Part shown: positions 1-64,000 of the stretch, piece after piece | How positions within the stretch are numbered: the stretch's first letter is position 1 | How the letters are laid out: the number at the start of each line of letters is the position of its first letter | Origin: Polychytrium aggregatum | Taxonomy: Eukaryota; Chytridiomycota; Chytridiomycetes; Polychytriales | Direction of reading: 5' to 3' | Length of the DNA stretch: 64,000 nt | Assembly: GCF_025602895.1 (NCBI RefSeq) | Contig: NW_026516355.1 | Location: forward strand, 30,711 to 94,710 | Program-made: the position numbers and the translations under genes | Notes under the pieces: generated by a model | What the model was told of the DNA's origin: nothing | The model's database searches: none | Seen by the model: the letters and a program-made list of their open reading frames with translations, nothing else

Positions 1-555
1 CCGTCACCGCCCCCGATCACCACCCAGCACTGCGTCGGCTGCCTTGTCTTGTGGTCGGCGGGTATCCATACAACGCGAGGCCCTGATGAAACACTGTGAC
101 CAGCGAGGGCCGGCGAGAACAGGGCGAGAGCGGCCCCGGGGTGCAGTCGCGGTGAAACCAAGAGAGCGAGACCCGGGCGAGAGGACGCACAGAGACTGCA
201 CGCACAGCATATCCGAGGAGCACACACACACACAGCACATCCGCCACAGACACAATGCAGCCGCAGCGCGTCTGCCATGGCACACACACACACGCGCATG
301 TGGCGCCGTTCTCGCCCAGGGCTCTCGCTGCCCTCTCGCCGCCCTCTCGCCGCGCTCTCGCTCTCGCTCTTGGCCTGCACAGCCACCGCTGCTTTCTCCC
401 CGGATCTTCCGATCGCCCCTCGCCTTTTTATCGGCTTCGGCTGGGTCCGCCCTCCTCGTCCTGCATCTTCCCCATCTGCTTCTGCTCTCAGCGTATAAAG
501 TCCTTCCCTGGCCGACGGGTCTTGGTCCCAGCACATTTCATCTCCTCCATCCACC
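1..555 (+). promoter_or_regulatory. 5' region of the chitin synthase gene
   Basis: No convincing gene is seen before the chitin synthase start. The stretch holds a CA-rich run near 220-300, CT-rich pyrimidine tracts, and a TATA-like TATAAAG at 494-500, about 55 bases before the ATG at 556. Open frames here on both strands are low-complexity and have no family features. Promoter function is inferred from position only. Confidence 0.45.
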
Positions 556-3500
556 ATGTCCAACCTCGGCGGCAGCGGCAGCGGCTACCACCCTATCAAC
601 AAGCAGGGCGCTCCTGCCTTCCCTGATCCTGCCAACTATGGCTCCCAGCAGCAGCAGCAGCAGCAGCAGCAGCCCGCTCAGCAGTCCGCCTATCCCGGGC
701 CCCAGAGCTACGGCGGCCGCCCTGCTTCATCCTTGATCAACACCCCCTCCACAGGCTCGAAATACTACCAGCCGCCTCCGGGTCCGGCCATCCCCATCCC
801 GTCGTCGACTGGCGCCTCCAGTGCCGCCTTCCCAGCTCCCGCCCCGGCGCCTGCTGCGGGACAGGCCCAGCCTTACTACTCGCCCCCCGCCCAGCCCTCA
901 GCGGGCTCCTTCGCCCCGGCCAGCAAGTACGCTCCCCCTTCGCAGCCAACCCCCAACTCGTACTTTGTTCCCATCGCAAGTACTCCCTCACAGCAGTCGT
1001 ATGCAGCTGCCCCGCCCGGCCAGCTCTTTGCCCGCAAGGCGACTCGCAAGGAAGTTCCGCTGCAGCAAAACGGCACCTTCGTCGTCGAGGTGCCTCTGCC
1101 CACGAGCCACATCGAAAACTGCACTTACAAGACCGAGGAGTTCACCAAGATCAGGTGAGCCCGCGCTGCGTTGCCAGCATTCAGCTTTGCCGATTCAACG
1201 GTGGCAACCACACGATCCACAAAGCCAAACTGCCAGACAGAGTTCCCGCGATCCACTGTTCTGCCGGAGGATTGGTATCCCACCCTGCGCTTCGTAACAC
1301 TTGCTGCGCTCCTTCCCTCTGACAGATACACCGCTGCCACCACCGACCCCAACGCCTTTGCTGACAAGTATACGCTGATGCCGCGAATCCTCCGCCGCAA
1401 CGTCAAGATGGCTATCGTGGCTACGATGTATGTGCCTTTCCGGACTGCACTCCTGCCTCCCTAGCGCCGCCGCCATCTGTTGTTCTCGGGCTGCACGGAG
1501 CTCAGATGCTTCCTGTATGTCGGCCACCTGTCCTGACCTTGTCCTTGGTTGCACCGGCGCCGCTCCTACAGGTACAACGAAGACGACGAGCTTTTCTGCA
1601 AGTCCGTCTTTGCTGTCTTCCAGAACATTGCCTACCTCTGCAGCAACGAGTGCCCCGGTGGCCTCGGTCCTGATGGCTGGAAGGACATTGTCCTCTGCAT
1701 CGTCTCGGACGGCCGCACCAAGATCAACAAGCGCGTCCTCACCGTTCTCGGTTGCATGGGTCTTTACCTGGAGGGTCTGACCAAGAGCTCCGTCAACGGC
1801 GAGGAGGTCTCCGCCCACATCTTCGAGTCCATCTGCCAGCGTGCTGTCGACCATAGCCTGGACTTCCACGACGATATGGTCCCAGTCCAGACCATCTTCC
1901 TGCTCAAGGAGAAGAACGCCAAGAAGATCAACTCGCACCGCTGGTTCTTCAACGCTGTGTGCAAGGTCATCGATCCCGAGGTCTGCATTCTCCTGGATAT
2001 CGGCACCAAGCCCACCCGCCAGTCGTTCTTCCACCTCTACCGCGCCTTTGCTGACAACGAGCATATCGGCGGAGCCTGTGGTGAAATCGCCGCCGAGCTC
2101 GGTCCCTGGATGAAGAACCTGCTCAACCCCCTGGTCGCCACCCAGAACTTTGAGTACAAGATGTCCAACATCTTGGACAAGCCGCTCGAGTCCGTCTTTG
2201 GCTACATCTCGGTGCTGCCAGGTGCCTTCTCGGCCTACCGCTTCAAGGCTCTTGAAGGCAAGCCTTTGGAGTGCTACTTCAAGGGCGAGACCATGCACGG
2301 CGGTGCCGATATTTTCTCAGCCAACATGTACCTTGCCGAAGATCGTATTCTGTGCTTCGAGCTGGTCACCAAGAAAAACGAGCGATGGCTGCTCAAGTAC
2401 GTCAAGTCAGCCAAGGCCGAGACCGACGTCCCGGATCAGCTTCCAGAACTGATCTCGCAGCGCCGTCGCTGGCTCAACGGCTCCTTCTTTGCTGCCGTCC
2501 ACGCCCTCCAGCACTTTTACCACATCGGCAACTCAGGCCACAGCCAGGGTCGCAAGATGGCGCTGTACGTCCAGGCATTCTACAACGCCATCAACCTGCT
2601 GTTTTCTTGGTTCTCCCTCGGCACCTTCTACCTGTCTTTCTACTTTGTCTTTGACGTCGCCAAGGGTAGCTCCGATGACACTGGCGCCGAGCCCTCGAAC
2701 CTGCAGGGTATTGATCTGTACTACCCTTACGGCAACGTCGTTTTCTCGGTCGTCAACGCCGTTTACGTCGGCGTCATCTCCATGATCTTCATCTCGGCCC
2801 TCGGCAACCGTCCCCAAGGCAGCAAGTGGCTGTACTGGTCCTGTGTCCTGATCTTCACCGTCATCATGATCATGATGCTCGTCAACGGTGGCTGGAGTAT
2901 CGCCCTTGCCATCCGTGATATGAACAGCTCCATGGTTGATGCCATCAAGTCTGGCAACTCGTTCAGCTCGTTCAACTACTTCTTCACCAACAAGACCTTC
3001 CGCGACATGGTCACTTCGCTCGTTGCCACTTACGGCCTCTACTTTGCGTCGTCCGTCATCCACCTGGACCCCTGGCACTGCGTCACCTCGATGGTTCAAT
3101 ATCTGCTGCTGCTCCCCATGTACATCAACATCTTTATGATCTATGCATGTAAGTTCTTGTGCCTCGTCTGTACCTTGATGAGCAGACTTTGCGACATCTG
3201 TGGCGTGTCTGGTGTATCTGGTGTATCTGGTGTATCTGGTGTTGTCTCTCATCCGCCTTGCTCTCTCACGTCCAGTCACCAACCTGCACGACGTCTCGTG
3301 GGGTACCAAGGGTGACAACACTGTCAGCTCCGCCGGCGATGCTGTCCAAGCCACCAAGGGCGCCGACGGCAAGCAGGTGGCCACCGTCGATATTCCTGAC
3401 GAGAAAGAAGATGTCAACGAGCAGTTCCGCCACTTCCAGCAGCAGCTCGAGCGCCAGAAGAACAAGGAGGAGGAGGCCCCCAAGAAGCAGGATGCCAAGA

Positions 3501-3784
3501 CCCAGCAGGACGACTTTTTCAAGCTGTTCCGTACCCGAGTTGTGCTGCTGTGGCTCGTCTGCAACGGCATCCTCGTCGGCCTCTTCACCAACAAGTCCTT
3601 CCTGATGGCTGTTTTCCCGAACCAGACCCAGCAGCTGGTCAACCCCTTCCTCACCTTCATCTTCTGGAGTGTAGCTATCCTCAGTGCCGTTCGCTTCATC
3701 TTCAGTACCCTCTATATTGTCCAGTGGGCCAGCTCCACAGCCACTAAGGCGGGCCTGCGCAACCCGCTCAAGGGCGAGTTCTAA
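556..3784 (+). CDS. Chitin synthase (GT2, division 1 type)
   Basis: Polymerises UDP-GlcNAc into chitin at the plasma membrane. Four exons are read at 556-1154, 1326-1427, 1572-3148 and 3276-3784; all junctions are GT/AG and in phase, giving 928 aa, a usual length for the family. The first 150 or so residues are disordered and Pro/Gln/Ser-rich, with a run of nine Gln. Catalytic motifs follow in the family order: MYNEDDE at the exon 2/3 join, CIVSDGR near 276, LLDIGTKP near 374, AEDRIL near 490 and QRRRWLNG near 530. Hydrophobic segments follow from about 560. The exon 3/4 join recreates the family signature YAFTNLHDVSWGTKG. A charged loop (residues about 790-850) separates it from two C-terminal membrane helices. 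The last intron contains a small tandem repeat. The gene converges on a chitinase, so both act on the same polymer. Confidence 0.95.
3199..3244 (+). repeat. 10-bp tandem repeat inside chitin synthase intron 3
   Basis: About four copies of a GTGTATCTG-G unit sit within the intron at 3149-3275. They do not reach either splice site. No function is evident. Confidence 0.8.
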
Positions 3785-4199
3785 GCGTGGCGCCAGTTTT
3801 ACCCTCTCGGACTAAATCGCCGGATTGCTTCCCCTTGCGCTGAGCAACGCCTTCATCATTGTTTGGCTGGAGACACCAGCTTCTCGCTTCGCGCTGCCTG
3901 TACTTTCTCCTTCACCGATCCCCAGGCATACTGTGTTGTTGCATCCCGCCGCCCGTGCTTTCTGCAAAGCCATCGATCGATCCCACCCGGCCTGCTCTCT
4001 CTCTCTCTTTCTCCTTTCCCAGATGGCACGCCTGCAGACTTGTTTCGTCGGCATCCACGCATCGGCAATGCAAATACATATGTGATATGCACATGATGTT
4101 CATTCTGCAACTGCGACTGCGACTCGAGAGGCGACCTGGCTGATGCGGCATACTTGGGGGGCCTGTGTGAGGTGGTCTTTGTCTCCCATTTGCTGCTCG
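3785..4199. other. Convergent intergenic region
   Basis: This is the 3' junction between the chitin synthase (+) and chitinase (-) stop codons. It is CT-rich near 3990-4020, has no recognisable gene, and presumably holds both 3' UTRs and poly(A) sites. Confidence 0.5.
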
Positions 4200-6678
4200 T
4201 CACTCACTCATCCACAGCCATGAGATGACGGACGCCCAGCACATGCTGCCGACCACCCACCACACGATCGTTGTCGCATCGACTGTTCTCGCGGTTCGTG
4301 CCGGCGCTGCCTTCGACGTCGCCACGAGCTGAAAGACCTGGCCAGATTGATAGGCGCTCACGGCCGCGGAAATCAGCTCCCCGTTGATGTTGCTGGACGA
4401 GTTATAGTAGTCCTCGGACAGCTCCCAAGCAAAGATACCCCCGAGCTTCCAGTAGCGCGCAAACTGTGCCTTGGCAGTGACAGACTGCACATCGTCGTAG
4501 TTGATGAACACCTTGGAGGTTGGGTTGATGAGGGTCGGGACCTGTGGATGCCGGGATGAGAGAATGTGCCGACAGCCGGATGATCCGGCAGAGAACCCGA
4601 CGAATACTCAACAGATAGCCCTCTCCCTCTCCCAGCACAGAGGTCGCTGCATACCCCACAACTCACCATGACCGAGTTGTGGAAGGTGCGGATCCAACCC
4701 GAGTTGGGCACCGTCTGCGTCGGGGTCTGGAGCACCCCCATAGACCGCAGCCCGCGCCAGCTCCAGTCGCCCGAGTATCCCGGTGGGTTGCAGCCGTCGA
4801 AGGCGGCGTTGTCGAGCATGTCGCCCTTGATTGTAGTGCATGCGCCCGAGGCCGGATCGGATGCATTGGTCAAGGGACATGTCTGAAAGACGCCATCAGG
4901 ATGCGCGGCATCGATGTTGATCGGATAGAACGAGTGCCCGTTGAACTCTAGACCAAGTCGGAGCTGACTTGGGTTGATCCCAAGCACGTTGACGTAGTTG
5001 TTGAGAGTGTCGTTGATCGATATGATCTTGAGGGGGTCGTTTGCAGAGGGAAACAGGGGCGTGTTGTAGCCCGTGTGCGAGTTCCAGTTGCCAGAGTAAT
5101 CGTAGGTCATCACTGCATTATTGAAACCATGGATCACAGAATGAAAGCGTCGGTGAGAATGAAGGGAGCGAAGCAGCAGCAGCACAGAAGTAGTGATCAT
5201 GTCCTTTGTTCAGCAAGCGATCCTCGAGACCCTCCCATGGCACGCATGCCATCACTGGGCATGGAGCACAGGTCGCAGCGGCGTTTTGATCGACACTATA
5301 CCGTAGCCTGAACAAGAGACACCTACCGTTGATGTACGAGAGGTAGCGAGCCCAGATCGGCAGCCAGTTGGTCCCGTTGACATCTGAGTATACCTTGATG
5401 GTCGCTCCGGCTGCGATCGAGATGGTTCGGTTTCCAAGCCGGTCGCGAAGCAGTTTGAGCGTTGTGTTGAAGTTTTGAAAGTCGTGGATGCTCTTGCTAT
5501 TGCATCCGTTGCCCGAGGCGTCTGGATACCTGCAGAGCACATTTCATAGCACAAGAGTTTTTGGGCTTCTGGATGAGTACAACGAATGGGCTCGAACTGG
5601 CCATGGCACAATGAGCAGCGGCTGGTATCGGTTTCTCCTGACTGCAGGCGTGCGACGATAGAAACCAAGCACAGCAGCGAGCAGAGGTCGTCCGTTTGCC
5701 GTTCATGACCAGGGCAAGTACACACGACTTACTCCCAGTCTTGAAAATGTGAAAGAGGACAGAGAGAGGGAGGGCGGAAGGTCGTCAGCAAGAGCGATCA
5801 CAGCTGCGTCCTCGGTGCGCTGGTGCCATTCGAAAACCAGCTCTCCGTCAGCGTTGCCGTACCAATATCGATTCCATCAAATGCATACGAGCTGTTGATG
5901 AGAGTCGACACCACCGAGCTGACAAAGTTCTGCCGCCCGGCATCCGTCGAGAAAGCTTGGCTGAATTGAGTGGAGTTGGTCCACCCTGCGGTACGAGTTA
6001 TGTGAGTACAATGTGCTGCCACTGCTACTGTTGCTGATCGTCGTGCCTGTGACCACATCCGATACACTCCGCCATTGCGATGCGGTGTTACCTCCGATGG
6101 ATGCACTGAGCAACCAGAGTCCCGGATGCGTCGTCGTTGGTTTGGTTCCGCCGAGCAAGTAATTTTTGGATTGATAGAATGAGATGAGCAGGCCGTCGGA
6201 GCTACTTTCAGCTGACCGGTCTCTCTCTGGTTCCATGTGGAGCTTTCGCGACAGCAGTCGCTATACAGGAAGCACGGCGCTGCTCATTCCTTTGCGCCAG
6301 CGGATTACTCGCTCGCTCACATTGTGGTGAATCCATAAACACTCTTGAGCTGATTGAGCTTGGGGATGTTGATGTCATCGTTGGCCTTGAGTGTGGGAAT
6401 GACGCTGCCGTTGGCGCTGACAGTGAAGAAGGCTGGTATGCCAGGCAGGCTCCCTCAGTCAATCTGCCTCGGGCTCAACCCGACTAGGATTTGGCGCAAG
6501 GGGGAGAGGAGCCATATTTACCATAGAGTATTTGGCTGATGTTATTGTAGTTGAGGGTGCTAATGTCAATGTTGTTTTGGTTCGCCCAGTTCGGAACGTA
6601 TGCTGCTATGTCGGCCGACACCAGGCTTGCCCAAAGGACCTGCACGACCAGCAGCGCTATCAGCGGAACGCTCTTCAT
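4200..6678 (-). CDS. Secreted GH18 chitinase with hydrophobic C-terminus; two microexons
   Basis: Hydrolyses chitin outside the cell. It starts with a signal peptide (MKSVPLIALLVVQVLWASLVSA). Eight exons fit in phase (467 aa): 6678-6522, 6432-6321, 6105-6092, 5985-5863, 5739-5733, 5529-5327, 5112-4667, 4541-4200. The 14-nt exon supplies IASIGG of the conserved SIGGW motif. The 7-nt exon (ACTGGGA) supplies DW and part of the catalytic Glu of FDGIDIDWEYP. Without these two exons the active site is not encoded. Further family motifs are VMTYDYSG after exon 7 starts and GIFAWELSEDY near the end. The tail, after a Ser/Ala/Arg stretch, is a hydrophobic segment (IVWWVVGSMCWASVISWLW), which suggests a GPI-anchoring signal or a membrane anchor. 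The enzyme class is certain; the anchor and the exact microexon borders are inferred. Confidence 0.9.
5733..5739 (-). other. 7-nt microexon of the chitinase (catalytic DWE)
   Basis: The minus strand reads TTTTCAAG, then ACTGGGA, then GTAAGT. Joined to GGAATCGATATTG upstream and GTATCCAGAC downstream it gives GIDIDWEYPD, the DxxDxDxE catalytic motif. No neighbouring frame supplies these residues. Confidence 0.85.
6092..6105 (-). other. 14-nt microexon of the chitinase
   Basis: It is bounded by TTGCTCAG upstream and GTAACA downstream on the minus strand. Phase 2 in and phase 1 out recreate TTIASIGGWTNS across the two joins, which is the substrate-binding beta-strand motif of GH18. Confidence 0.8.
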
Positions 6679-6968
6679 TGTGCCAAGAGAGGGAGGGAGA
6701 AGGAGAAATGAAATTGATTTGGAGGAGAAAGAGCCGGGTCCGGGTTGGCTTTCCTCGCCAGATGTCGGGAGTAGGCGTTTTTATGGAAGCCAACTGGTTT
6801 CTGAGCATCGGATGTGGTACCATTTGGCCATTCTTTCCATCAACAACGGGCTGACGGAGGATCATTGTCAAGCGTCGGGGAACATATGGTGTGATCCGGT
6901 TCGTTTTCAGCATGGCAAACCGACACATCGCACGCGGTGCATCCGGTATTTTACAGGCGATCCAATAT

Positions 6969-7245
6969 AAAACGGGACACCCGGGATTTTGACCATTCAT
7001 CGAATATTTTGTTACCCAATGTTATCGCGCGCTGGCCATGACCATTCGCCAGACGGTGTGGAATCGCGACGTCAACGCGGCGCGCAACATGATCACAGTA
7101 TGCAGGTCGATTGTGGAGATCGGAGAGCGACCGGCGGTCTTCACTCGGAGGCTGCCAAAGTGATCTGATCTATTTATTGTGGCTTTGCTTGACGCATGCC
7201 ATCACATACTACATGTTCATGGAAACGGCTGTGGTGTCCCGTTTT
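6969..7245 (+). mobile_element. Decayed Fanzor/TnpB-type transposon remnant with 13-bp inverted termini
   Basis: AAAACGGGACACC at 6969-6981 is the exact reverse complement of GGTGTCCCGTTTT at 7233-7245, so the 277-bp stretch has terminal inverted repeats. Inside it, an open frame 6993-7163 ends with QTVWNRDVNAARNM followed by an Arg/Pro-rich tail (ERPAVFTRRLPK) and a TGA at 7161. W/DRDxNAAxN is the last RuvC motif of TnpB and its eukaryotic Fanzor relatives. The earlier RuvC motifs and the zinc ribbon are missing, so this is an internally deleted, non-autonomous copy. A second copy of its right end lies at 15386-15520. No clear target-site duplication was found. Confidence 0.7.
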
Positions 7246-7464
7246 TTTCTGAATATAGTGTAGAACCTTGTACTCAAGTGCTGTCGCTGGGTGGGCTTGT
7301 GTCCCCCCACAAGCGAACCCGGTAGATACGAAAGCCATCCCGAAACATGAAACGGAATACCATACTTTTCTACTATATTAGGGGGGAAGGGTGAGTGGGT
7401 AGAAATATGCACACCCGTCATCTACAAGTACTATCCACATCCTGGAGGCATGGGTCATCGGGAA
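7246..7464. other. Intergenic sequence
   Basis: This lies between the transposon remnant and the stop codon of the FIGNL1-type gene. No gene or repeat is recognised. Confidence 0.4.
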
Positions 7465-10400
7465 CTACTTTCGATTGACGCTTCCGTACTCGCCATCGAA
7501 TTTGATGTACAAATCGAGGTCCTTGTCGGAGACGGAGGCGCGGACCTGGGTCAGGGCTTCGACAAAATCGCAATACATGATCGGCCGAACATCGCTTGCG
7601 TTGATATTGCGGATGTCTTTGATGTCTCGGATGGGCCCTAGTATCAGCGGAAGAGACTCGTGTCAGCTCACCCACTGTCGATAAATGCATTTGGCTCGCA
7701 AACATGGGCTCGCTGTGCATCCAGTCACGTACCGAGGGCCGCCTCACGAACCAAGCCGTCCATGTCCGATCCACTATAGCCTAAGCACGACAAAAGCGTC
7801 GGGAGAATCACGCTGGTTAGCTTCATGCATGTCCGTGCGTATCTGGAATTGCCTATGGCCCGGCGTGATGCACCAAGTGCTCCGTCCGGGCGGGCTATCC
7901 GTACCATCGGTTTTGGTGACGATCGTGCAAATCTCTTCCTCCGAGAGCTGGTGTGTTTGCTTCTTGAGTAGATTCTCGACGATACATCGTCTGGCATCTG
8001 CCTCTGGGAGCGGGATGTACCTGATGTCGTCATAGCGAAGCGCACGTTCGGTTAGAGGTGTCCGGCGGCAATCTACCGCGACTCGGATGTGACTTTTGTC
8101 CCGTTGGAGCTTACAGCTTCTTTCGAAAGCGTCTTCGTGCCGCTTCGTCGATCTCCTGGGGCCGATTCGTTGCTCCTGGATTCAACAGATGCTGTCTTAT
8201 GAGTCTCCAAAGCTATCAGCACTGCTTGATGACGGATATCGGCCATGGGAATGCACAGATTGAATCGAGCGCAAGCTGCCCACCGATCATAAGGATGCGG
8301 TCCTCGGCACTTGTACCGCATCCATCGAATTGAATCTGGGTCGCAGGAGTGGATGCGGTCGTAGTCAGCATCGTGCCAACAGTCGGGGACACACCCTTGG
8401 CCGCCCTGGCCAATGGCAGCGGGTCGCGACTCACCAGAAACTCCGTCTTGATCCTTCGTGTGGCCTCGACCTCGCCATCCGTGCGTTGGGTCAAAAGCGA
8501 GTCGATTTCGTCAACGAAGATCACGCTCGGCTGGTGAACCCGGGCCACCGCAAACAGCGCCCGGACCATCTTTTCGCCTTCGCCAATCTGATCCGCAATG
8601 AAAGCAGTCGATCATGGCACGTTAGCAGATCCGCCAGTCTCACTCCGAACGGCTGTGCACAAAGCAAGCGGTCGTAGACATACCCATTTTGATGTGAGGG
8701 ACGATGAGCTGATGCTGAAGAATGTTGCCCCAGACTGGCTCGCGATGCACTTCCCTATCAGAGTTTTGCCTGTGGTGCGCAGGGCGGTTAGAACCCCAGC
8801 TGAAGCAACCCCCCGGCTCGTGTAGGTTGGCTTGATGGAGACATACCCGTTCCTGCGTTGCATAGAGAGAGCAAGGATCAGTTAAACATAGAGTCTTGAT
8901 GATCCCTAATGCCATCGTCTACTTACCTGGTGGTCCAAACAGGAGCAATCCTTGATGTGAACACAAGAAGAAGCAAGTCAGAAACGATGCTTGTCCCAGC
9001 CACGACCAAGTGAATGCTTGATTTCACCCGACAAGTCTCCGGCGGCCTACCCTTCGGTGGCCCGCGCAGTCCCGTGAAGATATCTGGACGCAGCATGGGC
9101 CAAACAACGATTTCTTTGATGGTGTTCTTGGCGTGCTCAAGGCCGGCAATGTCGTCCCTAGGGAAACACCACAGACAAACGGCGTCAATCGAAGATATGC
9201 AAATGCCCGATCCAGTCGCAACAACATCCAGGCCATCAATGGCACGCACAACATCGACAGCGAGTGCAGCACCAGCACCAGCACCAGCACCAGCACCAGC
9301 ACCAGCACCAGCACCAGCACCAGCACCAGCACCAGCACCAGCACCAGCACCAGCACCAGCACCAGCACCAGCACCAGCACCAGCACCAACTTACCAGTCT
9401 ATGCCGGGAGTTTGGTCCATGATCTCGTTCATGATCATCTCGATCATACGCGGCTCAATGTTCCTGAGACGCTCATCGATGAGCTCCTCCTCCTGGTCTA
9501 CCAGTGCCGAGCCAGGACCAGATCCGGATCCAGATCCGGATCGAGACACAGGTCCGGGCCGGACGGCCATCGGCTTTGCGTTCCTTTGTTGTCCGCGCAT
9601 GGTCCTGCGTTGCGGCGTGGTGTCCATACATGTATGATATTAGCTCATTTCATGATCTCGGCTCAGAAGCAAGCGCAGCTGTGCTCTCCCGACTGGGGGT
9701 GTCATACCCGTACGAGTCCTCCTCATCCCGCTGGTCTTTGCTCGACATCAGGGGCGGGACAAACTTGCCGATGCCTCGCTTCATGGTGGTGCCGAGGCTC
9801 CGCTTCTTGTTGGCTGTGATGCTATTGGCGGCCTGGGCTGCCCCTGACCGGCCGTTCTTTTTCTGGCTGTCCTGGACCAGTTTCTGATAGCCACTTACGA
9901 AGCCATTTCCTGAGGCGCCCGCACCTTCGTCGTCCGAAGCGGGTTCCGCTTGACGCTGAGCAGCGATACAGAGTGGTTAGGGCCATAGCTGGATGGCTGC
10001 GGCGGAGCGCACTTGCACTGCTGCCCTTCCATTTGCAGGTCCTGGGCATATTGGTCAACCAAGAGCCTACCTTGCGATTCCGCCCAAAGGTGCTTTCTCT
10101 TATATCCGACGGCTCTGTTTCCACGGCCATTCTCCGAGGCGGCACGGAGCCCATCTGGTTCGGATACGACCTTTCGACCCTGGAGCCCTCTCGCTGGCTG
10201 TAGGGCTTGTGGGAATACGCCCCCGGCGGGGGAGAGGTGAGTCGGTCAGGTATCCTCTGGGGCTGCTGGGGTCCGCGCGATTGGTGGTGACTGAGGAGCG
10301 ATTGCCGGAAAGTGCGTACGGCCGAGAGGATAATATCAGAAACGGAACATGGGAGTAAGCGGATGGTGGCAGTGAACCGACATGGGAGCTGCCGGATATA

Positions 10401-11441
10401 ATCCAAACAGGCATACCTGCCGAAGCTCGAAGAGTCCCGTCCAGAAGTAGAGCCAGCATATTCGCCCTGGCGGTCGTTGTACTGAGGTGTATACGCCGGG
10501 GTGGCATATTCATCCTCGCGGAAGAGCGGCAGACCTCGAATAAACGGCCGTATCGATGGAGGCTCCTGGATGAAGATTGGGTCTGCTTCGATTTTCTGGT
10601 GATGGATGAGCAGCGATGTCGCCAGAAGATTTCAGCGAAACACGTTGCCGCAGTGGATGAACTTGGGATGCGGTGCCAGCAGGTCGCAGGATGCTTACCA
10701 GGCCTTCGAACTCTTCAATCCCAAGCTTCACTTCGGCTGGTTTGTTTGATACGGCGGGAGTGCCCCACTTTCTGGCTTTCTCTGCGACAATCTCGGTGAT
10801 CTGGTGTGCGATTGTGCCATCGAGTTGGCTGTTCAGCTGCATCGCCATGATCTGGCTGTACTTTTCCAAAACCTAAGGAGCGGGAAGTGGCAGACAATTC
10901 GTCAGCAACCAAGCCAAAGTTGAGAACCTTAGGTCCAGGCCATCGAGACGAGGCAATTCGAGACCAGCCAAAGCCGAGAGCAGAGTTGCTTCGGTCGGCC
11001 GGTGGCTCGTTGATAGTTCTGTCGACTGAGCGAACCGATGAACCGAGCCCATGTCTCTGGCCGACCAATCCTCGCCATGATGCAGCGGAAAATCATATCG
11101 TGGGCAGGACAGACGACCAGATGCAGGCTCGGCCGGATCGAAGAGACAGACGACCTTCACGAACGCTTCTGGCTCACCCTCGATTCTGCTTGCTCAAGCC
11201 CAAGAAGCTGACAGCTTCTCCGGGCGTGCTCCAAGGTTTCGCTTTGATCGGTGGGACGCTGGAGCTGATGGACGACCTCCAGCTTGGCGCAGCCCAGCGT
11301 CAGAAGAAGCATCTGCAAGTTCTCGGTCGACTTGTGCAGCGACTTTGTGGTCTGTGGTGACGGGGTGATGTTGGCCGAGCTGTGAAGTCGGTAGAGCCTT
11401 GTGAAATCGGCCTCCAACGAGGCGCCGGCGGTTTCGACCAT
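7465..11441 (-). CDS. FIGNL1: Fidgetin-like AAA ATPase (FIGNL1 type)
   Basis: AAA ATPase of the meiotic clade (fidgetin/spastin/katanin/VPS4). FIGNL1 proteins dismantle RAD51 filaments in homologous recombination and may act on microtubules. Sixteen exons fit in phase, giving 706 aa (human protein 674): 11441-11178, 10872-10699, 10595-10417, 10290-10071, 9955-9708, 9604-9395, 9157-9051, 8950-8927, 8852-8847, 8769-8684, 8587-8435, 8335-8284, 8175-8115, 8020-7905, 7780-7733, 7637-7465. Conserved blocks include [43 protein letters not shown] (Walker A), [12 protein letters not shown] (Walker B), [16 protein letters not shown] (sensor and Arg finger) and [14 protein letters not shown]. Walker A is split by a 24-nt and a 6-nt exon. 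Exon 1 is the least certain: it is supported only by phase and helical character. Confidence 0.88.
8847..8852 (-). other. 6-nt microexon inside the FIGNL1 Walker A motif
   Basis: The minus strand reads AACGCAG, then GAACGG, then GTATGT. With the flanking exons, CCACCAG + GAACGG + GCAAAACT gives PPGTGKT. Skipping it would leave PPGKT and destroy the P-loop. The flanking introns are 74 and 77 nt. Confidence 0.85.
9268..9388 (+). repeat. Hexanucleotide microsatellite (CAGCAC)n, about 20 copies, intronic
   Basis: A near-perfect CAGCAC/ACCAGC array fills half of the FIGNL1 intron at 9394-9158, starting a few bases after the splice donor. On the sense strand it reads GGTGCT. Confidence 0.95.
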
Positions 11442-12223
11442 TTCAGCCGGATGGACTGCACTGATGCCACTCGGCGAGTCGCTATGAAGCCTGGTAGGCG
11501 AAACAATGCTGGTCTGGTGGTCCAGCGGATCGGTGCGGCGGAACGGCGCTTGGGCCCGGCGAGATCGGGACAGAGCGAGATGCGAAGCTCATGGTCGCGG
11601 GTCGCGCGGCCATTCAAGCGACTCGCCTCAGCACCCACCCGACAAGACGGTTTTGCGGCTGTCTTTGAATGAGAATGCGCATCCGTTGTCTGCAGCGATC
11701 ATACGTCCCGCGAAAGCAGGACAGGCAGTATGCACCATTCCTAGTCGACTGAAGCCCCAGCGCTGTCCCGAGCCGTTCCGCCACCAACAGAGGAATGAAC
11801 ATTTCCACCAAAGCAAACTCGACAACAGCGATGTGACAATTGACTGAATCAGCATCCAACCCGACCCATTGACAAACACCGTTCACTGATGGCAGCTCTC
11901 TTGTGCAAATGTGATATATGGGCGTCCCGTTTACTTTGAAAGCATTGTTACAAATAGGGCATGACTCATAGAAGCAGATAGTAGACCAAAACGGTGATAT
12001 GTGCAAGCAGACAGAGAGGGGGACGGAGCGCAGAGAGCAGAACAGACAGGCTCGAACAGACAGAATATGGGCGAATCGACAAAAACAGAGAGTTGGGTCC
12101 TTGTGGACTGGCGACCAAGCAATGATAGACAGGACAGTGAAGTGAGCCAGTGAGACAGCAGAACCAGGGGATAGATGAGGGATTATGATGATTTGGCTCG
12201 TCGGTAGCTTCCCGTCGGAACCA
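11442..12223. other. Intergenic region upstream of the FIGNL1-type gene
   Basis: Open frames exist on the minus strand, but none shows a family motif or consistent splice structure. The part from 11442 probably contains the FIGNL1 promoter and 5' UTR; the rest is the 3' side of the arrestin-like gene. Confidence 0.4.
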
Positions 12224-13507
12224 TTAAGGTTGGTGGTCTGCGGCACGGGCCGCGACGGAATATTCAGGCGGAACCTCGGACTCGGCAACGGCGTGCTCGA
12301 AGCTGGGCAGCCAGTGGCCGGCTTCCTCGCCCAACTCGAGCGGTCGATGCATGGCCATCTCGACCAAGGCGCCGATCTCGGCACTCAGCGGCTCCTTGAA
12401 GTTCAGCTCGATTGTTTTGAGTGTGTCAGGAGAGAATGGAAGGATTGTGATGGGGACCTGGTGGAAGACGACCTCGGTTGGAGAGAGCACGATGGTGATC
12501 TTGAGAGCGTGGCGGAGGGCGAACTCGGGCAGATCATCGAGCGAGACGTTGGGATTCGCATAGAGATCATCGAGCAGACTGGAACCAGCATTCTGTTTGG
12601 GGCTGGACTTGAGTAGCGGGAGGTGGATATCGATCTGGCGGCGGACGTTGGTTGGCCATTTGTCGACCAGGATATTCTTGATGATAACAGAGTTGCTGTC
12701 GCTGGAGCCTTCGGTGATGCTCTTGAGCATCGAAAGCACCGAGCGACCACGGCCAGGTTCGGGGATCCTGAGCTCGACAGACTCAACAAGCGAGAAGAAC
12801 ACCCCGACACTGGACTTTTCGGGTTGGGAGGACATCTCCCAGGGGCTGATCTGCAGCGACAACTGGATGCTGTCGCCAGGGAGAAGCTTGGTTCGTTCGA
12901 CGTCGCAGACAATGTTCATGGATGGGCGCTGGGCGGACCAGCCGTGAGAACCGACCCGGAAGCATGGCTGAGGGGCCAGTGCAACGGCGGCATCGCGGAG
13001 TGTGGCTCGCTCGACCCCGGGAACGACAAGGGCGGGCGAGGCGACGGTGCTGCCGTTGGAGTAGTGGACGACGCATGAGAGCTCGTACTGGACAGCAATC
13101 TTGAGCGTCGGCAGCGACACCGACGGAGGCAGGGACTCGGCCTCGGCCGGTGTGAGTGCGAGAGAGAAGGGTATCAAAGAGGCCTCGAGGTAAGGCGCAA
13201 TATCGGAGGCCGACAGGTCGATGTACTTTGAGAGAAGCGATCGGGCGGCGCCCTTGACAAGCACCGTGACGCTGAGCGAGACTCGGATGAATGCGATGCA
13301 GGCATGGCTGTTCTTCATGTTTTCGAGGCGGATGGTGCCCGAGAAGCTGGGGCCGATCAAATCCTGGCTGGTGAGAGCAGACTCGCTGGCGGCCTCCGGG
13401 AAAGCCGACAGGCCCATGCAACCCGAAACATGCGATGGTGAGCCGATGGGTGGCAAGATCGCGATTCTGTCCTTGGACGACGAACTTCGGAGCTTGATCG
13501 GCAGCAT
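12224..13507 (-). CDS. Arrestin-like protein with C-terminal PPxY (ART family)
   Basis: Intronless, 427 aa. The body reads as two arrestin-type beta-sandwich halves: an N-terminal half with the FSGTIRLENM block near residue 55, and a C-terminal half opening with a GDSIQLSLQISP-type strand near 215 and running to about residue 390. Near the end, SEVPPEYS contains a PPEY motif, the PPxY element by which arrestin-related trafficking adaptors recruit WW domains of Nedd4/Rsp5 ubiquitin ligases. The likely role is linking plasma-membrane transporters to ubiquitylation and endocytosis. The fold call is from pattern and hydrophobic periodicity, not from a search. A second arrestin-like gene in this window carries SH3 domains instead of PPxY. 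Confidence 0.7.
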   Translation of the reverse strand: MLPIKLRSSSSKDRIAILPPIGSPSHVSGCMGLSAFPEAASESALTSQDLIGPSFSGTIRLENMKNSHACIAFIRVSLSVTVLVKGAARSLLSKYIDLSASDIAPYLEASLIPFSLALTPAEAESLPPSVSLPTLKIAVQYELSCVVHYSNGSTVASPALVVPGVERATLRDAAVALAPQPCFRVGSHGWSAQRPSMNIVCDVERTKLLPGDSIQLSLQISPWEMSSQPEKSSVGVFFSLVESVELRIPEPGRGRSVLSMLKSITEGSSDSNSVIIKNILVDKWPTNVRRQIDIHLPLLKSSPKQNAGSSLLDDLYANPNVSLDDLPEFALRHALKITIVLSPTEVVFHQVPITILPFSPDTLKTIELNFKEPLSAEIGALVEMAMHRPLELGEEAGHWLPSFEHAVAESEVPPEYSVAARAADHQP

Positions 13508-15385
13508 TGGGCGAGGTAGATGTGGAGCTCTGCGGTGGCTAGATGGAGGGATGATTGCGAAGACGCTGATGCTGCTGAGAATGGAGCTGTGTGGCGACTG
13601 AAGCAGGTACTTGGACGATGCGGGCTATGGTGAGAAACGAACGGGGTCGGCGGCGACTGCTTGGGCATTTATAGCGGCTGCTCGATACGAGGTGGCTGCA
13701 GCACACCCGCAATGCAAGATTGGTAATAGACCGAGCAAGCAACCGACAAGCCCGCGACGTCACCGACCCACGACGGACTCTGCGATTGCGTCGGCATGGA
13801 GCCTCGGCTGCAAACCCGACGAGACAGGGAGCGGCTGCGGTATCGCTGCATGCTTGCCGAGCAAGGTGGATTCTGCGCACGACACGTCGGTCGGGCAATG
13901 CACATCCAAGTGCGGCCACGAGCCCGGCTGTCCCATTGCCCCATCCTATCGGTGCGCATGAAAACTTTGGCCTCACCGTTTTGGCCCCCCCCCCCAGCCC
14001 GGCGCGATGATTTCCAATCCTGGAGGGGTGTGTGGGTTTGGGGAGGGGGAGAGGGTGTTGGCGGTGGTCGTCCAAGGACCATCCAAGGGTCATCCGACGG
14101 CGATCCGATAGCGATCCGATGGCGATCGGGCCTGCATCCGATGGCCCTGTGGTCCCAGCGGGCCGGCCCCGGCATGCGCATCTCGATATCGCGTCCATCG
14201 ACACTGACACTGACATCGATATCGATACATTGACATCGATATCGTGTGCATCGACACCGGCATTGATGTTCAGAGCGACACCGTAGGCCTGGGCGCACAG
14301 TTCCCACGCCTGCGCTGGTGCCGCTGTCACCTCCGTGCGCGCAGCCCTGGCTCGGCCCCTTATCGCAGCGGCCTGGCGCAGCGCTCTTTGTCGCTGGCCA
14401 GCCTAAATTTTGCGCCAGGCCCCTTTGGCCACGCCCCCATGGGCCCTTTGGCGAGCAGGGCCTTGCCAGCGGACAAGTGCCGGACCTCTGATATACCTGT
14501 CCATGCGTTGTTCCTGTGCTGGGCAGCGTGCCGCTTCATGGTCCCTCCAAGAGTCGCTGCCCTTCTGCAGTCTTCTGCAGTCTTCTCTCTGCCCGGCGGT
14601 GCCATGGGTCCGGCGCTGGCTCGGCCAGGGGTTTGGCCAGCGGCCTCCAGAGAACCAGGCCGGCTGTCCTCGGCATGGCTGCCGATGCGCTGTCTCCGGC
14701 CATCGTTCCGTTTGCATCTCTTCTGCCTTTGCCTGCGTATATGGTTCATTGGCACATGAGCAGCACCAACCCGTCCACCCCCCAGCCCGATATCCTTCCT
14801 TCCTTCCTTCCCTCCCCGGCTCGGTGCTGCCGGCCAGCGCGGATGCGTGTCCTTCGGGTCCGTCTGGTGGTGCTGTCCACTGGCTCTCGGTTCCGCCACC
14901 ATGGATGACAAATGCTCCCTCGGCCAGTGCGGCCGATGGGGGAGGGGAAGGGAATGGCTTTCCGGCGTTTGCCTGATGTGCTGCAGATTGCTGGGCAACT
15001 GGGAGAGGAGTCTCGGGCCAGAGCAATCTGCATCTTCCATCTCCCCGACACCTTTCCCCCGTCTCGGTCTCGCGATTTCCCCAGCTGCGCGGCGTATCGG
15101 CCTCTGGCGGCCCGATCTGCGCCGTGACGCAGCGGCCGCTCCCCGATGGGGTTCGGAGGTTGTCGGGTGCGCGACGCGCGAGCACTTCCAGAAGACCAGG
15201 ACATGTGTTCCTGCACCAGTGGAGGCGGCAATCGAGCGGGCCTCATGGGCACCGCACAGGCCGTTGCGCTGTTGCTCACCTTCCCCCGATGTCGCGGTTA
15301 TCTCTGGGGGGGGGGTATCTCTCTCGCTTTCTGCGGCGGACCATCCCCATTCATCGCTGGCTCTCCGAGATCAGTGCGCATGCCA
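13508..15385. other. Gene-poor intergenic region
   Basis: About 1.9 kb without a gene I can support. It holds a run of ten C at 13987, repeated CGATCCGAT-like words at 14090-14135, two copies of TGACATCGATATCG at 14211-14244, and long spurious GC-rich open frames on both strands. Confidence 0.45.
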
Positions 15386-15520
15386 ATTGTGGAGACCGGA
15401 GAGCGACCGATGGTCTTCACTCGGAGGCTGCCAAAGTGATCGGTTTATTTCTTATAGCTTAGCGTGACGCAAGCTCATCACATACTACATGTTCATGGAA
15501 GCGGGTGTGTTGTCCCGTTT
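15386..15520 (+). mobile_element. Second copy of the Fanzor-like element right end (5'-truncated)
   Basis: From 15386 the sequence matches 7110-7245 with scattered substitutions. It covers the last codons (IVETGERPMVFTRRLPK, TGA at 15437), a 3' non-coding part with a 25-base block identical in both copies (CATCACATACTACATGTTCATGGAA), and a terminal TGTCCCGTTT. The WNRDVNAARN codons and the left inverted repeat are absent, so only the right end survives. Confidence 0.75.
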
Positions 15521-15654
15521 GCGCATGTGTAAAGTGTACTATAATTCATGTATTGATTGCGTCTGGCCAAGGCATCCGGTCACATGCCTGTCATATTGTT
15601 GTGATAACGTTAGCGTTCGTCCGTTAGCAATTGGTCCGCTTGGTCTGCGTGCCT

Positions 15655-15697
15655 GTCCCTGTCCCTCGAGCCTGTCCCTCGAGCCTGTCCCTCGCGT
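15655..15697 (+). repeat. 14-bp tandem repeat
   Basis: About three copies of CCTGTCCCTCGAG lie just downstream of the transposon end and near the TPR gene stop. Confidence 0.8.
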
Positions 15698-15735
15698 CCT
15701 GACAACATCCACCACCATCCCCAAAACTCTGACTT

Positions 15736-17393
15736 TCACGTTCGCTCCTCCCCTTGGACGGATGCACTGCCCCCACCTTCTGGGGAATCCATAGTTTGAT
15801 ATGCTGGCCCGAGTATCGAGTCTTCCTTGCGAGCTCGCTGGGGTTCTGATTGCAGCGGTGGCAGCGGGAATGAGTTGAGTCGCAGGTTCTCGGTTCGTTC
15901 CAGGAGCGAGTCGTGGCGTTGGGGTTGGGTCATGGCTCGGCTTGGGGTTGTCGCCAGCGAAGCTCCAGGAGCAGCACCGCAAGGGGGAATCGATGACTTG
16001 CGGTTCAAGAACATCGACTGAGCCTTGGTCGTGAGCTTGCGGGCCCATTCGGATCGTTTTGGCGACTTTGCAAACTGCAGGATGTGGCTCATCCGTCGGG
16101 CGTTCTCATCACCACCAGGAGGGACGCCGCCACCGGGGGCCGTCGCAAGTGTCCCTATTTCGTTGCCGCCCGAGGGGACGTGGCTGCAGATGCTGGACTT
16201 GTCGTCCATCGAGGAGCTGCCGTGACTGCTGCTGTTGCCGCTGACCATGTCGGTCGTCAGCGCCACCCCGCCGGTGGCGTTTGGCTGGGATGCCTCAACC
16301 CACCGCTCGTACCAGTTACGAGTCTCGTTTTCGTGACCGAGTTCTTCGTGAGCACGGCCGAGATTGAAGAACAGGTTTGCAGAGACAGGCTGGCTCGCGA
16401 GGCGGAGTGCACGCTCAAAGTACTCGAGTGCCTGACGGTGCTGGTTGCCTTGCATGAGCAGCTCGCCAATGTGCACGCAAATGTTTTCCTCCAGCTTCGG
16501 GGTCGCAAAGGAGGCCGCCTCGGGGGTCTGCAAAACGTCCATGGCCTTGTGGAGTGCTTTCAGGCCATCGCTGTGGCTGCCCTTCTTTTGGTGGATGGCG
16601 GCTAGGTCGCGGTATGCGCCGATCAGATTCAGCAGCTGGCCGTTCGACTCAAAGTACTCGATAGTCGGGTATATCCACTTCAGAGCCATATCGTAGTCGC
16701 CGGCCTCGAAGGAGCTGTGTCCGAATCCGAGATAGAGCGATGCCGTGTGCGGGCCGTCCACGGGCTAGAGGCCAACGAGAAGAATGAGTTCACACAGCTG
16801 TCAGCGCATGATTGACAAGATAGCAGCGAAGCAGCCGAGCTAGATGGAGATCAGCAACACCCCTCACCACCCCGGCTTCTCTTGACTTGACACGAGGCAT
16901 GCGTCTCTCAGTCCACCCCCCCGGCCTCCCTACCATGACTTCGTATTCTTCAGGACGCAAGTCTTCACCTGCCAAAGCGACAAAGGGCGGGCCGTCATGA
17001 TCGAGGTACCAGTACGTGGTCTACGGAAGCGAGTGAAGCGCCAGAACTGCCAAACAGACTCTGTTTGCTTTGCGACAAGCGGACATCACGGGTCTCATAC
17101 CTTGCGCCAGGGTCCCTCCCGCAGCAACGAGGTAGTCGCGGCTCTTGAGGTAGCGGCTTTCGGCTGGTAAAACAGGGGTGGGTGGGTAGCATCAGTATCA
17201 CGCCGCTCACCGATGCACTGAGGCACCATGCATGACAAACGGTGGAGTATAATTTGTCGGTCGAGTGTGTCCGTAAACAAGCACTTTTGCACTCGTGTTC
17301 GATAAAATATATCCATCGAGTCCATTGGGTTCCGCTCCGCCTCAAAAGCCACACAAACAGCGCATCCTCGCTGGCTCGAGCGTGAAAAGTCAT
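15736..17393 (-). CDS. TPR-repeat protein (N-terminus uncertain)
   Basis: The main exon 16764-15736 encodes at least three tetratricopeptide-type helix pairs in its first 180 residues (LGFGHSSFEAGDYDMALKW, LAAIHQKKGSHSDGLKAL, LFFNLGRAHEELGHENETRNW), then a disordered Ser/Gly/Pro tail. This suggests a protein-protein scaffold. Upstream, exons 17020-16934 (...YWYLDHDGPPFVALAGEDL...) and 17163-17101 join in phase 0. A frame from an ATG at 17393 to a donor at 17211 also fits, but it overlaps the stop codon of the zinc-finger gene by four bases, which is suspicious. The true start may lie elsewhere. No specific family is recognised. Confidence 0.6.
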
Positions 17394-20300
17394 GTACCTT
17401 CGGGGGAGCCCGACAGGGAATCTTCGCGGCCAGCCCGGCGGCTGCCCTTGGTGGGGCTATGCAGCGATAGATCGCTCTTGGCTCGTCCGCGCTTCTTTGG
17501 CGGCATGGGTGTGTCCTCGCCGGATCCGTTGGTCTCCATTAGATGCCCGTTGTCCGACAGTCCACCCTCGTCCTGAGAGTCCTGAGGCGATCGTGGGTCG
17601 CCTCGCCCGCTCAGAATGATGTGCTGCTCGTTCCGGAGGAGTTGAATCGTCAAGATGAGCGACTCGCGCATCGAGTTGGCTGTGTTGGTGAGTTGCAGAT
17701 AAATGCCGCTCTGGCCGTCGGGAGCCGAGGAGCTCGGATGGAACACAAAGCATTTAGGCTCCACACGCCCCGAGGAAGTCTTGTGCTCGAGCCAGAAGCT
17801 GAATGGGTTGAGCCAGCTGGCCTCCAGAGCCTCTGTCGCGGTTGTCGTCGGTGTTGCGGAATCGTCGGTCGACAACAAGCGGACCTGGGCATCCGACAGG
17901 ACTTCGACAATGTCAAATTGTCCCACGGCGCTCTCATCGGGACGCAGCTCGACAGACATTTCAGTATCGGGTGCGGGCTCGGTCTTGTTGGCACCATTTC
18001 CGTGGGCCCCGTCCTCGGGTCCTTCCGAAGGCTCTTTTTGCTTGTGGAAGCTGAAGGAAGTCTGGATGCGGGTGGAGATGCTGTTGGTGCTGTTGCCGAT
18101 TTCGTGGTAACCCTTCTTGAGGGTGTTGAAGATGTACATCACTTCGCCCCCGCTGGCCGCCGGTTGGGCCACGAAGCAAAAGGGGTTGAGCCACACAATC
18201 GGATTGGCGGCGTGGTTGAGGCGGACGGTGGTGTAGGTGACCGAGATGTCGCCAAAGTCACCGAGGCAGGCAGCGGCAGGGTCTCCGTTGAAGCTCAGCA
18301 GCCTGATGTCGGAATATCGAAGTCGATGCTGGCCGAGCGGGCTGGTGGCTGAATCCTGGCGCTGGGAGAGCGAGCGGTCAGGGGTCGATTCGACTTTCCA
18401 ACGCTTGGACTTGCAGTTGCCATTTCGGTGGCGGATTAGTGCGTCCTGATGTTGATACGGCAATGTTTTCAGACACAAGAGCATATGTAGGACCGGCAGG
18501 AGGAGCGTCCCGTATGCGACGAGTGCACGCACAGCGGTGAAATGCATCGGATAAAACCACCTCTGAGTGTAAGCAGACATCACAGCTCCAGCCTCGTCCA
18601 GCTCAGCCCAGCCCGGCCCAGCTCACGCCTGCAAGCCCAACTGACCTTGCGCGAGAAAGTCGAGTGACAATCTTCGCATTCGTACATTTTTCCATTCGCT
18701 CCGGGAACGTGCTTCTTGTCATGACGACGCTTATCGTTCTGGCGCACAAAGAATATGTCACAGATCTCGCATTTGTACGCCTTGCGTCCTACGAGGGCAT
18801 GGAATGGGAGAGGGGGTGTTTCATCGATCATGAGTTAGGTTTGGCACGATGCGCACCCGCGTTCGACAGGCGCCATTCACAGAGCAGAGATTTTTCTGGA
18901 ACGGAGGGAGGAGGAAAGCCAAGGTGAAGGCGAAGCAAGCAGCGACGGGAGGCTTGGAGTCATCGGGGCATATTCTATTCTACGCAAGTCTGGATATCCG
19001 CCCGTACCATCGTGCGAGTTTAGATGGCTCTCGAGATTGCCCTTGCGAGTAAAAGTCTTGCCACACCCAGGTCGAGGGCACGTGTACTTGGTCGGCGTCG
19101 TCAGTTGGTCGGGTGTGCTGGGTGTAGGTGCCTTTGGAGTCGTGGGCGTTGCGTGAGACGAAGAGTTGTAGAAGGGCGATTCTTCGCGATATCCAGACCA
19201 TCGTTCATCGCCCAGATCTTTGGCCGGAACCGAGACCAGGGCAGTTGCAAGGAGACAGTGTCAGGATAGATATGCAAACAGTCGGGCAGGTGATGGTGTA
19301 TCTAACGCTCCACTGCAACTGATACGATAGCGCCGAGCAGCAATCGCGCGACCATGTACTGCGACTTACTCTCAAAGAACTTTCTGATCTCGGTGGACCA
19401 GTGGGCGTAATTGGCGGGAGGATACAGCCGACCGTATGGCTCATACATGGCCGATTGCGATGACAGCGACTGGGCCTGGTAGGGCGAGATAGGATGGTGG
19501 CCGTAGCCAATCTGGTGCGGCATGTGCCCGGGATGATGCGAATGAGGTGAGCTTGTGCGTCCTGGGCTTGAGTGTGGGTCAGAGGGCGTGTGTGGATAGG
19601 AGTGGTGCTGCGACGGATGACGTGAGAAGCCGTCGTTGGAGCTGGAGTAAGGGCCGTAGCTGTGTTCCCGACTCATGCCCAGGCTCGCCAAGGCATCGCT
19701 GGTCAGCTCGAGAGGCTTCATGGCAAACAAAAGCGCGCCGTTTCCGTCGACGCTGCCCTGCTCATCGCACTTGCGACTAAAGGCCTCGATCGACTTCCAT
19801 AGCTGATCCGCGTTGGCGCACCAGAGCGGATCCTTGCCGTTGCTGGAAAGAATCTGTGGATTTCTTGATCCCGACGGCGACATGCGAATGAGCGAGTGGC
19901 AGCCGGACTGAGTGCTGCCCGATCCGACATCGGGAAGTGTGCTTGGAGTTTGAGGCGTGCTGTGGGACGGCAGCTGGAAGCTGTGCCAACCCTCCGTTTC
20001 AAAGGTGGAGTGGGAAGGCCACGCCTCGATTGTGTAATCTGGAGGAAGAGATTCATCGGTCAGCACCAAGTGCCGAATCCGGCTCGGCTTGTCGCTGGAT
20101 GAATCGAGATGCAGAGGCGAGCGACGGGATCGACATGACCCTCATCCATCTCCCGCGCAAGCGCTGGGCCGGGAGTGCTGGGCCTCGGTCAAGCATCGCC
20201 ACGAGGTGCAGCCTGTGCTCGCCACTTACTGAGAAGGATGTTCTTGATCTCTGGGATCCATGCACGGCGGTCGGGCTCGTAGCCCGTGAAGCCGTATATA

Positions 20301-23183
20301 TGAGAGTGCTGCCGACCCGCCTCCAAGACAAATGGATACATGCCGCCAGTAGGCGCAGGCTGGGCCGTGGCCAGACCCGAGGCCGTCGGCGAGCGACTGT
20401 CGGACACAACATCCATCTTGTCGTCGCCAGACTTGGAGGATGCGCCTTCGGTCGGGGATCGGGGATGCTGCGACGAGGAACGGCGCTGGTACATCTGGAT
20501 GCGCTCCCAGAGCTCTTCCTCGCTATTGGCCCAGAGGGGAATCAGCCGGCTGGCGAGCTGCGACGTGACCGGGGTGGAGGGCGGGGCAGACGAAACGCAG
20601 AGCATCTGCGGGTGTCCTGAGCCCGTGGGCGACATCCGGAAGAGGCCGCAGAGGTGTGGGTGTGTTGAGGGGAATAGACAACGCCATCCCATGCTTGCGT
20701 GGCGCGCGGGCCACCGTCCGGGAGAGACTGATAAGACATCGCGGAATCATCGGGAGGGGCAGTACCAAGGTGAGCGAGTTGGAATTGGTGGATATGTGCA
20801 GAACAAGTCGGTTAGCAATCACGATGGTTTGGTCATGGGTAGGTCTGCTTCGTCGATCCTGAAGGCGAGGCTGGCCACAACCCGGCACGACCAGAGCTGC
20901 GTCGGTGTCGTTCGGCTACTCACCTGGATTCTCCAGCACTTCCTTCATCTGGCCGACCCAGTAAAGCCCCGTGGGGTTGGTGGCGTCGGTTTCGTATCCA
21001 GACACGCCGTAAAGCTGCTTGTGATGGTCGCCGCCTTCGATGAACTGAACCTTGGCGTAAGGGTTGGCGCTGTGCTTGCCAACCACAGACCACAGCTCGT
21101 ATTCGTTGGCGGCCCAGAGCGGGCGACTGCCGTCCACCGACAGGATTTGTGGGTGCCCAGAGCCCGAGGGTGCCATGCGGAACAGCGAGCAAAAGTGGGC
21201 GTTGGATCCCGGCACGAAGGCCAGGGCCCAACCCCGCAGATTCTCGCGAGAGGGCCATATTTCCCGAGAGGGCACTGCGACCGAGCAGCAGAGACAGAGA
21301 CGACAGTTAAGGACGAGGGCAGCGAGCGGTGCCCTGAAATTGCACACCCAGGCAAGCTGACTCTTGGACTCGCCTGCTGAGGACAGCGTTGTCGAGCATA
21401 ATGGACATGCAATGGCGATGCTCACCCATGCTCGAGTGCTTGAGCACTTGCTTGGCCCAGGAGTTCGAGGAGCCATCATGGAGCCCGCTGGAACCGTGGA
21501 TCTGGCGATGATATTCGCCGCTCTCGACAGGCAGCAGCGGTTTGCCCGATCGGCGTCGCTCGTCGATGGTATCCCAGAGCTGCTCCTCGGTGTCGGCCCT
21601 GATGCCAAAGACACCATCGCACGCAATCATCTGGGGATTGTTGGATCCGGAGGGGGACATCCGGAACAGCGACACGAAGGATGCATCTTCATCGATGCGG
21701 ATACAGGTCCAGCCGCGCAGGTCATTCGGGGTAGGCCAAGCGTCGGTCGAATCGACTGAGCAGATTGGCGACAGAGGCAGCAAACACGGAGCGGGATTGC
21801 AGGTCAGTTGAGGGGTGCTCGGCACATTGGAAGCAGCGCCAAGATGCCAAGACGAAGTGCGTCAAAGCAGAGTAGTGTGCCATCGGATTGCGCCGAGACA
21901 GGGCTCATCAAAACGAGAACTCACTGATTTTGAGACCAAGCAGTGCCTGCCGGGCCGGCCAGACCCACGACACCCAGTTGTCGCGAGAGGCCCGGTCAAG
22001 CTCGTAGCCAGTCAGGCCAAATTTCCGCAGCGAGAAGAGGCCGCCTTCGATGACGACAGGGGCAAAGTTCTTCTGGGCCTTGGACATGATCAGCTGCCAC
22101 AGGTGAGCCTCGTCGGAAGCCCAGAGGAACTCCTCGTCGTTGACGTTCACTTTGGAGCCCGGCGGCTTTGCGACAAGGATCTGGGGATTTTCGGAGGAAG
22201 TCAGGGATGTACGGAAGAGCGAGCACATGGGCTTGTTTGGGAAGGGGAAGATGCAAGTCCATCCTTGGGAGAACTGCCGAGTCGGCCACTTTGGAGCCGG
22301 CGCTGAGTGATGAGGATAAGATTCGGATGGGCGAAACAGGTAAGTGTGCTGGCCGATGGAGCGAACATAGTACGGATAGGGCGCGGATGCCATGGATGGA
22401 TGAGGCGAGCGCGGCTGTGAGTGCTGTCGCGGAAGTATCTATGGGGTTTAAGGGGGAAGCAGAGGCTTGGCGGGGCCAGAGCGGGTTCAGAGATGCCAAG
22501 GAGGCAAAGCAGCGATGGAGAGATGGAGAGATGGAGAGGACGGCTGTTGCCAAAGGGGCAGGCAGGCAGCTCCAACCCCACGCAAGCGGATGTATGTAAC
22601 AGGGTGCTGTCGTCTTTGGGCGACGATCGCTGCACAGCACTTGAGTTGCCCGTGGTATTGGCTGCCCAGAGAGGAGAGAGTGGCGGAGCAGATGGCAGCC
22701 GAAGGAAGGCGATCGATTGCGCTCGGCGGTCGCAATCGACACCATGCAACAGCGACGCGATCTGCCGACGATGAAACGTTGGCAGCACCGGGATCGGCCA
22801 TGGGCCAAGGATTGCGAGCGAGGCTCGGTATCTGCGTGGATGGGATACCCTTGGGATCCTGCGCTGGGCGTGCGGAGCGATCGGGCATGGCTCGGATCGG
22901 CCGGGGTGTGGAGGTGGGGGAGGACATGGAGGCTCGGGAGGAAGGGATCCGAGGAAGCGAAACAGGGACGGGGCGCTGCTGGCGACTTACACGACGGCGG
23001 ATGCGAGGATATGGACAGCTGCAGCTTCTCGACACCAGTGGACATGCGCTTCTTTGCGAGCTTGGAGGGCATTAGTGTGGACGGAGATGGATGGGTATAG
23101 TGCGAGGCATGAGGAGGTTGGGAGCGAGGCGAAGAAGGGGCCATGGAGTCGGACGAAGCCGAGGCCGCAGCAGCGTCGTTCAT
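17390..23183 (-). CDS. C2H2 zinc-finger protein with five tandem exon-encoded repeats
   Basis: Nine exons fit in phase, 1275 aa: 23183-22991, 22302-21925, 21755-21426, 21274-20924, 20727-20230, 20038-19370, 19217-19008, 18788-18646, 18445-17390. Exons 2-6 each encode one module: a WP dipeptide, GWxCxF, LFRMSPSGSGHPQIL, PLWAxxExELW, then (Y/H)GxSGYE and a final helix. All five have phase-1 borders on both sides. Exons 7-9 build three fingers: YTCPRPGCGKTFTRKGNL, YKCEICDIFFVRQNDKRRH, and YECEDCHSTFSRK joined to DALIRHRNGNC (a C2HC finger). The C-terminal 330 residues hold two WLNPFxF blocks and end in a basic Ser-rich tail. DNA binding and a nuclear role are inferred from the fingers. The module resembles the C-terminal part of FYR domains only loosely; I do not recognise it with confidence. 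Confidence 0.8.
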
Positions 23184-23597
23184 GATGGGGACAGGGGCGA
23201 TAGTCCCTCGGGTCGCGATCGATCGGGCAAGACGAGAGGGTCGGTGGGCCGCAAAGACAGACAGGCGGCGGGAGGCGGGATGCAGATGGGCGGCAGGCAG
23301 AGCAAGAGCGAGCAGTTGCCGGGTGGAAGGAGCGCGAGAGATCGGTTACAAGGCAGCAGATGGCAACGGTCTTTGGAGGATGGGAAGGGTGGCCGTGCAA
23401 GAAAAAGAGGACGGCGGTACGCCCGGGGCGAGCGAGCGAGGCAGTTGGGGAGGGGTGGCGAGCGGGCGAGGGCGGCGGTGAGCATGTGGCTGCGTGCGGG
23501 CGTGTGCGCGCTTGGTTGGGGATGCGACATTGTGGTTGGGGAGTGATTGGTATGTGCTGTTGGTTGGGCGAGCGCCATATGAGAGCGACTTGAATAC

Positions 23598-23713
23598 GGA
23601 GTGGGTGTGAATATCATGCGGAGTTGAATGGTATATGGAGTGGGTGTGAATATCATGCGGAGTTGGGTGGTATATGGAGTTGGGTGGTATATGGAGTTGG
23701 GTGGTATGTGGAG
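23598..23713 (+). repeat. Compound tandem repeat
   Basis: Two copies of an approximately 43-bp unit (GAGTGGGTGTGAATATCATG...) are followed by about three copies of a TATGGAGTTGGGTGG unit. The array lies about 0.4 kb upstream of the zinc-finger start. Confidence 0.85.
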
Positions 23714-24351
23714 TAAGTATGAATGTCATGCGCAGTGTGTAACTGTGCTGCTGGCTTTTGTTTTGGCAGAGTGATCAGTCTGCTTCTGCATCTCCCGCAT
23801 CTCTCGCATCTCCCGTATCTCCCGCAACTGAATCTTCCCAGTGCTCTCGCTGCTCGATCCCATCCGTGCTTCTCGATCCCACGAAGGCGATGGTGGCCGT
23901 TCCCAGGGCAGTGCGCCGTGCCAGGCTGGCCGGCGGCTGTGTTTCTCGGCTGTGCTCTCGGCTGCGCTCTCGCCACGCCACACTGTGCTTCTCGCCCGCC
24001 ATCCACCCTCGCCGAGGCCCTCGCTCTTGTTCTCGCTCTCGGCAGCGCCTCCCGCAGCCACCTTCCTTGCTGCCGCTGCCGCAGCGCGCCACCGTGTCCC
24101 GTCCAAAACTCTGCCACACGGGGTCAGCCGCGCACGGGGACATGGCGATGCCGGCCGGTTCTGTGGCACTCCGCGGCGGCCATGGCATCGAGAAACCAGG
24201 GACGCATTCCCACAAGGTCGAGTGCATGCTTCTCTATTGCGACATCAGGACCAATGTATTCAAGACTCTGCTTCCGCAATCAACAAGCATTCTCTTTCCG
24301 AGCATGCCATATATTCCCAGAAATACACCGCGGTGGGTGCAGCCGGGTTTT

Positions 24352-24424
24352 CATTACCAACACCATCATCAACATCATCAACACCATCAACATCGTCAAC
24401 ACCACCAACATCATCAACATCATC
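24352..24424 (+). repeat. CATCAA/CACCAT microsatellite
   Basis: An imperfect trinucleotide/hexanucleotide run lies just downstream of the rhomboid gene stop codon, possibly in its 3' UTR. Confidence 0.85.
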
Positions 24425-24469
24425 GGATCCTGGGAGAGCAAGCAATTGTACTCCAGCGAATCCGGCCTT

Positions 24470-25759
24470 CTACGGGTTGCGCTGCCGGGCAAGGTCGAGC
24501 TGTCGCTGCGTCTCATCCCACCATGGGCCGCCCCACTTCATATAGATGGCGCCCGCCAGTGCACCTCCAAGATGCGCCGAGTGGTCAAACACCTTCCATC
24601 GTCGAATCAGTCCGATCACATCGAGCGCTGCCAGGGCGGGGAGCACCTGCCCGAGCTTGAAGCTGGTGAATGGCAGGAATATGATCGACACTGGCAGGTC
24701 CGGCAGAGCGAACCCGACACCCACCAGCACTGCCCACAGCGCCCCAGAGGCTCCCAGAGTCGGACGAACCATCTGGAAGCGTCGCAGCACGGCCGTGCTG
24801 ATCAGATGCGAGCACAGCGATGCGAACGCCGCCGCCGAGATGTAGACTGCCAGAAACTCTTCACGGCAGGTCAGGATGTCCTCTTGCAGGATCGGCACAA
24901 AGCTCTTGAGTGCGAGCATATTGAAGCACAGGTGCAGCAGCGTCCGGTGCGAAAAGGCCGCCGTCATCATCGTATATGTCTTGCCAGAGAGCGGGTGGTG
25001 CATAAAGTGTCGGCGCATGAACGGAGTCAGCCGCGGGATCTGCCACAGCGCAAAGACGGCCACGTTGATGCCCATGATCGCATAGGCCACTTGCTGTCCC
25101 GGGCTCGCCTCCCGGATCGACGATTCGGCCATGAGCACAATGCGCCGGGCGACTTCGGGGAGATTCTCGATCCATGGTCCCGCGATAATCGGGGCGGTGC
25201 TCTTGTCATCCGCTCTCTGGGCAAAGCTGTCACCGATGAAGCCCAGGATCTGGTCCTTGAGGCTCGAGTATTGGACTTCGTACCCTTCCCACCGGTTTTC
25301 AGCACGGGCTGCCGATCCGATCCAAAACGAGCCCACGATTACGGCGGCGGTAAAGGCAATCGGCTTCAAGTATGTCACCTCGTTGTACTCGGGGAACGGG
25401 TTGACTTCCTCCTGGTCGGCCTCGGAGTCATTGTTGTCACTTGTTTGACGCTCGGTGGTGTAGAAGGCACTGCCACCTCGTTGCAAGTTTGCAATGTCCC
25501 ACTTCAAGCCCGCGCTGGTTCTGGGGCTTGGAGTCGATTGTAGGCTGTTGCGGAGCCAGGCTTGCTGCCCGAGGTTTGCTCTGTGGATCAGAGTGCAGTT
25601 TCGGGCTCGCGATTCGGCCTGGCTGAGCGGGCTGCGTTGGAAGTTGGAGTGGAAACAGAGACCGCCAACGACGGGGGCCCAGCGATCCGACGCCGTTAGG
25701 ATCCGCCGGCACTTGGGCTGCAGGGCCGGACTGGCTCGGCTGAGCAGCTGCTGCAACAT
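24470..25759 (-). CDS. Mitochondrial rhomboid protease (Pcp1/PARL type)
   Basis: Intramembrane serine protease of the mitochondrial inner membrane, 429 aa, intronless. The basic, Ser/Arg-rich start (MLQQLLSRASPALQPKCRR) fits a mitochondrial presequence. An N-terminal membrane segment (PIAFTAAVIVGSFWIGSA) lies near residue 130. The six-helix rhomboid core follows: AYAIMGINVAVFALWQIPR, then RRHFMHHPLSGKTYTMMTAAFSH, LLHLCFNMLAL, the catalytic GASGALW near 330, and the partner His in HSAHLGGALAG near 395. The extra N-terminal helix gives the 1+6 topology of PARL/Pcp1 proteins, which process dynamin-like GTPases and other mitochondrial substrates. An array of CCAAT boxes lies about 345-425 bases upstream. 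Confidence 0.92.
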   Translation of the reverse strand: MLQQLLSRASPALQPKCRRILTASDRWAPVVGGLCFHSNFQRSPLSQAESRARNCTLIHRANLGQQAWLRNSLQSTPSPRTSAGLKWDIANLQRGGSAFYTTERQTSDNNDSEADQEEVNPFPEYNEVTYLKPIAFTAAVIVGSFWIGSAARAENRWEGYEVQYSSLKDQILGFIGDSFAQRADDKSTAPIIAGPWIENLPEVARRIVLMAESSIREASPGQQVAYAIMGINVAVFALWQIPRLTPFMRRHFMHHPLSGKTYTMMTAAFSHRTLLHLCFNMLALKSFVPILQEDILTCREEFLAVYISAAAFASLCSHLISTAVLRRFQMVRPTLGASGALWAVLVGVGFALPDLPVSIIFLPFTSFKLGQVLPALAALDVIGLIRRWKVFDHSAHLGGALAGAIYMKWGGPWWDETQRQLDLARQRNP

Positions 25760-26101
25760 CGAGGGTGGCAGAATGGTGGGTGGATGCTGGAAAGAGTGAC
25801 GACAGCTTTGGGATTGCTGGGCCGCGGATGCGATTTGGTGAAGGCGGTCGCTGCCGTCGAAGAGAGACTGGTTTTATCCTCGGCTTGGGTCGGAGGAGGG
25901 GCTCGGTTGGGAGAGCAGAGCGATCGGCGAGAGAGCGCTGGGCCCGAGGCGATCCAGCAAAACGCAGTCAAGGGGCACTGCCTCTTGCATCGGCCTGGAC
26001 CGACAAGGTCCACGGGGCGGAAACGGGTTGGGGCTGTCCGAGCCGGCTGCGAATCTGATGTGCCCGGCTCTCCACGCACTGTATTGACGGCCCTGCAGCG
26101 G

Positions 26102-26182
26102 CCATTGGATCTTGCCATTGGATCTTGCCATTGGATCTTGCCATTGGATCTTGCCATTGGATCTTGCCATTGGATCTTGCCA
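26102..26182 (-). promoter_or_regulatory. Six tandem 13-bp units, each with a CCAAT box, upstream of the rhomboid gene
   Basis: The plus strand reads CCATTGGATCTTG six times in direct tandem. On the sense strand of the rhomboid gene each unit contains CCAAT. Fungal CCAAT boxes are bound by the HAP/CBF complex, a regulator of respiratory and mitochondrial genes. The repeat is certain; the regulatory role is inferred. Confidence 0.6.
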
Positions 26183-26335
26183 AATGCACAGGCCCGTCTG
26201 CACCGTCAGGGCCTCCAGAGGAGCCACACGAATGCGGCCCAATGCACAATCGCCCCGGCGATCCATCATCAATCCCTCCGAGGTGGCGAACCGCCATTTG
26301 CTGGTGTCGCCGCAGCGTCTCGTCGATGGCGTTGG

Positions 26336-27157
26336 TCATTTGCCGAACCGCATCCGGTATGCGTCCGATGCTGGGTCTTTGGTGAGCTGCGGCATCCAGT
26401 CGTCTTCTGAGATATGGTGCGCCCACTCTGCGATAGACCACGGCGGGCGAGCACGGTGAGAGTCAAGAAGGCTGAGAGGATGCGAGCGGGCTTGGTGGCA
26501 GCGGCTTCGGGGCCATCTTACCTGGGATGCTCGTCGGCGGCATCGGCAGCGCGGCCATGATTGACTTGATCGCATCGACCTTGTCTAGATATGCGTCGGG
26601 CATATTGGGGCCAGGAGTCCCCACAACCGAGAGATTAGAAAGAAAGCCCGCATAAAAGCATTCAGCGAAGGCAGGGACAGCGGCAGAGGGCGGGGGACTG
26701 TCGTGCTGGTGGGTTGCAACGGACCTGCATCCATATCGATCATCCGGGCGTCCACAACAATCTCTTTTGCCGGCGGCTGGCTATTTGGGGCTCGTCCATA
26801 TGAACGCTGCCCATCCTCGAGGCGATCCTCATCGTTGTCGTCCCCGGTCTCTCCGGCATCGTCGTCGTTCAGAAGTAAGTATCCACCCTGGTCCATGCTG
26901 TCGACATCGGCATCGTCATCCTCTGAAAGGTCGGCCGGCTCCTGTTCCGGTCCGTCGTTCCAGCCATTGCTTTCCCAGTCGTGATGGGCTATATCGCTCT
27001 CAGGCTGTTCGTATGATAGATCCTGATCGTTGGACGGCAGAACAGCATCCTCGAGCGGGAACGAGGCGTGATCCAGATTATTGCCCAGCGAATCGGCCGC
27101 ATCGACATCCGCTTCGAGCGGAGGGTCCGCAGCATCGGTTTCTCGACTCGAGAGCAT
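26336..27157 (-). CDS. MEA1: MEA1 (male-enhanced antigen 1)-like protein
   Basis: Three exons fit in phase, 195 aa: 27157-26725, 26584-26522, 26427-26336. The protein starts with a long acidic, disordered region and a GGYLLL motif near residue 90, comparable to the GYxxL motif of animal MEA1. The C-terminal part has the family layout: an Asp-Val-x-x-Ile-Lys-x-x-Met-Ala helix (DKVDAIKSIMAALPMPP), then EWAHHISEDDWMPQL, aligning with the human WAREISDAQW segment. The exon 2/3 join (SIP + EWAHHI) preserves this spacing. Length is close to the animal protein. The molecular function of MEA1 is unknown. The donor of exon 1 (GTCCGT) is weak, so that border is less sure. Confidence 0.7.
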
Positions 27158-27879
27158 CGTTCTGATGGGCTCCGGGAGAACGTGCGAGGTGTGAAAGGGC
27201 GAGGGAGCGAAAGCGAAGACAGACGGGATATCGCGCAGGGCGCCAGATCAAAGCGTGAAGAGAGCGAGCGTGTGCGCTGCTCTGGCTCCACAACATGGAT
27301 GCCGCCAGCGACACTCATGGCAGCATGAGCATCGTGATGACGGAACAACTCAAGCACCCAAGGGACATCGGAAGACGGGTGCTGGGGGGCGCAATGGCCC
27401 TTGCCCCGCTTTCAGGAAGTGAATGGTCGCTATGACGATGGACATGTGTATTCGCATCCAAAAACAAATGCAACAAACGCAAAGCGTTTCATTTCACCTT
27501 GCAAACGCCGTAAATGCGACCATGGGCCTCCAAAACAAGATGCTCCTGCTTCGATTTACGAGCATTCTAAAACAGAAAAGCGAGCGGGGACTGGCGGGGA
27601 AGGGGAGGAGGAAGGTGGTGGGGGGGGGATACTCTATATCGTCGCGGGACGACCGATGACAAAGAATTGGATCCAATCGATTTCTCAACGGTGTTCCCGC
27701 ATTTAGTACGGAAGGAGAGGCGAGATGTTTCCGCTGGAAACCAAGGCAGGCCACATGTTGCAGGGATGTCGTTAGTGTGCAGTCGCTGGGGATAGGTGCG
27801 CTGTTCATATGCGCTCGTGGATGGATCCCGATGCGGGACATCCTGGTGGATCGACAACGAGCGGCATGGGCGTGAACAC
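27158..27879. other. Intergenic region
   Basis: It contains the 5' side of the MEA1-like gene and the 3' side of the LysM-CAP gene. An A/G-rich run with nine G lies near 27617. No supported gene is present, though a short terminal exon of the LysM-CAP gene could lie here. Confidence 0.4.
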
Positions 27880-29830
27880 TTACATGGGGTTGTAATGACA
27901 AGCAATAACGGCGCAGGATGAGCTGGTGGCGAGGGCACAGCCAACGGACTGCGAGCTGGACCACATGAGCTGTTGACGGCCGCGTTGCGTATGCAGTGTA
28001 TCGAAGCAGGGCAGGGATGGAGTGGGGATGGTCAGCGCGAGGTGCATGCAGCAGATATCAGATAAAGCGCACACATACGGTTGACTCTCGGCCTCATCGG
28101 AGCGTATTCAAAGGGTTTGCTCGGTTAGACGGAGCATTGCAGGACAAACAAACCTGAGTGTAATGGTTGTAGAGATGCAGGCCTTCGCTCCACCACGCGC
28201 CAACAGCATCGTTGATGGACTGGCCGCCGCCCCAGGTGATGTACAGATTTTCACCGGTGCTGGTATGCTGCAGCTGACAGGTATCGGCGTTCACCTGGGC
28301 AGCGCCTTGGGCACTTGCTGCCAGTCCGTCGTCCCAGGAGAGCGGCGGGACACTGAACTGGGCGCGGTAGTAGTTGTGGATCGAGACGGCAGAGCCGGGA
28401 TCGATCGAATTGCTCTGCGGCGGCGGTGGCGGCGGCGGAGGAGGAGGGGGCGGAGGAGGAGGGGGTGAAGCGTTGGTGGTGGTGGGAGCCGGGGCAGGGG
28501 CATCGGTTGTGGCTTGAGCGACGGCCGAAGTGGTTGTGGTGGTCTTGGTGGTGCTGGTTGAGGAGCGGGTCGACGAGGCAGTCGAGGACGTGGAGTTTTG
28601 CTGGCTGGCGATGATGTTGCGGATGGTTTGGGTGACGGGCTGGTTCGAAACACAGACAGTCGAGCCGACCTTGAGCGACGAGCAGTCAAAGGTCTGGTTG
28701 GTCTGGAGGCTGTTGAGCTGCGTCAGGGAGATGTTGGCGGCCGACGCAATCGATGGGCAGGTGTCCTTGGGCCCCACAATGACACCAACGGTGCATCCAT
28801 TGATGCCGCTCAGTCCAGTGATGGTGAAGGTCGGGATAGGCAGGGTACTTGAGGCAGAGGTGACGTTGGCCCGAGGCTGGCGCGAACTGCAGATCGTACT
28901 GGAAGGCAACAGGCCGAAGCAGTTCAGGAAAGGGTTCATGTCCAGCAGGTTGGCAAAGGTCGCGTTGATCTTGGTCATGATGCTGGCGCAGGTGTCGCCC
29001 TTGGCGATCTGGTAGTACGAGATGCAGTTGATCGAGTCGGCGCGGGTGGTGACGATGTCAGAGGTCTTGAGCTGGAGCGAAGGGTCTCTCTTGACACAGA
29101 TACCGGTGCCGGCAGGGAGGTTGGCGCAGGAAATGGTGTTGTTGATCTGGGTGTTGATGCTGGTGAGGGTGGCAACATCCATTCCGTACGAACCGGCGAT
29201 CGACAGGCAGGTGTCGTTGGCTCCGGTCACGAGGGCATTCAAGCACCCGGCCAGGGTGATGTTCATGCCTGGGGTCAGGGTGATGACACCGCCGCCCTGT
29301 CCGGGGGCCATGAGCGAACGGCTGGTGATGAGCGAGGGGATGCAGACGGGCTGGCCGACGACAGGCTGGTCGCAGTTGATAAAGTTGGCGTTCTGGAGGT
29401 CCTTGACGTCAATGTTGTTGCGGTTGGCGATGGTGAAGCACGAGTCGCCATCGCCGACAATGTCCTTGGTGACGCAGGTGCCGTTGTATACAACCGCTCC
29501 AAGAGGCTGGGACTCGACGCAGACGGGGTAGTTGACGGCCTTGATGGCGGTGCAGTCGAGGGTCGGGTTCTTGGCCTTGAGGTCGTAGACGGTCAGGCCC
29601 TCCTCCTCGGCGATCGACCAGCAGCTATCGGAGGCGTTGACGGGGCGGGTGCGGGTGCATCCTTGGTCCTGATAGACCATCACTCTGGCCAAGGCCTGCG
29701 GGGAGCCGCCCTGGATGATCATATGGCGGCCGGTGACGGCCAGACAGAAGCCTGGGCCGCTGGGCGAAACGAGTCCGCCCCATGGTCCGACGAGAACAGC
29801 TGTGGCGATGGTGAGCCAGAACTGTTTCAT
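27880..29830 (-). CDS. Secreted protein with five LysM modules and a CAP domain
   Basis: Exon 1 is 29830-28154 (559 codons) and exon 2 starts at 27969. A TAA directly after CHYNPM at 27880 could end the protein (about 588 aa), but GTAAGT there is also a possible donor. After a signal peptide come five LysM-like modules with the xDxCxxIA core: NASDSCWSIAEEEG, DGDSCFTIANRN, GANDTCLSIAGSYG, KGDTCASIMTKI and PKDTCPSIASAA, each closed by a late Cys. LysM binds chitin or related glycans. A Ser/Thr-rich linker and 16 consecutive Pro lead to a CAP (SCP/PR-1) domain with the expected His/Glu tetrad (CQLQH, TGENL, WWSE, NHYTQ) and VIACHYNP. CAP proteins often bind sterols or lipids. Extracellular, chitin-associated action is inferred. 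Confidence 0.88.
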
Positions 29831-30697
29831 GGCGGAAGGGGGGGGGTTGCAAAGCAGGTGCGAGTCTGGTGAGCGCTGCCTGGGAGGACGAGAAGGGCGA
29901 TATCGAGGTTCCTTTCCTTTTCCTTGCGGCCAAAGAGCCGACCGAAGACGAAGAGACGGCGGCTGGGCAGGGACGGCGGGCTTGCGGGAGGCTAAATACG
30001 GCCGTGTGTCGCTGTGACGTGCGCGGCCGTGGCGTGTCTGCGCTGCGTGTGTTGTCTGTGGAGGTGCTGTGCTGCAGTCGCGTGTCGCCGCGGGCGCGCT
30101 GCTTTGCCGCAGTGCTGCGTTGCTGCTGCTCCACAGTCTGTGTCGCCAGCCAAGCACGTTCGACCCATGCCGCGCCGCGCACCCTGGCGCTGTCGCGTCT
30201 GTCCCACCCAGACCCGCGACGCGGCCCACCGACCAGACGCAACGCCACCGCCGCCGCGTTTTCGGCCTGTGCCTCTGTTTGGCGAGCGCGCGACGCGCTC
30301 CAACTGCTTTTGGCACCGCGCGCCTCTGGTGCAACCAGGTCCCGGACCAATCCTCGCGCCGCCGGCCCATGTGCCACAGCCGCCGCTGCTGCGCGCGCCA
30401 CACCCAGCGGACCAATCACCGGTCTCTGGATCGATCCGAGTCCATCCACTTTCGTGGCTGCCCACAGCCGGACCTGGCCACATGCACGCCAGCCGCATGC
30501 TGGCTGCGCGCCCTTGGCCGCCGTTCGGACGTCGCGTCGCGCTGATGTCCTCCCCTCCCCATCAGGCCAGATCGGTCCGTCGACCCCGTCCTGCTGCCCG
30601 TCGCGCGGCGCTGCCGATCAGCCTGCATCTGTGTCTGTCCCAGAGCCCCGCGGTACTCGATCCGGCTGCTTCTTCAGCCGAGCCACGACGCCGCGCC
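29831..30697. promoter_or_regulatory. Divergent promoter region
   Basis: The 867 bases separate the start codons of the LysM-CAP gene (-) and the coiled-coil gene (+), so both promoters must lie here or overlap. No repeat or clear TATA motif stands out. Open frames on both strands are GC-bias artefacts. Confidence 0.4.
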
Positions 30698-33600
30698 ATG
30701 ATGCAATCCGCTCCGATCAGCCAATGCCCCTCGTCGCAGTTCATCCAGCGCCAGTCCACGCCGTCGAGCTTCTCGTCGTCCATTTCATCGATGCACGAGG
30801 CCACGGTGTCGGCATCAGATGCGGCCGCACCCAGGCACCCAATGGTGAAGCTGCTGGAGCTTGAAAAGCAGGATCTCATCATCAATTCCAATCGGCAGAA
30901 CCATCGCAACACCACCATCATCAAGAAGCTCTCGCGACAGGTCAACGAGCTGCAACAGGAAAACAGCGTACGGCCTCCACCGCATCGCGAGGGCCACACA
31001 GGGGGATATCAATGAGGCTGGAGGCGTCTCGAAGTCGCATTTCTGGGAAAACGATGCTCTTTTGGAAGCTATAGCTCGTGACCACAGTGTTGCCTTCGCT
31101 GTCGTATTGGAGCGAGTCGCGCACACCATTCATCAGCCGACGTCTCCGCTAAACTCGTGAAATTTCGCACAGAATCTCAAGCAGCGGGCCGTGTTCCCAA
31201 GCCCGGTGGCTCGGCGGAGCGCCGATCGTGCTCTCTCTGTGCTCCAGAGTGTGTCCGAGTCCGATCCAGAGGCATCTCAAACCGACATCACAAACGATGC
31301 CACGGAGCCGCTACTCACCGTCGCCTCATCGACCCGATCATCGGCCACCGCTTCACCGCAGCCGTTCTCGAGGTGAGGTCATTGAGTCGACTGGCTCAGC
31401 ACCTTTCCGCACCCGGTGTTGCCCGAGGCGCCTGTCAATCGCCTCACATATTGTAATATAACAGAGACGCACTACAAAGCAGCACGGACGAGCCCGCTCG
31501 TCCGCAGGACGGCATGGCTCAAATACTCCATCAGATTCAGTCAAAAGCGCCCATCGGACAGTCAAAAAGTCCCAAGCCCACTGGACCAGGTACAGCTCGA
31601 CTTGTCGCGATTTCATCCACGGATTCCCGATCTTTCTCCTCCGAATGAACCGCGGATATGTCGCTTGGATGTCTCCCGATCGCCATGAAAACACGTTGTG
31701 ATAACACGGTGTGCATGAAAATCATCTAGGTCACGATCGCACTGACAGAGTCATGGGACAGGTTCGACACCTCTTGGAGCTTGCGAGCCAGTCCAACGCA
31801 CCGCGGAGCGATGCGGCGCGACAATCCACCAGTCCAAGCAAGGTCAGCATTTGCGATGTCCCTTCTCCTGGCGTATGTTGCAACTCATTCCCGAATGCCT
31901 GTCCCTTATAAATTACCATGTGCTCGCCTCCACGACTTATTCATCGTTGCATTGGCTCACAGAGCTCTCCCTCAGTGCTACAGCTATACGAAGAACGGAT
32001 CTGTGAGCTGGAGGAGAGGATCCGGGACCTCACCGACGAAAACGTGCTGCTGGAAGCCAAGTACAGAGACAGGCAATCCTATTTTCAGAGTCAGCGCCAA
32101 CAGTGCTGCAACAAGTGCAAGGGCAGTCTCCAAGAGAATGTCTCGCAGCTGACCGTCAGCGTAGGTCTTGTCTCATTGATATCGCTTCGCAATTCCAGCA
32201 GTGCGTGGCCGATGAAATGTACTGACATTCGTTCGATCCGATAGAAAGCTTCGCCGACCAAGGAAGTCGAGGAAAAATCCGTCCAGGCTTCAGAGCAGAG
32301 CATCCACCCGGTCACTCTGGAGTTCTATTCCACCAAAATCTCACAGCTGGACGACAGGATCATCGAACTCGAGGTTAAAATCTCTGCAGCACAATGTGGG
32401 CCTACCGTGCTGCTCCTACAACTTCTTATACGCTCTGTATCCTTGTTTGTGCTTATGCACCAGTAGAGGGTGCTCGGTGTAGAGAAGGACGCCCACGCAA
32501 AAACCAAGGAGCTCCTTCGGGAAGCACACCAGGAAGTCAAGGCCGGGACACAGCAGTATGAAAAGCTGGCGAGCAAGGTCGGAACGAGCCAAGTGTGGAA
32601 GAAGACGGTCGAAGAACAAAAGTTGTTGATCGACAGCTATTCGAAGCAGTTGATGGACTCGGAGCGACGCATAGTATGCAATCTACTTGATGCCGGGCAA
32701 TTTTTGGTCTGCAGGGCTGATGCTGTCATTGTGGTATCTGGTAGCTGAGGTGTGTCTCGTGGGCGAGTGGCCTGTGCAGAACGTGGAGCTTTGATTGTAT
32801 CTTGTCATGCTGCGCTGACTCACAAACACTGTGTTCCGGCTCTTGGTGCTCCAGAAACACTATCGCGACGAATGTGAGAAGCTCGCAAAAAGCCTGAATG
32901 AATTCAACCATATTGCATCGCTGACACACGAGGTCAACAAGAGAAGCCTGGGCAAGCTCTGCAAGTTTATTGAGAAGGTTGCAGTGGGAGGAGACATGTC
33001 ACGAGCAAAGGATTACGAGCCGCCCAGATTTCTGTCGATTTGCATGAACCGCTTGCGCCGGTTCTTGTTGCTTGTGCATTACACTGACGGATTCAATTCA
33101 AATCAGCATCTTGGAGCAACTTCAGAGGGTCTTGTACCAAAGGTCAGTGTCCGAACGGCCGCATCGATCAGTCACTTGCGAGCGGCCAGTCGCGGATGGC
33201 CAGCTCAGTGAAAGTATGCTGAAGCAATCGTCCTTCTAGACATCCAAATCGGCCAACCGACTTGATCTCTCCGATCTTGTTGAGCATCTCGACAGCCTCG
33301 TTGATTCGCTTGTGACCAGAAGCCAGGCTGATTCAGAGAGCCATCGGCAGCTCAACGCAAAGCTTCAAAGGTACCAGCGCCGTGTTTCGGGGAGACACTC
33401 TTACATCATAAGCCATCGATCCTCCATGTCTCGGTCCAGTCACATGGCACTGTGATTGATAATGCGCCCAGACCTCCTCGCTCTGCCCACCAAGAAAGTT
33501 AAAGCGCTGCTGATGTATCTTCGTCAATACCTGTGGCCTTCTGCAACTGGAAGTGAAAACGAAGAGCTTGACCAGCGTCTCCAGCTTATCAAGCGCACCA

Positions 33601-35496
33601 TGATCACGCAAAAGGAATGGTCACAAATGTAGGACTCTACTCGATGCTCTTGTTGCTGAAGGGGATGATACCAGACGCCAGACAAACAATCCTCGCAGCA
33701 GACCCTGACCACCAGCCACATCCATTTTGCAGTACCGAGGAGCGTGATCAAGCGCGTGTGTCGGCGGAAAAGCTCAAGAAAGATATGAAAGAGAAAGAGG
33801 CCGATGTCGAAACCATGCGGGAGAGGATTTTGAAGTTGGTGCGAACCGAGTCGCAGGGCATCTTCTTGCTCGAGAAGTGGCGTTATCATAGTTGACTGCA
33901 AACTTGCTACCAATACCGATGGTCCACATGTCACGTCCCTCGCGAGTGCAGGCTAATTTGCTGAAATGTCTCGCAACTAGACCAACGAGGGTGCCTTTCA
34001 GAAGAACGAGCTCAAAATCCTCAAGGCCAAGACGGAGCAGCAGAAGCAGGATCTCCTATCCAAGGTAAGGAGTCGTGAACACGCCCGTCCTGGAAGATTG
34101 AGACACTGCGACTCTCAACTATTCTTCGAATGTCAGTCGGATAGATGTGGTCAGACATCGCATCTGACCATACACGCCCAGAAAGACCACCGTGGGGATA
34201 TATACGGGCACACACCGCATGGATATCGATCCGAGCTTGTGGATAATTAACTCGGCGAGGCCATACCCGCCGACGGGTTGATCGTCCAGGATGCGCATCT
34301 GAAAGAGGCAACCGAGTCTCTGAGTCGTCTGAACGCCATGAATGAAGCACAGGAGGCCAAAATCAAGGTTCTCACGTAAGCAAATATGAGCTGCATGCCC
34401 AAATCCGACACCGCGATATATATCATTTTGACCCATCCGCCTGCTGATCTCCTGGACATGTACAACTGGATCTCGGGCACACCTTGGCTGCATACGACGT
34501 TATCGACAGCCACAACCAACTCAACAAGGAGCTGGTCATGAAGGATCTCAGGAGTAAGAATGAGGGTCTTCATGAAGATATCCAAAAGTCGTTCAAGATG
34601 GTGGAAGAGCTCGAGGAGCTGCGCAAGGTGCACCGAAAGTGCAAGTCCGAGATTGTTCGTAAGGACGGACTGATCCACATGTGGAAGGAAAGGGCTGATG
34701 CACTCAGCAGGGTAAGATATCTGATCCTGCGCCATAGACAGGCAGTCCGGAGGGCACACATGCCATCTTGGACGGCACTTCCTTTGGACTCGGAACCGAC
34801 GCGGCGACCTTGATCTGATCCCGGGTTGACACTATCTACAGGAGATTGTCGATCTGAAAGCGCGCTTAGACTCTACGGTCGATAACAAAAAATATGCGAG
34901 TGCAGTTCAGACCAAGCAACTGGCCAGCGAAAAGGCATACCGTCTGCAGGAGAAGTACGACGAGTCCGTGAAGAAGCTGGAGCACATCGAGAACGCTGTG
35001 AGAATGTTCCTTGAAGCACGGCTCTCGTCTCGCAAGCCCACCAGTGAGCTCCAGTCCGACTCGACCGTATCCAACGGATCTGCCCAGCTTCTTGATTCGT
35101 TCGAGACAGAAATGCTGCCAGAGGATGTGGTCAAGACAGCAGAGAAGATCTCAAAGACGGTAAGTATCGTCGCGGGAGCTCCGGGACGTGGCGATGGCAC
35201 GGACATGCGTTACATCTGACCGATCTGCATGCAGATCTTGAACCTGGACTATCGTACGCTCCTCAAGGCACCACCAGAGGGCGTGATGGAAATCAGCCAG
35301 CTCGATGAAAAGCTCCGAGACATGTAAGCTTGGCCACGAACCGTCGGGATGCGTAAGTTGCACGTACTGCTCTAACACATCTTGTACTGCTTCTCGGCAC
35401 ACCATCCTTTGACATGCCATCGAACAAAGCATGGCAGGCACTTCTCCAGAGCTGCAGCTGTACCAACTGATGAGCGAGGCCATTTGTTCCTCGTAG
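30698..35496 (+). CDS. Many-exon coiled-coil protein (structure partly resolved)
   Basis: A long series of short exons encodes heptad-rich helices. Clear exons: 30698-30967 (ends ...SRQVNELQQENS), 31185-31372, 31963-32160 (YEERICELEERIRDLTDENV), 32245 to about 32373 (EFYSTKISQLDDRIIELE), 32467-32671, from 32854 (KHYRDECEKLAKSLNEFNHI), about 33240-33370 (DLVEHLDSLVDSLV), about 33740-33850, 33980-34060, about 34250-34376, 34470-34710 and 34842-35160. After 35160, one join links exon ...QLDEKLRDI at about 35323 to 35430-35496 (MAGTSPELQLYQLMSEA, stop TAG). Several middle joins could not be put in phase. No enzymatic domain is seen. A centrosomal, basal-body or cytoskeletal role would fit a flagellated fungus but is a guess. 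It could also be two genes. Confidence 0.55.
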
Positions 35497-36319
35497 CGCA
35501 CGGGCGATCAGGCGGCGATCGATGATTGCCGCTGCCCCTGGGATGCAAATCCGCTGGGTAACCGGAAATCTTCAAACCCAAGCGATGCGCACTTACCCAC
35601 AAGCGACCATTCCATTTGCACTTACTTGAGGTGTCCTATCATTATTTGGCTGCATGGACTGCGTGTTCAGAGGGAACCGTCTCAGTTTTGCATTCCTCGT
35701 CCCCGGTTGCACATACATTCTGATACAGACAGATCAATACGGGTGCGTCGCATTTCCGAGATGCATCGCGATATAGCCTTTACATGTGGTGTTGGCAATG
35801 GCCGTGGCCACTGTCTGTATGGTGAACTATGCTCTCCGAGAGACGGGTCACAGCCCGGGGCGACACCTGAGGAGCTTGAATCAACAATATGCGATGATTC
35901 TATCGACGGGTGCAGGGAGTATGAGTGCTGATTTAGAATCTTGACTACTCTGAGGACTCTGGTTGCTCTGATCCTGCCTGCCTGCCACATCCATCCAATC
36001 AGTCGGGTGGGACACACGGGCTGATCGACATCATATTCATTGATGCAACCGGCGCCTCGATTCAGACTGAGTGCACCAGCACCCGTGGCTGTTCACTTTG
36101 CGGCCGAGCCCCGCTTTGGTTGCTCAACCAATCCAAATGTACTGGACAGACAGCACAGGCGGGCCGGAAAATACTATATATTCTGTCGCTGGGCCCAGCG
36201 GCGATCCGGTCCATGTCATTCATCGCCAGCTGCGGCTGTCCGCAACATCCAGTACTTTTTTCTCCACGGCCACGACTGTCGGTCTCCTGTCGCGAAAGCA
36301 CGTCGCATAGACTGCATCG
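35497..36319. other. Intergenic region
   Basis: The sequence is less GC-rich than its surroundings and is bounded by the coiled-coil gene and the RhoGEF. No gene, repeat or RNA is recognised. It presumably holds the RhoGEF promoter. Confidence 0.4.
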
Positions 36320-39300
36320 ATGTCTTCAGCGGCACCCGATTCGGCTGCTGCCTCGCATCCTGAACACGACCCCTCCGCAAATCCGTCTGCCGAAGATGTC
36401 CACTATGTAAATGCCGAGGCCGATAGCGCGAGCATCGACCAGCCGACCGGGACTAATGATCCCACAAGTCTGAAAGTCGGCACCTCGCTGCGCGTCATCA
36501 AGGCCTATCACAAAACCGACGAAAACGAGCTTGAGCTTGAAGTGGACGACGTTGTCGATCTTGACGAAGTTCCGGCCTCCAACGACGAGTTCTGGTGGAA
36601 AGGCACCAACCGCTCGTGGGGCCCCAACAATGGCTGCCAGGGTTACTTTCCATCTTCATGCGTGGTTGTGGAACTGTGGGAACTTGACCCCGACAACCCG
36701 CCGCCACTGGCGGACGACAAGGTGTTTGCCCCGGGAGTGACCACAGATGCTCCAACGGACGTGCCCGACGAATCCTCCGAAGTTCTTGACGACGGGCCAC
36801 CTGCCCCTCCCGTGCCAGAGCCCGTTCCGCCAGGGACCAAGGTCTTGGTACGCGAGGCGTTCCAGGCAAGCATGGCGGATGAGCTCGATCTTCGCAAAGG
36901 CGAGGAGGTCGTTGTTCTCGAGGCCCCGGATGGCGGGTGGTGGCGAGGCATGTCCAACCTCGGCTCCAAGGAAGCCAAAACAGGTTGGTTTCCGGCAACA
37001 ATGATCACCGTGCCGGCAGATGACGGACTGAGTCCGGCCAAATCAGCCGAGGCCAGTTCGTCATCTATCGGCGAGCTGGCGTCAAATGCCTCGTCACCGA
37101 CCAAAAAGGCCTGGTTCAAGCGCCTGATTTCAAAGAAGGGCAAGGATGGCGAGACCGAGCAAGAGCGCAAGGAACGCAAGGAGCGCGAAAAGCAGGCCGA
37201 GAAGGAAAAGGAGAGGCAGAAGAAGGCCGAAAAGGAGCGTGAGAAGGAGCGTGAGAAGGCTGAGAAGGAGCGTGAGAAGACTGAAAGGGAACGTGAGAAG
37301 GCCGAGAAGGAGCGCGAAAAGATCGAAAGGCAGCGGCTCAAGGAAGCAGAAAAGCAGCGGCTCAAGGCAGAGAAGCGCGATAAAAAGGCCAGAAACAGGT
37401 CCAAGTCTGCTCCAAACACCAATCTCCAGCTTCGCGACGATCGAGGGGTCGGGAACAACCAACTCGGAGTGGTGTACGAATCCAATGAGCTCGCAAGCAG
37501 TGCATCGTTACACACCAAGTCGCTGAGCGAGCAGAAGAGCAGTTCTAATCTCAAGCCGAGGTAATGTGCAGTATGACTGTCGCCGCGGGGTCACGCCATA
37601 CCGCAGACGCAAAGTATCGTCGAGTGGCTGCCTGGTATCCCCCCCAAGATCCGTCCGGCGCAGGATATCAGCTTGACCCACTTCCAGAGCCGTATCGCAC
37701 ACGTGTCTGTTCGATACCCATTGCCGTATCGACTGACACTCGGACCCTTGCATTTTTTGTTCGCGATGCGGTGTGTCCTGTTCCGTGCAACATCTAGATC
37801 CGGAACTGTTTCCCCCACGAGCCCACTCAGCGCCTCGCTTCGATCCATGGATCAATCCGCAGATCGTGTCAGTCCGTCTGGCAGCAGGCCTGTCCTGGAA
37901 TCCAAAGAGAGTCTACATCGGAAGCCTCGAGGTGGAGAGTCGTCGGTCGGTTCGCCGCAAGCGCCGCAGCTTTCCCCATCGACCTCGACATACCCACTGC
38001 CCCCATCCTTATCGCAATCAAAGTTGCAGTCCTTGCCCGAAGTCCACTCGCAAACACAGCTGTCTTCGCCGGCTAACAGCGAGCTGAGCCAGACGCAGCA
38101 GTCCTCAGTACTTGCGGAGCAGCAAGGAGTGCTCTCAGAGGCCGATCAATCACAAGCAGCTCCGCCATCCACTGCAGCCTCGGTCATGAACACCACAACA
38201 AGTATCACATCGGAGCATGGTTTTCAATACCTCTCTTCCGACAAGCCCGAGTCCGTGGACAAACTGGGGCCTTTGGACCCACCTCTTTCCACCCCCAAAA
38301 TCACTCTCGACAGACCTGTCTCCGAGTTGTTCTCCTCATCCATCCAGTCTAGCATAGCCGATTCGGCTGATACGCATGCGGTGGATAACGTCGGGATGAT
38401 TTTCTCTGATGAGAAGGACGCATCATCTCCGACTCAGCTAGGGGGCCTCGAAGCTTCTTCCTCTGTCCATTCACCTTCAGCGCAGCAAAGTCCAGCACAT
38501 GACTCAGGTATATCACCCATGTCTGTCGCATCTCACATAACAACCTCGGCCGATTCGTCGCCCACGGCAGCATTCACAGCAACTGCTGAGGATCAAAGAG
38601 CGGCGCAAGCTGCGAGCGGATCCAGCTCTGGAGCCACCGATGCGGCTGCTTCCTCCAAGACGACCGCGGACTCAGCAACAGCCTCGTCCCCTCCACCGGA
38701 ACAGAATTCCAGTGGCTCTGCCGTCAACCATCAGCCCTCGACACCACTAACGACTCAAACTGCATCCGGCGCAACAGCTTCACCGTCTTCGCATGGTTCT
38801 ACCGCTACTTCTGATCAATTTGGGCATACGGCTGGTATTTCTGCACCGGCGGCGGCTCAGGAGCCATCGGCTACGAGGGATTTGCCCGCAGCGCAAGTGG
38901 CAGCTGCGTCAGGGTCGCTTCCGAGACCAGCTCCTTCGGCAACGGCACAAACAACCTCGCATACAATTTCCTCGGCGATAGTGCCCGATTCAATTGCTCC
39001 CTCATCGCCACAATTTCACCCAGTCTCTAACGATGGCATCGTTGATGATAACCTCAAGTCCTCAAAAGATACACCGAGTCATGAAAATGCATTCGGGATC
39101 AGTGGTGGTGCAGCGTCTTCCTTCAACAATGTCGCAGAGCCAAGACTTCCGGGCGCTGAAGGTGCCCACGATGCTACGAACCCGACGCTACATCGCGAGG
39201 GGTCCGTAAGGGCATCGCAAATCCACGCAAAGTCGGCAAACGATCTGTTTCCGCGCCAGCCCTTCCAGCTTACTCTTGCAGACGAACTGTCGCACACCAA

Positions 39301-42300
39301 ATCCGAGTCAAACTCAGCCACCCAGCTGCCCAAGGTCGTTCCAGAGAAGCACGAATACATTCCCTCTCGTCTTGCCGAGTCCTCAAAGGCGCGCGAATCT
39401 GTAGAGTCGACCGAACTTGTCAAGAAGGAAAGCTCTGTCGGCCTCGCTTCACGCGAAAAGGTAGTTGGTGTCAAGGATGCCAGGGCGCACTCTCCCGCCC
39501 TGGCCTTTGTTGGACACCAAGACTCTCTCCGGATTGGCTCCATGCCGTTGATGATCTCCAAGGGTTCAGAAAGGACCCAGGTTCACACGGGGTCCCTGGG
39601 CTCGCAGGAAAGTGATGGCCACTTGATTCAGTCTGGAACCGATGATCCCAAACCTCATCTCTTGGCTGCTGGAACTACGCCAACACCCCCAGACACGATG
39701 GCCCCCAAAATACCTGAGGCCCACCCTAGTGAAGCGAGCGAGAGTGTCCTTCATGCCTCGACCCATCGTCCTGAAGGAGACACACCCGGAAGTGTGCTCC
39801 ACAGCAAACGACGAGCTAGCGCTGGATCCAAGCCAGGCGCGTCTGAGACCAAGGCGGAAGAGAACCTCATCCGACTGTCGAATGTAACGGGGACAGGGGA
39901 GGCCATCGACTCTGGACGACCGTCCGTGCTTGCGTCGTTCCAAGCCGAGTCCATCGCTGCCCCATCACCGACGCTGTCCGAGGCGGGAATCTCGGCATCC
40001 GCCCTGCCACGATCTCCGGCGCTCAAGCCAAAGGGCGGCGTTACCATCGAGAAGAGTGTGACATTTGAGCTTGATGGCAAAGGAGAGAGCATCGCCTCAC
40101 CTGAACAAATGCACAGCAAGCCCGAGTTGGTTTCCGCCGCCGATCATCGAGATTCCAACCGGGGAGATTCGCGCACCCGGAAGGCCGCCGATACCGAGAC
40201 ACACAAGCTCGAGGTCGCCGGGCCTCCTTCGAAGATTGGACATCAAGATAGTGTGTTCTCCGAGGGCGCCACATCAGTCCGACCCTCGATCTCGCATCAC
40301 CAATCGCTGCCAACCTATCCAAGTTCCCGATCGAGCAAGTCACAGGCTCCGGAGGGAGATGCATCAGCCGAACGAGTCAGCTCAACAGAAAAGTATGCAG
40401 ATTCTCTGCAGTCGCTCCATTCAATCACCGGCAAGGCAGGGATCAATGCGATCCCAGCAGAGAGCCAGTACGCCCTCGCTGCATCTGTGGCTGATGACAA
40501 TGGGAGCACGTCCACGACGGCGCTTGATAAAAGCAAGTCGCTCCAGGAAGATATTCAAACCGACAGCCCAATGTCTCTCTCAAAGCAGTCGTTCCTGATG
40601 GAGGCTGCCGCCATTCCACTTCCCGAGCAGTCGCTCCAGAGCTTGACATCCACCATGACCCTCCAAATGGCGGCGACTGAGGCCTCGGCAGAGTCCAAAA
40701 GCCAGCGGCCACGAACCCAAAGCGCACCGGTCGAGCGGACCGCAGCAGCAAAGAGCAGTAAGAAGCTCAACATTGATCCGGCCATACCTGACTGGGGAGA
40801 GCCCGATGCGGCATACCACGACCGACGCTCTTCGGTCCGGAGTGTCGGGGAGTTCTCGACCAACGGATATGCCGAGTATGGGTTTGGCAGCTCGACCTTC
40901 CAAGCCACGCCAACGCTTCCGTCGAACCAGGTTCTTCAATGGTATGACCGGGTCCCAAAAGATATCTACGAGAAAATGGAGAAAAAGGAGCGCCAGAGGA
41001 TGACGGCTATCTGGGAGCTGATTACCACGGAGCGGAGCTATATCAAGGACCTCAAGATCATCATCGATGTATGTACTGGAACCGGCGGCCACCGTGGCAG
41101 CTGCAGCAGCTGAGCTATAGGTTGCATCATAAATTGCCGGCCTAGAGCGTAACACTGGGATAATGTCTTTCGGTATGCCCTCCCAGGTATTCATCAGGCC
41201 GTTGAGTGACCGCAAGGTCATCCAAACAAAGCAAATCGACTTGCTGTTCGCCAACACAGAGCAGCTCCTGAATGTCAACCAGGTGAGGGAGCACGCAAGC
41301 CCATCTGGTGCGACTTGGATCTGGGTCGAGCGAAAGACTTGCCAAATACTCACATGTCCGTATCTGCAACAGGAGTTTCTCACGCTGCTGGAGGACAGAT
41401 ATCAACAAAACCCGATTATCGAGGTCATCGGTGACGTTTTTCTTGATGTGGTGAGTTCACAGACACCTGGCGCGGGACTTGGACTGGAGATTGTTAGGTG
41501 TGCCCTTCGTTCTTCCGCAGCTCTTTACGATGGTATTCAGGCCACGCTGCTTGGGTCAAAATCGACGGCTGACCAGCATCGACTTGAAACAGGCGCACTC
41601 GATGATCGGATACATACAGTACTGCAGCAACCACTCTGCCAGTGGGTCCAAGGTCCTTGCATTGCAGCAGTCGAACAAGGGACTCCGCTCCTTTCTCGAG
41701 GCAAGTTGAATGGCGCTGGCAGCTGCGCATCCCACAGTGAGTTCACGATGAAATGGATTCCATGGAGCAACCGAGTCGGGCTCACCCTTGCGTGCTGTGT
41801 GGACCTCTTGGCTTACAGGAGGTATCCAAGAACCCTATTGTCCGTAACCTCGACCTTGGCAGCTTTTTGATCAAGCCGGTGCAGCGCATATGCAAATATC
41901 CGCTGCTGATCAAAGTACGGGTTTGCTGCTCTGCTTTGAGCTGGATCGCAAAAATCAACCACAGCTGGGTGGCATTGAGCGGATTCTGCCCTTGCTTGCT
42001 GTCCTCTGGCAGTGTCTGTGCTTGTGTCTGTGTCTGTGTCTGTGTCATGTTCTGCGGCGTGTAGTGACGATTCATTATCTCTGCGCTCAGGAAATCATGA
42101 AAAACACACCCGAAACGAAGCAAGACTATCCTATCCTGAAGGAGGCGCTTGATTTGATGCAAGGCATCATCACCCTGGTTAATGAGGGCGCCCGTCAACC
42201 CGAGGGGCTGCGCAAGCCTGCTGACATCCAAGGACTGTTTTCGGAGGTTTGCGCTGCCAGCCATGCCCAAACGTAGTGCTGTTGTTGGATAGCGTCTGTG

Positions 42301-45300
42301 CTTGTGCTGTGCACCAACATCCCGTGACATTGTTTTGACATTTGTTTCTCGACGTTTCTCTGTCATGCGGGCTGCATCGACATCCAAAGAAAATAACGCT
42401 GGCGTCTCCGAATCGCTATTTGATCCGCGAGGACGCCGTGTTTGTGGTGCTACAAGGGTCCAAGAAGCCTCGCCGGATCTTCATGTTCAACGACATCATC
42501 ATCATATCCCGCAAGGACTGGCGGGACAAGTATCATCTCCTCGAAATGGGGCCCATCACCAACTTTCGCGTATACGATGTGGTGGATGACCAAGACGGTG
42601 AGCATCTCCATAGCACGGTATTTTGGTGTGCAGCGGATCGCTTCCTGATGGCTCGCCGTCAGTCGGATCGCTGCCGTGGCCGATCCGTCACCGAGAGGTA
42701 TCGACCAAGTGCTCGGAACTAAACGTCCTCTGCCGCACAGGGAATGCCAACCTGTTTTCGCTCGAGTCCACCAACCGGTATCTGTTCTCGGTCAACACCG
42801 CTGCCATCAAGCAGTCCTGGATGAATGCCTACAAGACCCTGACCCAGAACACCATTCGGTCCAAGGAGGCCTGGGAGATGATTGGCGAGGAGACATCGTA
42901 CATGGATCTGGACGAGGACGAGGACGGTGCCACCATATCGACTCCAAAGACATCGCACAAACGCTTCGGCTCGTCCGTGAGTCTTACAGAGGATAAATCC
43001 ATTGACCGGTCCTTGACGCTGACCCACCGCAATTCAGAGAAGAAGATTGACGACTCCAAGCGACAAGAGGACCAAAAACAGCAGGAGGAGGCCCACAAGG
43101 CAGCAGCCGCTATGGCCGCCGCCGCCGCTGCTGCTGCTGCTGCTGCCGCGGTCGTCACCGAGGAAAGCAAAAAGGGAACCGACGAGGCCAGAAACAGTGG
43201 CATGGCAACACCAAAGAAGAGCAAGTTCAAGCTGCCTTTCACTGCTCGCTCGGCCGGCAGTGCAGCCGGCGCGCGAATGTCCTCTGTTGTCGACTTTAGC
43301 ATGGAGGATGAGCTTATTGAGAAGCTCAAGGCTGCCGAAGGGGCCAAGAGCGAGCTGGCCGAGAAGCTGAAGGCCGAGGAGACGGCCCGCACAGAAACGG
43401 CGCAAAAGCTGAACGAGTGTCAGGGTCGCCTCAAGGAACAAGAGGACATATTGGCCCAGCACATTCTCAAGATAGCCGACCTTGAAGCCCAGTTCCAGGA
43501 CAAGGAGGCTGTCCACGAGCAACTGAACGAGCTGCTGCGACAGACGACTGAGGAGCGCGATGCCGAGGTGGCTGCCAAGGCAGAGCTCGGCGACAGGCTC
43601 AGCGCGGCGCTAGAGCGGGCCACCAAACTCGAAACATCGCTGGACTCTGCAAATGCAGCACGGCGCCTTCAGGAGGGCCAAATCAACGAGCTCAAGCACG
43701 CTCTCGACGCCCGAGCTCAGCAGCTTAGTGAGCTCAGCACACAGATAGAAGCCAGCGACCTCCGAGCCCAAATGCGAGAGGCAGAGTTGTTGGCCAAGAT
43801 CGACACAATGAACAAGGAATTTGCCTCCCAGACCGAGGCCGAGAAAGTCAGGCACGCGGTTGAGATGACCACGGAGCGCAGCGAGCGCGCCAAGATGGAG
43901 TTTGAGCACCAGCGTCAAAAGGACGAGATCGAGAATCGGATGCAAAAATCCATCATCAAGCTCGAGGGCGAGTTGTCCAAGCTTGAACTACAGTGCAGCA
44001 TCCTCGAGAAGGAAAAGAGTGCCTTGGAGAAACAGTCATCGAGCGAGATCGAGACCCTGAAAGGCAAGCTCTCCCAGGTCAATGACGGCCTAACCAGGCA
44101 GCTGCATGAGGCGCAGCGAGCTCTCCGGGAGACACAGCATCTCCTCCGCGAGAAGGAGGGTGTTCTCAAGCTCAAGGACGAGATCATTCGGGAAAGGGAC
44201 AGCTCGCTGTCCAAACTGGATTACGAAAAGCAACAAATCTCTGCCGAGCTTGGACGGGCGCTCTCAGCCGGCGAGGCATCTCGGCAAGAGTACCGGACGA
44301 TGATGTCGGACTTTGAGAAGGTGCTGCAGGAGCGCCATCAGACCCTGACTCGGAAGGAGACCGAGATTGCAGATCTGTCTCGAAAGCTCCGTGAGCAGCA
44401 TGACCGCTGTGGGAAGCTGCAGGCCGAGATCGACAAGCTCCGCAGAGACCACGAGGATCGCCAGCGAGTGGCAGACGATAAAGTCAATCGACTCCGCGAT
44501 GACCTGGCGCAGCTTCGAACAGATCGGGCGCGCGAGCAAGAGCAGCTGCAGAGCCTGGACAAGACCCACAGGGATGCCAGCCGGCAGCTCGAGGAGCTGC
44601 GTGAGAAGTATCGCGACGGAGCGGAGCGCTTCGCTACGCTCACAAGGGAACATTCTGCTGCCAAAGAGCATCTCCATCGGCAAAGCCAAGTCCTCGACCA
44701 GGCTGTCAAGGTTCGCGATCAACTGGCTCGTCAGAATGCGGATCTCAAGGAGAAGTGGGAGCGGTCCAAAGCCGACCTGGAGACGCTGCAGGCAACCGAT
44801 CGCACCCAGCGCGAAGCAATTGAGCACTACGAGGACGAGCTGCACCGCACCCTTCTCCGCGCCGAGCGACTCGAGGCTCAGATCATCGAGATCGAGCGGA
44901 TCAAGGGCGCCATCGAGAAGGAGTACAGCGATACAAAGGTCGGTCTGCAGGCCGAGATCGCTGAAACCCGCTCGCGGCTCCAGCGAGAGCTAGAGGAAGC
45001 AACCACAAAGCATGACAATGAGCTCAAGGCTGTCCAGAGCAAGCTTGTGTCCGAGCACACTTTGGCTATCCGGCGAATGGCCGACGAGGCAGGCGACCTT
45101 CGTGAAAAGCTGGCCCGGGAAAGTGCCGAGCTCCGAGAGCGCCGGGAACGCGAAGCCAAGGAGGCCGAGCACCGGCTGCAGCTAGTGGAGCGGCTGGAAA
45201 AGGAGACGCAGTCGTCCAAGGAGCGCCTCGAGCAAGAGCACAGTGCGCTCAAAGCCAAGTTCGAGGAGATGGAGGTGGAGTGTAGCAAGCTGCAGAAGCT

Positions 45301-47362
45301 CAACTCGGCCTGCCGCAAGCGCATCCGCCAGGTCGAACATGAGAATCGCGGGCTCACGGCGAGCCTCGAAGAGGTCACCAGCACCCTTGACGGGCTTCAG
45401 ATTCAGTATCGGGCACTCGACGGCAACTACCAAGTCTCTCGGGAAGAGTGTACGCAGCTGCGGGCCCGCCTGGCAGCTACCGAGAAGGACTCGTTTGCTC
45501 TTCAGCACCGCATGGAGCTGTACAACGAACTCGATCGGAAGTACTCTCAGCTGTACGGCGAAATGGCCAAGATCGAGCAGATATCGAGAGTGGTAGAGGC
45601 AGGTGTTCGCACGAGCGAGCACACGGGAATCGCACGGCACAAAGATTACCAGAATCTCGTGGTCGTGCTCAGCGAAATCGCCAAGCTATTCGACATGCCG
45701 CCCCTGATGCCCAACATCGAGGAACTCGAGCTCCCCTCGCGGGATCCCGGCCTGGCTTTCGAAGCGATACGCCTGGGAAAGAACAGCGACAGCAAGCTCT
45801 ATGCGATTATGGCCAAAGTGCATGAGCTGTTTGTGCGCAACCAGGGGCTTTTGTCCGATCTTGAGTCGGAGCAATCCAAGAAGGAGGAGTTTGAGGGGCT
45901 CCTGAAAATCAGTCGCGAGGAGAAAGATCTGACCTTGGGGGCCTTCAAGAAGCTCGAGAGCAAGCACCAAGCGCTGGCGCTGAAGCACGAGAGGGAAGTC
46001 GACGCTCTCAAAGAGCAGCATGAGCGGCAGAATGCGAGCCTCCAAAGCAGCATCGATGTCATGAAAAACCAGCTGCAGCAAAAGCAGGCCGAGTATGAGG
46101 AGCTGAGAAGAGCCGAGGGCATCCTGAGCGAGAAACTCGGTAAGACTGAGGCCGAGAAGCGTGAGATCGAGAAGAGCTTCATGGAGCTCTACGAGCGCAT
46201 GCAAAAGGCTACAGAGAAGCACGCCAAGGAAAAGACTCTGCTCGTCTCGGAAAATGCCAGCACGCGCAAGGAACTCGATCTCCTGCGAAGCAAAGGACTG
46301 GATGATGGCAAGTCTCTGGCGACAACAAGTGCAGAGCTGCGCGACGCCAGAGTCGAGATTCAGTATCTCAAGGAAATCGTCGACGCTCTGAACGAGACCA
46401 AGACCAGGATGCAGGACTTGCTCGATCAGACGCGGGCGTACTCGGAACGGCTGGCTGCGGAGCTTTCGCATGTGCGGGAAGATCTGAGCAAGGAGCGCCG
46501 CGACAGAAAGGAAGCGGAGCTCAGGTACCAGCAGCTCTCGGAGAATGCAATTGCTCTGGAGCACAGCAGAAGCAAGAGCGAGGAGACGCTGGCGGAGCTG
46601 CGTGCGATTGTTGGCAAACGAGACGATGCCCTCGCCGAGCTGCAAGAAGAGACCCAAAAGTACAAGGACACCATCCGGGACCTTGAGGAAAAGCTCAAGG
46701 TTGCCGTCGAAGATCACGCCGGCCTCGCGAAGAAAATCCAAGTTCAAACAGAGCAGCTGCAGAATGCTGCCGACACCGAGATGCAGAAGGCCGAGGCCGC
46801 TGCAGGATCGCTGCGACAAACCATCGCCGCTCTCGAGGGCGAAGTCAGGCGGCTGACCCAAGACCGGCAGTCGCTCGAGCACCACAACACTCGCCTCAAT
46901 CGGCAGATGGCCATCATGCAAACGCGGCTGCACGGCATACACAGCAAAATAATGATCTCGGACCAAAAGATCGGAGCGGTCGATGGGAGCAGCTTTTCGA
47001 ACGACGAAGTATGTGGAATCGGGGCATTCCCAAGCGCGCCGGTGCTGCCTGAGCCGAGGGCTATGTTGCAAAAGCAGGGATATGAGCTGGGCGGAGAGAT
47101 TGATCGACATCGAACTCCCGGATCACTGAGCCTCGAGACGATAGCCATATCGCCCAGTCTGGAGACGATTGCCGAGGCGATTCGGACAACTCGAGGGGAC
47201 CTCGCTGCCGGAGCCGGGGCCATGACATCGCCACGGCAGGCGCTGGGATACCTCGTCGACGCTGCCATGAACGATCTCGGTCGACACGAAGATCGGCGCG
47301 GAGACGCTGCAGAGACACAGGGCCCGTACATTTGCGGTGCATCGGCATATGATTTGCTGTAG
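36320..47362 (+). CDS. Giant RhoGEF: SH3-SH3-disordered-DH-PH-coiled coil
   Basis: Activates Rho/Rac/Cdc42 GTPases through a Dbl-homology domain. Nine exons fit in phase, about 3315 aa: 36320-37560, 37798-41068, 41187-41282, 41373-41450, 41521-41700, 41819-41914, 42091-42246, 42390-42597, 42741-47362. Two SH3 domains lie near residues 51-117 and 170-232 (DELDLRKGEEVVVLEAPDGGWWRG), then a Lys/Glu/Arg-rich stretch and about 1100 disordered residues. DH blocks are TTERSYIKDLKIIIDVFIRPL, SFLEEVSKNPIVRNLDLGSF and LIKPVQRICKYPLLIK (about 1480-1710). The PH domain includes PNRYLIRED and RRIFMFNDIIIISRKD (about 1710-1815). The remaining 1400 or so residues are almost continuous coiled coil after a poly-Ala run. 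Intron 5 uses a GC donor (GAG/GCAAGT). The apparent stop after the SH3 exon is bypassed by splicing at AG/GTAATG. Likely role: polarity or cytokinesis. Confidence 0.88.
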
Positions 47363-48982
47363 CGACTCTGATTGTGCCGATGCACCGGTGTTGGTTTGGG
47401 CAACACAGTCTTGAATGCACCCCGTCGACTGCCTGTGGCGACAATCAACTGGCACCGAAGCCATGTTCCGTCTTGTTCCAGGCGCGGTGTGCTGTCCACA
47501 GGAACAGACGGTGCCAGAAGCCGGGGGCTCAGGGGGGGGATGCCGACACCCGCACCCGACAGCACGGAACCTTCGGAGCTTGCGAGCGGAGTTGGCGCGC
47601 GGCGCGTGCCCACAGCGGAATGCATGTGCGCAGCCCGGGAGCGCAGCCGGCGCGTCGTGCACTGTGTGGCACCAACACGTTTCCGGACAAGCCCGTGCGA
47701 CCGCCCCAGCCCCACACGGCGCCCCCGTAGACATGTGTCTCGCTGTGCCAGGCGCCGCATTGCTCATATGGCCCTGTGCGCCGACGGGCCGGGTCGGCTG
47801 ACCCGCGCGGGAACAAGGCGCGGCGGTCTCGTGAGCGACGCGTAGCGGGGTCACGGGCATGTACAAACAGCGGGTGTTGATGCTACTGCTGGTGTTGATG
47901 CTGCTGTTGGCGTTGATACTGCTGGTGTTGATACTACTGGCGTTGATACTGCTGGTGTTGATACTACTGGCGTTGATACTACTGGTGTTGATACTCCCCA
48001 GAGTATCAATCATCAGAGCAATGCTCGTCGCTGCTCTCCAATGCTGCGACTGTGGTCCCCACGTGTGCCATTTCCGTCTTGGCGGCACCGCCCTCGGCCC
48101 ATCCGAACGAGGGTCCTGCGGGTCGTCCGTGTGTTGCTGCGACCCCATGTCCTGTCCGAGCAATTGCCCGCGGCTGTTCCCATGATGCCATCCGCGCTGG
48201 TCGCCGCACCACCCGGCGATCCTGTCTCCATTGCCATTTTGCTCCCCCATTGCATTCCCTCCAATCGCTCCCCTCATCTGATCCCACCGAGCAACGTCGT
48301 TCTTCCAACGGCCGTTGCGCTCGCAGCCCCCCATCGGCTCCCCCATCGGTCCCCCTCCCGTTATTTCGCTCTGCGCAGCCGGTCGTCCCCGTGTCTTTCT
48401 GCTCTTGCCCGTCGCCTGCCTTGTTTGCCGGCTTTCTCGGTCCCACGGCCCGGCCGCCCGTAGCACTGCCCACTGCTCCTTGGCGGCCCTGGACCACCCT
48501 TGGCCACAAATCCGGGCTCGGGCGTGCTGTGGCGCGTTGTGCTCCCGTCTGTGCTCCCGCTCGGCCGTTGCAGATCGTCTTTGCCGTTTCCTCCGCGGCT
48601 GCTCTTAAGCCGCTCCTGATCTGCCGCCGCCTGTTCCGGACGCTGCCCGTCTCTGCCTCCTCGGCCCCACTGCCCGTCCCAGCCCTGCATCCACTTCTGA
48701 CCTCTTTTGTCTCGTCGCGTCGTTCTTCTGGCCGTCTTGTCCCGAGTTTGCGCCTGGGTGAATTCAATCTGCTTCGCCTCAGCACCAGAGCACAGCCGTC
48801 CAATTCCAGTCCGCCTCTTCCGGCCCTCGCCTGCCTGTCCCTCAAGCCCAACATTCTCGCATCTTCCCTGCCAAAGCCCTCATCGCCGGCCCCCGACAGT
48901 GCACGCCCTCATCTGCAAGCAAGCCGCCTCCCCGACTGTCAGCCATTTCTGTCTCCCACCAACCAACCCTCGACTGCCCACC
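47363..48982. other. Intergenic region with minisatellite
   Basis: It holds the minisatellite at 47872-47995. The rest is GC-rich with long open frames on both strands (for example minus-strand frames covering 47123-48854) whose translations are low-complexity and without domains. The last part is the promoter side of the arrestin-SH3 gene and is pyrimidine-rich. Confidence 0.45.
47872..47995 (+). repeat. 15-bp minisatellite with 30-bp higher-order period
   Basis: About eight units of GTTGATACTGCTGGT alternate with GTTGATACTACTGGC, giving a 30-bp super-repeat. It lies about 0.5 kb downstream of the RhoGEF stop. Confidence 0.9.
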
Positions 48983-51528
48983 ATGCAAGCCGTTGCGCCC
49001 TCTAGTCTCCTCGAGTCCTTGCGTCTGCGGCCCTCGCTGGCCATCTCGGTCCACATCAACCAGATCACATACCACCTTGGCACCGAGACAGCCAAAGATA
49101 CCGAGGCCGCCTATCTGGACATGTCCAAGCAAATCATATCCGGATCCGTGCAGCTCTCAAACACCTCCAACACCCCTGTGCTCTTCCACCATGCCAACAT
49201 TGTGTTGTCTGTCGGCATCGACTACCAGGAAGGCGTCAAGTCCGGAGCCGTTATTCCGCCCGATTCGTTCCAGGTAAGCATCGCTTTGACCAGGACACCG
49301 AGCGTTGGCGGGATGCGCCTGCCATGCGGCATTGCGAATCTGTTCATTTTTCGTCCCCATATGCCCTGCTCGGAATGGAGGGGGGGCTGGGCATTGCCCT
49401 GTCTGGCGCCTTCTCTCGGCACATGGGGCGCTCGGGTTGCCACCCCAGGTGCGCAAGCACGCCCCCCCGGCTGCCATCATTGCAGTTGGCTCATGTCGCA
49501 GGCACCTGCGTCCTGTTGGCATCACATTGACGCTTCCCATCATCGCCCCCGCCGCCGCCGCCGCCGCCGGCAGCTCCCGACCCGCGGATACCACCTCCAG
49601 ACGTTCTACACAATGGACATCCCCCTCATGACCGCCGAGGTCTATCCCGGCTCGCTGCTCCCCAGCGGCAACACCGACTTCCCGTTCGTGCTGTTTGTGC
49701 CCCGGACACTCGTTCCTTCGAGCCGCACTCACCCGTCTCTGAGCTACCGCCTGGTCGCCGCTCTCTATCACGGCGACACCCAGATTCCGCTCATGTCCGA
49801 CCACTCGTTTGCCCCCACGGCCGAATCGGAGCTGTCCAAGGTCTTTTCGTCCTCCGAGAACCAGCCTGACCTCTCGCAGATCATCCTCAAAGCGTATCCC
49901 ATTGAGCAGCAGCTGGATATGCAGTGGGAGGTTGCTCGGCATCATGTGGCGGAACGCTCGGACGAACTCATTTTGATCGCGCATTCGTTCGTCACCATTC
50001 GGTAAGCGGTAGCCCCTTGTCGATGGCGCGCACGCTCGCACGCTCCTCTCCTGTGGCGAATCTGCCAACTGACCCTCCCCGGACATCCCAACTACCATGC
50101 AGACACGTCTTTGGCGATGGTTGGGCCATCGGTACTTGCAACAGCAACATGCGCACCATCGGCACATTCCCTCTGAGAGTGCTCGGTCCCCGCAGCATCG
50201 TCGGACTGCACATCCCCAACACCGATAGCAAGAAGAGAACCGTGTCGCTGCAGTTCCAGAAGTTTATGAAGATTCCCAATGTCAAAACCTCGCCCAGCGT
50301 CTCCGCTTCGCAGGTCATCGTTGGCTCTCCCAGCACCATTAGCCGCCCCAGCACCGACAAACAACACACCTCGCTGTCCTCCGAGGCCACGAATCATCTG
50401 AAGGAGCTGGAGCTGCTCGAAGACCTCATGTATCTCCTGAAATCTCCGACATCGACTGCCACCCGCAGCTCGTGCGAGACCGACGACACCAGCACCTGTG
50501 ACCAGTTCAATCGGGAGGCGTACGCCGGTCTGAAGCGCTTCACGGCCAAGCGCGAGCATACTCCGCGGGCTGCTCATGAACTTCTGATCGATATCGGCGA
50601 CACCATCGCCCTCGAGTAAGCAAAGCGGCTCTGCACCCGCTATGACAGTTTGCTACATGCCGAGCGGTGTCTAGTTCCCGGCCAACTCGTCCGCTCACAT
50701 CTGTTCTCTTGTCGTCATTACAGGGAAACCTTTGGCGATGGATGGGCACGCGGCATCAACCTGGCCCTGGGCGACTCTGGAGATTTCCCGTAGGTGTCTC
50801 CGCCCTGCAGCTGCTACTCTCGGCACTGGCCCTTGCACACACTTTGCTGCTCGATGCGACATCCGCCTCTTCACCCACGCCGGATTCTGACCTTGGGCTC
50901 TCTTCCTCTGGATTGCCCCTCTTCTTGCATCAGTCTCAGATGCATTGGCCTGGAGCAGGTGAGCCATCTCAAGTGGAAGGCGCCCAAGGCCGCTGATGCC
51001 CCCCGGTCCTCAAGCGATCTCCCCCGGGAGCACAGCGCTCGAGAAGGCACATCGCCCCCGACTCGCAGACGCAGTCTCGCTGTCAAGAAGCTCGCCCCCA
51101 TCAACACCAGCGTCGTCCGGATGGAGTCTGTCAAGTCCAGCGCCGGCAGGCTTGATTCGGCCACAGCCGAGTCTCCTCGTACCGAGCTCCCCAAGGCCGA
51201 GGTCGTCAAGCTGGATCCAGTCCGAATGGAGCCCGCCCGCTCGCAGCCTGCAACCTCGACCTACAAATACACTCCGCTCCAGACACCGACACCGCCCCAG
51301 CGACGATACACCACGACCAAGCCGCCGCCGTTCCTCTCGGTCGTCACCACCCAGCCGCTGCCGCCCAAGATCGATACCATTTACCGGGGCTCGCTCGATG
51401 TCGACAGATCCAAGCCCCTTAGCAGCCCAACAACCCAAGTGCCCGTCTCGGCCGGCCCCACCAGCCGAAATCCGTTCAATTTCCTGAGCCGATCCAACTC
51501 AACCAGCTCCAAACGGAGCCGTCGGTGA
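48983..51528 (+). CDS. Arrestin-like domain fused to two SH3 domains
   Basis: Five exons fit in phase, 621 aa: 48983-49273, 49601-50001, 50103-50615, 50723-50788, 50934-51528. Residues 15-205 read as an arrestin-type beta sandwich (QIISGSVQLSNTSNTPVLFHH, then YPGSLLPSGNTDFPFVLFVP and SYRLVAALYHGD). Two SH3 domains follow. The first (about 205-265) has ERSDELILIAHSF and FGDGWAIGTCNSN...GTFPLRVL; the second (about 365-425) has HELLIDIGDTIALEE and FGDGWARGINLALGDSGDFPL. The conserved DGWAxG...GxFPL core of each is created across an intron, and the two introns interrupt the domains at the same place. The tail is a basic, Ser/Pro-rich region. A cargo-adaptor role linking membrane proteins to Pro-rich partners is inferred. 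Confidence 0.78.
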
Positions 51529-52651
51529 AGCACATGCCGCCGATATCCACGGCTTTCTCCAGAGGGCCTGATTCTTCCCTTCCTTCTTTTCGCTCCCTCA
51601 TCTAACGTCTGTCGTCCCCACTCCTTGATTACCAGTTTACCCAGCTCTCTCTCCTGTCCGAATTATGTCGTTGATTCCCTCGCCCCCTTCCTCCTTCTGC
51701 TTACTTACCAGCGCTATCTCGACTCGCGTGCCAGATACTCTGCGTCCGCCTGCTATTTTTGTGTATATTTGATATTCCAAACCATTCTAATTTATTGGGC
51801 CCCCCCCATCTCATCTCAGTCGGCTGGCAAGGGGCAAGCGTGACTAAGCTGTATCCTGCTTCGTGCCTCCCCTGTGTATGTTCAGCAACCGTCACCCAGA
51901 GGAAGAAAATATCAAATGGGATAGCCCTGCTTTATTTCCGTGTTGCAGTAGCATTCTGGGAGCGATCTCCTGGGTCAGGAACCGGGTGAGGGCTGTGGCA
52001 AGGCAAGGGGAAGACCGGGCAAGACAAGACAAGAGCACAGGGTGCTGAGTTTGCATCCTGCCTGTCCCATATCTGTCCCGCGTGAAACTACCGGGGGCTC
52101 GCCTGGACACATTCATTGATTCGTCAAAAGTGTTTCCGCCGCGTTGAAGCCCGCTAGCCCGACCGGGGGACATTGATCAGCGACTTCACTCGATCACGGA
52201 CGCATCAGCCGGCCAAAATGGAAAGCGTTTGGACGATGATTGGAGGGGAGAGATGATGCAGCGAGAGGGGGGGGGATTGAGTGGCCCGACCAAGGCAGGC
52301 GCTGAGGGAGAGTCGTAGTGACAGCAGGCCAGGATTGTTCTGGGAAAGAAGTCGACTGCGTTGTGGTAACGGCGAGAGCAAGGACTCCGGCTTTGTTCTT
52401 GTTGCGAAATTCTTGCGATTCAGTTCGCCTGCTCGTCGACAGCAGCCCGGTAGCAGTTCTCCATCCATTCATCGGTTCTCTATTCATCCGCCCATCCGAA
52501 CGACGGCCAGACTTTCGCGCTTGTATCGACTCCCCTCTCGCCACCGGAAGTGCATTCACCATCGAAGCCGTCTATTTGCAAATACGGAATCATCGCCCTC
52601 TGGATATTTGAGAGCCTCACCACGGCCGCGAACCATCTGCTTCAAAGGCAT
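51529..52651. other. Intergenic region
   Basis: This is the 3' side of the arrestin-SH3 gene and the 5' side of the TTLL gene. It has a pyrimidine-rich stretch at 51600-51720 and a run of nine G at 52267. No supported gene. Confidence 0.4.
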
Positions 52652-55600
52652 GGATACGAAAGGTAGTCCCCATCCCTGTCGCGATTGTTTGTCGATTCAC
52701 TTCCCGGTGCGTGGCTGGGCCTACAGACACTGGCTCAGCATCGGTTTCCGGCCTTGAGAGCAAGGCGCTGACGTCTACTGACGGTCTTGTTTTCCGGTTT
52801 ATGGCTGCAACGTCCGTTTCTTGGCCCAGATTCTGTCGGCGAGCGCCAGGATCGCACGGACGACGGCGACGAGCCTCGTCAAGGGCCTCAGCATTGCAAG
52901 GATCGCTCTGACAAGCCCTCGCTGCGGGCCCAGACACCGTATATATCAAACTCTGTGTCGGCGCTTGCCGAAGGATCTGTCGCCCACCACCACCACCACC
53001 ACAAGCACATATCATCGTTCTCTGTCGACGCGATCGACTGTGTGTCCTTTGGCGGCCAGCGACAGTCGCCCACGAACCCTGCCCTGAGCAGCGACGACCA
53101 AGCTGGCTCAACGCCCCTGCTTGCGGGTGCCCAGAAGAAGCGGCGTCCCAAAAAGCAAATCAGCCCTTCATTGACCATCAGCACGATCTTTTGCAAGTAC
53201 GACATTGTGCGGAACTGTGCGCTCAAGTTTGGGTTCCGAATCGTCGATGACACACCCGAGGCGGACCGCTGGAGCGTCTGCTGGATCGACACCGGCGTCT
53301 CGGTCGAGCGGGTTCTGAGCATGTAAGCCTGGAGAGAGCAAAAGTTGGAGGGGAAGTGCACGATCCAGCGTCGAGTCGAGCGTGCTGCTGTGGGAACCGA
53401 AGCCGGAACCAGAACCGGACCCAGACCCAGGGCCGCTGTGAGTACTCGGAGTGTGAATGGAACCCAAACGGAATCTGAACCTCAACGGCACTGTCTCGCC
53501 AGGGAGCCATACCAAAAGATCAATCACTTTCCCGGCATGCACGAGATCTGTCGAAAGGACCACCTGGCCCGCAATCTCAATCGCATGTCGAGGATCTTTC
53601 CGAAAAAGTACAACTTTTTCCCAAAGACATTCATCCTGCCGCTCGAGTGGGCCGATTTCAAGCTGGCTCACAAGGCCCGTCGCCGAAAGGGTGTCTGGAT
53701 CGCCAAGCCCGACCACGGCTGCCAGGGCAAGGGGATCTTCCTGTTCAACAGCCCCAAGGAGATCTCCAGCGTCATGGGCAGCCAGCACGTTGTTCAAGGA
53801 CACAACAACATCATCGTGCAGGCCTATCTCAACCGACCCTATCTTATGGACGGCTTCAAGTTTGACTTGCGGGTCTATGCCCTCGTCACCTCGGCCGATC
53901 CGCTGCGGGTGTTCATGTTCAAGGATGGCCTGGCCAGGTTTGCGACCGAAAAGTACGTCCCGCCACGACAGGACAACCTGGCCGATGTCTGCATGCATCT
54001 CACCAACTACGCCATCAACAAACACTCGGACAAGTTCCAGAGGACCGAGGACCGGGACAAGGGCAGCAAACGCAGCGCCCGGGCTGTTCTGGAGCGGATC
54101 GCCCAGAGCCGAGGCGTCCCCGTCGATCTGCTCTGGAAACGCATCGGCGACGTTGTCATCAAGACCATCCTGACGGTCCAGCCGCAGCTGAGCCGATCTC
54201 TCCGTGCCTGCTTTCCGAAAAAGACCAGGGACAGTTTCCAGGCGAGCGCCTCGGATATGGGAAGCCAGTGCTTTGAGATCCTTGGGTTCGATATCCTGCT
54301 GGATCGGCAGCTCAAGGCCTGGCTGCTTGAGGTGAACCACTCGCCCAGCTTCACCTGCGACAGCCCCCTGGATGCCGAGATCAAGGAGGGCGTCATCCTT
54401 GGGGCCTTCAAGCTACTGAATCTTAATGCAGAGGTCGAGCGCAAGTTCCACCGGGAGCAGAAGGAGCGGCAAAAGGAGCGGCTGCTGGGGGCCACCGTAT
54501 CGGCTGTCCCGGGAGAGAAGACTCGGTCTGCCGGTCTGCAAGGGTCAGCGACAGCGGTATCAGCGGGTTTGACCGAAAGCCAGGCGGCCATGTCGCTGGA
54601 GGAGCTGGCAAGGACCAAGCCATCGGTGGCAGAAGAGGACACAGAGACTGGTCTCGTCGATACCCCAGAAGGCACACGTAAGTGACTCTGCTGTCTGGAG
54701 GGTTTCGCACAAACAACAAAGCAGTGATGTCGACAGAGCGCATCGTTCGCCTGTCGTGGTTCAAAAGTGACGACCATCGATTGCCACTGACGAGCTCAAT
54801 GATTGTGTTGCTCGTGCAGAAACGAGGGTATCCTCCCCCGGATCCCGCTCCTCTTCTCCCAGCAGCGCATCCGGATCGATACGCTCCCATTCCGACAGCA
54901 GCACTCTTTCGGATGCCGCCAAGGAGCTCCTCGAGTCGTATTACCGGATGTACCCGTCGCATTTGCTGGATCGGCTAAGCGACTACGAAGACCAGAACCT
55001 GGGCGACTACTGGCGCATCTTTCCACCGACCGATGTGACCAAACTGACCCAGTATCTCCAGTGCGTTGCCGAGGCCGCCAACCTGTTTGCCGAGACCAAC
55101 TCGACAAAGGTGCGCCGAGAGTATCTCCTCAAGAAGCGCGAGAAGGAGGAGGAAATCAATCGCAAGCACCAGGAGTGGAAGGCCCGGCAGATGCAGCAGA
55201 GTCTCAACGTGAGCGCCCAAGAGCAGCGTAGGTCAAACCTGTATCGATCAAAGTCGCTGAGCAACATCACGAATCGCAAACTCACCGGCATGGACGGCGC
55301 AACCCGGGTCATGTCGCTGCCAAAGCCGTACCGCGAGCTCGGCCACTTCACATCCAAACTGGCTCGGGATGACGACGCCCGAGAGGCATACAGCGACGCG
55401 AGGAGCGAGACCTTCTTGAAGGTCTTTCGGTCCTTACATCTCAACGATGCCATGGTGGCCGAAGACGACGACCCAGGTCCTTCGTCGTATTACCCACCAG
55501 GGCTCAGGCGGCAGCCGTCGGCAAGGAGCGCAAGTACCATAAAGCTTAACATCGAGTCCATCAACGACCGCTTCGGGCTGTCGATCACCAAGCCCGCCGA

Positions 55601-56030
55601 GTACTTTGTCTCTCGAAATCCGAGCAAGATCCGTGGGCCCAATCCACCCCCGCCGGACCCTCCCGGGCTACTCAGATCCGAGCCAAACCTGCTGGATCCT
55701 CGAAGCCGGCTCGTCTCAGAAAGAGAGATTTTTGAATTTCGGACGCGAAACGCCAGGTTTGCAAAGTACCGGTCGAACGGCGTCCTGCTGGGGAAGAAGA
55801 TCGTCGCTCCAACATCCCCGCACCAGCTCACCAAACTACTCTGCGAGAAGCGGACGCGCCCGCCCACATTCGTCGACATCTGTGCGAGCATCGCCATTGA
55901 TACTCCTCTCCATCCCCGCCCAAGCTCTCACTCTGCAAAGGCATCGGCGAGCCGAAAGAGGCCCACGAGCAGCGGCTCCGAGGGAGCTGGTTCAGCGGCG
56001 TCACCGCCAGCCGGGATGCCGTCGCGGTAA
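52652..56030 (+). CDS. Tubulin-tyrosine-ligase-like polyglutamylase (TTLL6/13 type)
   Basis: ATP-grasp ligase that adds glutamate side chains to tubulin tails, chiefly on axonemal microtubules. Four exons fit in phase, 963 aa: 52652-52664, 52830-53322, 53503-54677, 54820-56030. The 13-nt first exon (MDTK) is the least certain; exon 2 has no internal Met, so an upstream start is required. Core blocks are MEPYQKINHFPGMHEICRKD at the exon 2/3 join, LARNLNRM, WIAKPDHGCQGKGIFLF (nucleotide binding), DLRVYALVTSADPLRV, MHLTNYAINKHSDKF and WLLEVNHSPSF (metal-binding Glu/Asn). A charged tubulin-binding extension follows (KVRREYLLKKREKEEEINRK). Exon 2 contains HHHHHHKH from a natural CAC run. The gene fits an organism with flagellated zoospores. 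Confidence 0.9.
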
Positions 56031-56570
56031 CCTTGAGAGAGCCTCGGTGCGGCCGCCAGAGGCACGAAGCAGTGAACCGGAGGTGCAGCTGCCCGATGGC
56101 ACGATCGAAGAAGAGCTTCACTGCGCCCATGAGCCAATGCAACCAGCTCCGTGAATATATTATCTGGCTATCTTTATTTTTGATTCGGTTTTGTGTGTTG
56201 GTTGCAGGAATGGACTGCATCCGTGGCTTTGCCAGACAATCGCAGTTCTGCTGCAGAGGATCAGCACCGTCCGGCTCAAGTGGCCGCCATGTCTGTGCAC
56301 ATGGTGGCCACTGAAAGACTCTTGCTTCTCGGGCGGCGAGATGAAGGTCAAGAGTATGCACGTGTGGTTGTGTCGTTGAGTAATATGCGCGATGTGAGAC
56401 TGGGGCAGCTTCAAAGGAGGTTGTGAGTGGGGCGCGCATCGAGAGCGCTTGGTTTTGAACAAAAATTTGCTGGGCCAGCGGCGGCAGCGTGCGCTCAAGG
56501 CTCTGTCGGAGAGCCTCCTGGGCGATGGTTGGATTGAGATGTCTTGCTGCAGCCGCAAAGTGAGCGCGAA
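56031..56570. other. Convergent intergenic region
   Basis: The 3' ends of the TTLL gene (+) and of the disordered protein gene (-) face each other here. No gene or repeat is recognised. Confidence 0.4.
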
Positions 56571-58376
56571 CTACTGAGTTCTTGGGGGCAGACGGGTAGC
56601 AGGTGCCTGGCCACGGCGATCGGTGTCTTGGAAGCTACTCTCAGATATACTGTGGCCGTGGCCGTGGCCGTGCATTCTCGGGACGGATGCCCCAGCGTAT
56701 TGAGCCGACGGTATACCTGCAGGCAGCTCGCCGCGCTTGAATGGATACCCGTATCCCCTGAGCTCTTCGATGGGCGACTCTTCCGAGTATCTCGATCGCC
56801 ATTCTGATCGTGAGGGCGGCAAAGCATTGTGCAGGGGCGATCCTACCGACGATGCACTGAGAGACCGCGGGAACTCAGTCGAGTCACGAAGCTCGCCCCA
56901 GCTGGTCTCTGGAATGTGCTCTCGGCTCTTTTCGAAGAATGGGCGGTGGATGCTTCCGTGTGGCTTGTCAGGAGCAGCATTTCGATCCACCAGGATCTTG
57001 GAAGGCCGAGTATCGTGTGCATAGGCCGCGATGGTCTCGGCACTGGTGTTTCCGCTCGGGGCGTTCTGGACCGGCTGCTCAGGAAGCGCAGCCGTCTGGG
57101 ACTTGAGCATATGATTCTCTTCGACAAGCTGGCTGATGGTCTTATCCTTCTCGGAAACAACGATCTGCAGCGCATGGTTGCTGTCCGAGGCTTGGTACAG
57201 CTGTCTCCGGCATTGGGTCAGCTCGGACCGAAGCTTGGCCAACTCGTCGGCGAGCTCCGAGCACGCACTCTCTTGTGCGTGCAGCTTCTCATCCTTCGCG
57301 CGCATCCGACTCCGGATCGAGGCAAACAGAGTCTCCAATAGATCGTCGTCTTGGTCGCTCGCTCCGTGTTGTGACAGATCGATGCTGCTGCCGCGCTGTT
57401 TCGGGGCTACGACCGATTCCGAAGCCTTGAGGGGCTGGTGGCTCATGCCGAACGAGAATATGTTTTTGGTGTGCTCTGGCGGCCCTGCAAAGCCTTCACA
57501 TTGCGGCTGGGATCCAGCATCGGAGAGGCTCTGCGATCCCGGCTGGAGGCCAATCTCGGTCGTCGATGCGTCGGCTGGGGTCGACTCGGACACGTCCGTC
57601 GAAATCCTGCTCTCTGACGACATGGGGGCTTGCGATCTGCTCCCGGCATCGACGGAGATATCGTGGTGTGTCCACCGTCGCTCGGTTGGGCCAGACCTCA
57701 TGCCGCGGAACAGCTCGTAGTAACTGCTCAAGAGGGCACTGGCGTGAGTAAGATTTTGGAGTGTCGACAGGCGTGCTTCGGCTGCCAGGGTTGGGGTCAG
57801 CGATCGGCTGCTGGTTCTTCTTGGAGATGCAGCAGCAGCAGCGGCGGCGGCCACCAAGCTCTGCTTCGCAGCACTGCTTCGGGTAGATCGGGACGAAAGA
57901 GCAGCAGCATCCTTCTGTCCGGATGGTAGCGGATGCGCTGGTTGAGAAGGCTGCCGCAGACGAGACGAGCGGCGAGGGGCGGTCGCTGCCTGATGCTCCG
58001 ACGAGTCGTTTTGAATGCTCGAGGGCTCCAAAGTCAGCGGCAGCGGCAGCGGCAACGGCAACGGCAACGGCAGCGGCAACGGCGACGATACACGGCGCTT
58101 CTTGGGAGCCGGCTCGGGACTGTAGGCGGTATCGGCGCGGCCGGCACCCGGCTTTCTGGACGATGACGGGCGTTTGCTGGTGGGAGACGGAGTCAGCGAC
58201 GGAGGCAGCCGCGTGCCCGAGTCGAGAGCCGACGATGCACGCGCGATCGGTTCGTCTGTATATCCGCCTGCAGAAGTCTCCGAAATGGTCGAAAGCGGGG
58301 ATGCGGGATCGAGCGTAGTAGCATCGGTTGGGTCCGGCGGGACGAGGGGCGTATGCGGGCTCTGCCTTTGGTTCAT
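56571..58376 (-). CDS. Disordered protein with short coiled coil, unknown function
   Basis: A single open frame from the ATG at 58376 gives 601 aa; the frame extends further upstream but that part looks non-coding. The first 300 residues are Ser/Pro/Ala-rich and basic, with a Leu-Pro dipeptide repeat (about eight LP) after a KKRR nuclear-localisation-like cluster and an eight-Ala run. A helical stretch near 355-430 (ELADELAKLRSELTQCRRQL, then SEKDKTISQLVEENHML) predicts a coiled coil. The C-terminus has HGHGHGH. I recognise no family. A nuclear or scaffold role is only a guess. The open frame is long and has no antisense competitor with domains. Confidence 0.55.
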   Translation of the reverse strand: MNQRQSPHTPLVPPDPTDATTLDPASPLSTISETSAGGYTDEPIARASSALDSGTRLPPSLTPSPTSKRPSSSRKPGAGRADTAYSPEPAPKKRRVSSPLPLPLPLPLPLPLPLTLEPSSIQNDSSEHQAATAPRRSSRLRQPSQPAHPLPSGQKDAAALSSRSTRSSAAKQSLVAAAAAAAASPRRTSSRSLTPTLAAEARLSTLQNLTHASALLSSYYELFRGMRSGPTERRWTHHDISVDAGSRSQAPMSSESRISTDVSESTPADASTTEIGLQPGSQSLSDAGSQPQCEGFAGPPEHTKNIFSFGMSHQPLKASESVVAPKQRGSSIDLSQHGASDQDDDLLETLFASIRSRMRAKDEKLHAQESACSELADELAKLRSELTQCRRQLYQASDSNHALQIVVSEKDKTISQLVEENHMLKSQTAALPEQPVQNAPSGNTSAETIAAYAHDTRPSKILVDRNAAPDKPHGSIHRPFFEKSREHIPETSWGELRDSTEFPRSLSASSVGSPLHNALPPSRSEWRSRYSEESPIEELRGYGYPFKRGELPAGIPSAQYAGASVPRMHGHGHGHSISESSFQDTDRRGQAPATRLPPRTQ

Positions 58377-58578
58377 TGCCGAGGGCACCAAAAGAGAGCA
58401 GAGAGAGCGAGAGAGAGAGAGAAGAGTGGGAAAATGTGGTGAGCCCAGGCCACCGATCAGCCAGATGCTGACTCTTCCCGCTATCCGCACAGCCAGAGCA
58501 AAAAAATAAAGGAAAGGGGGCGAGTCCGGATGGTCTTCCTCTGGGGGGGGGGCAGCCGATCTGCGTCGGGATCGAGAC

Positions 58579-58968
58579 TCAGGGAGGCGAACGCAGACAG
58601 GGAAGAGGCATGTGGACTGCATGGTGACGATGCCCGTGTTGCACCGCAGCCCCGATGGCTACCTCCAAGATCGAGGCGAGCTGCTCCAGAGTATCGCCGT
58701 GCGGACAGATACCCTTGGTGCGAGCAAAGACCTTCTCGAGGATCTTGGTTTGTTGAGGCGTTCGGTAGTGGTTGGCCGGGCTGCTCTCATAGAAGGTGCT
58801 CGGCTGCTGATCCGAAGCGGCCGCGGCAGCAGCAGCAGCAGTAGCGACGCTGGAGGTGGCAGCAGGACGTCTGGCCGTGCGGGTAGCGGCCTTTGTCGAT
58901 TTGTGGGAGATCCTGCCGGCGCTTGGGTGGGCGGATCTTTCAGAGGCTCGACGGGTTTTCTTGGCCAT
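58579..58968 (-). CDS. Homeodomain-like fragment (3' structure unresolved)
   Basis: From the ATG at 58968 the frame gives a basic, Ala/Ser-rich N-terminus with a KKTRR cluster, then YRTPQQTKILEKVFARTKG and PHGDTLEQLASILE. This matches the spacing of homeodomain helices 1 and 2 (T..Q...LE..F......P....LEQLA..L). The recognition helix (WFQNRR type) is not in this frame. A possible donor follows SILE (GAG/GTAGCC at 58670), so the third helix may be on another exon, but none was found before the next gene. Without splicing the frame ends at 58579 (129 aa). It may be a real homeobox gene with a mis-read end, or a degenerate one. Confidence 0.4.
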   Translation of the reverse strand: MAKKTRRASERSAHPSAGRISHKSTKAATRTARRPAATSSVATAAAAAAAASDQQPSTFYESSPANHYRTPQQTKILEKVFARTKGICPHGDTLEQLASILEVAIGAAVQHGHRHHAVHMPLPCLRSPP

Positions 58969-60128
58969 GTCGTTGGGCTTGGAGGGGAGCGACCGACGAC
59001 GACGGGGCTGAGGGCAGACCCGAACAGATACAGGGGACAGCTCGGTGGACGAGGGGCGGAAGAAAGGGGGAGGGTCGGCCGTGAGCAGGCGGGGGCTGGC
59101 GCAGAGGGCCCTGAGTGTCCTGGACACAGTCCCGGTCTCTGTTGTTCGAGAATGCTGCCTGGAGGCGGCTGCCTCTCACTCTCTCACTCTCCCCCCCCCC
59201 GACTGTTGCATGGTTTCGTTGGCTCGGGCGGCATGGCGGGAGCCGATGTGCGCTGGGAGCAGGAGCGGTGCAGCAAACGGATGTTGGTGGGCTGCCGCTT
59301 GGAGAAAGAGTCGCCCAGCAGCCAACAATCGGCAACCGACAGTGGCAACCGACAGCGGCAACCGCCGGCGGCCTCGCTGCAAGTCAGTCCTTCTTCTGCA
59401 TCCAGCATGTCCTTCTGCGAATGGTCGTTGTCGAACGGGACGATGTCGAACGTGAGCATGCGTGTATTCAGGGCCCAGCAATAAAGGTGGCCAATGCCCT
59501 CAAAACAGGCTGTGTCGTTTCGTTTTGTGGACGCTGCAGGCAGAAGGCAGCTGCGGATGGATACGAGTATGCGAGATACAAGATACAAACAGACAGGCAG
59601 CAAAGAAATAAAAAGGAGGTGGGCACAATCATGAAGTCTGAGACATGGTCTCACAGAAGGAAGGACCGCTGCCAGGAGCGACAGGGGAGAGACTTGAATC
59701 GAGGAGGACAAGGTTGAGGATCAAGAGTTGGGCCTGACCGAAGCAATGCAGGAGGATGAGAAGCGAGGCTGCCGAGCGGTGGAGAAAGATGAGAAGCGTC
59801 AACCACAAACTCGGAGCATCACATCAAGAGTTTCGCTGAAAGCCCGTCACAGGAATCAAGCACCGCAACACACCAACCAGGCGCCATGAACATGCCAGGC
59901 CAAAATGCAGCTTTGCGAGCCGCCAACGACTGGAGCTGGCGCCTGTGGCCATTCTCATCAGAGTTGCAATCGGCCAGGTTCGGTCGCGGCCGAAAACGCA
60001 ATAATAATCGGCGTAACATTGGTAATAATGAAAGGGGAGGGGGTGTCGTACTTGGGGGGTCGGCGTTGGGATGCCATCACACGCTGGACGAGGCGGTGGC
60101 GGCTGATTGTGCAGCATAGCCTCGGTAC
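58969..60128. other. Intergenic region
   Basis: About 1.2 kb with no gene I can support. Plus-strand open frames over 59115-59717 are not conserved-looking. A run of ten C lies near 59200. It probably contains the homeodomain-like gene promoter and the kinase 3' UTR. Confidence 0.4.
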
Positions 60129-63100
60129 TTAGCGGTACTGGGTGTCGCTTCCGGGTCGCTGCGGCTGGTACTGGCCCTGGGCCCTTGGATCGGCGTAATA
60201 GGGCCGGCCGTTGGCATCGACAGGGGCGCCGTTGTGTGGGTTCATTCTTGGCGAGCCAGGGGCCGAGCCAGGAGCCGAACCCGGAGCCGACCCTGGGCCG
60301 GCTGGGGCGCCATGCTGGTTGTAGTAGCGCGGAGCATTGTAGCCGCCTTGCTGTGGGTGGCCAGAGTATCGAGGATCGTAGGGCTGCTGTTGCTGGTTCG
60401 GGGGCGGGCCGTAGCGAGGATCGTACTGGCCAGGCGGACCAGCGTATCCAGCCTGCTGTGCGTATCGCGGATCGTTGGTGTATTGCGCCAGATGACCCTG
60501 AGAGCCTTGCGGACTCATCTGGGGGTGTCCGACTCCTTGCTGCTGCTGGAAGCGTGGATCAGGAGGGCTTGCGTATCCCTGAGGACGAGGCGACTGTGCA
60601 GCGGGAGAGAGACCCGTCGGGGTACCCGGGAGCGAGCCAGAGCGACTCTGAATCAAGCCAACCTGTCTGGGCGGAGGCACAGGCTGCTGAAGCGGACCCT
60701 GAGCAGACTCGGAAGTCGGAGCGGAGGGTGGGTTCTGCTGTTGTTGTTGTTGCTGCTGCTGCTGGTATTGCTGCTGCTGATAGTACTGCTGCTGCTGTTG
60801 CTGTTGCTGGTAGTATTGCTGCTGCTGCTGTTGCTGTTGTTGCTGATAGTACTGCTGTTGCTGCGGTTGCTGCTGATACTGTTGCTGCGGCTGCTGATAG
60901 TATTGCTGAGGCTGGCCCTGGGGTTGGCCCTGGGGTTGGCCGCCCGGCGCAAGTGCACCGTTGAGGTTTAATGCACCGAGATTAGGCAAGGCAGAGCGAT
61001 GAAGGCTGTGGCGTCTCTCGGGGGCACGCTCGGCGCCGTCTTCGCTGACTCTGGGCTCTGCGCCGGCCGGGATTGGCTCGGGTTCCTTGGGCTTTTCCTT
61101 GAGATGGTAGATCTGACACACGCCCTTCTTCTTGCGCTCGGCAATGATGAACAACTGCTGGTTGCGCGACGTAAGGACGCGGAGGCTGGTAGACTGGTCC
61201 TCAACGTGAAGGGTCTGGACAATCTTGGCGCTCTTCCAGTCGGCCACCTCGACGGTGTTTTGGCCGGTAGAGTACACATAGTCGACCGGGCGAAGAATAA
61301 GCTGGTTAGGGGGCTCGGCCCAGTTGACGCCGTCCCTCCAGCCGCCAACGCCGGAGCCTTGCATGGGCTTGCCGAGAATGTCCACGACCTTTGTCAGGCG
61401 CGAGAAGGTGCCGAGGAAGAAACGATCCATCTCGAAGCCCTTGCGGCCGAGGGTGCCACCGCTGATGGCGACGAGCTTGCGGTTGACGGTGCCGACCCTG
61501 GCCGACTGGGCCAGCTGAGCACGCTTGGATTCAGAGAAGGGGATCTGCACAAAGGTCTGCCAGCGGGCCTTGCTCGAGGAGCGGGTTAAAAAGTCGCGGT
61601 GCACATCAATCTCACGGACGCGCGAGTCGTCGACGTTGACGAGGTTGGCTTCGTTCGAGTAGCCCAGGTAAATGTCGCGCACGACCAAGCCATCGTGCAG
61701 CAGCTGCATGAACTTTGGGGTCTCGGGCAGCCAGAAGGCCTTGAGCTTCATGAACTTGAGATACGGCTCCTTGGCCCACTCGAACAGGATAATGTCCTGG
61801 CGGAAGAGCACGCCCATGTAGCACGAGGCTTCGGTGCGCTGGATGATGAAGGACTTGGAGTCCTTCGTGCCGACAATCTTGATGTAGTCGTTGATCCATC
61901 GGGCAACAATAGAGGCCTCGTCCTCGACGGCTTCCTTGTGGAGGTCGCGGTACATATCATCCTCGGGGTCTTTGAAGTTCTGAGCCGATTTGGATCCCGA
62001 AATGCCGGACTTGTCGCCCTGGATGTACTTGATCAGGTTGAGGATCGACTTGAGCTTGTACTGGCGGATGTGGTCGTGCTTGCCCGAGAGAGCGAGGATT
62101 ACGCCAAAGTCCTCGAGGACCTCGATCTGCTTGAAGCGGATGTTGCGAATCAGCGGGACCACCTCCTGGCGCTCGAGCGACGTGTCGACAAAGTACAGGC
62201 CGCGATCGGTACCGAGGAGCAGATAGCGCTGCTCGATAATGTCGGCGGTGTGGACATCGAACTTTAAGAGACCGCCACCGATAAGAGCGGGGTTGATGAC
62301 ACGGCTGGCGGGGTCGGAGTGGTCGGTGAAGACAGGGAAGGTTTCGCTCGCCACAGGCGGTAGAGCCGCACCGGGAATGACAGGGATAGCAGCACCGCTG
62401 TTGGACGAGTCGCCGCTAACGTTGGACGGAGTCTGCGTTGGGATCAAATCAAACGAGGGCAATCAGACAGAGCGATTAGATGGCGCAAATGGCGGCTGGA
62501 AGAAAGGCCCCGCGGTGATCTCGATCCTGATTCTGATTCTGATTCTGATTCTGATTCTGATTCTGATTCTGATTCTGATTCTGATGCCATGGCAATACTA
62601 GACAGATACACTTTCTGTCGTGGGCACCGGCTCTACTCACCGCAACGAACTGCTGGGCAATCTGCGTGGCTTGCTTCATGGTCTCTATCGCCACCTTGGT
62701 GGGGTCGTCCTTGGTCTCTTCCTCCTCGTCGTCATCTTCAACCTGGTAACCGGCCTTCTTGCGCTCCTTGGCAACCTTGGCTTTATGGACGAGCTCTGCC
62801 ATGATCTTTTGGCGCGGGAGAGTGGCCGCACGCTGAAGGAAGGGGTGCTGCAGAAGCTGCTCGGCCGAAACACGCTTGTTCGGGTTCTTGACGAGACAGG
62901 TGGCGATAAAATCCACAAAGGATTTTGACCAGTTCTTTGGCTTGGCAAGGCCAAGCTCCGAGTTCGGGATCATGTGGAGGGCACGCATGGGGTGGATATC
63001 GGACAGGGGAGGGTTCTTGTCGGCAATCTCGATGGCGGTGATGCCGATTGACCAAATGTCGGCTTTGCAGTCATACCAAACATTGCCGCCATGGGGTCCA

Positions 63101-64000
63101 TCGGGCTCGGTCATGATGACCTCTGGGGCCATCCAGTATCTGGATACGAACGAGGGTTGTTCGGTTACGCAAAATACACGAGCATGAGCACGCATACAGC
63201 CAGGCATCGGGCGTGTGAGGCGGTGGCGGATTTTGGCGGGTGGGCAATGAGGAGTGAGGAATCAAGCCAGTGGCCGCGTAACAGACACTTGGAAGGGTAG
63301 GAAAGGGGGGGGCGTGCGCAAAAGCTCGGATTGAAACGAGGACAGGTCCGGCCACCGTGGGCAGACGACTGGCGGCGGATGCGTGTACATACGGGGTACC
63401 AATGAAAGTCTGGGCCTTTCCACCGACGCCGTTGAGCTTGGCCGAGACACCGAAATCGGCTGTTTCATGAACGGGTGTGGAGAATGGAGGCCAATGTTAG
63501 AACGCTGGACACACTACGAGCTGCGCCCGGGTCAGCAGGGTCGACGCTGATACTGGATCTACGCCGGCGGCAGAAGAAGGAACCAAACAAGCGATGCCAG
63601 TGCCGGGTCAAGGCAGCGACTCGGCAACATACCCAGTTTGAGCTCGCCGCGCTCGGTAAGCAAGAGGTTGCCGGCCTTGATGTCACGATGGATGAGTGCC
63701 ACTTCGGTGTGGAGGTAGTGGAGACCCTGGCAATGAAAGCAGAAAGAAACTCAGCAGCAGGGCGGTGCAGATGCATTCGGCAGCTGCCCGCTCCCGGAAC
63801 CTGTTCAAGGGCGAGTCGCTGCCGAGAGCTGGCGACATTGGCGGGAATCCTCAACGACTAATTTGTGTCGAGTGATACGCAGGCCAGCCGAGCGGCACAC
63901 CAACTGGCATTCTCCAGTGCTGAGATTCGAGCCCAGCGAGACGAAACGGATACGAGAGGGACTCACCATGACGGACTCGTACATAATCGATCCGATCTGG
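60129..64000 (-). CDS. Ste20/GCK-family kinase with CNH domain (5' end beyond window)
   Basis: Ser/Thr kinase of the germinal-centre kinase group (MAP4K/TNIK-like), likely upstream of MAPK or Rho signalling. Five exons are visible: 64000-63967, 63726-63633, 63459-63393, 63139-62641 and 62432-60129, all joined in phase. They give about 1000 residues; the N-lobe is missing. Kinase motifs are [20 protein letters not shown] (catalytic loop, HRDIKAGN), [22 protein letters not shown] and [14 protein letters not shown]. An acidic linker leads to a citron-homology domain from about [20 protein letters not shown] to [20 protein letters not shown]. The C-terminal 270 residues are disordered, Gln/Pro/Tyr-rich with long poly-Gln runs. 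The intron before the last exon contains a hexanucleotide array. The right edge of the window cuts the gene. Confidence 0.93.
62526..62584 (+). repeat. Hexanucleotide microsatellite (TGATTC)n, about 10 copies, intronic
   Basis: A perfect array lies within the kinase intron 62640-62433. It is the second gene in the window with an intronic hexamer array. Confidence 0.95.

Follow-up and report, generated by a model that had tools for sequence, protein, structure and literature searches.

The 64,000-nt stretch of Polychytrium aggregatum DNA analysed here (the window) very probably carries a non-autonomous, internally deleted DNA transposon of the Fanzor1 family, a MITE-like element whose limits are probably 6954-7260 on the + strand (307 bp). 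It contains the C-terminal tail of a Fanzor1 gene between inverted repeats, lacks the other recognisable parts of the nuclease, and shares its right end with a second copy in the same window. The element is known in kind, being similar to the Fanzor1 transposon SPu-1 of Spizellomyces punctatus; what is new is this member of the family and a copy at 15372-15538 that consists of the right end only.

The assignment to Fanzor1 comes from the end of a short frame. The frame at 6993-7163 (+ strand) is open and ends in ...VWNRDVNAARNMITVCRSIVEIGERPAVFTRRLPK, followed by a TGA stop codon at 7161-7163. Its first ATG lies at 7038, from which 41 codons plus the stop (7038-7163) specify the product MTIRQTVWNRDVNAARNMITVCRSIVEIGERPAVFTRRLPK, with a RuvC-III motif (WNRDVNAARN) and a Fanzor1 C-terminal tail (RPAVFTRR). 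When the 56-residue frame was compared with 177,635 PDB sequences using phmmer, two matches only were obtained at E<=10, both at the C-termini of Fanzor1 proteins: SpuFz1 from Spizellomyces (PDB 8gkh; E 0.011, query residues 15-55 to chain residues 989-1029 of 1032) and PpFz1 from Parasitella (PDB 9cf0; E 1, chain residues 1220-1255 of 1259). Both matches stop 3-4 residues short of the chain end. The E-value alone is marginal, because the reversed 56-residue query reaches E 0.074 with one unrelated chain, and a ranking of ORF tails was therefore carried out. The last residues of 931 ORFs of at least 41 aa, taken from stop to stop in six frames, were scored without gaps against the two Fanzor1 tails. 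The frame ranked first of the 931 against both SpuFz1 (z 9.2) and PpFz1 (z 7.2), the runners-up reaching 2.9 and 3.5, respectively, and 100,000 shuffled versions of the tail all fell short of the real score against SpuFz1 (shuffle maximum 40, real score 79). This ranking is not independent of the phmmer search, since both Fanzor1 tails are the stretches that phmmer had picked.

Nine residues are common to all three tails (W N R D, N, R P, F, R), and identity amounts to 40% with SpuFz1 and 33% with PpFz1. In the alignment, the Asp of the RD pair falls on residue 1000 of the 1032-residue chain in 8gkh; counted back from the chain end, and assuming that the chain ends with the Fanzor C-terminus, it corresponds to D606, a catalytic residue that binds metal in SpuFz1 (638 residues). 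The preliminary description had recognised a remnant of a Fanzor/TnpB-like nuclease, which the two C-terminal PDB matches and the first rank among the ORF tails bear out and narrow to Fanzor1. It had also described an open frame with WNRDVNAARN, which stands, followed by an Arg/Pro-rich tail as an addition to it; this tail is instead part of the homology, as it aligns with the C-terminal RPxxFxR of Fanzor1.

No other part of the nuclease was recognised in the window. The RuvC-I Asp and the RuvC-II Glu are absent from the frame, which opens at 6993, 22 residues before WNRD, and is too short to hold either motif within the element. A single Cys occurs upstream of WNRD in the frame. A pattern scan of the window returned one NRDVNAARN and, within ~900 bp of it, no CxxC...CxxC pattern of a zinc ribbon. 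In Pfam, the frame matches one model alone, the TnpB/Cas12f zinc ribbon (PF07282), at its final 13 positions and with an E-value of 0.086 that falls short of the cut-off; NCBIfam gave no match for the frame. A Pfam match to DUF6708 in an overlapping frame (7093-7263) was dismissed as chance, with about half the cut-off score, though its E-value of 0.03 is better than that of PF07282. Given the absence of the zinc ribbon, RuvC-I and RuvC-II, the frame therefore represents the very end of a Fanzor1 gene and cannot make a nuclease. Judged by its sequence, the frame ending at 7163 is a Fanzor1 C-terminus: a remnant, not a Fanzor gene.

The tail is enclosed by inverted repeats. The 13-mer AAAACGGGACACC at 6969-6981 has its exact reverse complement at 7233-7245, confirming the perfect 13-bp termini and the 277-bp span of the preliminary description. 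This is the one perfect 13-mer inverted pair spanning 60-600 bp in the 64-kb window, but first-order randomisation of the window, repeated 40 times, yielded on average 0.8 such pairs and at most 4, so the 13-bp repeat taken by itself lies within what chance produces; the protein tail and the repeated right end exceed it. Imperfect occurrences of the 13-mer, with at most three mismatches, are as a whole likewise about as frequent as expected (13 against 12.2); one of them, at 11921-11933, was considered as a further copy and rejected, as no right-end similarity surrounds it.

Several observations place the ends further out. The inverted repeat of the first copy continues outward, with 24 of 33 positions matching. 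Taken as 28-bp imperfect repeats (left, 6954-6981, + strand; right, 7233-7260, - strand), the two sides match at 20 of 28 positions, while the outer 15 bp alone match at 7 of 15, a level reached by 5.6% of window positions. Past CCCGTTT, the first and second copies remain in register up to AGTGTA; 10 of these 20 outer positions match, and only 0.8% of window positions do as well. Immediately outside the 28-bp repeats of the first copy stand the dinucleotides TA at 6952-6953 and TA at 7261-7262, giving an outer symmetry in which TA is followed by CA on the left and TG by TA on the right. A TA also follows the second copy. Putative TA target-site duplications have a precedent in SPu-1 (PMC3627910). 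From the sequence, we place the element at 6954-7260, flanked by putative TA duplications, as the probable solution. The earlier idea of a short element bounded by inverted repeats is thus retained, but its 13 bp would be the inner part of the repeats, the true ends probably lying 15 bp further out on each side. Between the left repeat and the first ATG, a left-end remnant (6982-7037, + strand) would contain the deletion junction or end just before it; the frame on this side is without a zinc ribbon. The 9-bp direct repeat TGACCATTC occurs at 6990-6998 and 7039-7047, once near the left end and once just before the retained codons. These are its sole + strand occurrences in the window, and the pair may mark the deletion junction.

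A second copy lies ~8 kb from the first. By blastn, the 277 bp match 15372-15520 on the + strand (86% identity over 150 bp, E 2.2e-44), and a profile built from both copies finds these two alone in the window, the next match having E 3. The second copy (15372-15538, + strand) comprises the right end only: ~22 codons with IVETGERPMVFTRRLPK, a TGA stop codon at 15437-15439, a 97-nt post-stop region and the TA. It has no WNRD, no left half, no left repeat and no RuvC motif, and is the only extra copy in the 64 kb; its 32-residue tail gave no match against the PDB. Two blocks, one of 30 nt and one of 25 nt, show no difference between the copies. Over the last 17 codons plus stop they differ by three bases in two codons, both changes altering the protein.

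The region behind the stop codon is equally long in the two copies, with 97 nt from the stop to the proposed element end (82 nt, 7164-7245, and 81 nt, 15440-15520, to the end of the inner repeat). In the first copy it spans 7164-7260 (+ strand) and, by its position as in SpuFz1 and its equal length in the second copy, is a predicted omega-RNA scaffold. Position and conservation fit an omega-RNA by analogy, and a retained guide-RNA gene is possible. Folding gives no significant support: 300 of 1000 column-shuffled alignments did as well in RNAalifold as the two copies (235 of 1000 with the shorter form), two hairpins singled out post hoc were matched by 45 of 1000 shuffles each, and single-sequence z-scores range from -1.37 to 0.01. 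Rfam at gathering thresholds gave no match in the window, and a tRNA search none either. As candidate guides, four 15-nt stretches were taken (7246-7260, 7261-7275, 15522-15536 and 15537-15551, the third starting one base past the inner repeat); allowing at most two mismatches, each matches only itself in the window.

The element sits among genes with recognisable domains. On one side is the end of a gene on the - strand with Vps4_C similarity (7468-7662, E 1.1e-6), accompanied by a weak AAA lid match (7728-8051, - strand; E 0.0026, below the cut-off), and on the other are two GH18 chitinase-like pieces, also on the - strand (4376-5209, E 1.5e-8; 5801-6283, E 9.7e-7, just below the cut-off). 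The GH18 pieces (4376-6283) probably belong as exons to a single gene, oriented with its 5' side towards the element, and the element may lie in the upstream region of this gene. Elsewhere the window carries genes for a chitin synthase (1537-3312, +), a LysM + CAP domain protein (28097-30415, -) and a member of the tubulin-tyrosine-ligase family (53327-54682, +). The chitin synthase and the tubulin-tyrosine-ligase member agree with a fungal genome, the latter perhaps with that of a flagellated fungus. Searches beyond the window were made in collections where little was expected. In viral contigs, a protein-pattern scan returned 15 stretches and an alignment scan three, none of which was confirmed, and the identical 25-nt block was not found; nor did this exact block reveal a relative in bacterial and archaeal genome contigs. 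The 20 phage records retrieved by tblastn (best E 2) were rejected as chance.

The history that best accounts for these features starts from a parent that was presumably SPu-1-like, ~2 kb long, with inverted repeats, one Fanzor1 gene and an omega-RNA region reaching to the right end. A deletion would have removed most of the gene, including RuvC-I, RuvC-II and the zinc ribbon. What survives is roughly the final 40 codons, RuvC-III Asp included, with their stop codon, as well as the right-end region and the inverted repeat on either side. Any movement after the deletion would have depended on a transposase acting in trans on the repeats. The right end, if still transcribed, could provide the guide RNA for an intact Fanzor encoded elsewhere, a role that scaffolds of ghost SPu-1 copies fill in a published cell assay. 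Against this reading stand a duplication of 2 bp only, with moderate statistics, and a second copy that is without a left repeat and whose tail alone has no PDB match.

The deleted Fanzor1 transposon has to be weighed against simpler and more elaborate accounts. An unrelated short ORF might carry a TnpB-like motif by accident inside a chance inverted repeat; the frame is indeed short, about 0.8 inverted repeats are expected per window and the phmmer E-value is only 0.011. Yet the ORF-tail ranking, the collinearity with two Fanzor1 proteins up to their C-termini and the repetition of the right end make this extremely unlikely. A narrower question concerns the second copy, which could have arisen by an insertion of its own, 5'-truncated and with an 8-bp duplication on its flanks. 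The direct repeat TGCGCATG, at 15375-15382 and 15520-15527, is placed near both of its ends, and 5'-truncated Fanzor1 copies with duplications of 7-19 bp are known from Helitron-type elements of Chlamydomonas (PMC3627910). However, the likeness to the first copy crosses both repeats, with 9 of 14 positions matching at the left one and AGTGTA shared at the right one, and a shared 8-mer occurs in such pairs of stretches at 160 of 12,756 window positions, a chance level of 1.3%; we regard a separate insertion as very unlikely.

The remaining alternatives accept a Fanzor1 origin and differ in what the copies now do. They are fairly likely to be dead relics, two decayed and partly deleted copies with neither function nor mobility at present. 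The left end missing from the second copy speaks for this, as do the three coding differences, which alter the protein in both affected codons, and the poor match of the outer parts of the inverted repeats; the inner 13 bp, still identical in both repeats of the first copy, point the other way. A bolder proposal is a free-standing guide-RNA gene, in which the right-end module of tail codons and post-stop region has been kept as an omega-RNA that serves, in trans, an intact Fanzor encoded elsewhere, in the manner of the ghost SPu-1 loci. The same module with the same 97-nt post-stop length recurs in both copies, the 30-nt and 25-nt blocks are unchanged, and in a published assay ghost omega-RNAs were functional scaffolds. 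The shared module, ~150-167 nt with ~22 codons of overlap, is moreover near the size of the GtFz1 omega-RNA (150 nt, 17-aa overlap with the gene). Nevertheless, the two-sequence fold is no better than that of column shuffles, the single-sequence z-scores are unremarkable, Rfam is without a match in the window, and two neutral relics of one family would have the same appearance. We therefore hold a free-standing guide-RNA gene to be unlikely. Less likely still is its extension to the whole family, in which the elements would have shed the nuclease, the right-end modules would be mobile guide-RNA genes and the leftover codons would persist for their part in the RNA scaffold rather than for any protein. 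On this view, an intact Fanzor elsewhere would receive a new guide with every insertion, the guide coming from the flank in which the copy has landed.

Read as a deleted Fanzor1 transposon, the element adds one more genome to those with a Fanzor1 family and small derivatives, and here, too, right ends outlast the gene, as published for S. punctatus. Full-length relatives, if present in the genome, would be candidate RNA-guided nucleases with a tail 40% identical to that of SpuFz1. Ghost copies also bear on the question of what role Fanzor plays for the transposon.

The closest published system is SPu-1 of S. punctatus, an element of ~2.1 kb whose repeats measure 33 bp and whose TA duplications are putative (PMC3627910). 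Saito et al. (PMC10432273) counted 42 loci that retain the Fanzor gene in full or in part and 134 ghost loci that lack it. The SpuFz1 RNA of 88-90 nt consists of a 75-nt scaffold and a 14-15-nt guide; it is encoded behind the gene, in a stretch that crosses the right end, and its scaffold lies within the 80-nt post-stop region (PMC10432273); scaffolds from ghost SPu-1 copies are functional with SpuFz1 in human cells (Saito et al., PMC10432273). The element described here shares with SPu-1 and SpuFz1 the Fanzor1 tail with the same catalytic Asp and the RPxxFxR end, repeats of similar size (28 bp, compared with 30-33 bp published) with TA on both sides, a similar distance from the stop to the right end (82-97 nt, compared with 80 nt), and the occurrence of partial or ghost copies stripped of most or all of the gene. 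It differs in its length (307 bp, whereas SPu-1 measures ~2,100 bp when full and ~550 nt as a ghost), in keeping ~40 gene codons whose tail is 40% identical to SpuFz1, in an omega-RNA that is here a prediction, and in a left flank of TTTA (6950-6953), where SPu-1 has the target-adjacent motif CATA. The Fanzor1 of Parasitella parasitica (PDB 9cf0) has the same C-terminal WNRD...N...RPxxFxR, but the match is weaker (E 1, 33% tail identity) and the protein there is full-length. MITEs, finally, are characterised by many similar short copies across a genome, and the 64 kb here hold two. With them the element has in common that it is short, internally deleted, bounded by inverted repeats and without a transposase, whereas it differs from them in carrying a recognisable piece of a nuclease gene.
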